Assembly: GCF_026210795.1 (NCBI RefSeq) | Contig: NC_089432.1 | Location: forward strand, 2,728,001-2,792,000 | Source: Rhizophagus irregularis | Lineage: Eukaryota; Glomeromycota; Glomeromycetes; Glomerales; Glomeraceae | Reading direction: 5' to 3' | Length of the DNA stretch: 64,000 nucleotides | Shown: positions 1 through 64,000 of the stretch, one piece after another | How positions within the stretch are numbered: the stretch's first letter is position 1 | Layout: each line of letters begins with the position of its first letter | Notes under the pieces: model-generated | The model's database searches: none | What the model was told of the DNA's origin: nothing | Seen by the model: the letters and a program-made list of their open reading frames with translations, nothing else | Position numbers and translations under genes: made by a program

Positions 1-775
1 ATTTCATAATCTTAAAATTTTCCTGTCAAAATATAAATTAAAATAATGAGAAACGAACGTTAAAATTTATTAAAAAAACATATAACATAATTAACCAACC
101 TTCATATCAGATATGCTAAAATTTTCTCCTTACTACTTGTTTGCAAAATGGATTTGTTACGCAGAATTCTGTGTACTAATTCTTAGTAATTATGAATTTT
201 TTTGTAAATTATAGTCATCACAAAATAAATACACTATCCGATTCTTGTGTGATTTGCAAGTTTATATTGTAGTGTTAATAAAAAAAAGATTTAAAGCGTG
301 ATTTTGGAGATAAAACCATAAGTTTGTTTTATAATAAAGAATTGGTGAAACTTGGTAATATTAATTCAAACGTTTTCGTAAAACGTTTAAAGATTATTTT
401 TTATAATGGAGCTTGTGTGAGATTTTCTGATGATCGACAGATGATCGATATATCACGCAAATATAGAATTAATGACGAAAATACATACCCAGTTTCAAAT
501 AACTTCTCTTGAGCTTTTAAACATGTAGTTACAGTAAAAGCAAAAATTTCTTATTTACAATTAAATATATCATATTTTGTCAAATAGCGTATTGTTTGTT
601 GATTCATGTTACACTTAATGTCATACATGTGTAATCGAAAAAAAAAATTTTTAAGGTAACATTCAGGTTTACTGCTGTTGAGTATCACCATTTAATAGAG
701 TTCTCGAAATTTATCTATTGAACTATGAATGGCTTATTGGTGAATGAATAGTGTAAACAAAAAAATACTGGACTT
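1..775. other. AT-rich leader without a supported gene
   Basis: No gene can be supported here. A 62-codon open frame at 324-512 has no recognisable domain, no signal peptide and no supporting context, so it is not called. Confidence 0.5.
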
Positions 776-1405
776 GATTGGTGCAAAGAATGCAAAGCAT
801 TTTCAATAAAATTTCAAAATTGGACTAGTGATAATAACAATATTGACAAGAAGCTCAACTATCAGCATTTAATAGCAAATATGAAGTATTAGAGTGGATA
901 CCTTACAATAAATTTTATGATATTGAATATATTGCAAAAGGTGGTTTTGGAAAAGTGTATAGAGAAAAATGTATTGATGGATGTATTAATAGTTGGGATA
1001 ATAAAAATAAATTAGCAATAAAATTTGTCAAGCACTTAGACCAAGATTTAGTGATATTAAAGTACCTCAATTGACTGTAAATTAATGAAAAGGTGCCTGC
1101 TGGGCAAATCTATTAAATCGACCAAAAGGAGAAATTCGATACATTTTATATCAATATTATGATGAATCCTATGAATTGGAGCGTATAGATATTGATAATA
1201 AAACAGAATTACAAAAACAAATTAAAGAGGCAGAAGAAATCAATAATAGTCTACCAACTACTAGCAGCATACTTTTTACAAATTTGTCACACAAAACACA
1301 TACAGAAGCAAATTTTTACAAGTGGATTGCTTAATTCTAATAACCTTTCCTGAGCCAAAAAATTCTGATGATTATTATAATGAGCAAAATGACAACATAT
1401 ATTAG
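776..1405 (+). pseudogene. Decayed protein kinase gene (internal deletion, frameshifts)
   Basis: Four collinear pieces of a fungal protein kinase lie in shifting frames. From 776 there is a Cys-x-x-Cys stretch (DWCKECKAF) followed by a QNWTSDNNNID segment. From 871 to the TGA at 1072-1074 another frame encodes the kinase N-lobe, with EVLEWIPYNKFYDIEYIAKG leading into the glycine-rich loop GGFGKVY and the ATP-binding lysine in LAIKF. From about 1098 a segment starting CWANLLNRPKGEIRY resembles kinase subdomain XI. It runs into a tail with QKQIKEAEEINNSLPTTS, and a last frame ends at the TAG at 1403-1405. The whole catalytic loop, DFG and activation segment are missing between the second and third pieces, so no active enzyme can be made. 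The N-terminal zinc-ribbon-like part and tail differ from the kinase-Sel1 genes elsewhere in the window, so this is a relic of a separate kinase subfamily. Confidence 0.8.
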
Positions 1406-4400
1406 TGAAATATTTTCAGGCGATTACTGTAATAATTTGTGATATATAACTAATTAAGACAAAATATTGATATGTTTTATTTATTAAATAGAATCTTTAC
1501 AAATTGATCTTTCTCAATAAAGATGGTAAGTCTAAACATAAATTAAACTCTGTTTTTTTACTCGTATATTTAATTATTTTAAGATAAATCAAAGGTGAAG
1601 AAATATTTAAAATATTTTGAGAGGGGTTTTTTTTTTTGATCAGACTATTATAAATTGAAAGCAATCACTTTTGTTTTAGCAATTTTTACAATTTTCTATT
1701 TATTATTATATTAAAATTTTTTTAATAAATAAGCAGGATGAGGTAGCTCAATATATTGTAATTGCAAATATATAAAACATGAAGTTAGAAAAAATATGGA
1801 TTAAGCCAAACAGTTAAATAAGGATTATTACGAGGTGCCTAATAAGATACTTATTTTATTATTAGTTATGACTAATTTGGTTAAAATAAATGGTTTATCA
1901 TAAAAAACTGACATTGCAGTAAATAATTTAATAATTCCTGGTATGTTGTTAACGTTTTTATGTAAATGAAAATAATGTTTCACTGTTACTGATTAATTTA
2001 TAGGCTATGTAAGATCTCAGAAACTCCGAACAGATATCTTAATATGATAATATTACTGAAAAAATAGTTACAAATGTTATTCCTTTTAAAGTAGTAAATG
2101 TATTCATAGACTTATTAGACTAGATTAATTTCTAATGTATATTATAAGCAATTATTATTTCAAATTTCAAAAAGTATGGAGGTTATTGTTGGATCCGGAT
2201 CCTTATCAATACAAAAGGCATAATATATAAGTCAATATATCTATGAGTTTCTCAAATTATTTATGTATGAATTGTTATCCTACTTTTCAGATCTGATTTA
2301 CTTATAGAAATTTTGTATGCTTTGCTTCTATTTCTACATTGTCAAGGTATACTATTAAAATTAGATCAAATATAAGATGATGTTCTTTTAAAGATGATTT
2401 TGTATTTAATATTTGTTTTCAGTTATACTGTATACAGATATTAGATTATTCTTTTAATAATTACTAAAATAGTATGCTTTTTTTGTATGTTAACTAAATT
2501 TCTAATCTATTCTAATGTCTTCAGATTTGTGAATAAAACATTACATATTATAATGTTATAAGATATATAAATTTGATATAAGAACAATTATTACTAAATG
2601 AAATCACACAAATTAATTAAATGATTAAAATAATATTTATATGAACTAGAATGAATAAATGTATAGTTTTTTAGAAAGTATTTTTATATGATAAAGCTTA
2701 ATATGAATTAATTAATTGAAGATGTCAACTAAAGGAAAAAAACATAGCACCATGTTGGTAAGTGTATCAAAATTGCTAGTAATTTAGTAATATTGCTTGA
2801 ATTACTACTGCGCATTTTTCCTCACTGACTGTAATATTAAGTAGTATTAATAATAAAGAAGTTTAATATATTAATCAAAGTTATAATTAAAGCAAAAATT
2901 ATGTTAAGTAGATAATTAACTCTGGTTTAAAGGTAAATAAAAGATTTATAAATAAACTTGTAATTGAAAAGCTTAAAGTAATTATGGAAAATCTGATAAT
3001 ACAAATAATTATCATCAAAGTTATGAGATTCTGATAAGTTCATGGCATATATTCAAGGAAGACAACAAGGTGTTTGCCATTTCCAGCAGGATTTATAGTA
3101 TCCAGCCCGATATCAAAAGCTGAAGGAATTATTTTTTAGCAACAGTTAATTAAATTAAATAAGCAGTATGAAGTGTTGATAAAAATCTATACTGTAGTAT
3201 ATAGTACACTTTCTTGTGATTTTTTTTTTATTACACTAAAGAATAGAGATACTTGCTGGTCAAATTAGGGATTATATTAAGTATATATTTACTATTTATA
3301 ACTAAGTTTTATGAATAATTCGTTAATTGCTTCATTGACAAATTTGTTTTGTTTCCTTTATCAGGAATATTATTATTAAATACATTCTAAAATAACTAAT
3401 GAATAGTAAATTTATTATAATTTACCAAAAAAGCAATATAAATGTGAATATATAACTTTAATCCTGTTATTCAGTATAAAGTTACTTTTTGGATTTAATA
3501 TTAAAAATAAGAAGATATTTGCTTTCAAATCTCTTTTAAACTCTTTTTTATTTAAAATTTTATTAACTGTTAAGAAATTATTTATAATTTTGTTCATCTA
3601 AATTTAATTTGAATTCTACTGATTTAGATATTGAATTTATTATTTCTCTATTAAATTGTATCAGTGTTAAAAATAATTATGTAATGAAATTTGTGCTACT
3701 TAATTGATATTTAGTTAGTTTATTATGACTTGAGTATTATTAACTAAATTTGAAATCTAACAATATTCTGTTTTCATCTTGTTAATGAATTGATATAACT
3801 TTTAGTCGATTTTTGATTCCATATCAAAGTTTGACCTTGGTTAAATCTTTAGAATAGATACTCACTTGTCTTGAATAATCGGCAAGTTTATTTTTAAGTG
3901 AATGTGGCTAGGTTGTAGTATTAAATTACATGTATTTATCTTGTGAAACTTTATGAATTTTTTGAGTATTGGTAAGACTAAAATTTAAATAGATTCATAG
4001 AAATTTACTTCCAAAGAAATAATTATATTTTAATTATCATTTTTAGAATGAAGTGATCTTATACAAACAGCCAGTTAGAGAGATTAGGAAATAATTTATT
4101 AACAAAAATATAACTAATTTTTAAATTTCAAATATCAGAAATGAGGAGAGCAAAAAAAATTATAATTAAATATTACTCTTTTTCATGGTTAAATATTATT
4201 TCATAATTAAATTTTACAATTGTTTTCCTAATTGAATCTTATTCAATCAAAAAAGAGAAATAATTGTTTTTAGCAAATCATCAGCTGTTATTATTGGTTA
4301 ATTTTTTGCTTGATCCTAAAGTATTGTTTATTAAAAATGTTTGATGAGTAACAATATTCATGTGCAAAAATGAGCTTTTCGTGAGCTTAGCAAGATTATT

Positions 4401-5726
4401 TTGTAAAATAATTGATATTAACGATTATAGCTATGGCCATAAATTTGTTTATTAATAAGAGTGGTGTAGCTAATGTATTAGTAGTTAACAAGAGTTTAAT
4501 TTTGGCTAACATTTTTTAATTTTGTGTAGCAATCCATCTTAAATTTATTCATAACTTTATTTTGATTAGTTTAAGTACTATAATAAAAAAAATTTATAAT
4601 TTGGATGTTTGCCTGTACCTCCTAGCTATACAGACAAATAAAATTTAAAGGAACAAATTATATAACCAACATAACTTTCAAGAATGAGAAAAGTTGTATA
4701 TTTAATTCTTCATTTATTTATTAATGGCGAGAAAATGTTAAGATATATCTCATTGTAAAATAATACTGCTGTAGTAAAATCTGGAATAACAATAAATTTG
4801 TTAAAATTATCCATCTGATAATCTCTCAAAAATAACATTTTTAAAAGGCAATAAAATGAGCTTCTGCAAAAAATATTTGTTAATGATCCTTATGTTGAAC
4901 ATTATATGATAAATGGCACAATTTCTCTATTAGTACTTTACGGTGGCAAAATATGTATATTTTGTCAACTACACAATAAATTTCTTCTAAAATCATTCAT
5001 TTTCTTTGCATTTTTTGAATAAACGTCCATTAAAAAAATATGTCAGTATATGAAATACCATTTCATGCTACATTAATTTTTAATAAAAGGATATTTGCGC
5101 ACATATTAATTATTACAAATACGATAAAAATGACAGAATGTGCAAATAACATTTTATTTAACTACTAAAATCTCGTTATGGAGAACACAAAGTTTTAATA
5201 GCCAGATTGCTGGTTGAAAGAGCCGATAGCCCTAAAAATAAAGTTTCTTCATCTCTACTATTTATAAATAAGATATAGTTTCTTCTAATACAGGTGCGAA
5301 TATAATGAGTATGCATGAAATAATTCTGTTCATGTGAAAACAATTGTGTTTAATGCTATAAAAAATAATGTGATTATTATTCCTATAGTATTTTATTCAT
5401 AATCTTATTTTAATAATTGAAAAGTGTAACTTTGAGTTATGATTTCTACAGTTACTTGAATATAATAAAAAAAATTAAATACATACAGTATTTTTTATTG
5501 GGAATTTGTATTCTATGCAAGTACAGTAAGATTAGAATGTTATTTATTTTAAACTTAATTAATTAACAATTAATACTTCTTGATTTACATACTAAATAGT
5601 AAATCTTTGTATTTTCAACATATGATCAGCAAACTTAAGCAAGCCAAATAATTATCATGACTTTGTAAAGTTATAAATTCTCCAATATGCTACATTTACA
5701 GTAAAAATATGGATCACAGTGAAAAA
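1406..5726. other. Long AT-rich intergenic region
   Basis: Extremely AT-rich sequence dense in stop codons on both strands. The only longer open frame (3415-3597, minus) is low-complexity Lys/Asn/Ile/Phe and is not credible. I see no transposon ends, tandem array or RNA gene. Confidence 0.5.
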
Positions 5727-7850
5727 TCAACCATCATTGATTAAATGACTTAATCTATTTTGAGCATATGGATATCCTTGTTCAGCAGATTTTTCATACC
5801 AATAAATTGCTTGACTTATATCCTTTTTCTTACCACTTTCATACATAGAAGCAAGATTGTATTGAGCTAAATAATTTCCTGAATTTGCTCCCTTTTGAAA
5901 TAAATCAAACGACTTCTGCTTATCAACTATGATTCCAATTCCTCCATAATAACAACATCCCAAATTATTTATTCCAAGTGTATTTCCTAAATTTGTAGAT
6001 TTTTGATATAATTCAAATGCCATTAGTTCATCTATACTAGCTCCAATTCCAAATTCATAACAATATCCCAAATTGCGTATTCCACGCGGATTTCCTAAAT
6101 TTGCAGCCTTTTGATATAGTTCAAATGCTTTTTGTTTATCAACACCGGTTCCAATTCCTTCTTCATGACAATATCCTAGGCTAGTTATTCCAAATACATT
6201 TCCTGATTTTACTGCATTTTGATACAATTCAAATGCTTTTTGTCTATTAACATTAATTTCGATTCCAAAATGATAAAATACTCCAAGTATGAAAACAGAA
6301 TTAGAATTATCCTGATTGTTTAGTAGCCAATTATAAATTTCTTTTAAGGCTATATCATGGTCATTAAGATATTTAACAATTATAATTTTTCTCATTATTA
6401 TTTCGACATCTTCAATAAGAAGAATTATTTCATTAACCAATAGGTCATAGTCATTTATAATGAGATTTAAGAAAATTAAAGGTTCTATCTCTTTTATGTT
6501 GATTCTATTAAAATTTTGAATAATAATATCTTCAGAAATTTCATTATTTGATTTAGACAACTGAACTCTTGATAATTGGAAGTCTGCATTGTAATGATTT
6601 TGCTGAAAATCTAAAATAATTGCATTTAATTTTGCAATAACCTGGTTAATAGTTGGGCGATTATCTTGTTCATTATTCCAGCAATCTAAATTTATAATAA
6701 AATTATAATTAATTAATAATGTTTTAATCATGATTGAATTTAATTGTAAGTATTTACCAGTATATATTTTCGCATAATCCTCTCGTGTATTAGGAATAGG
6801 TTTCTCTCTAAGACCATACAATATTTCCATGGCCAAATCAATATTATATGGTTTGTTACAAAAAGGTGGATATCCACTAGAGATTTCCCACAAAAGTATG
6901 CCAATACTGTATATGTTACTCTTTTTATTTAACGAATATACTTGAATTTGTTTGTTGCTATCCCCTTTTACATCAAAATTTTGTGGATCAATATAAACAA
7001 CCATTTCAAATGATTTTGATTGAATATTGGATGATTCTTTAATCCTTTTTGACAATCCGAAGTCGGTCAATTTGATGGTATTCTTATGAACTAATATATT
7101 GTTAGAGTGCTATTATTAAATAGAATAATTAAAATAAATAATTGTATTAGGTAGGTACATACAATCTTACGACCCAATTTGATTAATGTAAAACCTACCA
7201 AATCATGATGCACAATTTCATTATCATGTAAGAATGATATAGCATTAGCTAACTGAAGTGCCAAATTCAACTTATCGTTCCAAGTGAGATTTTCAAAGCA
7301 TTCGCTTAAATAATTTCGAAGGGTGCCACTATTAGCATATTCCATCACTAGCAAATATTTTTTTGAATTATTGCTTTGGATTTCTTTTGAAAAAAAAAAA
7401 ATATTTTAGCTTATTTCAATTTTATTAAAACAAATTTAAATATTCGTAATACCTGTCGTAATTCCATGAAAGTGAATAATATTTTCGTGAAAATCCGCTT
7501 CACGTTGAAGTTTAAACTAAACCATGAATAGAATCATAAATTAAGAAATAATGTAAAGTAGTACGGCATAAATACAAAAATACTTATTTATTAGATATTA
7601 TAATTACTTCATTGGCAATTTCTTTTGCCACGATATTAAAATTAAAAAAAGATTTCAATGCTAAATAACTATGAGAATTTTTCCAATTTGCACGATATAC
7701 CTTTCCAATCTCTCCAAAACCAATTTCTTGAACATTATTAAAATGTTTATAATCATAATATTTAATTTGTTTTTTTGTAATAGATTCTTCAATCCAATTA
7801 ATCCATTCGTTTGAATTATCAATAAAATTAAGTTCAATGTTATTAGACAT
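5727..7850 (-). CDS. Kinase-Sel1 repeat protein A (five exons)
   Basis: Exons on the minus strand are 7850-7608, 7516-7453, 7383-7199, 7109-6758 and 6685-5727, giving about 600 aa. All introns are GT-AG and the phases match the three paralogues in this window. Residues 1-300 form a TKL-like kinase: glycine loop GFGEIG (44-49), ATP lysine K66 in LALK, catalytic aspartate D163 in HHDL, metal-binding N168, and DFG at 180-182. The usual HRD arginine is histidine, so it is a non-RD kinase. The APE position reads YIDPQ, as in the relatives. From about residue 412 to the end come five to six Sel1-type repeats of roughly 36 aa (pattern AFELYQKAANLGN, then NLGYCY, then GIG), which normally mediate protein-protein contacts. 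No signal peptide or membrane segment is seen, so a cytosolic signalling role is inferred. The last intron (6686-6757) is 72 nt without a stop, so retention would stay in frame. Confidence 0.85.
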
Positions 7851-7930
7851 TATAGTAGGTATTGTTTAATTGTTTATGAATTTTTTATTGCGAAAATTAA
7901 TTTATGTTAAGAAAAAAAAAGAATTTTATA

Positions 7931-7960
7931 CTATTTATAGCAATTTTATACTATTTATAG
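7931..7960 (-). promoter_or_regulatory. Duplicated TATA-like element upstream of kinase A
   Basis: Read on the minus strand, CTATAAATAG occurs at 7960-7951 and again at 7940-7931, within a 20-bp direct duplication. These sites lie about 80 and 100 bp upstream of the ATG at 7850. The same element and flanking sequence occur once before kinase B (18347-18356), also about 80 bp upstream, which supports a promoter role. Confidence 0.5.
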
Positions 7961-9501
7961 AAATTGATATTCTAAAATGTGACACATTTCAAAAAAATAA
8001 ATTTGTGTAATTTGTAATTTGTAAACAATGCATATCGGCTAATAGAGAAAGTCCCTAAAATAAAAAAAAAAAAAGAGAAAGTCCCTAAAATTTAGGGTAT
8101 ATTATTATTTATCAATTAAAGAGTCATATGATACATGTCAATATAGTTTCAGCCAATAAACTATGATTAAAATTAAAATTATGTGTTTATCATCTATTCG
8201 ACTCATTAAGTTTATTTGACTTACCATAGGCCGGGACAATGGATTAGACGTTGATCTACGTAGTGGGACAATGGGTTGGACGCAATCAGTCGCAATCTTG
8301 TATAATAGAATAGTTTGCTATGAAAGCACTTATTGCTTTTATGGATATTTTCATTCGACCAGGAGTTTTACAGCTAATTGCAAAAAGTATGGACCAATTT
8401 CGACGCTTATGTAACAAAAAAAAAATCAGTAAAAAAGCAACAATGTCCCACATCATACTGCAACAATTTTGATGTACTATATCATAAACAAGTTTATTTC
8501 TTCGTAGATATGCTTTTGTCATATATTGAAATCTAGAATTCTTACACAAATGTATTTTTCACATTTTATTGTTTAGAGTTTTATCTAATTTCTTTTTCTA
8601 TAAATAAAAAATTAATATGTATCATGCTAAATCTTGTAGCATATGATTATTTAATAATTAGCAACAAATTAGTCTTTTTTTTTTTTTAAGATTAGTAACG
8701 CATTTATTAATTATGTTTATGGATATGTTACATAATTACACAAATACCTAGACGAAAATACAAATAAATTATATTATCATCTATAACTAACCGATCTATT
8801 CTAAATTACTAAGATAAACCTAAAAAAAAAATTTTGTTATATAAATTCTATCTTTTTGTATAAAAAGTTACTAATCTAAATTATTTTAAAACTTTTTTTG
8901 AATTTTCTAATATTTTCCTATGTTTTTCAATTACTCAAAAATTTTCTAAAATTGCAAGAAAGGCATTATCTCTAAAAATATTGACAAAAAGAAAAAGAAA
9001 AAATAAAATAAATTGCTATTTATTTGTATGTATATATAAAAAAAAAGACAAAATTATTATTAATATGAAACATTAATAAAAGGTCTCCAAATCTACACTC
9101 TTGAGTCTTGACAGAAAAGTATCTGAAATTCGGACGAAACTTCTTATCGTCCGTTTGTTTTCTTCATCCTAATCTAATCATAAATCCAAAGATCTTGATC
9201 TTAACTTGTTTTCGTTAATCGGGACGAATTTGCTTATTCGTTATCGGAATCTTCCCTTCGTCCTTGTACTGTCATTGTACGTTTTTGTTTTCGTTAATTG
9301 CTACTAGCAACAAATTAGTCTATTCATTATTTAAAAATATTACCATTTATACAATAAACTTATAAACCCAATATATTCATAAATTCTTATTCATACAATG
9401 GAATTGCAATTTAAATCACACATATAAATTGTCAACATGAAACTTTGTTTTATTTATTTATTTTATTAACTGAAAATTTTACGTAAAAATACATATAACA
9501 A
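7961..9501. other. Intergenic region with short direct repeats
   Basis: Contains two copies of GAGAAAGTCCCTAAAAT (8045-8061 and 8075-8091) and two copies of GGGACAATGG (8233 and 8264) in a short GC-richer stretch. The 87-codon frame at 8286-8549 (minus) resembles no family I know. The rest is AT-rich with no supported gene. Confidence 0.4.
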
Positions 9502-9606
9502 ATGTGCTGTATAATAAAAACTAGGGAAAGCCCAGAGTTTGATCGGCGCATGCGCCAAGAATTTGCCACAAACTTTTACACAATCAAAATGTACAAGCGG
9601 AAGTGA
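9502..9606 (+). CDS. Short coding-like fragment, unrecognised
   Basis: A 34-codon frame that is clearly GC-richer than its surroundings. It contains FDRRMRQEFATNFYTIKMYK and ends at TGA 9604-9606. It includes a 12-bp perfect palindrome, GGCGCATGCGCC. The composition and amphipathic sequence look like a coding remnant, perhaps of a mobile-element protein, but I do not recognise the family. No upstream exon was identified, so it may be a fragment. Confidence 0.25.
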   Translation: MCCIIKTRESPEFDRRMRQEFATNFYTIKMYKRK

Positions 9607-12600
9607 ATTGTAAGTTATACTTGGGACTTACATCAAGATTAACTTATTGAAAGTACAGCATACACTAAGAATAATTTGCATGATTTCATGAATATACAAT
9701 ATTAATAAACCTCTTGTTCTTTCTTTTTATTATTTTCCGTTCACTTTTGATGGCTTTGTTCTTTTTGAACATTTTGCTTAGTTAATTTATTGGTTAACAA
9801 ACAAACTAAGGTTCGTCTATTTTATAATAAATAAATAGTATTAAACTAGATAATTGGTTAATCTCTATTTCTTATAAAATAAAATTAGTATTCATTAAAA
9901 TTTTGGCTTAGAAAATAAAACTGATATATTTGTCAAAAAAATTAATAAATATTATTATAACAAACATTGTGATTGGTCTTAATGAATATACATCCAGCCA
10001 AATTTAGTATATTAAAATTTTATGGCTGTGGTGGTTGTGCTGGTGGCTATGAAATAACTTTCATAAAAAGATATCTTAACATGTGATAAAATGCACAGCC
10101 TAAATATTTTAAGTATAAATATCACCAGTATTATATTGAGCCCAACTGTTTATTTTCCTTTTCCTTTTTCTTGCCTTTTTTTTTTCTTTCCATATTTTTC
10201 AAGGAGTTAGTAATATATAGGAAGGAAATTATTATACCAGAAATATTCTTTCATTATTTGAGATAGAAAATTAATGAAACAGCTGTAATCTTTCTATTGA
10301 AGAATTTGAATAGTTCAATGAAGTCATTCAAGCAGTCTCAGTAGAAAAACAATTAGCATCAGGGAATCACTGACCAAAATAATCTAAATAATCTGAAAGT
10401 AGGAGATTAAAGATAAATTGAAGGAGGCAAAAGGTAGTCAATAACCCTGTCCTTACATTTGACAAAGTGATCAACAATGCAAATAAAATAGAACAGACCT
10501 AAAAATTCGGATATAGCAAAGAGAAAATTTTATATAAACATCATACTTTACTATACATATTCATAATTTACTTGTAACTTTTGTAAATAGAATTGTTTTA
10601 GATAAAATATTTCTAAAACAAGGCTTTTTACTTGATTTTTAAAGGATTTCCTTAATGCTTATACAATCATACTCTTTTGATTTTTAATAAATCAAGCGGA
10701 AAACATTCTATTCCTCTGTATGGTTGGAGATATCAGCTTAAAATACATGACATATCATACTTTTAAGAATTGCACGTGAATATGCCTATTAAACATTTAT
10801 TATATGAAATATTTTCTTTATAAATAAATTTATTACACTCTTAACCTGATAAATAATTAACAAACATTTTTTTTAAACAAATTAATTTATAATAATTTTA
10901 TTTACCCTTAAGACATCTTTTAAATCTTTTGGCATATCATCTTTCTTCAAATAAAAGTGAGTGTTATATGTTAAGAACTTTGATAAGGAATAATAATAAA
11001 TCAAAAGAGGATAAAGAGGAATTGCAAGAAATGATTATCAGTTTGTAAAAAGGAAAAAGGATAAGAGGAATTTGGATAGTTGGCATGTAATCTTGAAATG
11101 AAATTAAAATAGTTGAAGAATATAGAAGAAGAGTATTAAAAGGAAAAGGAAAGGACTATTCATTATAATATTAGCATTATTTTATTTTTTACATTATTTT
11201 AAGCTATTTTATAGTAGATTTACCTGATCATGAATTATATTTATTATTTAAATATTAATGATGGTAAAATATGGCATTAATATCTTTTTTAAACCGCTAT
11301 GAACCATCTAGGTGTCCAACATTAGTGAAAGCACTTTTATGCGCATGATGTACTGTGCGCAAATATTGATTTTTGTTCAACAAAATTGACAATACTAATC
11401 TTGATTGGTTTCATCTATTTGTAACTTACCAAGAACTCAAAAAAATAAGCCTGAAAATATTATACATTTGGATTTTTAACCTAAAGAGATGGGATTGAAA
11501 TGTATTAACCATTATTTAGCTCTATTGTAAACAAGCTTTTAGAGCTTTGGAGGACTGGAGGGTTCTAAAAACCTATTAGTATCCTGATGGTTTAGATATC
11601 AAAGTTGTATTCAAAACGTTTTATGGGCTAATAAAAATATGTGTAATCCAAAGATTCTAATCACAATAATTCATCCTATAGGAAATCGCCTGAAAAGTCA
11701 AACTACTCATGTCAGGCGTGGTTCAGTTTTATTTTCTCAGGAGAAATGTCAAATGTAAATGGGCCACATATTGCAAAAAAAAATTTCTGAAATTCAAACT
11801 TTTATACTTCATTAAGTAAAACAGCTTCCATTTGAACACACTGCTTTATATGTTCAAACATGGATCTATTATAATGAATTGAGGGTGAAAAATGTAGTAT
11901 TTACAGTGAAAAGTATATAGCTTGAATAATAATATTAAGAAGCTTTTCAGTTGCGCTTCTTATTGAATATATCCATAGTAAAATTATATATTAATTTCGC
12001 CAAGATGGAACTCTGAAAGTTAATATGAAGAAAGAAGAGATCGAAAATAATCAATGACAATAATAATCAGAATAACAAATAACCATATTATGTGATGTTA
12101 ATCAATTAAAAATATTTTATAATTTTAAAATAAAATGTCAGCATAGTAATTGTTAAATTTTGAAATTATAATGATGAATAACAATAAGCAAACTGATTCA
12201 GGAGAAAATTAGTTAAAAGAGATAATACTTGTCTGGAAAAAGAAATGATTAAATAAAAGATAATATATAGTAATACCCTCCTCTTTGGTGATGCTGACTG
12301 GACATAATTCTTATATGGTGTGTCACTACCGAGATCTTTGAGGAATATACAATAAACATGTATATTTTCCTACTACCCCATCAGTTGAAACAAATAAAAC
12401 TTATAATCCATCAGATTTACCAAAAGATCTCAGGAACAACACTTTCTTAAATTAAAAGGTGGTTCAGTGGTAAAAATAGAAGGAGAAATAATAATAGCTT
12501 CACCTATATATGAATCAAGCAGAAATGTTATCTACTACAATGATATATCAGAGTAAATTTTAAATATTTAAATACTACTGGATATTATTCCATCTTGTTT

Positions 12601-12732
12601 CAACATTTTACAGTTCTCACAATATGTTACATCTTTGTGGTGAATTTTTGATTTTCTTCATTAACTCGCGAATATTAATAACTTCTTTATCAATAACTTT
12701 GATTCCTTGCTGTGCAACTAAATTCAGAATGT
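9607..12732. other. AT-rich intergenic region
   Basis: No gene is supported. A slightly more structured stretch lies at about 11520-11780, with GGTTCTAAAAACC-type short inverted repeats, but it gives no long open frame. Otherwise there are homopolymer runs and stop-dense AT-rich DNA. Confidence 0.4.
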
Positions 12733-12914
12733 TGATGAAGTTTAGGTAAGGAAAAAAAAGTCTGATGGGGTTCAGGCTAGAAAAAAAAAAGTCTGATGGG
12801 GTTCAGGCTAGAAAAAAAAGTCTGATGGGTTCAAGCTAGAAAAAAAAAGTCTGATGGGGTTCAGGGCTAGAAAAAAAAAGTCTGATGGAGTTTGGGCTAG
12901 AAAAAAAAGTCTGC
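12733..12914. repeat. Tandem repeat, ~29-bp unit, six to seven copies
   Basis: Head-to-tail units of a poly-A run followed by AGTCTGATGGGGTTCAGG and CTAG. Copies differ by single substitutions and by the length of the A-run (8 to 10). The first and last copies are degenerate. No coding frame spans it. Confidence 0.9.
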
Positions 12915-13661
12915 TTTTTATAAAGATAAAATCAAATTAACAATAAAGAAAAAAACATAAAGTAGCTCATTTGCCAAAGAAATATTCTTCAGTTGATAGC
13001 CCTTAATACACAACACAAAAGTATTACTGATATATTATATTCTTGAAATACTCCATATGGACGATATTGCTATGAATGTAATATATCATAAGCTTAAGAT
13101 ATTCATATAGACTATATACTTAATTATTTTATGCTGATGGGTAAAATATTTATCTCTTCATTTATATTTAGTCAATGAAAGATTAATATGCACAATACAA
13201 AAAAGTCAATCAAGCATTATCTAACTTTATTGAAATATTTTCATCAAAATTATCAATAATATTTAAAAATAGTACTACTTATTATATTGAAATTACTAAG
13301 ACATTCTTAAAAAAAATTAAAATTTTAAAAAAATTTATTAGAATAATGATAACATTTCAATTTATTTTATCATATTGCAAAGGAGCCAATGATCATCATT
13401 TTTTCAAAAACTAAATCAGATATTATGAACTATTGGATATTTTAAGTAGAAAATTTTGATAGAATACTTTGGAGTGTTTACATTAAATAACCTTTTCCTC
13501 TATACAAGTTCAAATACTGCAAGTTTCATGATATCAAACACTAGAGTTTATTAATAAACTACTATGTGATTTTATCTCTTTAGCCAGTCCACTAGTTATG
13601 ACAGAAGTAGGAAATGTGACATCTGAGTTTAAGTCATACAGGAATAGATCTTGGTAGATAG

Positions 13662-13850
13662 GAATTTTCCACTCAAACAACTCAAACTAATAATGCAATT
13701 ACTACAGAACCCTTTGGAGAAGGTTCTACCTCACTTGATGACTATATACACTCCTTTGCTGCTAATAATAAAGGGAAACAAGTCAGAAAATACCATCGTA
13801 TGATACTGTTCAAATCTCAATCCAAGTCTTTTCCTCTTATTTACACTTGA
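13662..13850 (+). pseudogene. Open fragment upstream of chromodomain relic
   Basis: A 62-codon stop-free frame, with no initiating ATG, bounded by TAG at 13659 and TGA at 13848. It contains TTEPFGEGSTSLDDYIHSFA followed by a basic NNKGKQVRKYHR segment. I do not recognise it. Lying just 5' of a chromodomain relic, it may belong to the same decayed retroelement. Confidence 0.3.
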
Positions 13851-13936
13851 TTCTGAGAGATATGATTTCTATTTTTTAGCTTGTAGCTGTTAATATTTCA
13901 GAATTAACAAGAAATCGCATTAGAAAAGGTTAACAT

Positions 13937-14020
13937 CAGTACTTGGTCAAGTGGGAGCGATACCCAGATACTGAGGCTACTTGGGAACCTGCTGACCGGT
14001 TAGAGGAGGATGTTAGATGA
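13937..14020 (+). pseudogene. Chromodomain fragment of a Ty3/Gypsy-type retroelement
   Basis: Twenty-seven codons read QYLVKWERYPDTEATWEP then ADRLEEDVR and stop at TGA 14018-14020. The aromatic-cage pattern YLVKW, the W-E-P motif and the following acidic stretch are typical of chromodomains at the integrase C-terminus of fungal chromoviruses. The frame is closed just upstream, and no reverse transcriptase or integrase core is found nearby, so this is a degraded remnant. An origin from a cellular chromodomain protein cannot be excluded but is less likely in this setting. Confidence 0.7.
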
Positions 14021-14041
14021 TTTAGTATAAAAGATTATATT

Positions 14042-14268
14042 TTCCAAGATGATAATGTACTAGTGTACTTTGTTATTATTCATCAATTCTCAAAAATTCT
14101 TTCTTGGCTGCCCAAAGTCCTGATTTAAATCCTATTGAAAATCTGTAGAATGAAATACAAAAAAAATTAGAAATATAAACCTGTGCCAAAAAATAAAAAT
14201 AACTTTTTGCAGCATTAAAAGAATGGCATAAAATTGATAAAAGGATAAAAGCTGACTTATTTGGCTAG
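14042..14268 (+). pseudogene. Tc1/mariner transposase C-terminal relic
   Basis: The frame beginning FQDDNVLVY corresponds to the second catalytic aspartate motif of Tc1 transposases (FQQDNAP in the intact copies here). It is followed by AAQSPDLNPIENL, an in-frame TAG where tryptophan is expected, and NEIQKKLE. A shifted frame downstream gives LFAALKEWHKIDKRIKADLF and a stop at 14268. No terminal inverted repeats remain. It begins only about 20 bp after the chromodomain relic, so two unrelated element fragments abut. Confidence 0.75.
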
Positions 14269-16177
14269 TAAAAAATATGCTATATAACAAAAAAATAAGT
14301 GACTTAACAATAAACGGATTACATATATTTTCAACACCCAGTCTTGAATTTAGATACAACATCAAATTAATAATTTAAAGGTTCAAACTATTGATAATAT
14401 TAATCCAATTGTCAAAATTATCAGTATTGCATATTCTGTATTAACAGATTATAATGATGTTATTTTATCCTAATTAATATTACTTTCAGAAAAAGAATGT
14501 AATAATTTAATGACCTCAATAAGAATCCTGTTAAAAAATAGATTAATTGGCAATTTGTTATTTTAATTAGAAAATTAATTGGAAATACTCTATTAAACTT
14601 TATTATGGACTTCAACTATTTGGATTTGATATTAAACCTTTATATAATATATATTTATAAATTATTATACAAGCTACAAAAGTTAATAAGTATCTTAAGG
14701 ATATCACATCATGGTCACAACAAAATAAACAAATCAATAGTTTCAATTCTTTTTAGATATAATCTAAATCCTTTTGAAATCTCCAACACTATCTGCATCA
14801 ATTCTTTTTAGGAGTATTTTCCAAGCAATTTTATTTCAAACATTGTACTGTTTTTTCTTTGGTATAAAAGGAAAATGAAGTTTATCAAGAAAAAAAATAA
14901 CTATTTTGTTATTTTGAATTATGTTTAGATCTTAAAAAATTGATAAAAAAAGAATAATACTCCCTTATTTAAGGCATGTGATGACTAAAGATGTATTATT
15001 GTCGAAAGAAAATCATAATTGTGACGTAAGATCATTGTGTATTTTAACACAACAATTCGATTTCAGATTTTTATGGGAAATTGCCAGTATGTTTGGAAAA
15101 AAGTTACAGTTATTAATTATAAAAAAAAAAAACCTTTAAAATACAAGCATTCATTTTTAGTTAAATTGAAATAGTAGATACACTAGTATAAATTTAGCTA
15201 GAGAATTACCGCCAATTAATTTAAAACATTCATGTTTAGAATGTTTATTTATTGCATTCCATGATTATCCTAATTTCGACCTCAAAATGGTCGAAATGGT
15301 CGAAATTAATTCGACTTTAGACACCCAAAAGTCGAAATGGCTACTATGGATGTGTGAGAAATAATTATTCTTTTTTATAAATTCATGTCGTCACAATGTT
15401 TCAATTTGATGTGGTAGCAATATTCCATGAAATTTCCATGATTTCTATGGAAGTAACATTCAAAAAGGCAGTTAATTGTAAAATATAAATTAACAAATTC
15501 TTCTGAATAACCAATTATATCGTGGAGGAATAGGACACCATTTCTTAAAAGCCAATAACCCTAAGATGGGTGACTCCTTTAATCCCTCTAAACCTATATA
15601 TGCTGTATTAATCTTAACCATACCAAATAGGACTAAAGTATTTTTTTTAAAAAAAAAATTAGTAATGCTTTTCTAGGATTGATGTTGTATTTAAAATAGA
15701 AATATTAATAGAATATAATTATATCCTAATAAATTTTATATGTTTTTAATCATTTTGTTATTTAAAAAATGCTTGTTTATTAAAATGTAAAAAAAATAAT
15801 GAAATTTTTGTAATATTAATTTGGCAACCAGTAATCAGAATTTCCAGAATTTACCAATCTACAGTTCATTAAATTCATCTTTTCAAGGTGAAAATAATTG
15901 CAGTATTATTTTCATATCCTTAAAATTGATGATACTGTTTTTAAACATTTTGCAAATAATTTCTGATCCATCAATCTTAGAAACATGAAAATTTGTGATT
16001 ACATATATCTTGATACTGATTAATAAATATTAAATTCTGATCTCTGATTGATTGTTAAGATAATAATGAACATTTTCCAGAGCTACCCGGGTACTTTTGA
16101 AGGTAGATGTTAAATTCTTTAAACACCATGAAAAAAAGTATATATAAAATATATTAAAAAATTTATTACTATACAAT
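14269..16177. other. AT-rich intergenic region
   Basis: No supported gene. At 15270-15340 TTTCGACC and GGTCGAAA form a small inverted repeat with a repeated GGTCGAAAT. Around 15535-15610 is a GC-richer stretch containing CCCTAAGATGGGTGACTC that looks like transposon debris but cannot be assigned. Confidence 0.35.
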
Positions 16178-18270
16178 TTAATTCTTTAAATTAATTAATT
16201 CATCAAATTTATTTTGAGCTTTTTGAAATCCTTGTTTAGCAGATTTTTCATATAAATAAATTGCATGATTTATATCCTTTTTAACATCTTTTCCACTTTC
16301 ATACATAGAAGCAAGATTATATTGAGCTAAATAATTTTCTAAATTTGCAGCCTTTTGATATAATTCAAAAGCTTTTTGTTTATCAACATCAATTCCAAAT
16401 CCACAAAAATAACAATTTCCTAAATTAGTCATTCCAGGTGTATTTCCTAAATTTGCAGCCTTTTGAAATAATTCAAAAGATTTTTGTTTATTAATAGTAG
16501 TTCCAATTCCTTCTCTATAACAATTTCCTAGATTAAATGTTCCAATTGCACTTCCTAAATTTGCAGCCCTTTTGAATAAATCAAATGCTTTTTGTTTATT
16601 AATACTAGTACCAATTCCATTTATATAACAATGGGCCAAACTAGTTATTCCAAGTAAATTTTCAGTATTTGCAGCCATTTGATATAATTCATATGCCTTT
16701 TGTCTATCAACATTAGTTTCAATTCCAAAATGATAAAATACTCCAAGTAAAAAAACATAACTAGAATTATCTTGACAATCTAATAACCAATAATAAATTT
16801 CTTGTGAATCTATATCGTGATTATTAAGATAATTAACAATTGCACTTTTTCTCATTTTTACATCTGTATTTTCAAGAAAAAGAATTATATTATTAACCAC
16901 CAAGTTAAAGTTATTTATAATTAGATTTGACATTAAAGGTTCTATTTCTTTTATATTATTCCTACTAAAATTTTGAACAATTTGAGACATTTTCTCATTT
17001 AATGGATTATCATTATTTAATCTAAACAGCTGATTTCTTGATAATTGGATGTCTGAATTATAATCATTTTGTTGAAAATCTGAAATAATTGCATTTAATT
17101 TTGCAACAACCTGGTTGATAGTTGGACGATTATCTGGCTCATTATTCCGACATTCTAAATAAAAAATAAACTTTAATTAATCAAATCATTATAATATCAT
17201 CATTAGATTTAATTGTATTTACCACAATATATTTTTACATAGTCATCTGGTGTATTAGGAATAGGCTTCTCCCCTCGTAATATTTCCACAGCCAAACCAA
17301 CATCATATGTTTCATCACAAAAAGGTGGCCGTCCACTAGAGATTTCCCATAGGAGTAAGCCAATACTGTAAACATTACTTTTTTTGTTTAATGAATATAA
17401 TTGTAATTGACTAAATGTTTGTGGATCAACATTAGTATATAATTTTGATTGAATATTATATGATTCTTCAATTCTTTTTGATAATCCAAAACCAGTCAAT
17501 TGGATGGTGTTCTTATGAACTAGTATATTATTGGAATTCTATTATTATTAAAGGAACAAAATAAAATAATTGTTTTAGGTACAAAATCTTAATTAAATTT
17601 TTTAAATTATATTTTAACTTACCAAATCATGATGTACGATTTCTTTATCATGTAAATATGATATAGCATTAGCTAATTGAAGTGCCAAATTTAACTTATT
17701 ATTCCAAGTGAGGTATTCTAAGTGTTCACTTAAGTAGTTTCGAAGGGTGCCGCTATCAGCATATTCCATCACTAGCAAATATTTTTTTGAATTATCACTT
17801 TGGATTTCTTTTGAAAGAAAAATTATTTTAGTTATTTTTTTTTTCATTTATTAAAAAAAAATTTAAATATTCATAATACCCGTTGTAATTCCATAAAAGC
17901 GAATAATATTTTCATGAAAATCTACTTCACGTTGAAGTTTAAACTAAACCATAAAATAGAATTGTGAATTAGAAACATAGTGTAAAGTAGTAGTACGTTA
18001 TATAAACAGAAAATCTTAATCATATATTATAATTACTTCATTAACAATTTCTTTGGTCATGTTGTTAAAATTAAAAAAAGACTTCAATGCTAAATAACTA
18101 TGAGAATTTTTCAGGTTTGCACGATAAACTTTTCCAAAACTTCCAAAACCAATTTCTTGAATATTATTAAAATGTTTATAGTCATAACATTTAATTTGTT
18201 TGTTCGTAGTAGATTCTTTAATCCAATTAACCCAATCATTTGAATTACCAAATTCAGTGTTACTAGACAT
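16178..18270 (-). CDS. Kinase-Sel1 repeat protein B, probable pseudokinase
   Basis: Exons 18270-18037, 17943-17880, 17807-17623, 17538-17223 and 17154-16178 give about 591 aa, with intron positions and phases identical to kinase A. The ATP-site lysine K63 (LALK) and glycine loop GFGSFG (41-46) are intact, and the catalytic loop reads HHDL with D160 and N165. The magnesium-binding DFG motif, however, reads GFG (177-179, LTGFGLSKR): the aspartate is glycine. The activation segment is shorter than in the paralogues and ends in NVDPQ. Five Sel1 repeats follow to the C-terminus. Loss of the DFG aspartate normally abolishes or severely reduces phosphotransfer, so a scaffold or pseudokinase role is inferred. 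The reading frame is otherwise intact, so the gene is probably expressed rather than decaying. Confidence 0.82.
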
Positions 18271-18346
18271 TGTAATAAATATTGTTAAAATATAGAGAAT
18301 TTTTACTGCAGAAATCAATTCATTTAAAAAAAAAAAGAATTTTACG

Positions 18347-18356
18347 CTATTTATAG
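18347..18356 (-). promoter_or_regulatory. TATA-like box of kinase B
   Basis: On the minus strand CTATAAATAG lies 77 bp upstream of the ATG at 18270. About 50 bp of flanking sequence is shared with the kinase A promoter, showing that the duplication included the regulatory region. Confidence 0.5.
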
Positions 18357-18507
18357 AAATTGATATTCTGAAATGTGATACATTCCAAAAAAAAAAATAA
18401 ATTTGTGTAATTTGTAAATCATAAAAAAATTTAGTAAAGAGCAACAATGTTCACGTCATCAGATTGATCATCAAAAGTCAATAAATACACCATCTGGTAT
18501 TATATTT

Positions 18508-18644
18508 ATTAAAAATTTTTTATATAATGCACAATTAGACTTTTTTATAGTTATTAGATCAGGTTAGGGTTTTTTTATTAAAAATTTTTTATATACCGTA
18601 CAATTAGATTTTTTCATAGTTATTAGATCAGGTTAGGGTTTTGA
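18508..18644. repeat. Two-copy direct repeat, 69-bp period
   Basis: Copies start at 18508 and 18577. Each carries ATTAAAAATTTTTTATATA, then ACAATTAGA and TTATTAGATCAGGTTAGGG. Each contains a single TTAGGG, but this is not a telomere array. Confidence 0.85.
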
Positions 18645-19219
18645 TTGGTTTGGTTGGTTAAACCAATACCAATTGTCTTAACCATATTTTGTAATATTTA
18701 TTGTTACATTTAAAATTTAATTTTTTAATGAGAATGTTTTAATAACTAAAAAAAAAAATTAGCGTATTACATATTAACATATTAACATCTATCTTGTAGC
18801 ATAATAATTTTTGGCAAAATATTATCTAGTAAAACTAGATAAACCACCCGAAGATGAGTCGTCCACTGATAAAGAAAAAAAAAAGGACAAATCAAATGTA
18901 GTATTTTACATTCATTTTTCATTAAATATTGCCCTAAACCATCTATTAATCATTCCATTTATCTTAATTGTAATCCATTGTACATCAAACAATAGTTATA
19001 ATAAATTTGCCTATCGACCACAGTTTTTATTGATTATACTGTATATTTCTCTTATTACTTAGGATTAATTCTAACCAATTATAAAAATTTGCTATTTATC
19101 CGTTTGACCTAATTGACCGTGAATAAATACATTATTTATTTCATTTTTTAATCAAAAAAAAAAAATCACATGCATAAATATTGTGGCGTAGAAATTTGTC
19201 AGCATGAACCTCATTGGAA
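18645..19219. other. Intergenic, AT-rich
   Basis: Contains GGTTGGTTAAACCAA-type short palindromes and poly-A runs. The 83-codon frame at 18811-19062 has no ATG-linked context or recognisable domain. No gene is supported. Confidence 0.35.
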
Positions 19220-19293
19220 TCTATCTATCTACTGTATATAATTAAAAAAAAGTGTAACGTTTAGATTACGCTTGATCGGCAAGTCATGTTGTA
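19220..19293 (+). mobile_element. Possible Helitron 5' end, interrupted by a Tc1 insertion
   Basis: After an A the sequence starts TCTATCTATCTACTG, then TATATAATTAAAA and GTGTAACGTTTAGATTA. This resembles the 5'-TC start and subterminal region of Helitrons and is similar to the sequence at 20866. The Tc1 element A inserts 74 bp further on. Only similarity and position support this. Confidence 0.35.
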
Positions 19294-20572
19294 CAGTCAC
19301 GTCCGAAAGTGACGCCCGATTTAAAATTAATGCCAAAAATGGCAAAACTTTATTGATTTTCATTAAAATTCACATAAAAAATAATTACTAAAAATGGTTA
19401 ATAATGTGTTGGCCCTCCCCTTGCTTCTAGTACTGCATTTATTCTTTGTGGCATTGAAGCAACAACCTCTTCAAAAATGGAGCAATCCAAATTTTCCCAT
19501 TCTTCACTTAGTGCAACTTTAAGTTCATCCACAGTTCTTGGAAAGACTTTACAACTCTGGATATTGTCCTTTAACTGCTTCCAGATGTTTTCTATTGGAT
19601 TTAGATCGGGAGAATTTGCCGGCCAATCAATAACCACAATTTTATTCTTCTTCAACCAATCCTTGGTTATTTTCGCGGTATGTATGGGTGCATTATCCTG
19701 TTGAAAAATTGCAGCCCTTCCTGTTAACTCATGAACTGTATGCTGAAATGGATACAGATATGAATTTAGGATTCTAATGTAAGTATTTGAATTGATTTTT
19801 TCATTTCCTTCTTTATTTTCATCACAAAAAATTAATGGCCCTTTTATCCCTCCTGCAAAACATCCCCAAACCATGACTGATTTTCGACCACTTTTAAAGA
19901 TAGGTGTCAAGCATTCAGTGTTAAACCTTTCCCCTGTGTGTCTCCAAACTCTTATTTGTCGTGACTGCTTGCCAATCTCAACACTTGATTCATCTGAGAA
20001 AATAACTTGTGCCCAATCATAAGCTGTTTTTTCTTTATATTTCTCACACCAACTAATACGAGCTAATGCATGCTTTTCTGAGATAAAGGGTTTTTTTGCA
20101 GCAACATGGGAATAAATTCCAACACTATGTAATGCTCTTTTAGCAGTTGTAAGGCTGCAATTTAAATCTAATGTATTAATGACTTCATGTAAAGGTTCGC
20201 GTCAATCTTGTGTAACTTTGTTTATGAGTGCATTTTTCTCATTATTATTGAGAGCAGGTGGACGCCCCGATCTAGGTAAATTTTCAGTTTTCCCTGTCTT
20301 CTTATAATTCTTCTTATTGTGGTGGGGTCACGACCCATTTTTCTTGCTATTTGTGCAGGGTTAAAATTCTCCATATATGCTAGTATTTTTCCTTTATCTT
20401 GAGAAGTTAACTCAGTTCTATGTGACATTATTTTTTTAACTTTGCAACGCGTTTATTAGGTTATGAAATTGTGAGAAAAACATTTAAAAATAAAAAAAAG
20501 GGGGTATAAATAATGTAAATTTTGTGTATCGTAACACCATACAAAATCGGGCGTCACTTTCGGACCCGACTG
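19294..20572 (-). mobile_element. Tc1/mariner element A (1.28 kb, TA duplication)
   Basis: The left end CAGTCACGTCCGAAAGTGAC continues GCCCGATTT. The right end read in reverse is CAGTCGGGTCCGAAAGTGAC then GCCCGATTT, giving inverted repeats of about 29 bp with three mismatches. TA dinucleotides at 19292-19293 and 20573-20574 are the target duplication. The single gene inside is a broken transposase, so the copy is non-autonomous. Nearly matching ends suggest a fairly recent insertion. Confidence 0.92.
19398..20428 (-). pseudogene. Tc1 transposase of element A, frameshift plus nonsense
   Basis: The N-terminus (MSHRTELTSQDKGKILAYME, then a helix-turn-helix with QIARKMGRDPTTIRRII) starts at 20428. 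A one-base frameshift around 20300-20325 separates it from the downstream GRPPALNNNEKNALINKV part, and an in-frame TGA lies at 20202-20204. The remainder is open and carries the DDE catalytic triad: IFSDES, FQQDNAPIHTAK and NSPDLNPIENIW, with 34 residues between the second aspartate and the glutamate (DD34E, Tc1 type). It ends PTHY at 19398. Two inactivating changes in an otherwise well-conserved gene indicate recent inactivation. Confidence 0.9.
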
Positions 20573-20865
20573 TACATCTAATCTAATTCCGGTTAATGAA
20601 ATTTTAATAGGAATTTTTTAAATACTTTTTTTTTTTTTTGGTTTTTTTCCAACCGATCTAAATTTTTTTTTCCCTCTTCCTTTTTCGGTTTGGTTTTTTT
20701 CTTTCAAACCGAATTTTTTTTTCCCGAATACATTCTTTCACTATTTAGGTTTTGATCAATGATCAAGATCAATGTTGCGGCGCCACATCAATTGCCTTTT
20801 TTCCTGATTCTTATTATTAATAATAATATCATTTTTTTTGTATCAAACTCAATAATAGACTAACA
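20573..20865. other. Poly-T-rich stretch between Tc1 A and putative Helitron start
   Basis: Long T-runs alternate with AAACCGA and CAACCGATCT motifs. The same style of sequence recurs at 21010-21160 and 47220-47320, consistent with transposon-internal DNA. Confidence 0.35.
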
Positions 20866-22383
20866 TCTATCTTATAATTAAAAAAATTTTGTCTGACGTT
20901 TGGATTAGTCTCTGTATAAATAATTTGAATTGTGTAACTTGAAATCCCATGCCATATAATTAAAACCCGTGACATGCCTCTGCCTGATCTATTTATGATC
21001 AAAAACTATTCGATTCCAACCTTTTTTTAAAAATTTTCAAACTGAAAAAAATTTTTTCTCCCTTTCTTTCAGTTTAGTAGTTTAGTTTTTCAACCTGAAA
21101 AATTTGTTTTTTCTCATTTTTTTCCCGTTTAGGTTTAATTTTTTTCCCAAACTGAAAAAATTATATATTTTTTTATTAAATAATCCCCATTGTTTTTCGA
21201 TCTTTTTTTTTTTAGACCGTATTGTTATTTTTTTAAAAAAAAATCTTTTTTTTCACTCTTTTGGATCGGATTATTGTCCTTTTTTTTCAGAATTTTTTTC
21301 GTACTTATTTTTTTTTTCGGATTGCTTTTTTTTTCAGAAATTTCCCTTTTTTTAAACTGATTTCTTTCTTTATCCTTTTTCTTCACTCCAAATTTTTTTA
21401 AATTTTTTTTATTATTAAATAAAAAATAAAATATTACATTAAATATATTTACTAAATTTATTATTTTTTTAAAAAAAATCAATATAACATATCAGATATA
21501 GGAAAATTGACCGACGTTGATAGAATGATGAGCAAGATTTTTTCAATTAAATTGAACGCTGGATAAATAGTTTGATTTTTCAAATTCATAAAAATCAATT
21601 AATTAATTTAATTAATTATAAAATATGTAAAAATATTAATTTTTTTTGAAGAAATTGTTGATTTAATAATAGATTATTATAACCAAATCTATATCCGAAA
21701 TTCTCTAAATAATCACAATAAAAATTTTTAATTCAAATAGTTTTGGTATTTATTTTATTTGATAAATTATTAATTTAACTAAAGTATAATAATAAATGAA
21801 ATGAATAGATTCTAATACATTTAATTATTCAAATATTTTTCCAAAGTTAATTATAAGTTTAAGATTGACGTAATATAAAATAAGAAATAATTATAAAATT
21901 TATAATTAATTAATGAAAATATTTGTAGTATTTTCATAATATTAAAGTTTTTTCGAAAATACTTCTAAAAAATTAATCAAAAAAAAACGAAAATAACAAA
22001 GGATAGTGCAAAGGAACAAAAAAGATAAGTGGTAATGGAATAAAAATGGAAGGAACGAAAAGTAGTGTAAAAGAATGAAAAAAATGAAAGGAACGAAGAG
22101 GAAATAAAAAACAACAGAAAAAATGAAGGAAGGGAAGAATAAAAAGGGCAAAAGAAATGAAGAGACAAAAAGAAAACAAAAAAATGGTGAAAAGACGAAA
22201 ATGAGATAAACAGGGGACCAAGTAAAAACCAAACCCATAAAATAAAAGAAGAAATAAAGTTAGTAGGGAACGGAAATTACATGTATTAACCATCTTAATT
22301 TACTTAGTATTACGTTATAATACTAAATTTTTCTATTTAAACAAACTCATTGATCCCGGTACGAAGCAACGGGTGACTGCTAG
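20866..22383 (+). mobile_element. Probable non-autonomous Helitron
   Basis: The 3' end is the stronger signal. A GC hairpin CCCGGTACGAAGCAACGGG is followed by TGACTG and CTAG at 22380-22383, next to T, the canonical Helitron terminus. The proposed 5' end is TCTATCTTATAATT at 20866, preceded by A. The subterminal TTTGAATTGTGTAAC and CTGCCTGATCTATTT sequences (20928-20995) recur in inverted orientation at 59065-59130. No Rep/helicase gene is present. The interior is T-rich and A/G-rich DNA plus a decayed antisense F-box gene fragment. The 5' boundary is uncertain; the similar start at 19220 may be an outer copy. Confidence 0.5.
21538..21895 (-). pseudogene. Decayed F-box gene fragment inside putative Helitron
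   Basis: Three blocks match the F-box genes in order and orientation. 21538-21565 (TCAATTAAATTGAACGCTGG) matches 40494-40520. A block around 21705 (TCTCTAAATAATCACAA) matches 40660-40680. 21800-21840 (AGATTCTAATACATTTAATT) and the GACGTAATATAAAATAA block at about 21868-21885 match 40820-40905. The intervening sequence is eroded and no reading frame survives. It corresponds to the middle LRR-like part only; the F-box N-terminus is absent. Confidence 0.65.
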
Positions 22384-22516
22384 TATAAATGAAAATTTTA
22401 CATAAAAAACGTGACACAAATCACACAATGTAGTATAATTTATTATATATCAGATATTACAATTAACTACTATTTTAACAATTCTAATTCTTACACTTTT
22501 TGATTACTACTATTTA

Positions 22517-23838
22517 CAGTTCACGACATAAATATTCGGAATTTTATCACAATATGTAAAAATATAATAAAGTTTATTTTTTTCATTTCAAATTTATTGT
22601 ATTTATAGTTTAAAATGCGCAGATAAACATACGTCAAAAATCAGTAATTTATCGTGTAACCATTTTTTTCTATGACCATGTTAATCCGATCTGACATGCT
22701 ATCTGCTAAATTAAAGAAAACGTTTTGATCAATGTTATCCCATTCCTGCTGAATTATGCCCTGAAAATCATCTCCACTAAGTGATTTTTTTTTCATAATC
22801 CAATTATTGACCCTTTTTTCTACATTCCCTTTGAGAATCGCCCATAGATTCTCGATAGGATTCAGGTCAGGTGAGTTAGCAGGCCAATCAATAACTGAAA
22901 CATCGTTAATCACAAAAAATTGATGGGTAAGCTTTGCAGTGTGTGTAGGTGCGTTGTCTTGCTGAAATTTCCATCCATAACCAGCATGATAAGCATTAGG
23001 AAGTAGTTGGGATTGAAGAATTTCACGGTATTTTGCAGAATTCATGTTTCCTGTAAAAAGTGCAACTCCAATTGGTCCCTGACGGCAAAATGCACCCCAA
23101 ACATGCACTTTGTATGGATGCTTTACCATAGGATGTGATGGACGTGGATTGCCAGCCTTGTAACGCACAATTTGAGTATTACGGAATGTCTGAAATGTAC
23201 TTTCATCTGAAAAAATTGTGTGAGACCAGTCATCTTGGGTATGGTTTAAGGCCCATTGAAGACGAGTTTCAACATGACTTGCCTTAAGAAGGGGAACTGA
23301 TCGTGGCCTACAAACAATATAATTAAGTTTATTTTTGAGAGTACGTTGAACAGTTCGGGTTGATACATTAAGGTCTGGATATAAATTATTCAGCTTTGTA
23401 GTCATTAGAGCTGAAGTTGTAGCATTATCATTTTTAAGAAGACGGCCAAGATATCGACGTTTTTTGGGAGAAAGAACAAGAGGACGACCAGGAATGGGTA
23501 AGTGCTTAACACTTCCTGTTTTTTTTAGACGGTTGACAATATCATATACTGTAGACTTAGGAAAACCAGTTATTTTAATTATTTCGGAGGGTTTTCGTAT
23601 GTTATTGTCCCATAATTCCTTTATGGTTAACCGTTGCATTTCAAATTCCGAAGTGGGCGCCATGAATTTGTTTTGCCACTAATAAAACAATCAGGTGAGA
23701 ATTTTTGTGTTTATATATATATTCTAAAGGGGCTGGTGAATTTCCATTTTAGTTATTATTTTGATTGCACAAGACCTGGTGTGACAGCGCCCCTTTATGC
23801 ACAAAATCAAAAATTCTGGATATTTATGTCGTGAACTG
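22517..23838 (-). mobile_element. Tc1/mariner element B (1.32 kb), apparently intact
   Basis: The left end CAGTTCACGACATAAATAT at 22517 and its reverse complement at 23838 form terminal inverted repeats of about 30 bp with few mismatches. TA duplications lie at 22515-22516 and 23839-23840. The single minus-strand gene is full length. Its ends differ from those of element A, so it is a separate family. Confidence 0.93.
22641..23663 (-). CDS. Tc1/mariner DD34E transposase (intact)
   Basis: A 340-aa enzyme that would bind the inverted repeats and cut and paste the element at TA sites. The N-terminal paired-like DNA-binding region has a helix-turn-helix around 20-60 (ITGFPKSTVYDIVNRL) and a GRP linker at 59-61, followed by a second HTH (STRTVQRTL, about 101-109). 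The DDE triad is D153 in IFSDES, D236 in FQQDNAP and E271 in PIENLW, with 34 residues between the last two. It ends TINY just inside the left inverted repeat. Length and all catalytic residues agree with active Tc1 family members, and no frameshift or stop is seen. It is one uninterrupted exon, unlike the host genes around it. Confidence 0.95.
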   Translation of the reverse strand: MAPTSEFEMQRLTIKELWDNNIRKPSEIIKITGFPKSTVYDIVNRLKKTGSVKHLPIPGRPLVLSPKKRRYLGRLLKNDNATTSALMTTKLNNLYPDLNVSTRTVQRTLKNKLNYIVCRPRSVPLLKASHVETRLQWALNHTQDDWSHTIFSDESTFQTFRNTQIVRYKAGNPRPSHPMVKHPYKVHVWGAFCRQGPIGVALFTGNMNSAKYREILQSQLLPNAYHAGYGWKFQQDNAPTHTAKLTHQFFVINDVSVIDWPANSPDLNPIENLWAILKGNVEKRVNNWIMKKKSLSGDDFQGIIQQEWDNIDQNVFFNLADSMSDRINMVIEKNGYTINY

Positions 23839-24526
23839 TAACACTATTTATAGTATCCCCTCCTATATATAAAAAAATTTATCTTAATTTCTGCGAAACT
23901 CCGTGAATATAATACATTTACGGAATAAAAAAAAATACAGAATAAATTTTTAGAGGTATTTTACTGGATATAAAAATTTTACTCTCAATTAGTACTCTCC
24001 CTTGATTCTGGCTAAAACCTTGCTTCATGTACCTCCCTCATATAATACCCGGAATCTCACCACAATTTTTAAATCGGATAAATTGTAAATGATCTGGGTA
24101 CTATATGCTGTGCTATACGGTAATTATTTTTCCCAATTACAATTAAAATAGTAATCCGGTTCATGTGACTATTCATCTGTGAAACATATTAGTTTTGCCA
24201 TGTCAAAAAGTTCATTATAAAAATGAATAATTTTAATTTTACAACTAAAAACTTTATTGTTTACTAAGATAATAATATACAAAGATAAAGTTACTATCCT
24301 TAGATCCATTTATACAATTTACTGTCAATAGGTATATGATTTAATTTAATAATTATTAAAAAGTTAGTCATTTTGTTTGGTTATTACAAAATAAACGTAC
24401 TAAGTAATTAATATTCCATTATATTATTCATATAATGACTACCATGATTTGACTAAACAAACTTCATTTACAGAATAATATGGAAAGCACACTGAAAACT
24501 TATTACTATATAACTAAATAATACTT
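23839..24526. other. Intergenic region
   Basis: AT-rich, with a slightly GC-richer patch at 23990-24130. It includes the 3' flank of kinase C. No gene or repeat is supported. Confidence 0.4.
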
Positions 24527-26644
24527 TTAATTGATTAAGTTACTTAAACTATCTTGAGCTTCTTGATATCCTTGTTCTGCAGATTTTTCATACCAATAAA
24601 TTGCTTGGTTTACATCCTTATTAATTCCAACTCCATATTCATACATATTACCAAGATTACACTGGGCCATATAATTTCCTAAATTTGCAGCATTTTGATA
24701 TAGTTCAAATGCCTTTTGCTCATTGACAACAGTTCCAACTCCATTACGATAACAATATGCTAAATTATTTATTCCAAATGAATATTCTAAATTTGCAGCT
24801 TTATGAAATAATTCAAATGCTTTTTGTTCATTAACGCTAGTTCCAATTCCATAAAAGTAACAATTCCCTAGATTATATATTCCATGTACACTTTCTAAAT
24901 TTGAAGCCTTTTTATATAGTTCAAATCCCTTTTGCTCATCAACACTGGCACCAATTCCTTTTATATAACAATATCCTAAACTAGTTATTCCAAATATATT
25001 TCCTAAATCTGCTGCATTTTGATATAGTTCAAATGCCTTTTGTTCATCAACACTAACTTCTATTCCAAAATGATTAAATACTCCAAGTAAAAGAACAGAA
25101 TTAGTATTATCCTGATTATTTAATAACCAATCATAAATTTCTTGTAAAATTATATTATGATCATTAGCATAATTTAAAATTTTACGTTTTCTCATTTTCA
25201 TTTCTATATTGTCAAAAATGATAATTATTTCATTAACAATTATGTCGAAGTTATTCTTTGATGACATCGTTTCCATTTCTTCTGCATTCATATTATCGAA
25301 ATTTTGAATAAATTGAGACATTTCTCCATGCAATGATTCACTAATTATATTGTTAGGCATTTCAACATTATTTTGCTGCTCATTTGGTAATCGGATACTT
25401 TCTTTTTGAGTAATAATTGCATTTATTCTTGCAACAACCTGGTCGATAGTTGGACGATTATCTGGTTCATTATTCCAACATTCTAAATATAAAATAGAAT
25501 TACAATTAATCAATATTATTTAATTATAATTAATAAAATTTAATTGTAAATATTTACCAGTATATATTTTTATGTAATCTTCAGGTGTATTGAGAATGGG
25601 CTTCTCTCTAAGACCTTGTGATATTTCCATAGCTAAACCAACATCGCATGGTTCATTACAAAAAGGTGGACGTCCACTAGAGATTTCCCATAAGAGTATG
25701 CCAATACTGTATATATCACTCTTTTTACTTAATTTATATATTTGTAATTGATTATTGCTATCTCTTTTTCTATTATAAAATTGTGGATCAACATAAGGCA
25801 CCACTCCAAATAATTTTGATTGAATATCAGATGATTCTTCAATCCTTTTTGATAATCCAAAATCAATCAATTTGATGGTATTCTTATGAACTAATATATT
25901 ATTGGAGTGCTATTATTAAATGAACGAATAAAGTAAATAATTATTATATCAGATATATAATCTTATTTAAATTTTATTAAATTATAATTTAAGTAAATAT
26001 CCTACCAAATCACGATGCACTATATCTTCATCATGTAAGCACAATATGGCATTAGCTAATTGAAATGCCAAAGTAAACTTCTCATTCCAAGAGAGATTTT
26101 CAAAGTGTTGGCTTAAATAGTTTCGAAGGGTACCACTATCGGCATATTCCATCACTAGCAAATATTTTTTTGAATCATCACTTTGGATTTCTTTTGAAGG
26201 AAAAAAGTTATTTTAGAATTTTTGTCTCTTTATTAAAATAATACATTTAATATATTTATAATACCGACTTGTTGTAATACCATGAAAGCGAATTATATTT
26301 TCATGAAAATCCACTTCACGTTGAAGTTTAAGCTAAATAAATGATATTATAAATTATGAACGTAATGTACATAGAGTATAATATGTAATGATATATAAAA
26401 ACATTATAGTTACTTCATTAACAATTTCTTTAGCCGTGATATTAAAATTAGTAAAAGATTTCAACGCTAAATAATTATGAGAATTTTTCCAGTTTGCACG
26501 ACACACTTTTCCAAAACCTCCAGAACCAATCTCTCGAATATTTTTAAAATGGTTATAGTCGTAATATCTAATTTGCTTCTTTGCAATAGATTCTTCAATC
26601 CAATTAATCCACTCATTAGAATTATTAGCAACGTTGTCAGACAT
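24527..26644 (-). CDS. Kinase-Sel1 repeat protein C
   Basis: Exons 26644-26414, 26332-26269, 26190-26006, 25909-25558 and 25482-24527 give about 595 aa. I chose the ATG at 26644 (MSDNVANNSNEW) because it aligns with the starts of the paralogues; an in-frame ATG at 26665 adds seven residues. The kinase has glycine loop GSGGFG, lysine K62 (LALK), a canonical HRDL with D159, N164, and DFG at 176-178. Six Sel1 repeats follow, with GIGASVDEQKGFELY-like units. It is therefore the most canonical of the three minus-strand copies. The exon 2 donor appears to be GTCGGT: a 4-bp insertion relative to its relatives places the usual GTATT donor out of phase, and only the upstream GT preserves the frame. 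Confidence 0.83.
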
Positions 26645-26929
26645 TTTAGATATCGTTAAGTACAAAAAATTTTTTAGAGTAGAGTTAATTTACGTAAAAA
26701 AGGTTAAGGTTTTCTTAAAAAAAAAAAAAATTGTACTACTTGGTGTTTTAAATGAGGCACGTTACAAAAATGAAGTCATACTCATGCAGGAAAAAAAATT
26801 AGTAATGAGCAACAATGTCCTACGTAAGACCCGTTCGCAATTTTGATGTTGCACAACAACTGGCAATTTTTATAGAGACTATCTATTTACATATTAAATA
26901 TGTTAAATACATTTTTAAAAATGTTTTTT
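26645..26929. other. 5' flank of kinase C
   Basis: It lacks the CTATAAATAG promoter shared by kinases A and B. No other gene is supported. Confidence 0.35.
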
Positions 26930-27081
26930 TTTTTATTAATTATTATAATGGTGTAGTAGCCGAAAAACGGAGCCGAATTCCTAATTGCCGATCATCCGGA
27001 CCCGGTTTAATCGCAGAAAATCCCCTGAAATTCCACGACGATCTACGCCTGAGCTGGGTCCGGATCACTTTGCGGGCATGA
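26930..27081. other. GC-rich island with inverted repeat
   Basis: A clearly GC-richer block in AT-rich DNA. ATCCGGACCC (about 26993) and GGGTCCGGAT (about 27055) form an inverted repeat with a loop of roughly 50 nt. It could be the footprint of a small foldback or MITE-like element. The 88-codon plus frame over it is not convincing. Confidence 0.4.
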
Positions 27082-27873
27082 TAGTATAAATTAAATATTT
27101 TGTATTTAGCGTTTATTATATTATTAAATATATTGAATAATTGATATTAACAAAAAAATACAAAAAATAATCAATGAATCTTATATAAAGTTGTCAGTGA
27201 AATAACCATCGATGAAACAATTGTAGGTGAAATAGGTGAAATGATCTTGTCTGTAAAATGATTGGTCGTGAAGTTAATTGTCGATGAGACGATTTTCGAT
27301 GAAATAAATGCATCTCGAAATCTAGACTCTTTTTTGCAACTTTATTAGTTAAAACTCGTTTAGAAATTACATAATATCTTACCTATGAAAATATAGAATA
27401 TATATAACCAAAACACTAATAGTTTATATCAGCTAAAATTTCAAAACAACAAAAACTATTAATATTTCTATTTTTCAACTGATAATTATGTGCTCCTCCA
27501 AAAACATTTTCCTATGCTCTTCCCTTTTATTATTATTTTTGGCTGATCCATTATCTATTTTATTATAAATGATTATTAATTTTGACTGATCCATTATCTA
27601 TTTTTATTTTTATTTTTATTTTTCAACAATGGGGTAATACAAATCTGGGATCTGAGCACAAAACACTACCGGTAACAGTATAAACCCAACTCTCACGAGA
27701 CTATAATTTATAAAAAACACTAGGCGTGACCAGTGCTGTTAGAGACAATAAAAGAAAAACGAACAAAATTACAAATTGAGAATTCTAACTAAACTAATCA
27801 TTCGTATTTTTTTTTTATCTAACGTACGATACTTTATGTAAATATTGTCAGGTATAGAATGATGCATTTTTTA
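27082..27873. other. Intergenic with short direct repeat
   Basis: CTGATCCATTATCTATTTT occurs twice about 45 bp apart (near 27543 and 27588). At 27190-27310 there are several degenerate GATGAAA/GTGAAAT units related in style to the foldback elements at 31-32 kb. GC-richer debris at 27630-27760 is unassigned. Confidence 0.35.
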
Positions 27874-28301
27874 TCAAGTCCGGAATTGTTTGTAATGGTG
27901 AGTTAGCAGTTGTGTGCGGGCGTAGGTGGCAAGTAATTCGTCTCTTGCATTTCCATAGCCGAGATGTAGGATACGTCGTTCATGGTAGTGTGTGATGAAT
28001 TGTCTGGCGGTAGAGTTCTTCTGAAAAAAGTGTTTGGATCGTTAATAATAGGTTGTTGTTTAGGGTGAGATAACCTAATGTGAAAAATTTTTTATAGGAA
28101 TTCTTTGTAGTAGACTCGTTCTGTCACGGTCCCCTTATGTTCTGTTTTTTGTTCCATGATGTTTTTATGAGCTGGCACTTTATTACCAAGGCCAAATTTG
28201 TATTTTCGAATCGTAACGTTATAACTAATCCTAAGACGATTAGAATGAATTTCTTTAACGTTCGATTTTTTCTTCCTAGAGTGTTTAGTGACTTTTTTTT
28301 T
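27874..28301 (-). pseudogene. Unrecognised gene remnant, two coherent coding pieces
   Basis: On the minus strand a frame from about 28301 to TAA 28092-28094 encodes SNVKEIHSNRLRISYNVTIR, then KYKFGLGNKVPAHKNIMEQK and TERVYYKEFL. Fifty-four bases after a GTTATC, a TTTTTTCAG acceptor precedes 28020-27874, which encodes KNSTARQFITHYHERRILHL, then GYGNARDELLATYARTQLLT, and stops at TGA. Both are compositionally unlike the surroundings and look like real coding exons, but their frames do not join with a simple splice, and an 11-A run at about 28292-28303 breaks the 5' frame. I do not recognise the protein. It could be a mobile-element protein or a decayed host gene. Confidence 0.4.
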
Positions 28302-28462
28302 TTAATGTTCTGCGTAAAAACTTGGGTCTTGTTTCGAGAGTGTGATGACATCAATAAGATATGCGAGATGAGAGCCGCAGCGCCATCGACATTGAGACAC
28401 AACGAAGGCGCTGGGATAAACACAAGAGTTTTGTAAACAATGCATATAAAAACCCAGGATAT

Positions 28463-28605
28463 GAATTCCGTGCAAATTCCGTACCCAAACCATATTTTTA
28501 GTGATACGGAATTGTGCATTTTTCCGTATTCTATTATGATACGTTATTTCTAAGGAAAAAAATCGTATAAAAACTTTATAAAACGTATCCAATTTTTTTA
28601 TAGGG
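28463..28605 (+). repeat. Truncated copy of the CCCTATAAAAAA terminal-repeat element
   Basis: Nearly identical to the reverse complement of 57135-57280, including TGATACGGAATTGTGCATTT and AAAACGTATCCAA, and ending TTTTTTATAGGG at 28605. Only one end of the element was found here. Confidence 0.8.
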
Positions 28606-28672
28606 AATATGAGCCCTTTATGGAAAAAAAGATGAAATATTAAAAATGGATCGACTTTTTTTACAGGACCTT
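28606..28672 (+). repeat. Dispersed repeat, copy 1
   Basis: ATGAGCCCTTTATGG, then AAAAAGATGAAATAT and ATGGATCGACTTTTTT. It matches 39703-39770 (reverse) and 60487-60540 (same strand). The outer part, CCTGTAAAAAA read in reverse, resembles the ends of the CCCTATAAAAAA element. Confidence 0.65.
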
Positions 28673-29196
28673 GAAAAATTAGTTTTTGTCGGCGGAAGAG
28701 TATCTTCAATCACCTATAAGGGAATCCTTACTAGTTTAGAAATTTATGGAATGTGGATCATGGAATCGTAAATATATTATTCAATAACATGATTGAAATG
28801 AGTAAAAACCGGTAACGGGTTAGTTCAAATATATTATAACAGATTAGTTCATTTAAATGTTTTAATAATTATTTTTTAAAAAAATAATAATTTTATTACG
28901 AAAAGTATTAATACCAAATTGATAAATATTAGTTATGTTTTTCGAAAATAATAATAAAAATCATGAAGTTATTACAATGAGTAATTTGATTATAGTTATG
29001 AATTACACTACATTAAATTTGCCACAGAGAAATTTTGGTAAAATTTTTTTGGTAAATAATTTTTCGAAAAATTAAAAATTTTTGTATTAATTATTAATGA
29101 TGTCATATTTCTAGAAAATAATTAATTATGCAACTAGAGAAACAGATTTAATTGGTTCACATCTTCAACATACTGAGATAATATCCAAATAAACGA

Positions 29197-29636
29197 TTAA
29201 GGCTTACAAGTTACTTGATCAAATTTCCAATCATCAACACTGCCTGTTATAACAAAACAGGCACCCGCATTAAAAGGTCCCCGTATTTTCTTTTTCTCGA
29301 AACTACCTAAAACTTTAGCATAAACCGTGTACGTTTCATCTGGAAACGTAAGGTATTGATGGAAATTCGGGCCATAGTTATCGTAACTACAATCACTGTA
29401 GTGTTTGCTACCGGCTATGCGGTAACCATTTGAATCCTCTACCCAAATTCTACAACTGCAGAGAGTCAAAGCCAATTCCGTGTCGGTACTATATGCTATA
29501 AATTAAACCAAAAAGTTGAATCATTAGAAAAGAGAATGGAGAACATATTATTAAATGTAAGGACTTTACCTTTAATGTCCATTATATAGAAACACATGAA
29601 AATGACAGTAAGAAGGTAAAAGCTTTGAAATTTCAT
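29197..29636 (-). CDS. Small secreted cysteine-containing protein
   Basis: Two exons, 29636-29570 and 29495-29197, with a 74-nt GT-AG intron (GTAAAG, TTTATAG), give 121 aa. The first exon encodes a hydrophobic N-terminus, MKFQSFYLLTVIFMCFYIM, that reads as a signal peptide; cleavage near residues 22-24 is inferred. The mature part of about 98 aa is rich in Tyr, Asp and Gly and has five cysteines (CSC pair, DCS, ACF, TCK). It has no transmembrane segment and no Lys-Arg processing array. I know no matching domain; the pattern resembles a small beta-rich extracellular domain, and a secreted effector-like role is only a hypothesis. The start is set by the signal peptide and intron phase; the longest uninterrupted frame alone begins too late, inside exon 2. 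Confidence 0.7.
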
Positions 29637-30874
29637 ATTAGTTAATAACTTTTTTCAGTTGGTAGACCTGGAGGAGTATTAGTTTGAGTAGTTGTGGCGG
29701 TAGAAATGAATGTTGAAGGTTTAGCCTATTTTAATGCTTCAATTTGGGAGTTTCAATCTCTGCTTCTTTTTCTAAACGTAAGTTGATTCTGTAAAACAAA
29801 TTTTGGTGGCAGTGGTAAAGTTATATATATAATTTCAAAACCTAGATTTTCAATGATTTTCTGCCAAGAGCTATGACTTGGCTTGATTCGCTTTGTCCAT
29901 TTGAATCAATCTATAATTGACAATAAAATTCGCACATCCTGTTCAAAGGAGTATAGAGTTCTTTTTTTAAAAAATAGATTTATCATAGTATTTTAGTTAA
30001 ATAATAATAGTTAAATAAGTAAATCTAATTTTATCTTTTATTCATTATTCTGTGTTTATTATTATTTATTATTGTTTTTTTTGAAATAGGAGCGCGGACA
30101 ACCTTGCCACGTGAATAAAGTTAGCCTAATAACCAAAAGTAATAAAAATAAATTTTCTCCTTATCTATTACCATTGATAGTCTCCCAAATATCAATAAAA
30201 AAACCCCCCGTTTCTTATTATTTATTTTGCTCAATTTTTTATGAATTTTGCTATATTTAGGATATCAAAATTTTTTATACTCATTTAAATGATTTTAGTT
30301 TTACAATACTGACAGCATTTTACCGACATGAAAATTACCTTAATAGTTCCTTACTGCGTTTTAATTTCAAATTATTTGATTAAAATTCATATTACACTTC
30401 GTGATTTCGAAGTTAGTTTTCTTTGTGAATAGTTAAACAAAAATGCAGATTATTCCTAACTATCATATAATTCATACCATATCAACAAATGAAAATATGA
30501 TCTGTTAACTGGAAAAATATAACATAACCGATACATTACAAAGAAATCAACTTATCAAGCATTTATTATTGGTAATCAGATTTTCCTCTTATTTTTAAGG
30601 ATTATGGTGCCTTTCCGAAAAAAACAATCCCAAGTCATCAAATTATTACGAACCCACATAAAGTAAACATGCATTTTATACGAACCGAAAACAAATATTG
30701 TATTTTTACTTACCAAAAACGGTTAAAAAAGTGATCCCTATTAAAACGAAATGTATATTTGTGCTCGTGTAATAAATGTCTAAATAAGCACCATTTTGTC
30801 GCAAAATGGTACTTTTTTAGACGTTTTGCACACATGAACATAAATATGAAACGAATTAGGGTTAGGCTGTTAGG
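29637..30874. other. Intergenic, AT-rich
   Basis: No supported gene. Frames of about 70 codons overlap on both strands at 30710-30968 and arise from the imperfect inverted sequence around 30780-30830 (AAATGGTACTTTTTTAGACG-like pairs). Confidence 0.35.
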
Positions 30875-31000
30875 AGTATCCTCCGATCCAAACTTTTCGC
30901 TGAAATCAATTTCACAGAAACGCATATTGCTGAAGCATGTTTCGCCGAATTGCCATTTTCCCGAATAGACATTTTACCGAAGGCCATTTCGCCAAAACCA
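30875..31000 (+). repeat. Sub-repeat terminal region of a foldback element, partial copy
   Basis: Degenerate CGCCGAA/CATTTCGCC units follow a GTATCC start (TTTCGCCGAATTGCCATTTT, ACCGAAGGCCATTTCGCC). It resembles the left arm of the element at 31887. No matching right arm is found immediately downstream. Confidence 0.6.
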
Positions 31001-31886
31001 TTCCGGTGGAGGGACTGGAATTTGGAACCGGTTGCACAAACCGGTTGTAAATTCGGTTTCCAACAATGATTCGGTTTCATTTTTTTTTTTTTTTTTTGAA
31101 CCATGATCACGTGATCATTTGTGACCGACATGAAAATTCCTAATTCGGAACTACGTTACTACGTATAAAAAAATTGACCCAGAATTATGAATTTGGCTGA
31201 AATTATGGTTTGCTTTGTAAAAATCGGGTTGAATCGGGTTGAATCAGGTCAATCCGGCTGTACCCGTTTTAAATTTAGTTTGCGAAAATACAACTGGCAC
31301 GTTTTTAAAATAAATTAAAAACACGCGAAACTCGCTTCGGCCTCTAACGGTTCTCGTCACTAGTTATTAATTAATTCTCAAAAAGTTATCATATTTATTA
31401 ATAAAAAAGAATCTGTTCTATTCGTCTATTGTATCCTTTTTTAATTGTTTAGATTATTAAAAAAAATTTTCGTAATTGTATGTTGATCATTTTAGCATGA
31501 CCTGACGAAAAAAAAGGATCTCTTGACAATTATAATTATGCCTTTTGTTCTTAAGAAAATCTTAGATAATTATTTACTATTAATTGCAAAAAAAAAAAAT
31601 CTCATATTTAATAAAAAAGAATCTATCCTATTGTACTCTATCTTTTTAATTATTCAAAATAATTGATTAAATACATTTTCTAAACAATAACTTGATCATC
31701 ATTCAAGATTATAAGAAAAAAATCATATACTTTTTAAACATCATAAATTTAGATTACAAATTTTTTTAAAAAGAGAGAATTCATATCATTTTTTTGGTTT
31801 AGTTAAGGCCATTTTAAACTAATAATTAGTTTAACGTCTTTTATGGCTGAAAATTTGAGGGGGAAGGGAACAATTTCAGGTAATGA
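31001..31886. other. Intergenic with transposon-like debris
   Basis: Contains GAACCGGTTGCACAAACCGGTT repeats at about 31025-31047 and a duplicated AATCGGGTTG near 31223. A GC-rich ACTCGCTTCGGCCTCTAACG stretch precedes CACTAGT at 31362, a weak Helitron-end-like match. No gene is supported. Confidence 0.3.
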
Positions 31887-32490
31887 GGTATCCGGACTTT
31901 TCGCTGAAGTCTATTTCATCGAAACCATTTCGCCGAAGGGATATTATTTCACCGAAGGGATATTTCGCCGAATGGACATTTTGTCGAATGGACATTTCGC
32001 CGTTAAATTATTTATTCCATTTGGCTATTTTATTATTTTTATACTAAATACACAAAGAAATCTTTTCTAGAAAAATTTTTGAATTAGCTAATTTTTATTA
32101 AATTTGTCTTGTTGTTTATAATATATTGATCATTTTTTACTGAATAAATGTTTTTAGGAAAATAAGTTATTTATTTATTGCTTAACAATTAATATCAGTT
32201 AATTGAATGTTAAAGAGATAATATCCTGGAAAAAAAAATTTTTTAATTTTTATTTTCATTGCGTGATGAATATTATTTAATCGCTACCATCTTCGGCGAA
32301 ATGTCCATTTAGCGAAATGGGATTCAGTGAAATAGAATTTGGCGAAATAGAAGATACGGTGAATGGATTCGATAAAATACACTTTTGCAAAATATCCTCT
32401 CAGCGAAACATCACTTCAGTGATACATCCCTTCGGCGAAATGGCTTTGGCGAAATGGGTTTCGATGATATGGATTTCGACGAAATGTACC
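31887..32490. mobile_element. Foldback element with CGCCGAA sub-repeat arms
   Basis: The left arm (31887-32010) has TTTCGCTGAAG, CATTTCGCCGAAGGG and TTTCGCCGAATGGACATTTT units. The right arm (about 32290-32490) is the inverted version, TTCGGCGAAATGTCC through GACGAAATGTACC. Both outer ends begin GGTA when read inward. The arms flank about 280 bp of AT-rich DNA without a gene. Such arms built of short degenerate repeats are known from several DNA transposon groups; the superfamily cannot be assigned. Confidence 0.65.
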
Positions 32491-33195
32491 GTAACCATTG
32501 AATAGTATAGTATTACAATTAAGTAATTATGTTTAACTAACTTGAAATTGCCTTTATTCAGAACGTGAATATTAATTAAACAACAAGTAATTATAGAATT
32601 TGTATTTTTAGAACTTTGTATTTTAGATTTTTTTTTTCTGCGATATATGTAAATTGTGATTAATCTTTATTGGCTCATTTAAAATTAATTATCACGTGAA
32701 ATCAGAAATTTTTATTGGTGATCATCATGTGAAATCTAACCAATAAACGGATTTTTAACCATTGATAGGATTCAAGGTGAATGGATGGATTTTGGGTCGC
32801 ATCACCAAATGCACATGTTAAAAAAGAATTATTTAATAAAAATATTAGTAAAAATTAAATGTAATTATTTAATTGTTAAACATAATAAAAAAACATATCA
32901 GATATTCTGTTGCATCTTTTTTTTTTTTTTGAATAACAATTCCTTGTAATCCATATTCGGATAATATTAGATAATATTAGTGCCTATGCGGAATGTAATC
33001 TCTAAGATCAACTATGGAGTAAAATTAGTACGATCAGATAATAAACCTTACCACCCTATTAAACTTAATTTTTTTCTTTTTTTTTATTAATGACGTATTA
33101 TAAATCTTTTTTGGTAACTTTCCGAATAAGAAAATAAATACGGGTATGTTAAATCTAAACAAGGTAAGTATATTTTAGTAATTTTAAACATTTTT
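32491..33195. other. Intergenic, AT-rich
   Basis: Contains a short AGATAATATT repeat (about 32957-32980). No gene is supported. Confidence 0.35.
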
Positions 33196-33310
33196 GCCAA
33201 GTGGAAATATTAGAAGAAAATTCCAAATGGAAATAATTTCAAAAAGTTAAACTCCAAATGAGGAAACACTCAAAAGTCAAACCTCAAATGGAAATCGCTC
33301 AAAAATTATT
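33196..33310. repeat. Degenerate tandem repeat, ~30-bp unit
   Basis: About four copies of a unit containing CAAATGGAAAT and CAAAAAGTTAAAC or CAAAAGTCAAACC, with many substitutions. Confidence 0.75.
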
Positions 33311-33995
33311 TTTACTTTAACTGTTATTCAAGTTACTTAAAGTCGCCAAATTAGCTTATTATCTATTGTAATTAGGGTAAATCTTTTTAACTTCTTCGAT
33401 AAAAATGTTATTAGGGATACATTTTGAAAATATTAATAATAATTAATACATAATTTGAATTTTTTTTAGTAAAAAAAATTTCTCGCTGTGAAGAAGAAAT
33501 GATACTAGAATTTACAATAAATAAAGTAAAAATTATTCATAACACAAAAAAAAAATCAAAAATTTTTTATTGACGCGATACATATTTTTTTTTCACGATC
33601 ACTCGTACCCAAAATTGGTTTTTTTATCTTGCATAATTATTAGGAGCATATTGTTTTCATTATAAAGGAAAAATCTTCGAATTTACAAGATGCTTCACAA
33701 CCCAGAGAATTATATTTAAAAAGAAAATTATTTTCAGGAATGTTACTGCATTTTTAGCCAAACATGGATAATCAAATCATTAGATATCGAAAGGATATAT
33801 TTTAAAAAAAGATGCAAGTATTCGCTCATCCAGATAGTAAGAAATTTATAAGATTGAAAGCTTTAGCTCATATCTAATTTTGAAATAATTTAATATCAAA
33901 TGAATTATTAAAACTTTTATTTGAAATCTATTTAACTACAGGAAACATCCAATTTTTTGTCACATGATAAAATCGTCATGAATTATATATGATAT
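33311..33995. other. 3' flank of F-box gene 1
   Basis: AT-rich with homopolymer runs. No gene or repeat is supported. Confidence 0.35.
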
Positions 33996-35540
33996 TCATC
34001 CTTGTAAATAATCAATAAGATTACTATTTACAGAACGATTAGTTTCGTCAGATATACTTAAATAATAAAAATTTCGAACTTCAACATTATGTAACTTAAA
34101 TTCCTTTACTATATCTTCCGAATCATACAAATCTCCATTATTAATGCTTCTGATAGCTAAATACTTGACTCTTTTTTCATTCATAATAAATTCCTTTGTA
34201 TAACTTAAAATATCATCCCAACCTATTTGCCTTATTAATAATTTATTAATAAAAGTATTTTGGGAATTTTGTAAGAATATTCTAAATTCACTTCTCTTAA
34301 TACTAAGCGTCAGACTTAAATATTCTAATTTAGAAGGGAGAGCTTGACCTAAATTTTGTAATATGGTTGAACTACCTTTAATATTATCATAATCATCTGT
34401 CCTAATATCAATTGAAAGATAATTAAGATTTTGTCTAATAATATTTTCGATTATATTGAAAATTCGATAAGTAATAATCTGACTTTCATATCCATTAAAT
34501 TCAAGAAATTTGAGATTTTTACAATATTTTATAATTAATTCTGAATATCGTTCAAATCCAAATTTACACCCAAAATTTTCTAAATAACTTCCAGATTTTT
34601 GTAATACTAATTCCATTGATTGGATTGACATTAAACCATCCGTAAATAAAGATTTTAATATAAATGGTTTAGTTAATTTATTAATTTGTAGAGAAAAATT
34701 CTCATCTAAAGAATAACAATAAATAATATGAACAGATTCCAAAACATTTAATTGTTTGAATATGTCACTAACAAAATGCATCAAATTGGCTCGATAGAAT
34801 GTAATTGTTTTTAAGGTATTTGAACAATTAAAATCTTTTAATAATAATAATGAGTGGTCTGATTTAAATCTAATATATCCTGTTAATAAAAATTTTTTTG
34901 GATTTTGATGTGATTTAATTAATAATTGTAACATATAATCATTAGAAGAATTACACCCATTAACCCAATCATGTCCAAGATATTTTAGATTTCTAATATT
35001 ATGAATGAAATTTGGATTTTTTAAAATTAATTTAACAATATCACCATAAATTGTGCTACTATAAGGATTGTAAATCTCAATTTCAAGGGTATGTAATTTT
35101 ATTTCATTTTCGATAAACATTTTAAATAATGATGTACATATATCATTCAATATTTTATGTCTAATTTCGAAGGTTGAAGTTTTAATAACAACTTTAAGCC
35201 ACTTTTCAAAAGATAAAATAAACTTACGTATATTCAAATATTTTAAAAACATAAAATAATTGAAGAATGTATTTGAAGGTAATGAATTATTAATAATATT
35301 ATATTCTTTTAGTTGTGTTTTAATATCATCATTTAAATATTGTAAGTAAATTTCTAAATAATTATAGTTTCTGATACAGATTGAAAATGGGTTTTCCCAT
35401 AATAATGGAGCAGCTAAACGACACCATAATCTGTTAACTAAAACGCATGAATATAAAGTTGAAAAATCATTATGAAAATATTTTATAACTTCATATGTTA
35501 ATTCTGGTAAATCTCCTAAAAATATTTTTGAACATGACAT
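33996..35540 (-). CDS. F-box protein 1 (F-box/LRR-like)
   Basis: A single-exon 514-aa protein. Residues 10-50 (LPELTYEVIKYF, then TLYSCVLVNRLWCRLAAPLLW) match the F-box consensus, including the L-P-E start and the W-C-R-L helix that binds Skp1. The rest is a long Leu/Ile/Asn-rich region with repeated LKYLGH, LKFLEF and LEYLSLTL-type strands, a degenerate leucine-rich repeat solenoid that would bind a substrate. It is therefore a likely substrate adaptor of an SCF ubiquitin ligase. Four conserved relatives lie in or near this window in various states. There is no signal peptide. A shared upstream element lies 86 bp before the ATG. Confidence 0.85.
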   Translation of the reverse strand: MSCSKIFLGDLPELTYEVIKYFHNDFSTLYSCVLVNRLWCRLAAPLLWENPFSICIRNYNYLEIYLQYLNDDIKTQLKEYNIINNSLPSNTFFNYFMFLKYLNIRKFILSFEKWLKVVIKTSTFEIRHKILNDICTSLFKMFIENEIKLHTLEIEIYNPYSSTIYGDIVKLILKNPNFIHNIRNLKYLGHDWVNGCNSSNDYMLQLLIKSHQNPKKFLLTGYIRFKSDHSLLLLKDFNCSNTLKTITFYRANLMHFVSDIFKQLNVLESVHIIYCYSLDENFSLQINKLTKPFILKSLFTDGLMSIQSMELVLQKSGSYLENFGCKFGFERYSELIIKYCKNLKFLEFNGYESQIITYRIFNIIENIIRQNLNYLSIDIRTDDYDNIKGSSTILQNLGQALPSKLEYLSLTLSIKRSEFRIFLQNSQNTFINKLLIRQIGWDDILSYTKEFIMNEKRVKYLAIRSINNGDLYDSEDIVKEFKLHNVEVRNFYYLSISDETNRSVNSNLIDYLQG

Positions 35541-35625
35541 ATTGTAAAACGAAAGAAGGGAGAGAGAGGTAATCGTGTATCACATTTACATATTGTGTAA
35601 ATATAACTTTCGGAATGATGATCCT

Positions 35626-35642
35626 GATATTGTCGCACAATT
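35626..35642 (-). promoter_or_regulatory. Conserved upstream motif of F-box gene 1
   Basis: GATATTGTCGCACAATT on the plus strand, 86 bp upstream of the ATG. It is identical to the motif before F-box genes 2 and 4. The adjacent TTTCGCCAATTTTGTGT also resembles the sequence upstream of gene 4. Confidence 0.6.
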
Positions 35643-37135
35643 TTCGCCAATTTTGTGTAACAATCATAACGTAATTATATGTCAATCAGCGATTGTCCCA
35701 CTTTAATAATTCTGGTCAAAATTATAATTAGCCAGAGTTAAAGTTTTGATTACACCGAGGCCAAATGTTATTATAGATTGTATACATAAAGAAAATACTA
35801 AAAATTTCCAATTTATGAAATTAATCATAATTTAGTGATAAACTGTTATATTATCGTCAGTCAACATCCGTAATATGAATCTAATGATCAAATTGTCAGT
35901 GTTCATTACACTAATATAAATTTGGCAAAGTATATAATTCAGATTAAATATGACCAGATTTATTTTAATAATTTGTTCTTCAACTATTTACATATATTTA
36001 AATCAAAATCTTGAAAATTCAAAAAAAAAAAAAATTTTTTTAAATTAAATATTAAAACTTTTTTTTATGATTATTTGAATTAAGTATTATGCATTTATGA
36101 TTTTTTAAAAAATTCAACTTTTTTAACACACGTTATTAATCAAATTCATCCGTCCTAGACAGTCTACATAGAAATATCTGTACTTCAGTAGGAAAAATGG
36201 CCTCTATTCCGCTTTTTCTAAAGATAACAGAAGCTAAATTAGCTAAATTTGAGAATAAAATAGATTTCGGTTATAGAAACTAATCTAGTCTTGAATTGGC
36301 TGATTGGATTAAAACCAAATTTTTCAGTCCTTAACCGATTTTACTGCACCACTAATATTTAGAGGCGCAACTCAGAGAATTTTCAAAGACCAGTCAGGAC
36401 TGATTAAGGGCGCAGGGCTGAGTTGACTTTACTTTGAATTGAAATTGATGCCGATCGACCAAAATTTTTTGCCCAACTTAGAAAATTTAAAATGTAACAA
36501 GATATATTGCGTAAATTATGTAATTACCATAATCATGATTTGCATTTAATATTTAATTTATTAAATTTATTAAAAAGAATTGAGTATCAGGATGGAAAAT
36601 GTTCAAATTATTAAAAATTATTGAGAAATTGAAACTGAAGAAAGTTGTAAGTCCATTTGTGTTTAGTCATGTGTAAACTCATCACGAACTCACCATGAAT
36701 CAGGTCACATTTTATGGGAGCTACGGGTGGTCAGCCTTAATGCAGAATGAGAAATTAATATACAAGAAAACAAAATTTTTTAAAAGCAAGGATTACTCCA
36801 GTTAAATGAATTAAAGATATTCACTTTTCCATAAGGCTTATACTGGCTTATTCATAAATTCTCGAATTAACCAGATCTGGATATCTCTATGAGTAATTGA
36901 ATTGAAACAATATTTTGAATAATCATGTAACAATTACTTTTAATTTCATATATTCGTAAACTTGTAAAATTACATACACTTTTTTTTGTGATAAAACGAA
37001 TTACTTTATTTATATACAAAAAATTAAAATAAAACTGGAATTTAAATATAAATTTAACTAATTTACATGTTCCTTCAATACCACACCTCCATCATATCCA
37101 ATGTAATACATGTATTTACTACATAAATTGGTTAC
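35643..37135. other. Intergenic region
   Basis: A GC-richer patch at 36140-36430 includes CAACTCAG and CTGAGTTG (36368-36425) forming an inverted repeat, with an inner CAGTCAGGACTG. It may be debris of a mobile element. No reading frame is convincing. Confidence 0.35.
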
Positions 37136-37235
37136 GGTATATTTCACCAAAGTTTATTCTACTAAAACCCATTTTACCGAGGCCATTTCTCTGAATCCTT
37201 CTCCTGAATCATTCGTTTCATTGAAGGACATTCTG
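37136..37235 (+). repeat. Foldback-element arm, decayed partial copy
   Basis: GGTTACGGTATATTTCACC, CCATTTTACCGAGGCC and CATTTCTCTGAAT units match the outer arm of the element ending at 32490, read in reverse. Only one arm is present. Confidence 0.5.
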
Positions 37236-37478
37236 GATACCAAATTACAATTCGTTAATATTATTACCAACTATATTATTAATTACATTATCTATTTTAA
37301 TTTTTTTTTATGATTTCATTTTTTTCTAAATTATTTCATTTCTGCCCCCATCACCTTCAAATCCATCATCTAATTTTGATCGTCATGTAACTTTCTTTTA
37401 TCTTTCCACTCTATATTGTAACAGATACTCATAACAAATGAATTTGTTAATTGATCTAGGTGTTAGATTTTTTGCCCA

Positions 37479-37863
37479 TTAATCATAACATCCATCAATG
37501 TTGATATTATTCCATTTCAAATTAAACTTATTTACTAGCATACTGTTCCATATTATCCCTATATCTTCTAAATTAAGATATTCCTCATATAACTTTTTCT
37601 TCATAGCTTCCGTTTTAATATTATAATCTTCGTCCTTATATTTAAATGACGTTGAAAAAAAAACCTGTAACTTTTTTCTTCTATCAATTGCTTCAAAATT
37701 TTAATGACATATAATTTTTGTAATCAATGAATTTCTTTTCTAGATCATTATAGACAATATGAACTTGATTAGTGATTACTGTATCCACTGTATTACTGTC
37801 TGAATAATTCATATAAATGTCACTTTTGAACTTTTGCGCTATACAAAATATTATCCCTTTAAA
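37479..37863 (-). pseudogene. Unrecognised gene remnant, one frameshift
   Basis: Two adjoining minus-strand frames give one coherent protein segment. 37863-37693 encodes FKGIIFCIAQKFKSDIYMNY, SDSNTVDTVITNQVHIVYND and LEKKFIDYKNYMSLKF. 37694-37479 then continues in a shifted frame with EAIDRRKKLQVFFSTSFKYK, KTEAMKKKLYEEYLNLEDIG and a TAA at 37479-37481. The charged, varied composition is unlike neighbouring noise, so I consider it genuine decayed coding sequence. No start codon or promoter is evident upstream. The family is not recognised. Confidence 0.45.
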
Positions 37864-38266
37864 TTATATATATTTATAAATTTTCAAATAAATTTGATGT
37901 TACATAATTGCTAAAGCTTAACTACGAAAATTTACTTATTCTAGGCCTATGTAATTATAGATAAATCTGCTTTTAAAAAAATTATGATTAGCAAAAAATG
38001 AACATATTATAATTAAATTGTTAGTATATAAATTAAAACAGATAAATCTGGACAATAAGAAAATGAATAAATATTCACTATTTACATTTATCATTAGGTG
38101 GCTCTTTCTTGGCATAGTGACATGGTGGAGTGCTGCTCATTTAATAACACTATTCTTGTGGCTGATAGAAAGATAGATGATTCTCCGATTATTATTAATG
38201 CTGGTTAGTCCGTGAAATTGTCAATGTTAATGTTATTTAATCTAAAAAAAAAGAAAAAAGTGAGTA
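37864..38266. other. Intergenic region
   Basis: AT-rich, then a somewhat GC-richer stretch at 38090-38220 that may be the edge of the repeat-like block that follows. No gene is supported. Confidence 0.35.
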
Positions 38267-38560
38267 CTATTGAACCAAATAACATGAATGTTTGGCATGG
38301 TAACAGAACAAATTTCTTTGCAGGTAATGCCTATGCCTAGGTTTAGACACTACACTCATCAGGTTTTTCCCATAACAGAAAGCTAATTTCAGCCCTGCAC
38401 CAAGTACTCTTACCCTGATGCCTGTTATCCATGCAGCAAAACCAAGACACACAATTTATTTGTGATACTAGGAATTCCTGAAATCAGAGAAGGACGTTCA
38501 CAGTAGGCTGTCTGAGACTGCGTAACTGTGGCCACGATGTGCTTCCAGTTCTCTGATAAT
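38267..38560. other. GC-richer block with short terminal inversion
   Basis: The sequence is compositionally distinct from its surroundings. Its minus-strand frame (38267-38452) reads GFAAWITGIRVRVLGAGLKL, which looks protein-like but is not recognised. ATCAGAGAA near 38480 and TTCTCTGAT near 38550 form a 9-bp inverted repeat. It could be part of an LTR or another mobile element. Confidence 0.3.
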
Positions 38561-38631
38561 ATATATATAAATGTATATATATATTGAAACTCCTAATAAA
38601 AATAAATCCATTAGAAGATATCACAATATTG

Positions 38632-38745
38632 GAGGTTCATAATTGTTCCTCCTTCAGAACAAAAGACCTCACATGACCCGTGAGAAAGGTACATAATTAT
38701 TCCTCCTGTATAGAACAATAGTTCTCACATCTTTGTCATGCTATG
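38632..38745. repeat. Two-copy direct repeat (~57-bp unit)
   Basis: GGTTCATAATTGTTCCTCC and GGTACATAATTATTCCTCC head the two copies, each followed by AGAACAA and CTCACAT. A TA-rich microsatellite (38555-38587) precedes it. The arrangement resembles subrepeats in an LTR, but no second LTR was found. Confidence 0.65.
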
Positions 38746-39702
38746 GTGGTCTGGGAATTGCCTTCTCAAACAAGCATGAAAATTAAAGATAAATAGTACC
38801 TTAATTAAAACTGATTATTATAGTTTTTCAAGTCCAACAATAAAAAAGATTTCAGAGCTAAAAGATGGTGAGATCTTTAGTTCACCACCCTTTACTTCCT
38901 CCACTTGTTCTTAATTTCACTGCTTCGTCACTTCCTCTCCTCTTTGGTTGTTGGTGGGAGGGTTGCGTAGCATAAAAGGACAGGTTTTGTGGATAAGTTG
39001 TCTAAAGTAGAAACGTGACATACTGTTTGTTTAAAATTATTTTTATTATTATTAAGTATTTCAATAATTTTCGTGTAATCCATACTAATAATACTATAGG
39101 TTTTTTAGATTTTTTATAAAAAAAAAAATATGAAAGCAAGTAAAGCAAGTGTAAAACGTAAAACGCGAAACGCGTCAATCAAAAAATAACATCTGAAATT
39201 TAACGGTCAGCCTGACCACGTGATACATCCAATCAAAAATCAATTTCAGACGTGACATCTACAACATATAATGAGTCATAGTCGTGACTTGAATGATCGC
39301 TTACGTCATACATAATATGAAATATAAATTTATCCCTTTTAACATAAAATCAAACATTACATTTTTTTAAAAAAACCGTTTTGCTATGGTGGCAATATAC
39401 TATTCAACATTTTTATTATACGAATTAGTAACGTAGATTTTCAAAAATTAGTATCTAATCCAAAGGTGATTATATACAACAAAACTTACTAGAGTAATAA
39501 AAAATCTCACCGGAAATTAATTTCTAAAAACTCCATCGTTAAAATTTTTCTATTCCTTTGGGCCTACCCTTATCCCTGTTATTCCCATTTCGTAATGTAT
39601 TATTGAATGTAATTATTGCATAATTAGATAGTGCTGAATGTACAGATTCTAATTTCATTATGATTATATTTTATGATGAAAACAATACTTAAATCTTATT
39701 TT
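38746..39702. other. Intergenic region
   Basis: Moderately GC-rich at 38870-38990 and around the CACGTGA site near 39218. No coherent gene was found. Confidence 0.3.
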
Positions 39703-39770
39703 TTCCTGTAAAAAAGTTGATCCGTTTCTTATATTCCATCTTTTTCCGTAAAAGGTTCATATTTCTGGAA
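39703..39770 (-). repeat. Dispersed repeat, copy 2
   Basis: Read in reverse: ATGAACCTTTTACGG, AAAAAGATGGAATAT and CGGATCAACTTTTTTACAGG. It matches copies at 28606-28672 and 60487-60540. Confidence 0.65.
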
Positions 39771-40059
39771 TTAATAACCTTATATCATGGAATTAATCGA
39801 ATTGTTTATATTTTCCGAGAATGCAAAGCGTATATGGGAAGGTAAAAGCAAAACATTAGTTTATACTAATAACGGGTAACGTCAAATTACTGTATCACAA
39901 ATAAAGAATTTTGGATTTTTGGACTGATAAAAACAATGATAATCTCAATATTAAAACAAATGAATATTTTATTTAGAATAAGTAAGATTATAACAACTTT
40001 ATCGTAATACAAAAGAATATTCATATCTAATATTTTTTTCAATTATTATTACTAAATAA

Positions 40060-41640
40060 TTAAATAACTTCCTTCATAAAATCATCCATGTTAATCGCTA
40101 AACCATAATAACTTTTCACTTTAATATCATACAACATAAATTCCTTCACTTCGTCTTCCAATGAAAACAATTCATCACTAACGAATTCAGATCTAAATAA
40201 AGCACCATTAATAGCCAAATACTTAACCCTTCTCTTTTTCATGATATATGTTTTTATAGAGGGTAAAATATCTTGACCTTTAGTAATGTTACTTATCAAT
40301 AATTTCTTAGTAAATGTATCTTGAGAACTTTTTAGAAATACTTCAAAATCATATGCTTTAATATAATAAAGATACAAATGTAAATATTCTAATTTTAAAG
40401 GAATGATTTTTCCTAATTTTTGTAATATAATTGAATTATGTCCATTATTATCATGTATACTAATTGTAAGATAATTAAGATTATGTTTAATATTTTCAAT
40501 TAAATTGAGTGCTGGATAAATAATCGGATTATCATTTATATTCAGATCAAGAAATTTGATATTTTTACAATGTTTCACAATTAATTCAAATAATTGTCTC
40601 ATTGCCTGAGGGATCTGAATTAGTCCAGGTGGATAAATAAGTCCGCAATCATACCCAAAATTTTCTAAATAATCACAAGACTTTTGTATTAATAATTGTA
40701 GAGAATCAATTTCTGATATCGCTCCTAACTCTTGTACAAATAAAGATTTTAATTTAAGCGGTTTAGTTAAATTAATAACTTGTTGAGAAAAACCAGTATT
40801 TAAAGAATTACAATTAATTAAATGAACGGATTCTAAAACATTTAATTGTTCAAATATTCTATTTAAATTGATTATACCTTCAAAATCAACGTAATAGAAA
40901 ATAATTGTACTTAAGGTGTTTGAACAATTATAATCTTTTGATAATAATAATGATTGATATGAAAAAAAACTATCATGATCCAATGAAACTTTCTTAAGAT
41001 TTTGATGTAACTTAATTATTGGTAATATACGATTATTAAGTAATTTATTTTCTTTATAATAACCAATATAAAAGTTTAAATTTTTAATATTATTGTGAAT
41101 GAAATTTGTATTCTGTAAAATTAACTCAAGAATATCATCATAATTTATACCAAAAGAAGTATGTTTTATGTCAATTTCAAGAACATCTAAATTTACTTCA
41201 TTTTCAATAAAAAGTTTCACTAATGATACACATATATCAGATGCCAATCTTATAAAATCAGATACGAGGTCTGAATCTCCAATAGCAGCTTCAAGCCAAT
41301 TTATAATAGAAAAAATAAGCTTATTTATATTCAAATATTTTAAAAAACCATAATAATTGAAAAGTGTATTTGAAGGTAATGAATTATTAATAATATTATA
41401 CTCTTTTAATTTTGTTTTAAAATCATCATTTAAATATTGTAAGTAAATTTCAATATAATTATCATAGTTTTCAGTACGAACCGAAAAAGGATTTTCCCAT
41501 AATAATTGAGTTGCTAAACGACACCATAATCTGTTGACTAAAATACATGAATACAAAGTTAAAATATCATTTTGAAAATATTTTATAACTTCATAAGTTA
41601 ATTCGGGCAAATCCCCTGAAAATATTTTTGAACATGACAT
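40060..41640 (-). CDS. F-box protein 2 (F-box/LRR-like)
   Basis: A single-exon 526-aa protein, head-to-tail with F-box gene 3. The N-terminal F-box (LPELTYEVIKYFQND, LYSCILVNRLWCRLA, residues about 10-50) is intact. It is followed by LRR-like strands (NIKFLDLNI, LNYLTISI, LEYLHLYL) and a conserved C-terminal block, DTFTKKLLISNI and IMKKRRVKYLAI. It probably recruits a substrate to an SCF ubiquitin ligase; the substrate is unknown. The 17-bp upstream motif lies 87 bp before the start. Codon use is as AT-rich as in the neighbours, so there is no sign of transfer. Confidence 0.85.
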   Translation of the reverse strand: MSCSKIFSGDLPELTYEVIKYFQNDILTLYSCILVNRLWCRLATQLLWENPFSVRTENYDNYIEIYLQYLNDDFKTKLKEYNIINNSLPSNTLFNYYGFLKYLNINKLIFSIINWLEAAIGDSDLVSDFIRLASDICVSLVKLFIENEVNLDVLEIDIKHTSFGINYDDILELILQNTNFIHNNIKNLNFYIGYYKENKLLNNRILPIIKLHQNLKKVSLDHDSFFSYQSLLLSKDYNCSNTLSTIIFYYVDFEGIINLNRIFEQLNVLESVHLINCNSLNTGFSQQVINLTKPLKLKSLFVQELGAISEIDSLQLLIQKSCDYLENFGYDCGLIYPPGLIQIPQAMRQLFELIVKHCKNIKFLDLNINDNPIIYPALNLIENIKHNLNYLTISIHDNNGHNSIILQKLGKIIPLKLEYLHLYLYYIKAYDFEVFLKSSQDTFTKKLLISNITKGQDILPSIKTYIMKKRRVKYLAINGALFRSEFVSDELFSLEDEVKEFMLYDIKVKSYYGLAINMDDFMKEVI

Positions 41641-41726
41641 ATTGTAAAATTAAAAGAGAAAAGAGGGGTATTTGTGTATCACATTTTACTACGAATAAAT
41701 TTAAAGTTTCGGAAAATGGTGATTCC

Positions 41727-41743
41727 GATATTGTCGCACAATT
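41727..41743 (-). promoter_or_regulatory. Conserved upstream motif of F-box gene 2
   Basis: GATATTGTCGCACAATT, 87 bp upstream of the ATG and identical to the motif before genes 1 and 4. Confidence 0.6.
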
Positions 41744-42788
41744 AATATTGTGTAACATCACTAACGTCAATCACTACTTAATTCCGGTCAAACTTACCCA
41801 CTCGTGAAATTGATGCCGATCATGCAATATTGACCAAAATTTTTTAAGCCGTAATAAACTTTTTAATTTCTAATATTTTTTCTTTTATCAAAATTTTTTA
41901 ATGCTTAGGTTAATATTTCCTCAAGGGGAGCAGTGCTTTAGTCAATGCTTAGGTTAATAGGCATCCTATTATATATAATTTATAATAATGAAGTTTATAT
42001 AATAAATACAACTGTTAAAATCTTGAAATCACAACTTTTTTGAACCACAAAAAGTTACAAAAAACATATTAAAGAAAATTAGACATCTCAGTTAAGTTTC
42101 CATAATGAAAGATTATTTGTTTTATTATTTATGCTTTTTTTTTAATGAAATCTGTCTAATAATTACATTTTCTATTACATTAGATATTTTATTATAAATT
42201 ATTAAAATACTTATTTGGTTATTAAATAAGATAGCATTAGAAAAATAGAAGAAATTATGTAGTTGTGTTATAATTTTATATATAAATATTATTATGAATG
42301 ATTATAATTAAAGTTAAAGATCACTTCTTTATTGCTTCATTTATTCAGGCTATGTTTAATTTTTCATAAATTATTCAAAGTTCTATTTAAAAAATCCTAC
42401 TTTTACATTCCCATTTCATAAATCTGTACATCCAGCATTACATTCAATATGATATTAAGATATTTTATGATAGAAACACTATTACAACAATGCTTAAACT
42501 TCTTTTTTTCTTACATGCTGCATCCTCTTTTTAATTTCTTCTCCTTTTTGCTACTTGTTTGATAATTTTTTTTTCTAGTAAATAATACAGAAAACAAGGA
42601 CAAACCAAATTATTGTATCACCAAATAAAGAAAGAATTCAGATTTTTGAATTGATAAAAACAATGATAATCTCAATAACAAATGAATGAATGTTTTATTT
42701 GTGTAGGTAAAATTATAAGCAACTTTATTATTAAATAAAAGAATATTCCTGCCTGATATATTTTATTAATACTATTGCTAAACAATTA
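41744..42788. other. Intergenic between F-box genes 2 and 3
   Basis: AT-rich. AATGCTTAGGTTAATA occurs twice (about 41900 and 41948). The 3' flank of gene 3 resembles that of gene 2 (TTGATAAAAACAATGATAAT), evidence of tandem duplication. Confidence 0.5.
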
Positions 42789-44363
42789 TTAATAAACTTC
42801 CTTTATAAAATTAAGTTTATTTATCACTAAACTATGATAACTTTGTACTATAACATCATTCAGCTTAAATTCCTTCGTTTCATCTTTCAATGAAAACGAT
42901 ATCTTATCATACATATTATAAATAACATCAATAGCCAAATACTTAACCCTTCTCTTTTTAAAGAGATATTTTTTTATAGTGGGTAAAATATCTTTTTGAT
43001 TATAAATGCTACGGATCAATAATTTTTTAATAAAAGTATCTTGAGAATTTTTTAGAAATACCTCAATATCACATTCTCTAATCCAATTAAGATACAAATG
43101 TAAATATTCTAATTTAGAAGGAATGGTTTGTCCTAAATTTTGTAATAAAATTGAACTACATTCAATATTATTTATAGTGATTGAAAGATAATTAAGATTT
43201 TGTTTAATATTTTCAATTAAATTGAATTCTTGATAGATCTTCTGCTGATTATCATCTATAATCAGATTAAGAAATTTGATATTTTTGCAACATGTTATAA
43301 TTAATCCTAATATTTGTTGTTCTAATAGTGAATCATAAATTTCATATTTAGAACCACCATACCCAAAATTTTCTAAATAATCACATGATTTTTGTATTAA
43401 TAATTTTAATGATTCAATTTCTGATTCTGATATCTCCCGTATAGACAAAGATTTTAGTTTAAATGGTTTAGTTAAATTAATAATTTGTTGAGCAAAATAA
43501 TTATTTAAAGATAAACAATCAATGATATGAACGGATTTTAAACCATTTAATTGGTCAAATATTCTATTTAAATTGGTTATATAATTAAAATTAATGCAAT
43601 AGAAAATGATTGTATTTAAAGTATTTGAACAATTATATAAATCTTCTGATGATAATAATTCTTGATATAAATGAAGATTATCATGACCTAATAAAATTTT
43701 CTTAAGGTTTTGATGTAAATTAATTATTTGTAATATACGATATTTAGTCAATGCAAATTCGCGACTATAATCTACAATACTTTCAATAAAAAAGTTTAAA
43801 TTTCTAATATTGTGGATGAAATTTGTATTTTGTAAAATTAATTCAAGAATATCATTAAGACATGGGTAATAACAATTATTATTAATAAAGTCTATTTCAA
43901 TTTCGAGGGTATATAAATTTACTTCATTTTCAATAAAAATTCTAAATAGTGATATACAAATCAATCTTTTAAAATCCAAATCCAATACACTATTTTCAGA
44001 TTTTGAAGCTTTAATATTAAAAGCATCATACCATTCTTGAACAGAGATTATAAGCTTATGTATATTCAAGTATTTTAAAAAACTAGGATAATTAAATAGT
44101 GTTTTCGAAGATAATGAATTATTAATAATATTATATTCTTTTAATTTTGTTTTAAAATCATCATTTGAAAATTGTAAATAAATTTCAATAAAATTATAGT
44201 TTTCAGTACGGATTGAAAAAGGATTTTCCCATAATAATGGAGTTGCTAGATGACACCAGAATCTGTTAACTAAGATGCATGAATATAAAGTTGAATAATC
44301 ATTCTGAAGATATTTTGTAACTTCAATAGTTAATTCAGGTAAAAATCTTTTTGAACATGACAT
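42789..44363 (-). CDS. F-box protein 3, divergent promoter and N-terminus
   Basis: A single-exon 524-aa protein of the same family. The F-box reads LPELTIEVTKYLQND and LYSCILVNRFWCHLA. It starts MSCSKRFLPEL, lacking three to four residues between MSCSK and LPEL that the relatives have, but the F-box core is intact. LRR-like strands and the conserved KKRRVKYLAI C-terminal block follow. Unlike the other three genes it has no GATATTGTCGCACAATT motif upstream; its 5' flank diverges immediately before the ATG and is replaced by imperfect tandem repeats. It may be regulated differently or be silent. Confidence 0.83.
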   Translation of the reverse strand: MSCSKRFLPELTIEVTKYLQNDYSTLYSCILVNRFWCHLATPLLWENPFSIRTENYNFIEIYLQFSNDDFKTKLKEYNIINNSLSSKTLFNYPSFLKYLNIHKLIISVQEWYDAFNIKASKSENSVLDLDFKRLICISLFRIFIENEVNLYTLEIEIDFINNNCYYPCLNDILELILQNTNFIHNIRNLNFFIESIVDYSREFALTKYRILQIINLHQNLKKILLGHDNLHLYQELLSSEDLYNCSNTLNTIIFYCINFNYITNLNRIFDQLNGLKSVHIIDCLSLNNYFAQQIINLTKPFKLKSLSIREISESEIESLKLLIQKSCDYLENFGYGGSKYEIYDSLLEQQILGLIITCCKNIKFLNLIIDDNQQKIYQEFNLIENIKQNLNYLSITINNIECSSILLQNLGQTIPSKLEYLHLYLNWIRECDIEVFLKNSQDTFIKKLLIRSIYNQKDILPTIKKYLFKKRRVKYLAIDVIYNMYDKISFSLKDETKEFKLNDVIVQSYHSLVINKLNFIKEVY

Positions 44364-44408
44364 GTTGGGCCGGGAATGTCAAATTTTTTATACAAAGTAA
44401 AATTGGCA

Positions 44409-44546
44409 TACTTATATACAGATATTTTTTACATGATTCATCATTCATATACAGTACTTTTACATGATTCATTGATTCATCATTCATATACGGATACTGT
44501 CACATGACTCATAATTCATATACTGATATTTTGCATGACTAATTGT
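44409..44546. repeat. Imperfect tandem repeat upstream of F-box gene 3
   Basis: Three to four copies of a unit of about 35-45 bp containing TTCATATAC, TACTTTTACATGATTCAT and ATTCATCA variants. It occupies the position where the other F-box genes carry their conserved promoter. Confidence 0.7.
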
Positions 44547-46140
44547 AAGTTTCTATATACAAGTTTCCATATACAAGTTTCATATATATACTTCATATAT
44601 GGTCCCGTAATTATAAATACATAAGATATTTGTTAATCAAGTCAAACACTTACTTAGGGTTATCAGAAACAAATATATGTGTAAAGTATTTTTAAGTAAA
44701 TTACAGTTTCAGGGGTATTATTAGTTTTCCGACCGATTAAACCATGTAGCTTGTATATTATAGGTTTACCCGTTTATATAAATAAACCTTTATATAAAAT
44801 AAACCATTCATATACGTACTAGTTAATTTACCAAATATATAAAATATAATAAGAAAAATCAATATTGCGTTATTTAATATATGGAATGGTGAACTTCCGG
44901 CAACACAAATAATGGATTGAATAAACTATTATCAAATAATACATACCGCATTGCGGTTCATGAGGGTAATGATAGAATATTTATATTTGTTTATTTAATG
45001 TTAGACTTATTTATTTTTATATTTAGTATTTTCATTAGTTTCATAGACTATCGCGTTAAAATAAATTAAACTTGATTAAAATTCCTTCTTATTAACAAAG
45101 CTAATAATTATTTTGTAATTTCCATATATTATCGAATACAATAAACATCAATCATTATAATGTTTAAAAAAATTTAGTCCCGATATCAAAAGTCAATTAC
45201 ATCTGTGAAGTTTTATTCATTAATAGTTATTTTAATATGTATATTTATGGTTAAGTATAGTCGTTTTTGATATCCATCCAACAATTTGAGTGAAAAGAAT
45301 TATGATGAATATTTTGGTTGGGATGACTATTAAAAAAATGATGAAATGTTAAATTGTATATCGTGAGGAAATTGATAAAATGAAAAATAAAATGACAATA
45401 ATCGGAAATTATCAACATATTTTATTATTGTGATTTTTTCATACTAAAAAATTTTTATAAGGTCATGATTTGATTGTTTATTTTTTGGAAATTCGTGAAG
45501 CCACACGTTGAATTTGCTTATTTATCTTATTTAAAAACCTTGCGTAGAGCTAGCTATTATAAAATTTTTGACACCTTACATATAAATTTGCTCAGAGTCC
45601 TGATATACCATATATTTTTAAAATTCCATCAGAAATTATTAAAGTTATTATAATTATCAATTGAATATGTTTTAACCTAAAGGTTAATTATAATATTTAA
45701 GAAAAGTGTTCAAATAGTTAAATATTTATATCATTTAGAAAATTACTGAAAATATTCTGAGAATTATTTAAACATTTTAAAGCCATTGATTCATTTAATT
45801 GTACTGTATATCTTTATGATCAACTAATTTTTAATTGCATTTCTTGAATTAATCTATCAATTTGTTTATTATTACTGGTCCAGTTTGTAAAATTTCATTT
45901 AAATAAAACTATTTTACATCATTTATATCCTGCATGATTTATTAATAAATAGTAATTACAAAATTTGACGTTCAATTAAAAATTTAAAAGTATTAAAACA
46001 TATTGTTATTTTTCAAAATTCATATAATCAAATATTTAAACATTAGTAAAATTAATTATATGTGCTAATAAACTAAAAAGTAACGTCAGAGTATATGTTC
46101 AAGAAAGAAAAAATTTATAAATCGATTTATGCTTATCTTG
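44547..46140. other. AT-rich intergenic region
   Basis: No gene is supported. CATATACAAGTTTC-like short repeats continue to about 44600. Confidence 0.4.
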
Positions 46141-46900
46141 TGGATCGTAATAAGACGTAAAGAAAGGGGCTTATAAGAAAAAGACCTAAGACCTAGACAG
46201 AGAGAGATAGACCTAAAAAAAAGATGACGAAAAAAAATAAAATGAAACACCACATACACAAACCCACACACAAACCCACACTCTCACAACACGCCCACAC
46301 TCCCACACCCAACCACACTCCCACACCCACCCGCACACCCAACCCACACACCCAACCCACACTCCCACACTCCCACACTCCCAACCCACAAACCCACACA
46401 CATTCCCACACTCCCACACGCCCACACTCACACTCCCAACCCGCACTCCCAACCCACACTCCCACACACGCCCACACTCCCACTCCCAACCCGCACTCCC
46501 AACCCACACTCCCAAACCCACATACCTAAAGAGATGTGAAGAAAAAGGGCCTAAAAGAAGATAGACAGAGAGAAGATAAACCTAAAAAAAAGATGACGAA
46601 AAAGATGACGAAAAAAAGTTGACGAAACGAAAGAAAAAAAGATGACGAAGCGAATAAAAAGATGACGAAACGAAAAAAAAGGATGACAAAATGAAAAAAA
46701 AGGGGTCTAAGAAGACCTAATAAGAGAAAAGATGAAATAAATATGATAAAACCACACACAAACTCCTACACTATAAAGGAAGATGTAAAGAAAAGGGCCT
46801 ACAAGATAGAAGACCTAATAAAGAGAAGCCTAGGCAGAGAGAAGATAGACCTTGAAAAAAAAAGACGATGAAGTATATATTGTGTATATATAATATTGTT
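46141..46900. repeat. Composite repeat region flanking a C-rich minisatellite
   Basis: Three degenerate copies of a purine-rich segment (GTAAAGAAA, GGGCCTA, AAGACCTA, CAGAGAGA, AGATAGACCT) lie at about 46155-46230, 46530-46600 and 46775-46865. Between 46570 and 46690 AAAAGATGACGAAACG-type units repeat about seven times. Long frames across this region are low complexity and not genes. Confidence 0.75.
46246..46524. repeat. C-rich minisatellite (CCCACACTCCCACACCCAA-like)
   Basis: About 280 bp of CCCACAC, CCCACACTC and CCCAACC units with almost no guanine on the plus strand. The G-rich complement could form G-quadruplexes. It is not a TTAGGG telomere repeat. Overlapping frames of about 100 codons in several phases are artefacts of the repeat. 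Confidence 0.95.
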
Positions 46901-46977
46901 AGTTGACAAAAAAAAAATAAATACTTTTTCGAATAAACAGTGAATAATAATAAGATAGGGAGTATAGTATCTTGCAT

Positions 46978-47030
46978 AATACAATTGTTTTGCAATACAA
47001 TTGTTTTGACAATACAATTGTTTGACAATA
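46978..47030. repeat. Three tandem AATACAATTGTTTTG units
   Basis: Units of about 15-18 bp, each centred on the palindrome CAATTG. Confidence 0.8.
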
Positions 47031-47523
47031 TGACAATATGAGTAATTTTTTCATGGTTATGACTAATAGATGGATATATCTGCGTCTGATCTATTCCAGT
47101 TTGGTTGGCTCGTGAAGATTTTTGTGGCTAATACAGGAAAGCTTGATCAGATTTTTTTTTTGTTATGATGCTAGTTTATTCGGGTGATGTGATCAGCCGC
47201 AGTATATCGTGTTGCCGCTTACCTTTTTTTTATTATTTTTTTTAATTCAGTTTTTTTTTTCAAAACCAGAAAATATTTTTTTTTCTATTTTTGGTCCTCG
47301 AAAAAAAAATTTTTTTTAATTACTAGTTAATATATTTTAAAAGCGTAGTTAGGAATTTTCTAAGTCACGTGACTGGTCGTTATTTACCGTGACATAATTC
47401 AATTTCGCATGACGTTTTAATAATAAATTTATTAATAAAAAAAGTAATTATGTAAATAAAATCTGGACGGATTATTTAAGAGTAATAGCGTGTATAAATT
47501 GGTAGTTTTAAATTTCAATAAAA
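47031..47523. other. Helitron-related internal sequence
   Basis: Contains CTGCGTCTGATCTATTC (about 47080) and T-rich stretches (47220-47320) similar to those at 20600-21160. It is probably debris of the same mobile family. No termini were identified. Confidence 0.35.
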
Positions 47524-47631
47524 ATGAAGTCTTTTCTATTTGAAGCAGTCCTTGATCAATGGCAAATGATGGGCCAACAGATCTCCGAATTCTCTATCGT
47601 ACATTCAGAATATGAGATAAGCCGGCTGTGA
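47524..47631 (+). CDS. Hypothetical 35-aa peptide
   Basis: A short frame (MKSFLFEAVLDQWQMMGQQI, then SEFSIVHSEY) is less AT-biased than its surroundings. It is preceded by GTGTATAAATTGG about 30 bp before the ATG. It has no clear signal peptide and no known family. It may be a first exon or chance. Confidence 0.2.
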   Translation: MKSFLFEAVLDQWQMMGQQISEFSIVHSEYEISRL

Positions 47632-47999
47632 TATATGGCATTTTTATTTTGCGAATTATCAAGATTCGTTTCTTTTGGCTCATGACTCATTTCCATAAAA
47701 AATTCCGAAATAGGTTTGTAACGAAGTCACATTTTTCGCACTCAGTCAAATGTGGTCTATCGTATGACCGAAAAATTTTGTAATAATAATTCAACAAATA
47801 CTCATGATAAAAACTCATGAGAATTTTTCATGCAAATCATATTAATCATTTCTTTCGCATAAATTTTTAACTAATAAATTAATTTTTTTACTTATTTTTT
47901 ATTCATTATAATCCACTGATGAAGAGTCTATTTTATTATTAGTCATGGTGAATCTGGAAAGATTTTTACAAGTATATATATACCTTCAAACATTTTATT

Positions 48000-48369
48000 A
48001 TGGTTGTATCATTCCTAGGAAGACTTCTTTTTAGTGATGCTTTTTCGGTTAACATTCGTAATAATAACCTTATTAGTGACGTCAAAATTGAAGATCTCAA
48101 GTTTCTTATCTATCGAGAGATAAGTGATGAATTTAAAGTTAATCATAGGAACCGAACCTTTGAAAGGTTGACATCGCTTACAATGATAAAAACAAGCTTA
48201 AAAATGTTACTACCGAAAGCGAGATGTTGATGTTTACCTTCTCGTTTAAGATATATTTTTTAGATCAAATGCTTGTAGATGAGAACATTCATATCATCGT
48301 ATGTAAAATTACTTTTTTAGTACGAATATTATGTGTATGTTCCTACGTTTATATTGATTCGATCTAGTT
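48000..48369 (+). pseudogene. Crinkler (CRN)-like N-terminal domain, decayed
   Basis: The frame from ATG 48000 encodes VSFLGRLLFSDAFSVNI, then DVKIEDLKFLIYREISDEFK. This resembles the ubiquitin-like header domain of Crinkler proteins, as found in oomycetes and Rhizophagus. A shifted frame continues with KVDIAYNDKNKLKNVTTESE and LDQMLVDENIHIIV, matching the later part of that header. In that frame a stop stands where the LWKVDI-type tryptophan is expected. The 5' frame ends at 48230 and the second at 48369. No C-terminal effector domain is found, so this is a truncated relic. The assignment rests on motif memory without alignment. Confidence 0.5.
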
Positions 48370-49039
48370 TTTGGCGGAAGAGTATTAAGAGGTACATTAT
48401 CAACTTGCAAGACAATATTACAGGAATTTGAACTATGAACTTACTTTATAAAAGAAACGTTTTTTCTAACATGTTGTTTATTTTCTTATAGGTTTTGGTG
48501 CGAGTATATGATGATTGAGTAACAATTTAAGAGTGACATTTTGGATAACTGCGTAATAGTGCTTTCTAAATAATAATTGATTAGCTGTTAATAAAAGATT
48601 TTAATTATGTTTTCTCGTCAGTTTTTTTAAAAACTTCTATTATTGATAATATCTTTCAATTATTGTATTATTTATAAATTATGTTTGTCAGGTTTATTTA
48701 AAAATCTGTTTGATATATGATAAATTGCTTTTTTGTCTAATTTAATAAAAATATCATCGATGGTATAGGAACCCAATATAGAAATGTGACATTGAAATTT
48801 GGCTTTACTTTTTTCGGAAAACATTTTTTGAATGGTCGCGTGGGAATTGGAAGTAACTTATTTAATGGTTCTTATTTTAGAAATATTTTATTGAGGTTGT
48901 CATTAATTTAAAAGTGTGGTACAAAAATAGTCTTTCACGTTACCTTTGCATGAATAGTTAACTGCATCAGTCAAAATTTTTTTTCGAATTAATAAATTTT
49001 CTTTCGCATGCGGCGTCACTATAAAAAATTTAAATACAT
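48370..49039. other. Intergenic region
   Basis: AT-rich. TTTTTGGCGGAAGAGTAT near 48370 resembles a sequence at about 28684. No gene is supported. Confidence 0.35.
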
Positions 49040-49090
49040 ACTTTAAACTAGCCCGTAGGCCCGGGCGTTGCCCCGGGTTCGCCAACGTCA
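49040..49090 (-). mobile_element. Helitron 3' terminus
   Basis: Read on the minus strand: CCCGGG, loop GCAACG, CCCGGG, then CCTACGGG and CTAG (49051-49048) followed by T. A GC-rich hairpin a few bases before CTAG is the canonical Helitron 3' end. The matching 5' end, expected at higher coordinates, was not found. Confidence 0.65.
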
Positions 49091-49372
49091 ATGAAATTTT
49101 AAGGTTTGGTTTATGGGTTTATAAGAGGTTAAATTAGATATTTTATTATAAATAAATTATAAGAATATTTTTTTAACTTCAAATTTATATAAGTTTAATA
49201 TTATTAATTTACTATTAATTTACTATTATAATGATCAATTTTAAACAATTTAATTCTAATCATCATACTAAAATCCTAATCCTAATAATCAACTTACTTT
49301 ACTTACTCTCCCTAAACTTAACTAATACTAATCCTAAATCTCCTACTAATATAATTAGTGAAATCAATTTTG

Positions 49373-49451
49373 TTAGTATAATTTATTATGCAAAATATCA
49401 TCTGAACTGCTTTGCAGTTCAGATAATATTTTGCATAATAAATTATACTAA
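49373..49451. repeat. 79-bp near-perfect palindrome (38-bp stem, 3-nt loop)
   Basis: The arms TTAGTATAATTTATTATGCA and onward to CTGAACTGC pair with their inverse after the loop TTT (49411-49413), with one mismatch in 38. A transcript would form a long hairpin. An overlapping 90-codon frame exists only because the palindrome lacks stops. Confidence 0.95.
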
Positions 49452-50009
49452 ATGTAACCTAAATAATATTTTATATATGAATTATATCAAATATATAAAA
49501 TAAATTACTTTTTATTTTTATAAAGAATTTTTTTAATTGGGGTGATGATTACTGGTGACTGAAATTATAATGATTGATTGGTATTATTTAAAAAATATAG
49601 TACCGGTAAAAATTGATAACTCTGGTCAATGGTGATGATCACACTGATAATTTGAAGTAAAAATTTTTTATAAATGTAAAGAATTTTTAAATTATATATA
49701 TAATATATTAAAAAATTTTATTATATACAATATTTTTTATATATATATATTTCATCTATTAATATTTTTACTAAAAGTTTAATATTATTTTTTAATTGAA
49801 TCATTAATAATACTACATATAATTGCCATGAGTAAATACAGAATTAATCCTACATATATTATTAGTATTTGTTTTTGGATTTTATTGATTATTATTATAG
49901 TAAAGGCTAAGTAAACTGGAAATTAATAATGTATTAATTAAAATGATAAATATATATATATGATTTATTAAAATTTCTGTATAGAGATTTGCATTGACCT
50001 CTATTTTAC
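49452..50009. other. AT-rich intergenic with TA microsatellites
   Basis: TA-rich runs at about 49695-49755. No gene is supported. Confidence 0.4.
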
Positions 50010-50340
50010 AATTCAGTCTGGCCCGCACTTGAAAATTAACCTAAAGTGTTGGCCCAGTCCAGCCCAAATTTATATTAAAAACCTGGCCTGAATTCAGATT
50101 ATTATTATAACATTTGTTGTAAAAACAAAAAAAATCAGACAACTTAATTTTGACTCAATTTAATTTTGGCCAGAATTAAAAAGATTTTGGCCAGAATTAT
50201 GAAAATCTGGGTTTAATGAAAATTATGTGCCAGCCAGAACCCAGCCCAGGTGAATTTTAAAGAAAGTTTGTTAGTCTAAACCTGGATTCAGATCCGAGCC
50301 AGTTAGGGTTTCTGGGTTCTGGGTTCCATTTGCAGACCTT
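50010..50340. repeat. GC-richer transposon-like block with internal repeats
   Basis: TTTGGCCAGAATTA occurs twice about 21 bp apart. GGCCCAGTCCAGCCC and CAGAACCCAGCCCAGG elements flank it. It resembles mobile-element debris; the family is unknown. Confidence 0.4.
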
Positions 50341-50909
50341 TATTTCTGCATCTATTACATGCTGAAATTTATTAACTATTAGTCTGGTATTATAAGGTTC
50401 TTCTATTGGACTAATATATCTTAAAAGTATAATAGGTATACTAACTTTAAAAATCAATTTGTAGGAAGGAGTTTTAATTGTTAAAGTGTTTAAGAATTCT
50501 ATAGGTTAAAGATTTTGATAAACTAAATCTTTATTTTTAATTGAATCTGCTAATAAGAATTCTTTAGCTTTTTTAGGAAAAATATTAAAACATTATTTTT
50601 GTTATAAATATTGCTTTATTTATAAAATATTGTTCAATTTAAATATTGTATTTTATTATTTTTGGTTATTGAAAATAAATTGTATTTATTATAAAAGTAT
50701 TATTAGAATTTTAAAAACTGTATTTTTATTAATATGTATTGTAATATTGTTATATAGTATTGGAATATATAGTATTGTTAAAAGTTAAATATTGAATTGT
50801 GATTTGCATAAGAATTTTCTTTTGAAAATTTGCGTAATGTCACGTGATAGAGTTTTGCTGAATTAAATAAATCTTTAATTCCGGCCGGAATTAATTGATC
50901 TGCACAATA

Positions 50910-50998
50910 ATTTCCTTTTTGGGAAATTTTGTGTAACCCAAAACTTTATTTTTTGTTAGAAACAAAATTTCCTTTTTTGGAAATTTGTGTAACATCAC
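50910..50998. repeat. Two-copy direct repeat
   Basis: AATTTCCTTTTTGGGAAATT, then TTGTGTAAC, and a second copy TTTCCTTTTTTGGAAATT, then TGTGTAAC, about 57 bp later. Each has an internal TTTCC/GGAAA inversion. Confidence 0.7.
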
Positions 50999-51117
50999 GT
51001 GATATATTTGGCTCCCATCGGTTGGCTGGCTTGGTTCGGCTTGTTTATGCGCATTTACATACCTTTATCACGTATACATGTCACTACATGCACTAACACG
51101 AAAGTATACGTGTATGA

Positions 51118-51290
51118 ATGCCCTTTAAGCCGATACGGTTTGGCTCGGTTTGGCTTGAATGCCCTTTAAGTGGCTTGATTTCGCTTGATTGATCCTTTAA
51201 GCCGATATACTTTGCCATGATGTTGGCTTAGGTTGGCTTGAAGTTTGGCTTGGCTTGGCTTGGCTTGATCGGCTTGGCTTGGCTTAAAGG
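51118..51290. repeat. TTGGC/GGCTT microsatellite-like region
   Basis: GGCTTGGCTTGGCTTGG runs and degenerate TTTAAGCCGATA / TTGAATGCCC units, imperfectly repeated. Confidence 0.85.
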
Positions 51291-51294
51291 TCTG

Positions 51295-51560
51295 AACCCG
51301 TGATCTTGCGAAATATGTCAATGTAAATATGTAAAAAAATATCCTTGGATTCGAACCCGTGTCTCGTGACTTCATCAAAAAAGTAAAAAAAAAATGTAAA
51401 AAAAAAAATCATCCCCCGGATTCGAACCACTGTGTCTCACCTTCAATCTTGTTAGTGACAGAGACTGCACAAATATACATGAAAAATCAGTGAAAAATCA
51501 GTGATACAGGGGGATGCGACGCGATCTTCACACCTTCCCCGTGACCAATCACATGCCTTC
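51295..51560 (-). repeat. tRNA-3'-half-like repeats followed by T-runs
   Basis: On the minus strand GTGGTTCGAATCC-GGGGGAT (about 51426-51408) and CGGGTTCGAATCCAAGG (about 51361-51345) carry a T-loop/B-box consensus, each followed by an oligo-T. A third, GGGTTCAGACC, is weaker. Upstream, TCTCTGTCACTAA followed by an AAATTGAAGG- or AGATTGAAGG-type sequence occurs twice. No complete cloverleaf forms. This looks like a decayed tRNA-derived element. Confidence 0.4.
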
Positions 51561-51894
51561 AATTTAATTAGTGACAGAGAATTGCCAAATATATATAGTG
51601 GTGATATAGTGGTGATATAGTGGTGATAAATAGCCTGCTAAAAATGTACTATTTAATAGTAATTTGAAATTTTATAGTAACAATGGCACTCAATGTAGGA
51701 TAATCAAAATCCCATATTACAATCAATAGTGAAATAAATACTTCCAGTTATGAAGTATAACAAATATTATTATTTGAAATATTGTGAAAATATAAAATTA
51801 GTTTTGATTTTTATACAATTGGAAGTCAGTTTACTTATCAAAAATTATATTTTAATTGAAAATATTAATGTACAGCCCATGCATGGTGATTCAA

Positions 51895-52259
51895 ACTGAA
51901 TGTAGTTCAATAAATAATATTACAAAATTTAGGATAAATTTTAAATATTTACATTTGAAACTTTACCACATTGAAGAAGTGTTTCTAAAGAATTCTCAAA
52001 ATACCTTTATTAAGAAATTATTAATCTGTTATTACTTTAATGGCCAAAGTATTTTACCCTCTATAAAAGAATATATTATGAAAAAGAAAAGGGTTAAGTA
52101 TTTGGCTATTAAAAAGTTTAATTTTGCGAAAACTTATGATTGATGAATTGTTTTGATTTTAAGGATGAAGTGAAGAGATTTGGGTTGTATGATATTAAAG
52201 TGCAAAATTTTGATAGATTAAAGATTACCGCGTATGATTATATTATAATTAATCATTAA
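51895..52259 (+). pseudogene. F-box gene 3'-end fragment
   Basis: It encodes only the C-terminal quarter of the family: FKYLHLKLYHIEEVFLKNSQ, NTFIKKLLICYYFNGQSILP, SIKEYIMKKKRVKYLAI. A frameshift near 52140 is followed by FKDEVKRFGLYDIKVQNFDR and a TAA at 52257-52259. The F-box and most of the LRR region are absent. It is in opposite orientation to the four full genes, so it was moved or inverted after duplication. Confidence 0.85.
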
Positions 52260-52922
52260 GTAGTATTTTATATGAAGTATATAAAGTTGATACTGAATTT
52301 CATAAAAAATTTTTTGTCACAATAAAATTTTTAGAATATTGTTAAATTATTAATCAGAAGTATAAATATTGATAAGATTTTTTAAACGCGTTAATGGTTA
52401 TTCTTTTTTTGTGGAAATAAAATTAATCTCTTTCGTACAAAAAATTTATTTATATGAAGATTGTAGACTGATAATATTGTAATTATAGGCTTATATGATC
52501 TTTTATTTTGATCACCCAAATTAGTCATTGTAGCTTAAAGATTTTGAGCTTCTTCGTCATATTAATTATAATTCCTTAATTTCAAAAATGAAGAGTTAAA
52601 ATAAAATTATTAAAAATTCATTTTGTTAATTATTTCACGCAGACAATTAAAAAATTGGAAGTTAAAAACACCCGATCATCAAAAGTTTGATGACCTAACT
52701 TAAATTAGAAGTAAAATGATCGACGGTTACCTTTGGCGTTCAGTGATACCATATTTTTTTTAAAAAAACAAAAATATTTATAAATATTTATAAATAGACA
52801 AAAAAAAAAATTATTTATAAATATGTAAATAGTTGAAACAAAAAAAAATATTTCCTATTTTTTTTCAATTTTCGAAAAGCAAAATTTAAATTCCGCAGTA
52901 ATAATTTTTTTCGTACCCAACA
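52260..52922. other. 5' flank of kinase D
   Basis: AT-rich. TTTATAAATA-type motifs at 52776-52830 lie 95-145 bp upstream of the ATG and could serve as TATA boxes. No other gene is seen. Confidence 0.35.
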
Positions 52923-54985
52923 ATGTCTTATAACACCGAACTTGTTAGCAATTTAAATGATTGGAATAAATGGATTGAAGAAGCGATTTCTAAAAAACTT
53001 ATTAAGTATTATGAGTATGACCAATTTTATAATATTCAAGAAATTGGTTCCGGTGGTTTTGGAAAAGTTTGTCGTGCTAATTGGAAGAATTCTCATAAGC
53101 GTTATGCAATAAAATCTTTTTTTAATATTAATGATGCTACAGTCAAAGCATTAGTTCGTGAGGTAAATTATAATGTCGAACATTTTTCATTATTATTATA
53201 AATATTTAAGTTTTTTAATATTTATTAACTAGATTCAACTTCAACGTGAAGTTGATTTTCATGATAATGTTATTCATTTTTATGGCGTCACAACTTCCAT
53301 TAAGGGTATGATATATTCTAATATTATTTATTTCATATAATAATTAATTGATTAATAAAAATTTTTTTTTTTAAAGAAAACCAAATAAAAGAATATTCGT
53401 TAGTGTTAGAATATGCGGAAAATGGTACCCTCCGAAAATATTTGAAGGAAAATTTTGAAAATCTAACTTGGGACAAGAAATATAATCTCGCATTTCAATT
53501 GGTTTATGCAGTATCATGTTTGCATGATGAAGGGATCGTGCACCGTGATTTGGTAGATATTTTACAATTTATTATGTGTTATATTTTTAATGATTCTCTT
53601 ATTTTAACGTTAATTTAATATTGATAGCACTCCAATAACGTGTTAGTCCATCAGAATACTATTAAGCTAGCAGATTTTGGCTTATCAAAAAGAATTGAGG
53701 AAACATCTAACTCTCATTCGAGAACATTTGGATTAATTCCTTACACTGATCCAAAAAGCTTTAATAGTAGTACAACAGAATTATATTTATTAAATAAGAA
53801 AAGTGATGTTTATAGCATTGGAGTATTGCTATGGGAGATATCTAGTGGTCAGCCTCCTTTTCAAGGTAGACCGCATGATGTTGGTTTGGCTCTAGGTATT
53901 TTACAAGGCCTCAGAGAGACACCTATTCCCAATACGTCTATAGATTATATAAAAATTTATACCGGTAAATACAATTTAACTATGACTTATAAACAATGTT
54001 GTTTAATTACTAATTAATGACGTTCTTTTTTGTAGATTGTTGGAATATTGAACCTGATAATCGTCCAACTATTAATCAAGTAGTTGATGAATTAAAAGTA
54101 CTTATAATAAAAGAAAACATAAATATAAAGGATTTTCATTTATATGATGATCACAAACTACCTGATTTAGATGTTAAAATTTCTGAAAGTACTAATTCAT
54201 TAAATGTAGAATTATCTCAACTTATTCAAAATTTTAATGTAATGAATACAAAAGAAATAGAACCTTCAATATCATCAATTAACCAATTTGATGATAACTT
54301 TAATATAATAGTTAATAATGTGTTCAATTTTTTTGTTAATTTTAATGATAATGTAGGAAAACAAAAGACCTTAAGTTATCTTAATGAACAAAATATAACT
54401 TTGCAAGAGATTAATAATTTATTATTGAATGATCAAAATAACTCAAATTCTATTTACTTACTTGGAAAATTTAATGAATTAGGAATTGGGATTAGTGTTA
54501 ATAAGCAAAAAGCATTTAAGTTATATCAAAAAGCAGCAGATTTAGGAAATGTATTAGGAATACATGATTTAGGGTATTGTTATAAAAATGGAATTGGAAC
54601 TTATATTGATACGAAAAAAGCATTTGAATTATATCAAAAGGCTGCAGATTTAGGACATGCAACTGGAATTAGTAATTTAGGACTTTGTTATTGCAAGGGA
54701 ATTGGAATTGATACTGATAAGAAAAAAGGATTTGAATTATATCAAAAGGCAGCAGATTTAGGAAATTCATTTGGAATAAATAATTTAGGTAATTGTTATA
54801 AATATGGAATTGAAACTGATATTGATGAGAAAAAAGCATTTGAATTATATCAAAAGGCAGCAGATTTAGGAAATTCATTTGGAATAATTAATTTAGGTAA
54901 TTGTTATGCATATGGAATTGGAACTGATATTGATAAGAAAAAAGCACTTGAATTATTCCAAAAATTTGCAGATTTAAAGAAGTAA
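52923..54985 (+). CDS. Kinase-Sel1 repeat protein D
   Basis: Exons 52923-53162, 53233-53305, 53377-53552, 53628-53964 and 54036-54985 give about 591 aa. Intron positions are the same as in the minus-strand paralogues; exon 2 is 9 nt longer and exon 3 9 nt shorter, so the phase is kept. The kinase is canonical: glycine loop GSGGFG (42-47), ATP lysine K64 (YAIK), HRDL with D162, N167, DFG at 179-181, and YTDPK at the APE position. A linker of about 100 aa leads to six Sel1 repeats (AFELYQKAADLGN, NLGNCY, GIGTDID), the last three almost identical, showing recent internal repeat expansion. No signal or membrane segment is seen. Of the four it is the one most likely to be an active kinase together with C. 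Confidence 0.87.
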
Positions 54986-56714
54986 TTAATGTACCTAAAT
55001 ATATATTTTAGTACATTAAATAAAAATTTTTCATTATATTTGATAGTTACTTAGAACTTATTATTATTTTGCTAGGCTAATATTGTACTTTTGTATAATA
55101 AGTCATATAAGCTTTATGTTACTAATTTTCCTTTATAAACTTTATAAATTTTATATTACATTCTATATTTGCTCTTTAGATGTTAATGCAATACATATTG
55201 TCATTAGTTATTTATTATATTCCTATATTTATTAATTTTGTTATATTATAGCAAGATTTTTAAAAAAATCTAGCTTGAGAGTAAATAATAAAGGATAACC
55301 AAGTTTTGAACTTCAATTATTTTCCACAAGGTAAAATTAAATTCTACATTAAATAAACTAGGTTTAACAGGTAACTATGTCAAGTAATGTGAAATTAAAA
55401 TCAGTATAGTAATACACCTAATAATAAGACTTCATAATTTTTATTAAAATTCCTTTTAAAATTCAAATGTTGATCAAATTTTTTATTTAACTAATAAATT
55501 CACTCATTATTCCAAGACTTCAAAACTATAGAACTATTTATCACGCATATTATATTAATTCAACAATAGAATAATTGAGTGTTTTATGATGAGGAAACTT
55601 GCTTCTGAATTTTTGCTTTGCAAAATTATTTCTACTAAAAAATTTTTTTACTATATACTTTATTAAAAATAAACATAATATCTATAAAACCCCGATTTTT
55701 ACTGGTTACTTTAAATACTTCTCTCCTATTGCCGTTTGTGATCACGTAATGATCGAATACGGCAGGATGCCGAAAACTGCTGACAATTTGTGATTCCAAA
55801 GTCGTAATTAATTGATTTATTTACAGTATTATGATAAATGAATCACAGTATTCGAAATTTTCTACTTTTTTAAAAAATAAGAATATAATACAACACACAA
55901 TGCTGATTCCCCTAAAATTTTTCCTAAGAAAAAAGTTAACTTCGTTCTTTGAACTTGGTTATGAACTCTTTCTTGTCGAGAAAAGATTCATCTTCTATTT
56001 ATTATTTATTTTATAAGAATTTTAATATATATGAATAAAATTATTTTTCTTCCCGAAAATTTTTATTGAGGGATCTATTTTTTCATTTCATGAAATCTTT
56101 TAAAAAAAATTTAAAACATTTATTATTGCTTATTTCAAGAAAATTATAAAATGTTCACTTAAGAAATAAAGAAATAAACGATTTAAATGAGCACAATTAT
56201 GTTATTTTTTTATTTTTTTTTAAAGTTCAAATAAACTCAACTTTAAATCCTTTTAAATAAGTATAAATTTTATTCTACGTAGTTTTTAATAATATCTCAA
56301 GCATAAATTACTTTTTTTTTAAGTTTATGGTACCCTTTTATTATTTTACGGTATGCGCATATTTTATTTTACGGAGATAACAATTAAAGAGATCGTAGTA
56401 TTTACTACGTTGACAACTAATATTGAACTTATAAAAGATTTAACATTAATAAAATTTTCTTTAAAATATTTATTTTCGAGAGTATATAATTCATGTCCAA
56501 TAATTTATAAGATAATTTTCATTTTGTTAGCAAAATTACTATTAATTAAACGAATTATGGAAGGAGAAGCAAAAAGTTGGTACAACTCAAATCTATAAAT
56601 TGACATTTTACCGTGATACCGTTATCGGTTATATAAATTCAACCGACACTATCAATATAGAGTAGATTAGATCACTTTAACTCTACACTAAAGATAAAGT
56701 AAATTATAATCGAA
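54986..56714. other. AT-rich intergenic region
   Basis: No gene is supported. Frames at 55599-55793, 55831-56016 and 56353-56598 lack recognisable features. A TATA-like GTTATATAAATTC at 56628-56640 precedes the small frame at 56715. Confidence 0.4.
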
Positions 56715-56831
56715 ATGATTTCAAGAAACTTGTGCTTCTTGACTATACCCATCTTTATTTGCACAATATTTAAGCATGAAGCTACTGATGAAGGTTCAAA
56801 AACAGCTGCAGGTGTAAATGGTATACTGTAA
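56715..56831 (+). CDS. Possible 38-aa secreted peptide
   Basis: A short frame starting MISRNLCFLTIPIFICTIF and continuing KHEATDEGSKTAAGVNGIL. The N-terminus reads as a signal peptide, leaving a mature peptide of about 19 aa. TATATAAAT lies about 83 bp upstream, the same spacing as in the repeat-peptide gene at 59840. There is no known family, and a short frame can occur by chance; a downstream exon is also possible. Confidence 0.35.
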   Translation: MISRNLCFLTIPIFICTIFKHEATDEGSKTAAGVNGIL

Positions 56832-57134
56832 AGTCTGAAACTTTCTAAATTACACATAATAAGTAATGACTTTATAATTAAATTTTGTGAAAATGATGAA
56901 ACAATAATTAATTGAATTTAATTAATTTTCGTTTTAGAAAACATTTTTTCGTCCTATTTAAATAATTATTACGTGTGTGTATTTTCTTAATACGTCGTAA
57001 TTTCTTAATTTTCAACAAAAATCCTTTTTATTCTCTTCATGAGAAGTAATGTGTCACGTGAAATATAATAAAAACAATCAATCATGTAAAACAAGGACAT
57101 TACTGAATCTATTAAAATAGAATACACATACCTG

Positions 57135-58637
57135 CCCTATAAAAAAATTGGATACGTTTTTTATAAAGTTTTTATACGATTTTTTTTCCTTAGAAATAAC
57201 GTATCATAATAGGATACGGAAAAATGCACAATTCCGTATCACCAAAAATATGGTTTGGATACGGAATTTGCACGGGATTTATATGGAATTTACATGATTT
57301 GATCACTGATTTTATCACGAAATTTATACGATTTGGTCACTGAATTTACTATTTGTATTACAGTTTACTATAATTGTATTTACATAAATCTAATTTCACT
57401 TTATTAAATTAAATAAAAAATAAAAAATAAACAAAGTACAAATACATTATGAAAATTCCCTCTTTATTAAAACCACCTATTGCAACCTAAATTATCTATA
57501 AGTTCAGGTTCATTTGTAGTCAAACAACCTAAAAGAACAGAAAAAAAGATTGGAAACAAAACCCCCCATCTGCAATCGTCCAAGTCACCAAATGTCAGCA
57601 TTCCTACAAAAAAAGAAAGAGAACTCCAGAATGTCTGACCTACATAAAAGAAAAGAATTATGAGGCGTCTAATGAAAAAGAAACCAAAACAACAAAATAA
57701 ATCCAAAACTGACCTACAAAAAAAGAAGACTCTGAAGCAACAAAACTGAAACAACCTACAAAAAGAAAAGAATCTGAACCCAACATACAAAAAAACAAAA
57801 AAATTTGAACTGACCTAAAAAAAGAAAAAAATCCTGAATCATCCTACAAAAAGAAAAGGACTCCCAAACTGATCTACAAAAAAAAAAAAAAAGAAACTGA
57901 ATATTCTCACAAAAAAAATCTGCTGGCCTATGAAATTAAATCCAAAAAAAAATATTTTTTTAAAAAGAGGAATAACGAAGTTAGGAAAGTTAAAAAAAAA
58001 TTTTTTTTTAAAGGGAGGACGTCAAAGTTAGAAAAATAAAAATTTTTTTATAAAGAGGAAATAGAAATAGAAAGAAGAAATTTTTTTTTAAAAAAAAAGA
58101 AGAGTGGGAATAAAAGAAAAAATTTTTTTTCAAAGGAGAGTGACGAAAAAAAAAATTTTTAAAGTGAGGTACGAAAAAAAAATTATTTTTAAAAGGGGTG
58201 ACGAAAAAAAAAATTATTTTTAAAAGGGGTGACGAAGAAAGAAGAAAAATTTAGAAAAAATAACAAAAATAAGACAAGAGAAAGAGAAAGGAAAAGAAAG
58301 ACAGAAAGGAAGATCGGAAGATCAAACTCATCAAAGTAAGGGTTTATATAAAAAAACAAAAAACGTATCATAACAAAACAATAAACAATCATGTGATCTC
58401 GTGTTATGATACGGGATTTTTGTAAAATTATCTTCTAAAAATATTAAGTTTAAAAATTCCGTATACATTCCGCATGATTAATTTTTTCCGTATACATTTC
58501 TTATACATTAGTTTTTTAAAAAAATGTTCAAAAATGAATTACTTATTAAATATACGGAATTTGTATACGGAATCTATAGAAACGTACATAAAATGTATAC
58601 AAAACGTATCCTTTCCGTATACATATTTTTTATAGGG
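57135..58637. mobile_element. 1.5-kb terminal-inverted-repeat element (CCCTATAAAAAA ends)
   Basis: The left end CCCTATAAAAAAATTGGATA and the right end (in reverse CCCTATAAAAAATATGTATA) are inverted. Further TATACG/GGATACG similarity extends some 50 bp inward. The trinucleotide CTG flanks both sides (57132-57134, 58638-58640), a possible 3-bp target duplication. The interior has no credible gene: a long purine-rich plus strand with repeated CCTACAAAAAGAAAAG units (57590-57900) and AAGGGGTGACGAAAAAAAA units (58130-58240). It is therefore non-autonomous. A truncated copy lies at 28463-28605. The superfamily is not assigned. Confidence 0.7.
57590..58330. repeat. Purine-rich repeats inside the TIR element
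   Basis: Irregular CTACAAAAAGAAAAG units, then GTGACGAAAAAAAAAATTTT units. The pyrimidine-rich complement gives a Phe/Cys/Leu-rich 107-codon frame that is a composition artefact. Confidence 0.7.
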
Positions 58638-59064
58638 CTGCAATAAATATTACATAAATTTGGAATAAGAATTTTTTTGAAGGCCGATGTATTTTTATTT
58701 AATTAAACATTTTCTGAATTTAGGTCATGTAATTAACTATTTTTGTGGTAAAATAAAGCGTTAGAAGCCAAATTAGCGAAGCGCATAGAATTATTCGTCT
58801 AGTTTTTTTTCAGGTTTATTTACACATAAGAGATTTATAATTGAAAATATATTATTCAAATATCTAATAATACATTATAAAATTTTGATATTTTATGTGC
58901 TGCTAAAATTATTTTAGTTTGTTGAGAATTGTCAAGTTTCGGTGACAATGTGGTATATACCGTAAAATCCTTTGAGGTACCATTTTTTTCAAATGTTAGA
59001 AATAATTTAGTTGTCATAAAAAATGGTTTGCCGTTGTCTTTAAAATGTCAGTAAATTCTAGTTT
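58638..59064. other. Intergenic region
   Basis: AT-rich. CGTCTAGTTT near 58797 is preceded by AGCGAAGCGC, a weak Helitron-end-like match that I do not call. Confidence 0.3.
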
Positions 59065-59175
59065 TAATTACAATAAACACAGAATAGATCAGGCGCAGAC
59101 ATGCCACGTATTTCCATGTTACACAATTCAAATCAATGATAAATGATAAGCGCTATATTAAGAATTGACAGTGTA
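59065..59175 (-). repeat. Helitron-like 5' subterminal sequence
   Basis: In reverse it reads ATTTGAATTGTGTAACATGG, then GTGGCATGTCTGCGCCTGATCTATT, here split because the two blocks are separated by a few bases. It matches 20928-20995 in the putative Helitron. The terminus itself is not clear. Confidence 0.4.
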
Positions 59176-59255
59176 AAGCGTATCTTTTTTTCCTTGTGAA
59201 AAAACAAAATGAGTTCTGCCTATAGCTCCAAAATGTCAATAACTTTCCAAATTCG

Positions 59256-59395
59256 ATGCTAGAAGCAAAATTCAATATGGAAAAGGTAGTTCGTCAAAGT
59301 ACTTTTGACAAATTACGTATTGAAATGATTAAATTGTCCAATAACCTTTTATTTTTTAATGATTATGTGGCTGTGAATGATCAGATAAAAGAAAT
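59256..59395 (+). CDS. Hypothetical exon, unrecognised
   Basis: MLEAKFNMEKVVRQSTFDKL, then RIEMIKLSNNLLFFNDY and VAVNDQIKEIG, up to a possible donor GTCATA. The charged composition looks coding, and an ATG-containing frame (MSSAYSSKMSITFQIRC) lies just upstream in another phase. The family is unknown and the downstream exon was not found. It may be a remnant. Confidence 0.25.
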
Positions 59396-59499
59396 AGGTC
59401 ATACTTTCCTTATTTATTTATTTATTTATTCTTTTAAAAAAATAGAAATCATCTGTTTCCGCATTATTAATTCAAAGTGGCACTGTTTGTTCCGATTGT

Positions 59500-59715
59500 G
59501 GCGCAATGTAAAAAAAAACGTGGCAAGAATACTCTCATGCGTCTCTTTTGTTTCACCCTCGTTAATAAAACAACAATTTTGCAAATGATTACGGCTAAAA
59601 AATAATTATTAACATCAAAATCTCGCATTTCCTCATGAATTTTAACATAGCCATGGCACAATATAGAAAAACGTGGCAAAATACTCTTGTACGCCTCCTT
59701 TACTTCGCTCGCCTT
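59500..59715. repeat. Pair of ~66-bp direct repeats upstream of the repeat-peptide gene
   Basis: The copies at about 59503-59570 and 59652-59716 share TGGC-CAAT, AAAAACGTGGCAA, AATACTCT and CGCCTCCTTT/CGTCTCTTTT blocks. The second copy ends about 125 bp before the ATG at 59840, so it may carry regulatory sites. Confidence 0.6.
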
Positions 59716-59756
59716 TAAATAATTTGGAATATATGTTATTATAAAAAAATTTTCTT

Positions 59757-59765
59757 ATATAAATA
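59757..59765 (+). promoter_or_regulatory. TATA-like box of repeat-peptide gene
   Basis: TATATAAAT lies about 83 bp upstream of the ATG at 59840, like the kinase A/B promoters and the small frame at 56715. Confidence 0.45.
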
Positions 59766-59839
59766 CTTTGAGAAAGTAGAGAGAAATTTCTTTAAACGCA
59801 TTAATAAATAACGAATTAAAAATTATATATAACGCAATA

Positions 59840-60171
59840 ATGAAATTCAAATACTTTTTGTTGATTTTCGTCATTACCATTGTTTTAGCGGGTAAATAAA
59901 TCATCATCTTACTTTATTAATATTAAAGAATCTTTTAATGAAAATTTGATAATTTAAATTCATTATTGACTCAGACGCAGCACCGTTTAATTATAAACGG
60001 GACGCAGACGCAGCACCGGCAGTTGCATTTAAACGAGACGCAGACGCAGCACCGGGGGTTGGATTTAAACGGGACGCAGACGCAGCACCGGTTGAATATA
60101 AACGGGACGCAGACGCAGCACCAACTTTAGACGCTCCAATACCCCCAATCGGGGGCGGACCGCCAACATGA
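59840..60171 (+). CDS. Secreted repeat-peptide precursor with Kex2-type KR sites
   Basis: Two exons, 59840-59891 and 59975-60171, with an 83-nt intron (GTAAAT, GACTCAG), give 82 aa. Residues 1-17 (MKFKYFLLIFVITIVLA) are a signal peptide, and the intron falls right at its end. Then come DAAPFNYKR, DADAAPAVAFKR, DADAAPGVGFKR and DADAAPVEYKR, and a final DADAAPTLDAPIP with PIGGGPPT. KR is the classical Kex2 cleavage site in the Golgi. The following DA-DA-AP is a run of X-Ala/X-Pro dipeptides of the kind trimmed by Ste13-type dipeptidyl aminopeptidase, as in alpha-factor precursors. Processing would release short peptides (with or without the header) such as AVAF, GVGF or VEY. The coding repeats (GACGCAGACGCAGCACCG at 60001, 60037, 60073 and 60106) are GC-rich and nearly identical, while the cores vary. 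Whether the product is a pheromone, signal or effector is unknown. The gene is too short and too spliced for ordinary ORF calling. Confidence 0.8.
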
Positions 60172-60224
60172 TGCGGATGCAGCAACAATTATAAACACAT
60201 ATTAATCGTGATGCAGATACAGAA
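60170..60224 (+). repeat. Decayed extra repeat units after the stop codon
   Basis: GATGCGGATGCAGCAAC at 60170 and GATGCAGATACAGAA at 60210 (after CGT) are degenerate copies of the GACGCAGACGCAGCACC unit, out of frame with the gene. They suggest a formerly longer array truncated by frameshift. Confidence 0.6.
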
Positions 60225-60486
60225 TAATTATTATTTGCTATATTTACTAGATATACAGTATAATATATTGATTTCAACAATAATATGTATATTTTGATTA
60301 TCGACAAATAAAATCTCATGTTTACTTACTAATTACTAGTTGCTAGTAGTGTATTTTTTACTCTTTTTTTTTTAATGATATTATCATGTCTGGATTGTCT
60401 TCGTTTTTCCTATTGTTCAGAATTCAAAATAACAGGGAAAAAATAATGGACCTACTTTCCCTATACAAAATTTTATACAAAAACTC
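60225..60486. other. Intergenic, AT-rich
   Basis: 3' flank of the repeat-peptide gene. CCCTATACAAAATTTTATAC at about 60459 resembles the terminal-repeat elements. Confidence 0.35.
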
Positions 60487-60540
60487 CATAAAAATGAGCC
60501 TTTTACGTGGAATATAGAAAATAGATCGACTTTTTATATT
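60487..60540 (+). repeat. Dispersed repeat, copy 3
   Basis: AATGAGCCTTTTACGTGGAA, then ATAGATCGACTTTTTAT. It matches copies at 28606 and 39703. Confidence 0.55.
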
Positions 60541-62163
60541 ATGATTCTATTTTCAAATATATATAAGAATTTTCATATTTGAAGTTTATTAAGCGAAATA
60601 TTTAAATAATTATAGGGGAATTTTTTTTTTTTTTTTTTTGATAAAATAATAATATTTTTTTTTCTTTAAATTAGAATTACGAAAATTTTTTTAAAAAATT
60701 GTAGAAAATTATTTGATGAAATCACCTTAAAGTTTATTCATGTTCATATCAAAAACGTTTTGTTAGCCATAATAATTATTGATTTCACATGCTTTTTCGC
60801 AAAATATTTTGAAAACCGCACAAAATAGTTGCGCCACAATTCTTTATTCGTCGCTTAGTAAAACTAAAAATATAACATATTTTAAATAATATTGTCAAGT
60901 TTCAGTAAACTTTATAATAAAATAAACTCTATATTACAATTTACTTTCAATTAAATCATGCTTTCTTTTACAGACACTACAATGTAAACTTGCATAAGAG
61001 TTCATTATAATTACTAGGTTAAATTTTAAGCCATCGTGCCTCATTCAACGGATAGATTGATTATCAGGTAAATATTGTAATATTGTACTTATTAAACTCT
61101 TCATTGAAGTACGATGTAATCATATTAACGTAACATAATACGAACATCATTTCCTGATAGATACTGCACATTACTTTGACAATAATACTAGCTTTATTTA
61201 AATAATAATTTAACATTTGTAAATAGAACAAATTTTGTATCTTCTTTCTTAATATATAGTAAGTAAATTATGACAGAATGATGCAGGTTAATGAAATTTA
61301 CAAAACAGGCCCTAAAAGCCAAAATTTTTACGCTCTTTAATTATGCCGTAAGGCCAAAGGAATTATGTCTCTTCTTAGTTACTAAGTTCAGTTGTGAAGC
61401 AGTTAAAAACTATACAATAGCGTTTAAGCGATAAACATATGACAGATTTTTTCATATAAAAAATATGATAATTTTTAGATGCTTAAATCTAACAACAGCA
61501 ACTTCATAGTTATAATTAATTTTTATGAACTGTTCTTACAAGGTTACGAGTAAATATTTCAGATTTAAAATCTTATCAATATATCGAAGCTTGATTATTT
61601 CCTATCAAATGGTAGGTAGGTCGGTATTTAAGAAAAATTCAATAAAGAGAATTCCACTTCAAGAAATTATATATATTCCTTCAATAAATTATTACCTATA
61701 TTGAAAATTTTGTATACAAGAAAAAATTCGATAATGCACTTTATATGATACCAAATATAGTTTTTAATGATATTTTACCATAAATATTTGAAAATTTGAA
61801 AATTTTACAATAAATGTGATTTCTAATTACATTACGACGAATTTAATTTTTCCAATATTGAGGAAATTAGTTATTTGACACATTTTTTAACAAATTTGCA
61901 TATCATTTATAACTTATAGGGCGAAGCATGGTTTTGCTTAAATTCACAAAATGAACATCTGTTACATCTTAAGGTAAATGCTATTCATGATCCCCCACTT
62001 TTATTAATACCCTGTAATAAATCATCGTTTGTTAATTTTATTGCGCTATTCGTTTTAAAAAAAGCTCGACTAGGGAGAAATTCTTGGAATCAAAAATATT
62101 TAGTTTATTTTCATAATAAATACATGTATTCTTTAATATTTCATTTTATGTGTTTACTACTAA
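60541..62163. other. AT-rich intergenic region
   Basis: Poly-T at about 60616 and no credible reading frame. GGCCCTAAAAGCC near 61308 and CCGTAAGGCC near 61346 are short, unassigned inversions. Confidence 0.4.
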
Positions 62164-63714
62164 TTAATTTCCTTTTATAAAATCACTTGTACGAATCACT
62201 AAGCTAGAATAACTTTGCACTTTAATATTATACAACCCAAATTCTTTCACTTCATTGTTAAATGAAGATAAATCACTACTATGACCTCTAAGATCATATA
62301 ATGGAGTTATAAAGAAAGATAAATACTCAACTCTTTTCTTTTTTAAGATATATTTTTTTATAGAAGGTAAAATATCTTGACCTTCAATACTATAGATTAA
62401 TAATTTCTTAATAAAAGTATTTTGAGAATTTTTTAGAAATACTTCAAAATCAATTATTTTAATATGATGAAGAAATAAATGTAAATATTCTAATTTATAA
62501 GGAATATGTTGACCTAAATTTTGTAATATAATTGAACTACATCCATTACTGTCATATGATGTACTGATTGAAAGATGATTAAGATTTTGTTTAATACTTT
62601 CAATTAAATATAATACTGGATAAATAATTTGATCATCATTTCCAATTAAGTCAAGATATTTGATATTTTTACAATATTTTATAATTAATTCTAATATTTT
62701 TTGTTTTGATGATGAATTAGGTATAAATCCAAATTCATACCCAAAATTTTCTAAATAATCACCGAATTTTTGTAATAATAATTGTAATGATTCAATTTGT
62801 AATAATTCGTTTATAAATAAAGATTTCAATTTAAATGATTTAGTTAAATTAATAATTTGTTTAGTAAAATCATTATTTAAAGAAGTACATTTAATGATAT
62901 GAACTGATTCTAAAACATTTAGTCGTTCAAAAATTCTATTTAAATTGGTTATACTGTTAAAATCAACACAATAAAAAATGATTGTATTTAAAGTATTTGA
63001 ACAATTATAATCTTTTGATAATAATAATGATTGATATAAAGGAAAATTATTATGACGTAAGAAAATTCTTTTAAGATTTTGATGTAAATTAATTATTTGA
63101 AATATATAATCATTATTGTCGTTTTTGAGAACACCTGAAGTATTAATATAAAGGTTTAAATTTCTAATATTGTGAATGAAATTTATACTTTTTAAAATTA
63201 ACCCAAGTATAGTATTAAGACACGGGTAATAATAATTACCTGAGATCTCAATTTCAAGAGTATGTAAATTTACTTCATTTTCAATAAAAATTTTAAATAA
63301 TGATATATTAATCAATTTTCTAATATCAGATGCTCTATATTCGGGGTTTAAAGGTTTAATAGCAGTTTCAACCCACTTTTCAACAGAGATAATAAACTTA
63401 AATGTATTCAAATATTTTAAAAACTTGAGATAATTGAACAGGGTATTCGAAGGTAATGAATTATTAATAATTTTACATTCATTTAATTCCGTCTTAATAT
63501 CATCAGTTATATTATGTAAGTAAATTTCAATAAAATTATAGTTTCCGGTACGTGATGAAAAAGGATTTTCCCACAATAATGGGATCGCTAAACGACACCA
63601 TAATCTGTTGATTAAAGTGCACGAATATAAAGTTGAATGATCATTTTGAAAATATTTTATAACTCCATAAGTTAATTCAGGTAAATCTCCTGAAAATATT
63701 TTTGAACATGTCAT
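62164..63714 (-). CDS. F-box protein 4 (F-box/LRR-like)
   Basis: A single-exon 516-aa protein. The F-box at about 10-50 reads LPELTYGVIKYFQND and LYSCTLINRLWCRLAIPLLW. LRR-like strands (NIKYLDLI, LNHLSIST, LEYLHLFL) and the conserved C-terminal NSQNTFIKKLLIYSIEGQDI and KKKRVEYLS block follow. It is closest in layout to gene 2. A role as an SCF substrate adaptor is inferred from the family; the substrate is unknown. The conserved 17-bp motif lies 85 bp upstream. The gene is intact. Confidence 0.85.
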   Translation of the reverse strand: MTCSKIFSGDLPELTYGVIKYFQNDHSTLYSCTLINRLWCRLAIPLLWENPFSSRTGNYNFIEIYLHNITDDIKTELNECKIINNSLPSNTLFNYLKFLKYLNTFKFIISVEKWVETAIKPLNPEYRASDIRKLINISLFKIFIENEVNLHTLEIEISGNYYYPCLNTILGLILKSINFIHNIRNLNLYINTSGVLKNDNNDYIFQIINLHQNLKRIFLRHNNFPLYQSLLLSKDYNCSNTLNTIIFYCVDFNSITNLNRIFERLNVLESVHIIKCTSLNNDFTKQIINLTKSFKLKSLFINELLQIESLQLLLQKFGDYLENFGYEFGFIPNSSSKQKILELIIKYCKNIKYLDLIGNDDQIIYPVLYLIESIKQNLNHLSISTSYDSNGCSSIILQNLGQHIPYKLEYLHLFLHHIKIIDFEVFLKNSQNTFIKKLLIYSIEGQDILPSIKKYILKKKRVEYLSFFITPLYDLRGHSSDLSSFNNEVKEFGLYNIKVQSYSSLVIRTSDFIKGN

Positions 63715-63798
63715 ATTTGTAAATTTTTGAAAGTGAAAAAAGGGGAGTTAACAAATTTTTATTTTGTCGAATTGGGTAAATTATATCGATTTTTTGCC

Positions 63799-63815
63799 GA
63801 TATTGTCGCACAATT
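63799..63815 (-). promoter_or_regulatory. Conserved upstream motif of F-box gene 4
   Basis: GATATTGTCGCACAATT, 85 bp upstream of the ATG, with ACGCCAATTAATCATGTGTC beyond it, similar to gene 1. The sequence between motif and ATG is largely diverged, so the motif stands out. Confidence 0.6.
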
Positions 63816-64000
63816 ACGCCAATTAATCATGTGTCACAGTGTTACTCTGTTACATGTTTTAATGATTTAGCGCAATTTTAAACTAATGAAATCTAATTAT
63901 GGCAAAGATATACATAGTAAAGATATGCATATTATTCAAGTTTTAAATATTCCGAGTACTCAATGCGTTCAAGATTTATTTGTTTCAATTTCATGTAAGT
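63816..64000. other. Window edge
   Basis: AT-rich. Nothing is supported. Confidence 0.4.

Follow-up and report, generated by a model that had tools for sequence, protein, structure and literature searches.

Precursors of the class to which this gene belongs are already known in Rhizophagus irregularis. Le Marquer 2019 (PMC6339444) described KEPs of this fungus that carry STE13 signatures and contain Tyr-rich peptides. In the available portion of that survey, KEPs are delimited by in silico cutting at KR, which has to leave at least four fragments of at least two amino acids; at least three similar repeats by FIMO and an N-terminal SignalP signal peptide with no further TM segment are also asked for. 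The survey started from protein catalogues and from repeats of sufficient similarity to be picked up as motifs. Kamel 2017 (PMC5293756) reported a group of R. irregularis repeat proteins that are putatively cleaved, have very short motifs and are for the most part expressed in planta, and the KEPs of Rhizophagus, Diversispora and Trichomonascus are grouped together in PMC7329392. A 2013 survey of R. irregularis identified a pathway for pheromone sensing and a gene for a STE3 receptor but none for a peptide pheromone (PMC3834313). In Agaricomycetes, mass spectrometry has shown that KEPs are processed to linear peptides, some of which have W as their last residue, while knockouts of KEPs had no phenotype in axenic culture (PMC9769878).

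The gene considered here lies in a 64-kb stretch of R. irregularis DNA, the whole of which is referred to as the window. A sequence-only reading had placed at this position an alpha-factor-like precursor with a signal peptide, an intron and repeat units, in what it presumed to be a mycorrhizal fungus. The organism was rightly guessed, and the precursor, with a likely signal peptide, a predicted intron and repeat units, is confirmed by the sequence, the paralogues and a database protein. The four KR sites and four DADAAP headers are likewise present. The cores AVAF, GVGF and VEY and the Pro/Gly tail were correctly listed, but the first core, FNY, had been left out. The features are as follows.

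59519 to 59534, + strand: copy of the shared upstream element, CGTGGCAAGAATACTC, with 1 mismatch, at -321 from the ATG and outside the common band
59654 to 59695, + strand: second, composite copy, TGGCACAATATAGAAAAACGTGGCAAAATACTCTTGTACGCC, with the element at 59672 one A shorter; by eye it resembles the family consensus block
59756 to 59765, + strand: TATA-like box TATATAAATA, picked by eye; the TATATAAACACTTTGAGA block is conserved in an alignment of 30 sequences
59840 to 60171, + strand: precursor gene, two exons, 82-aa product
59840 to 59891, + strand: exon 1, likely signal peptide MKFKYFLLIFVITIVLA plus one base of the next codon
59892 to 59974, + strand: predicted intron, GTAAAT...CTCAG, 83 nt, phase 1
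59975 to 60171, + strand: exon 2, with the stop TGA at 60169 to 60171
59975 to 60000, + strand: unit 1, (D)AAP-FNY-KR, as read from the sequence
60001 to 60036, + strand: unit 2, DADAAP-AVAF-KR, with an in-phase alternative acceptor CAG at 60005 to 60007
60037 to 60072, + strand: unit 3, DADAAP-GVGF-KR, as read from the sequence
60073 to 60105, + strand: unit 4, DADAAP-VEY-KR (VVY in the database record P0001)
60106 to 60168, + strand: unit 5 or C-terminal tail, DADAAP-TLDAPIPPIGGGPPT, Pro/Gly, as read from the sequence
60170 to 60222, + strand: eroded sequence resembling the header, beyond the stop, GATGCGGATGCAGCAACA at 60170 to 60187 and CGTGATGCAGATACAG at 60207 to 60222, in the two other frames of a three-frame translation
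60307 to 60312, + strand: AATAAA, possible polyadenylation signal

By eye, MKFKYFLLIFVITIVLA has the traits of a signal peptide: lysines at K2 and K4, a hydrophobic core of 13 residues and A at -1. Gene models and paralogues both speak for the predicted intron. The donor falls at 52 nt, the length of exon 1, in 27 of 34 paralogue gene calls, and the protein sequence of P0001 implies an identical join. The full product reads MKFKYFLLIFVITIVLA-DAAPFNY-KR-DADAAPAVAF-KR-DADAAPGVGF-KR-DADAAPVEY-KR-DADAAPTLDAPIPPIGGGPPT, with four KR sites. The 17-mer GACGCAGACGCAGCACC is exactly identical in four headers, at 60001, 60037, 60073 and 60106. The fifth header is split by the intron and reads DAAP immediately after it, which makes FNY the first core. 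When exon 2 was put through 5000 dinucleotide shuffles, four KRD in an open stretch never arose, the maximum being two. Cutting at KR in silico leaves five fragments after the signal peptide, and the STE13 signature is seen as DA-DA-AP in all four segments that follow a KR. A leucine-rich open frame of 516 amino acids (window 62164 to 63714, - strand) adjoins the precursor gene.

The gene shares with the described KEPs of its own species a likely signal peptide, the KR-separated repeats, the XA/XP headers and Tyr-rich peptides (PMC6339444). The promoter element, the family of 64 places, the rule of aromatic-ended cores of 3-4 residues and the unequal cores are not met with in the available portions of PMC6339444 and PMC5293756, though the gene itself may already be among those catalogued there. 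No prior description of the cassette or of the element appears in the titles and abstract beginnings of the literature matches listed. As far as these searches reach, what is new is how the cassette is built, the element, the core rule and how large the family is. The gene does not stand alone: it is one of a large dispersed family within the KEP class.

The ascomycete alpha-factor precursors (MF alpha 1) have tandem units and KR followed by EA/DA headers as this gene does, and a signal peptide, which is likely here, and the alpha-factor-like architecture holds up in the family-wide tests given below. The same cannot be said of a mating factor proper, which was not adopted: the cores of ascomycete alpha pheromones are 9-24 residues long according to the accessible text of PMC6339444, as opposed to 3-4 here, the window precursor has unequal cores and no long pro-region, and there is no receptor link. 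A Ste2-type receptor (PF02116) had no match in the genome, a weak test as the controls were likewise silent. A STE3 receptor gene is matched on contig C13. Agaricomycete KEPs are alike in the KEX2/STE13 layout and in W-ending peptides, but their peptides are longer and they belong to another phylum (PMC9769878, as far as its text was available).

For the analysis of the units, 32 curated precursors with 125 internal units, 47 of them unique, were used. They derive from 34 gene models, from which L019, L029, L034, L035 and the second L038 call were left out as bad models and to which hand-picked models of L035, L038b and L065 were added (34 - 5 + 3 = 32). Counted in register after KR, the X-Ala/X-Pro pairs have a mean of 2.15 per unique unit and 0.0 at offset 1; 2000 shuffles gave 0.37, with a maximum of 0.74. 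The proposal that the headers are trimmed as dipeptides is supported by this register. Removal of the header leaves a core of three (n=19) or four (n=14) residues in 33 of the 47 unique units, and F, Y or W stands directly before KR in 34/47, compared with 31/451 at other positions. Exceptions to this rule include the EDFN units of L032 and a 101-residue unit in L082. L032 (C16:3899710) has 28 KR sites and consists mostly of EDFN/KDFN units without an XA/XP header. Asp is written as GAC in 106/139 positions of the family headers, of which those at window 60001 to 60123 are an example, versus 37/59 in cores and tails and 26/205 in long open reading frames of the window; constraint was rejected as the explanation of this bias, which is taken as repeat history.

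The genome searched comprises 146.75 Mb in 32 contigs; a 32-chromosome assembly of the R. irregularis isolate DAOM197198 has been published (PMC10234402). DNA searches place the family at no fewer than 64 places on 19 contigs. Its members were recruited by four such searches, with the 5′ regions of the window gene and three relatives, and one further place was added from the header pattern. Each search scored 40 of 57-66 candidates, and the counts are lower bounds. Some members lie in clusters, as on C17 (2.90-2.97 Mb) and C20 (2.19-2.23 Mb), and others are solitary. Anchored gene calling returned 53 models, and a second rule set 34 with at least one KR unit. Six places have no ATG at the expected position (L005, L027, L067, L073, L075 and L084), and six more have an ATG and no splice or open-frame model. 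The first six are probably decayed copies, but L005 does have an ATG and a shortened leader. With so many places lacking an ATG or a gene model, the family has a birth-and-death look, and any single copy, the window gene included, could be silent.

The similarity among members is concentrated at the 5′ end, partly by construction, as they were recruited largely by that region. In pairwise comparisons of 29 of the 34 genes (five dropped), the 250 bp upstream match in 389 of 406 pairs (window gene 27/28), while the 250 bp downstream match in 36 (window gene 5/28). The introns are intermediate, with matches in 179/406 pairs (window gene 6/28). An alignment of 30 of the 34 sequences (four dropped) gives exon 1 a mean pairwise DNA identity of 0.807; the upstream blocks as far as -200 have identities of 0.58-0.71, and the block from -260 to -200 has 0.43. 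The header pattern used alone offers a small independent check: it finds five loci, on C4 (the window gene), C6, C20 and two on C24, and the 5′ region is present in all five. For the C6 copy no gene model was obtained, and it seems to have a shortened leader.

A conserved leader has a precedent in the genus. The AGLs of Rhizophagus have a DNA identity of 82.7-91.3% in the signal sequence and 41.5-60.8% in the mature part, and they too have one intron between the signal sequence and the mature protein; unlike the present family they are Pro/Gly-rich and GPI-anchored, and KR-DADAAP units do not feature in the available account (PMC8786786). In L082 and in the proteins P0031, P0035 and P0036, the family leader and one KR unit are fused to a longer C-terminal protein. 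Pfam matches under the cut-off were returned for P0035 (LptC, E 0.0013; LRAT, E 0.0053) and P0036 (LptC, 0.0029; LRAT, 0.016), and it may be that in these longer fusions a further domain was captured by the leader cassette. P0010 also has weak Pfam matches below the cut-off.

The upstream region shared by the family contains a 16-mer, CGTGGCAAAAATACTC, with 28 exact copies genome-wide and none of its reversed control. Of these, 21 precede a family 5′ match of the same strand by no more than 1 kb. When up to three mismatches are allowed, the element is found on the same strand within 900 bp upstream of 30/34 genes, and in 25/34 a copy falls between -159 and -215. It occurs in 1/34 on the opposite strand upstream and in 3/34 downstream on either strand. 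The second L038 call, one of the four genes without the element, has only 90 bp of upstream sequence. For the remaining seven exact sites, no family match is listed on the same strand at a distance of up to 1 kb. One of them, the L094 site on C26, proved to have a family member that is partly eroded and absent from the list (E 2.2e-24), and another, C26:2440854, is 626 bp upstream of that site on the same strand. A further one, L093 (C9:1428690-1429300), has an exact 16-mer and no family match in the 611 bases read. Within the window, the copy at 59519 is the only match at up to three mismatches on both strands. It is inferred that the element drives co-expression of the family genes.

At E up to 0.1, all five database matches of the precursor are R. 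irregularis proteins. One of them, P0001 (a cluster of three sequences), is 98% identical over the full length. It differs by VEY to VVY in a core and GPPT to GPAT in the tail; leader, headers and KR are the same and the frame is kept. P0002 (RirG_122040, DAOM 197198w) has 71 amino acids, lacks unit 1 and is exactly the product of splicing to the CAG at 60005-60007. Taken as a protein alone, its shortness could reflect either the choice of gene model or a real loss of a unit. An in-phase AG is present in 102 of 150 family units, each a candidate alternative acceptor, and such an AG within a unit accounts for P0002 as a gene model. These AGs do not count as evidence for regulated splicing, as they follow from A-ending codons placed before G-starting ones. 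The literature search returned no papers for the locus tag RirG_122040.

For a comparison between records, 14 public proteins were each paired by best score with a precursor from the genome searched, so that some pairs may be paralogues; proteins above 130 aa and pairs below 85% identity were skipped. The nine non-identical pairs have substitutions at 20/241 core or tail sites, 6/188 header sites, 1/122 leader sites and 2/56 KR sites (Fisher p 0.0015). Among these pairs, P0002 and P0029 have gap differences only, and P0025 and P0032 are nearly one protein; p is still 0.0015 without the near-duplicate P0032. The earlier description of variable cores between stable headers thus agrees with the records. 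Copy number also appears to vary between records, judging from P0010 and L031. A profile search recovered at least 47 proteins at E up to 1, with the 7993 candidates sharing most words scored. The same layout with other cores occurs in R. diaphanus (P0012) and Glomus cerebriforme (P0020, P0024), and weak relatives with this layout are found in Acaulospora colombiana (P0041, E 0.023; P0043, E 0.091). A Pfam scan of the window protein and of P0001 returned no family for either.

These records also bear on whether the window copy has lost its function and is left over from a birth-and-death family, which is unlikely, if the best placed of the alternatives. The eroded repeats downstream of the stop and the twelve family places described above as wanting an expected ATG or a model are what such a relic would lead one to expect. 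Frameshifts across the repeats had been named beforehand as grounds for giving up the precursor; they are present only past the stop, and the reading frame is intact. Splice sites are undamaged, none of the four KR is lost, the element is present, and the second record keeps the 82-aa frame with neither of its two substitutions in leader, header or KR.

As for the processing machinery, DPPIV_N (Ste13-type) is matched on C5 and on C12, and a Kex2-type P-domain is matched in part (57/86 positions) on C32. Kex2-type sites flanking short aromatic-rich cores are also a property of dikaritin precursors of the ustiloxin type, in which Tyr/Phe cores cut by Kex2 are cross-linked by UstYa/DUF3328 oxidases, and the question of such cyclic RiPPs has been raised for R. 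irregularis (PMC6339444). It is rather improbable that the present cores are modified in this way. No UstYa (PF11807) match was found in the fungus's own genome, a weak test as 14 control genomes were equally silent. The window precursor has STE13-type headers, which dikaritins do not share, and in-register XA/XP headers are an alpha-pheromone feature absent, in the text available, from the precursors of toxic cyclic tetrapeptides and epichloecyclins (PMC6339444). Least probable is a structural role at the surface of the hyphae, either of short peptides or of a repeat protein left uncut, as with Ustilago Rep1: the repeat architecture with KR and the variable cell-surface repeat proteins reported in the phylum (AGLs, PMC8786786) are in keeping with it, but Rep1 is without a STE13 signature as far as the available text goes (PMC6339444), tri- and tetrapeptides would make poor wall material, and the cores are unequal within one precursor.

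The best explanation, with a probability of about 0.68, is that the secreted precursors of a co-regulated and rapidly diverging family undergo Kex2/Kex1/Ste13-type processing into short linear peptides. Following transcription and splicing, the signal peptide would direct the precursor into the secretory pathway, where a Kex2-type protease would cleave after every KR. The K and R would then be trimmed by a Kex1-type carboxypeptidase, and the in-register DA-DA-AP header would be taken off by a Ste13-type dipeptidyl aminopeptidase. The predicted products are linear peptides of three or four residues, the last of them aromatic (FNY, AVAF, GVGF and VEY), and a longer tail peptide, which would be secreted and may act as signals. 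Across the family, the promoter element, leader, intron position and header are conserved, whereas there is turnover of the cores, of copy number and of the 3′ sequence.

The target of such signalling could be the fungus itself or the host with about even chances, and a mating and a host role of the predicted peptides are equally open. A bolder proposal, which is tentative and has the odds against it, is that of a peptide-library regulon. At least 30 genes under one cis-element and leader cassette would each release their own aromatic-ended tri- and tetrapeptides, the cassette remaining fixed as the cores diversify between paralogues and isolates, and the peptides might serve as an isolate-identity or host-directed code for unknown receptors. 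Conotoxin and nodule-peptide families likewise combine a fixed cassette with diversifying cores.

What kind of peptide, if any, arbuscular mycorrhizal fungi use as a signal is the question that these findings address. As the predicted peptides are short enough to be synthesized and the element is shared, this question can be put to the test with no need to transform the fungus, and from the element it can be predicted which family genes should rise together. That one control region and leader precede very different peptides suggests a diversified set of chemical signals.
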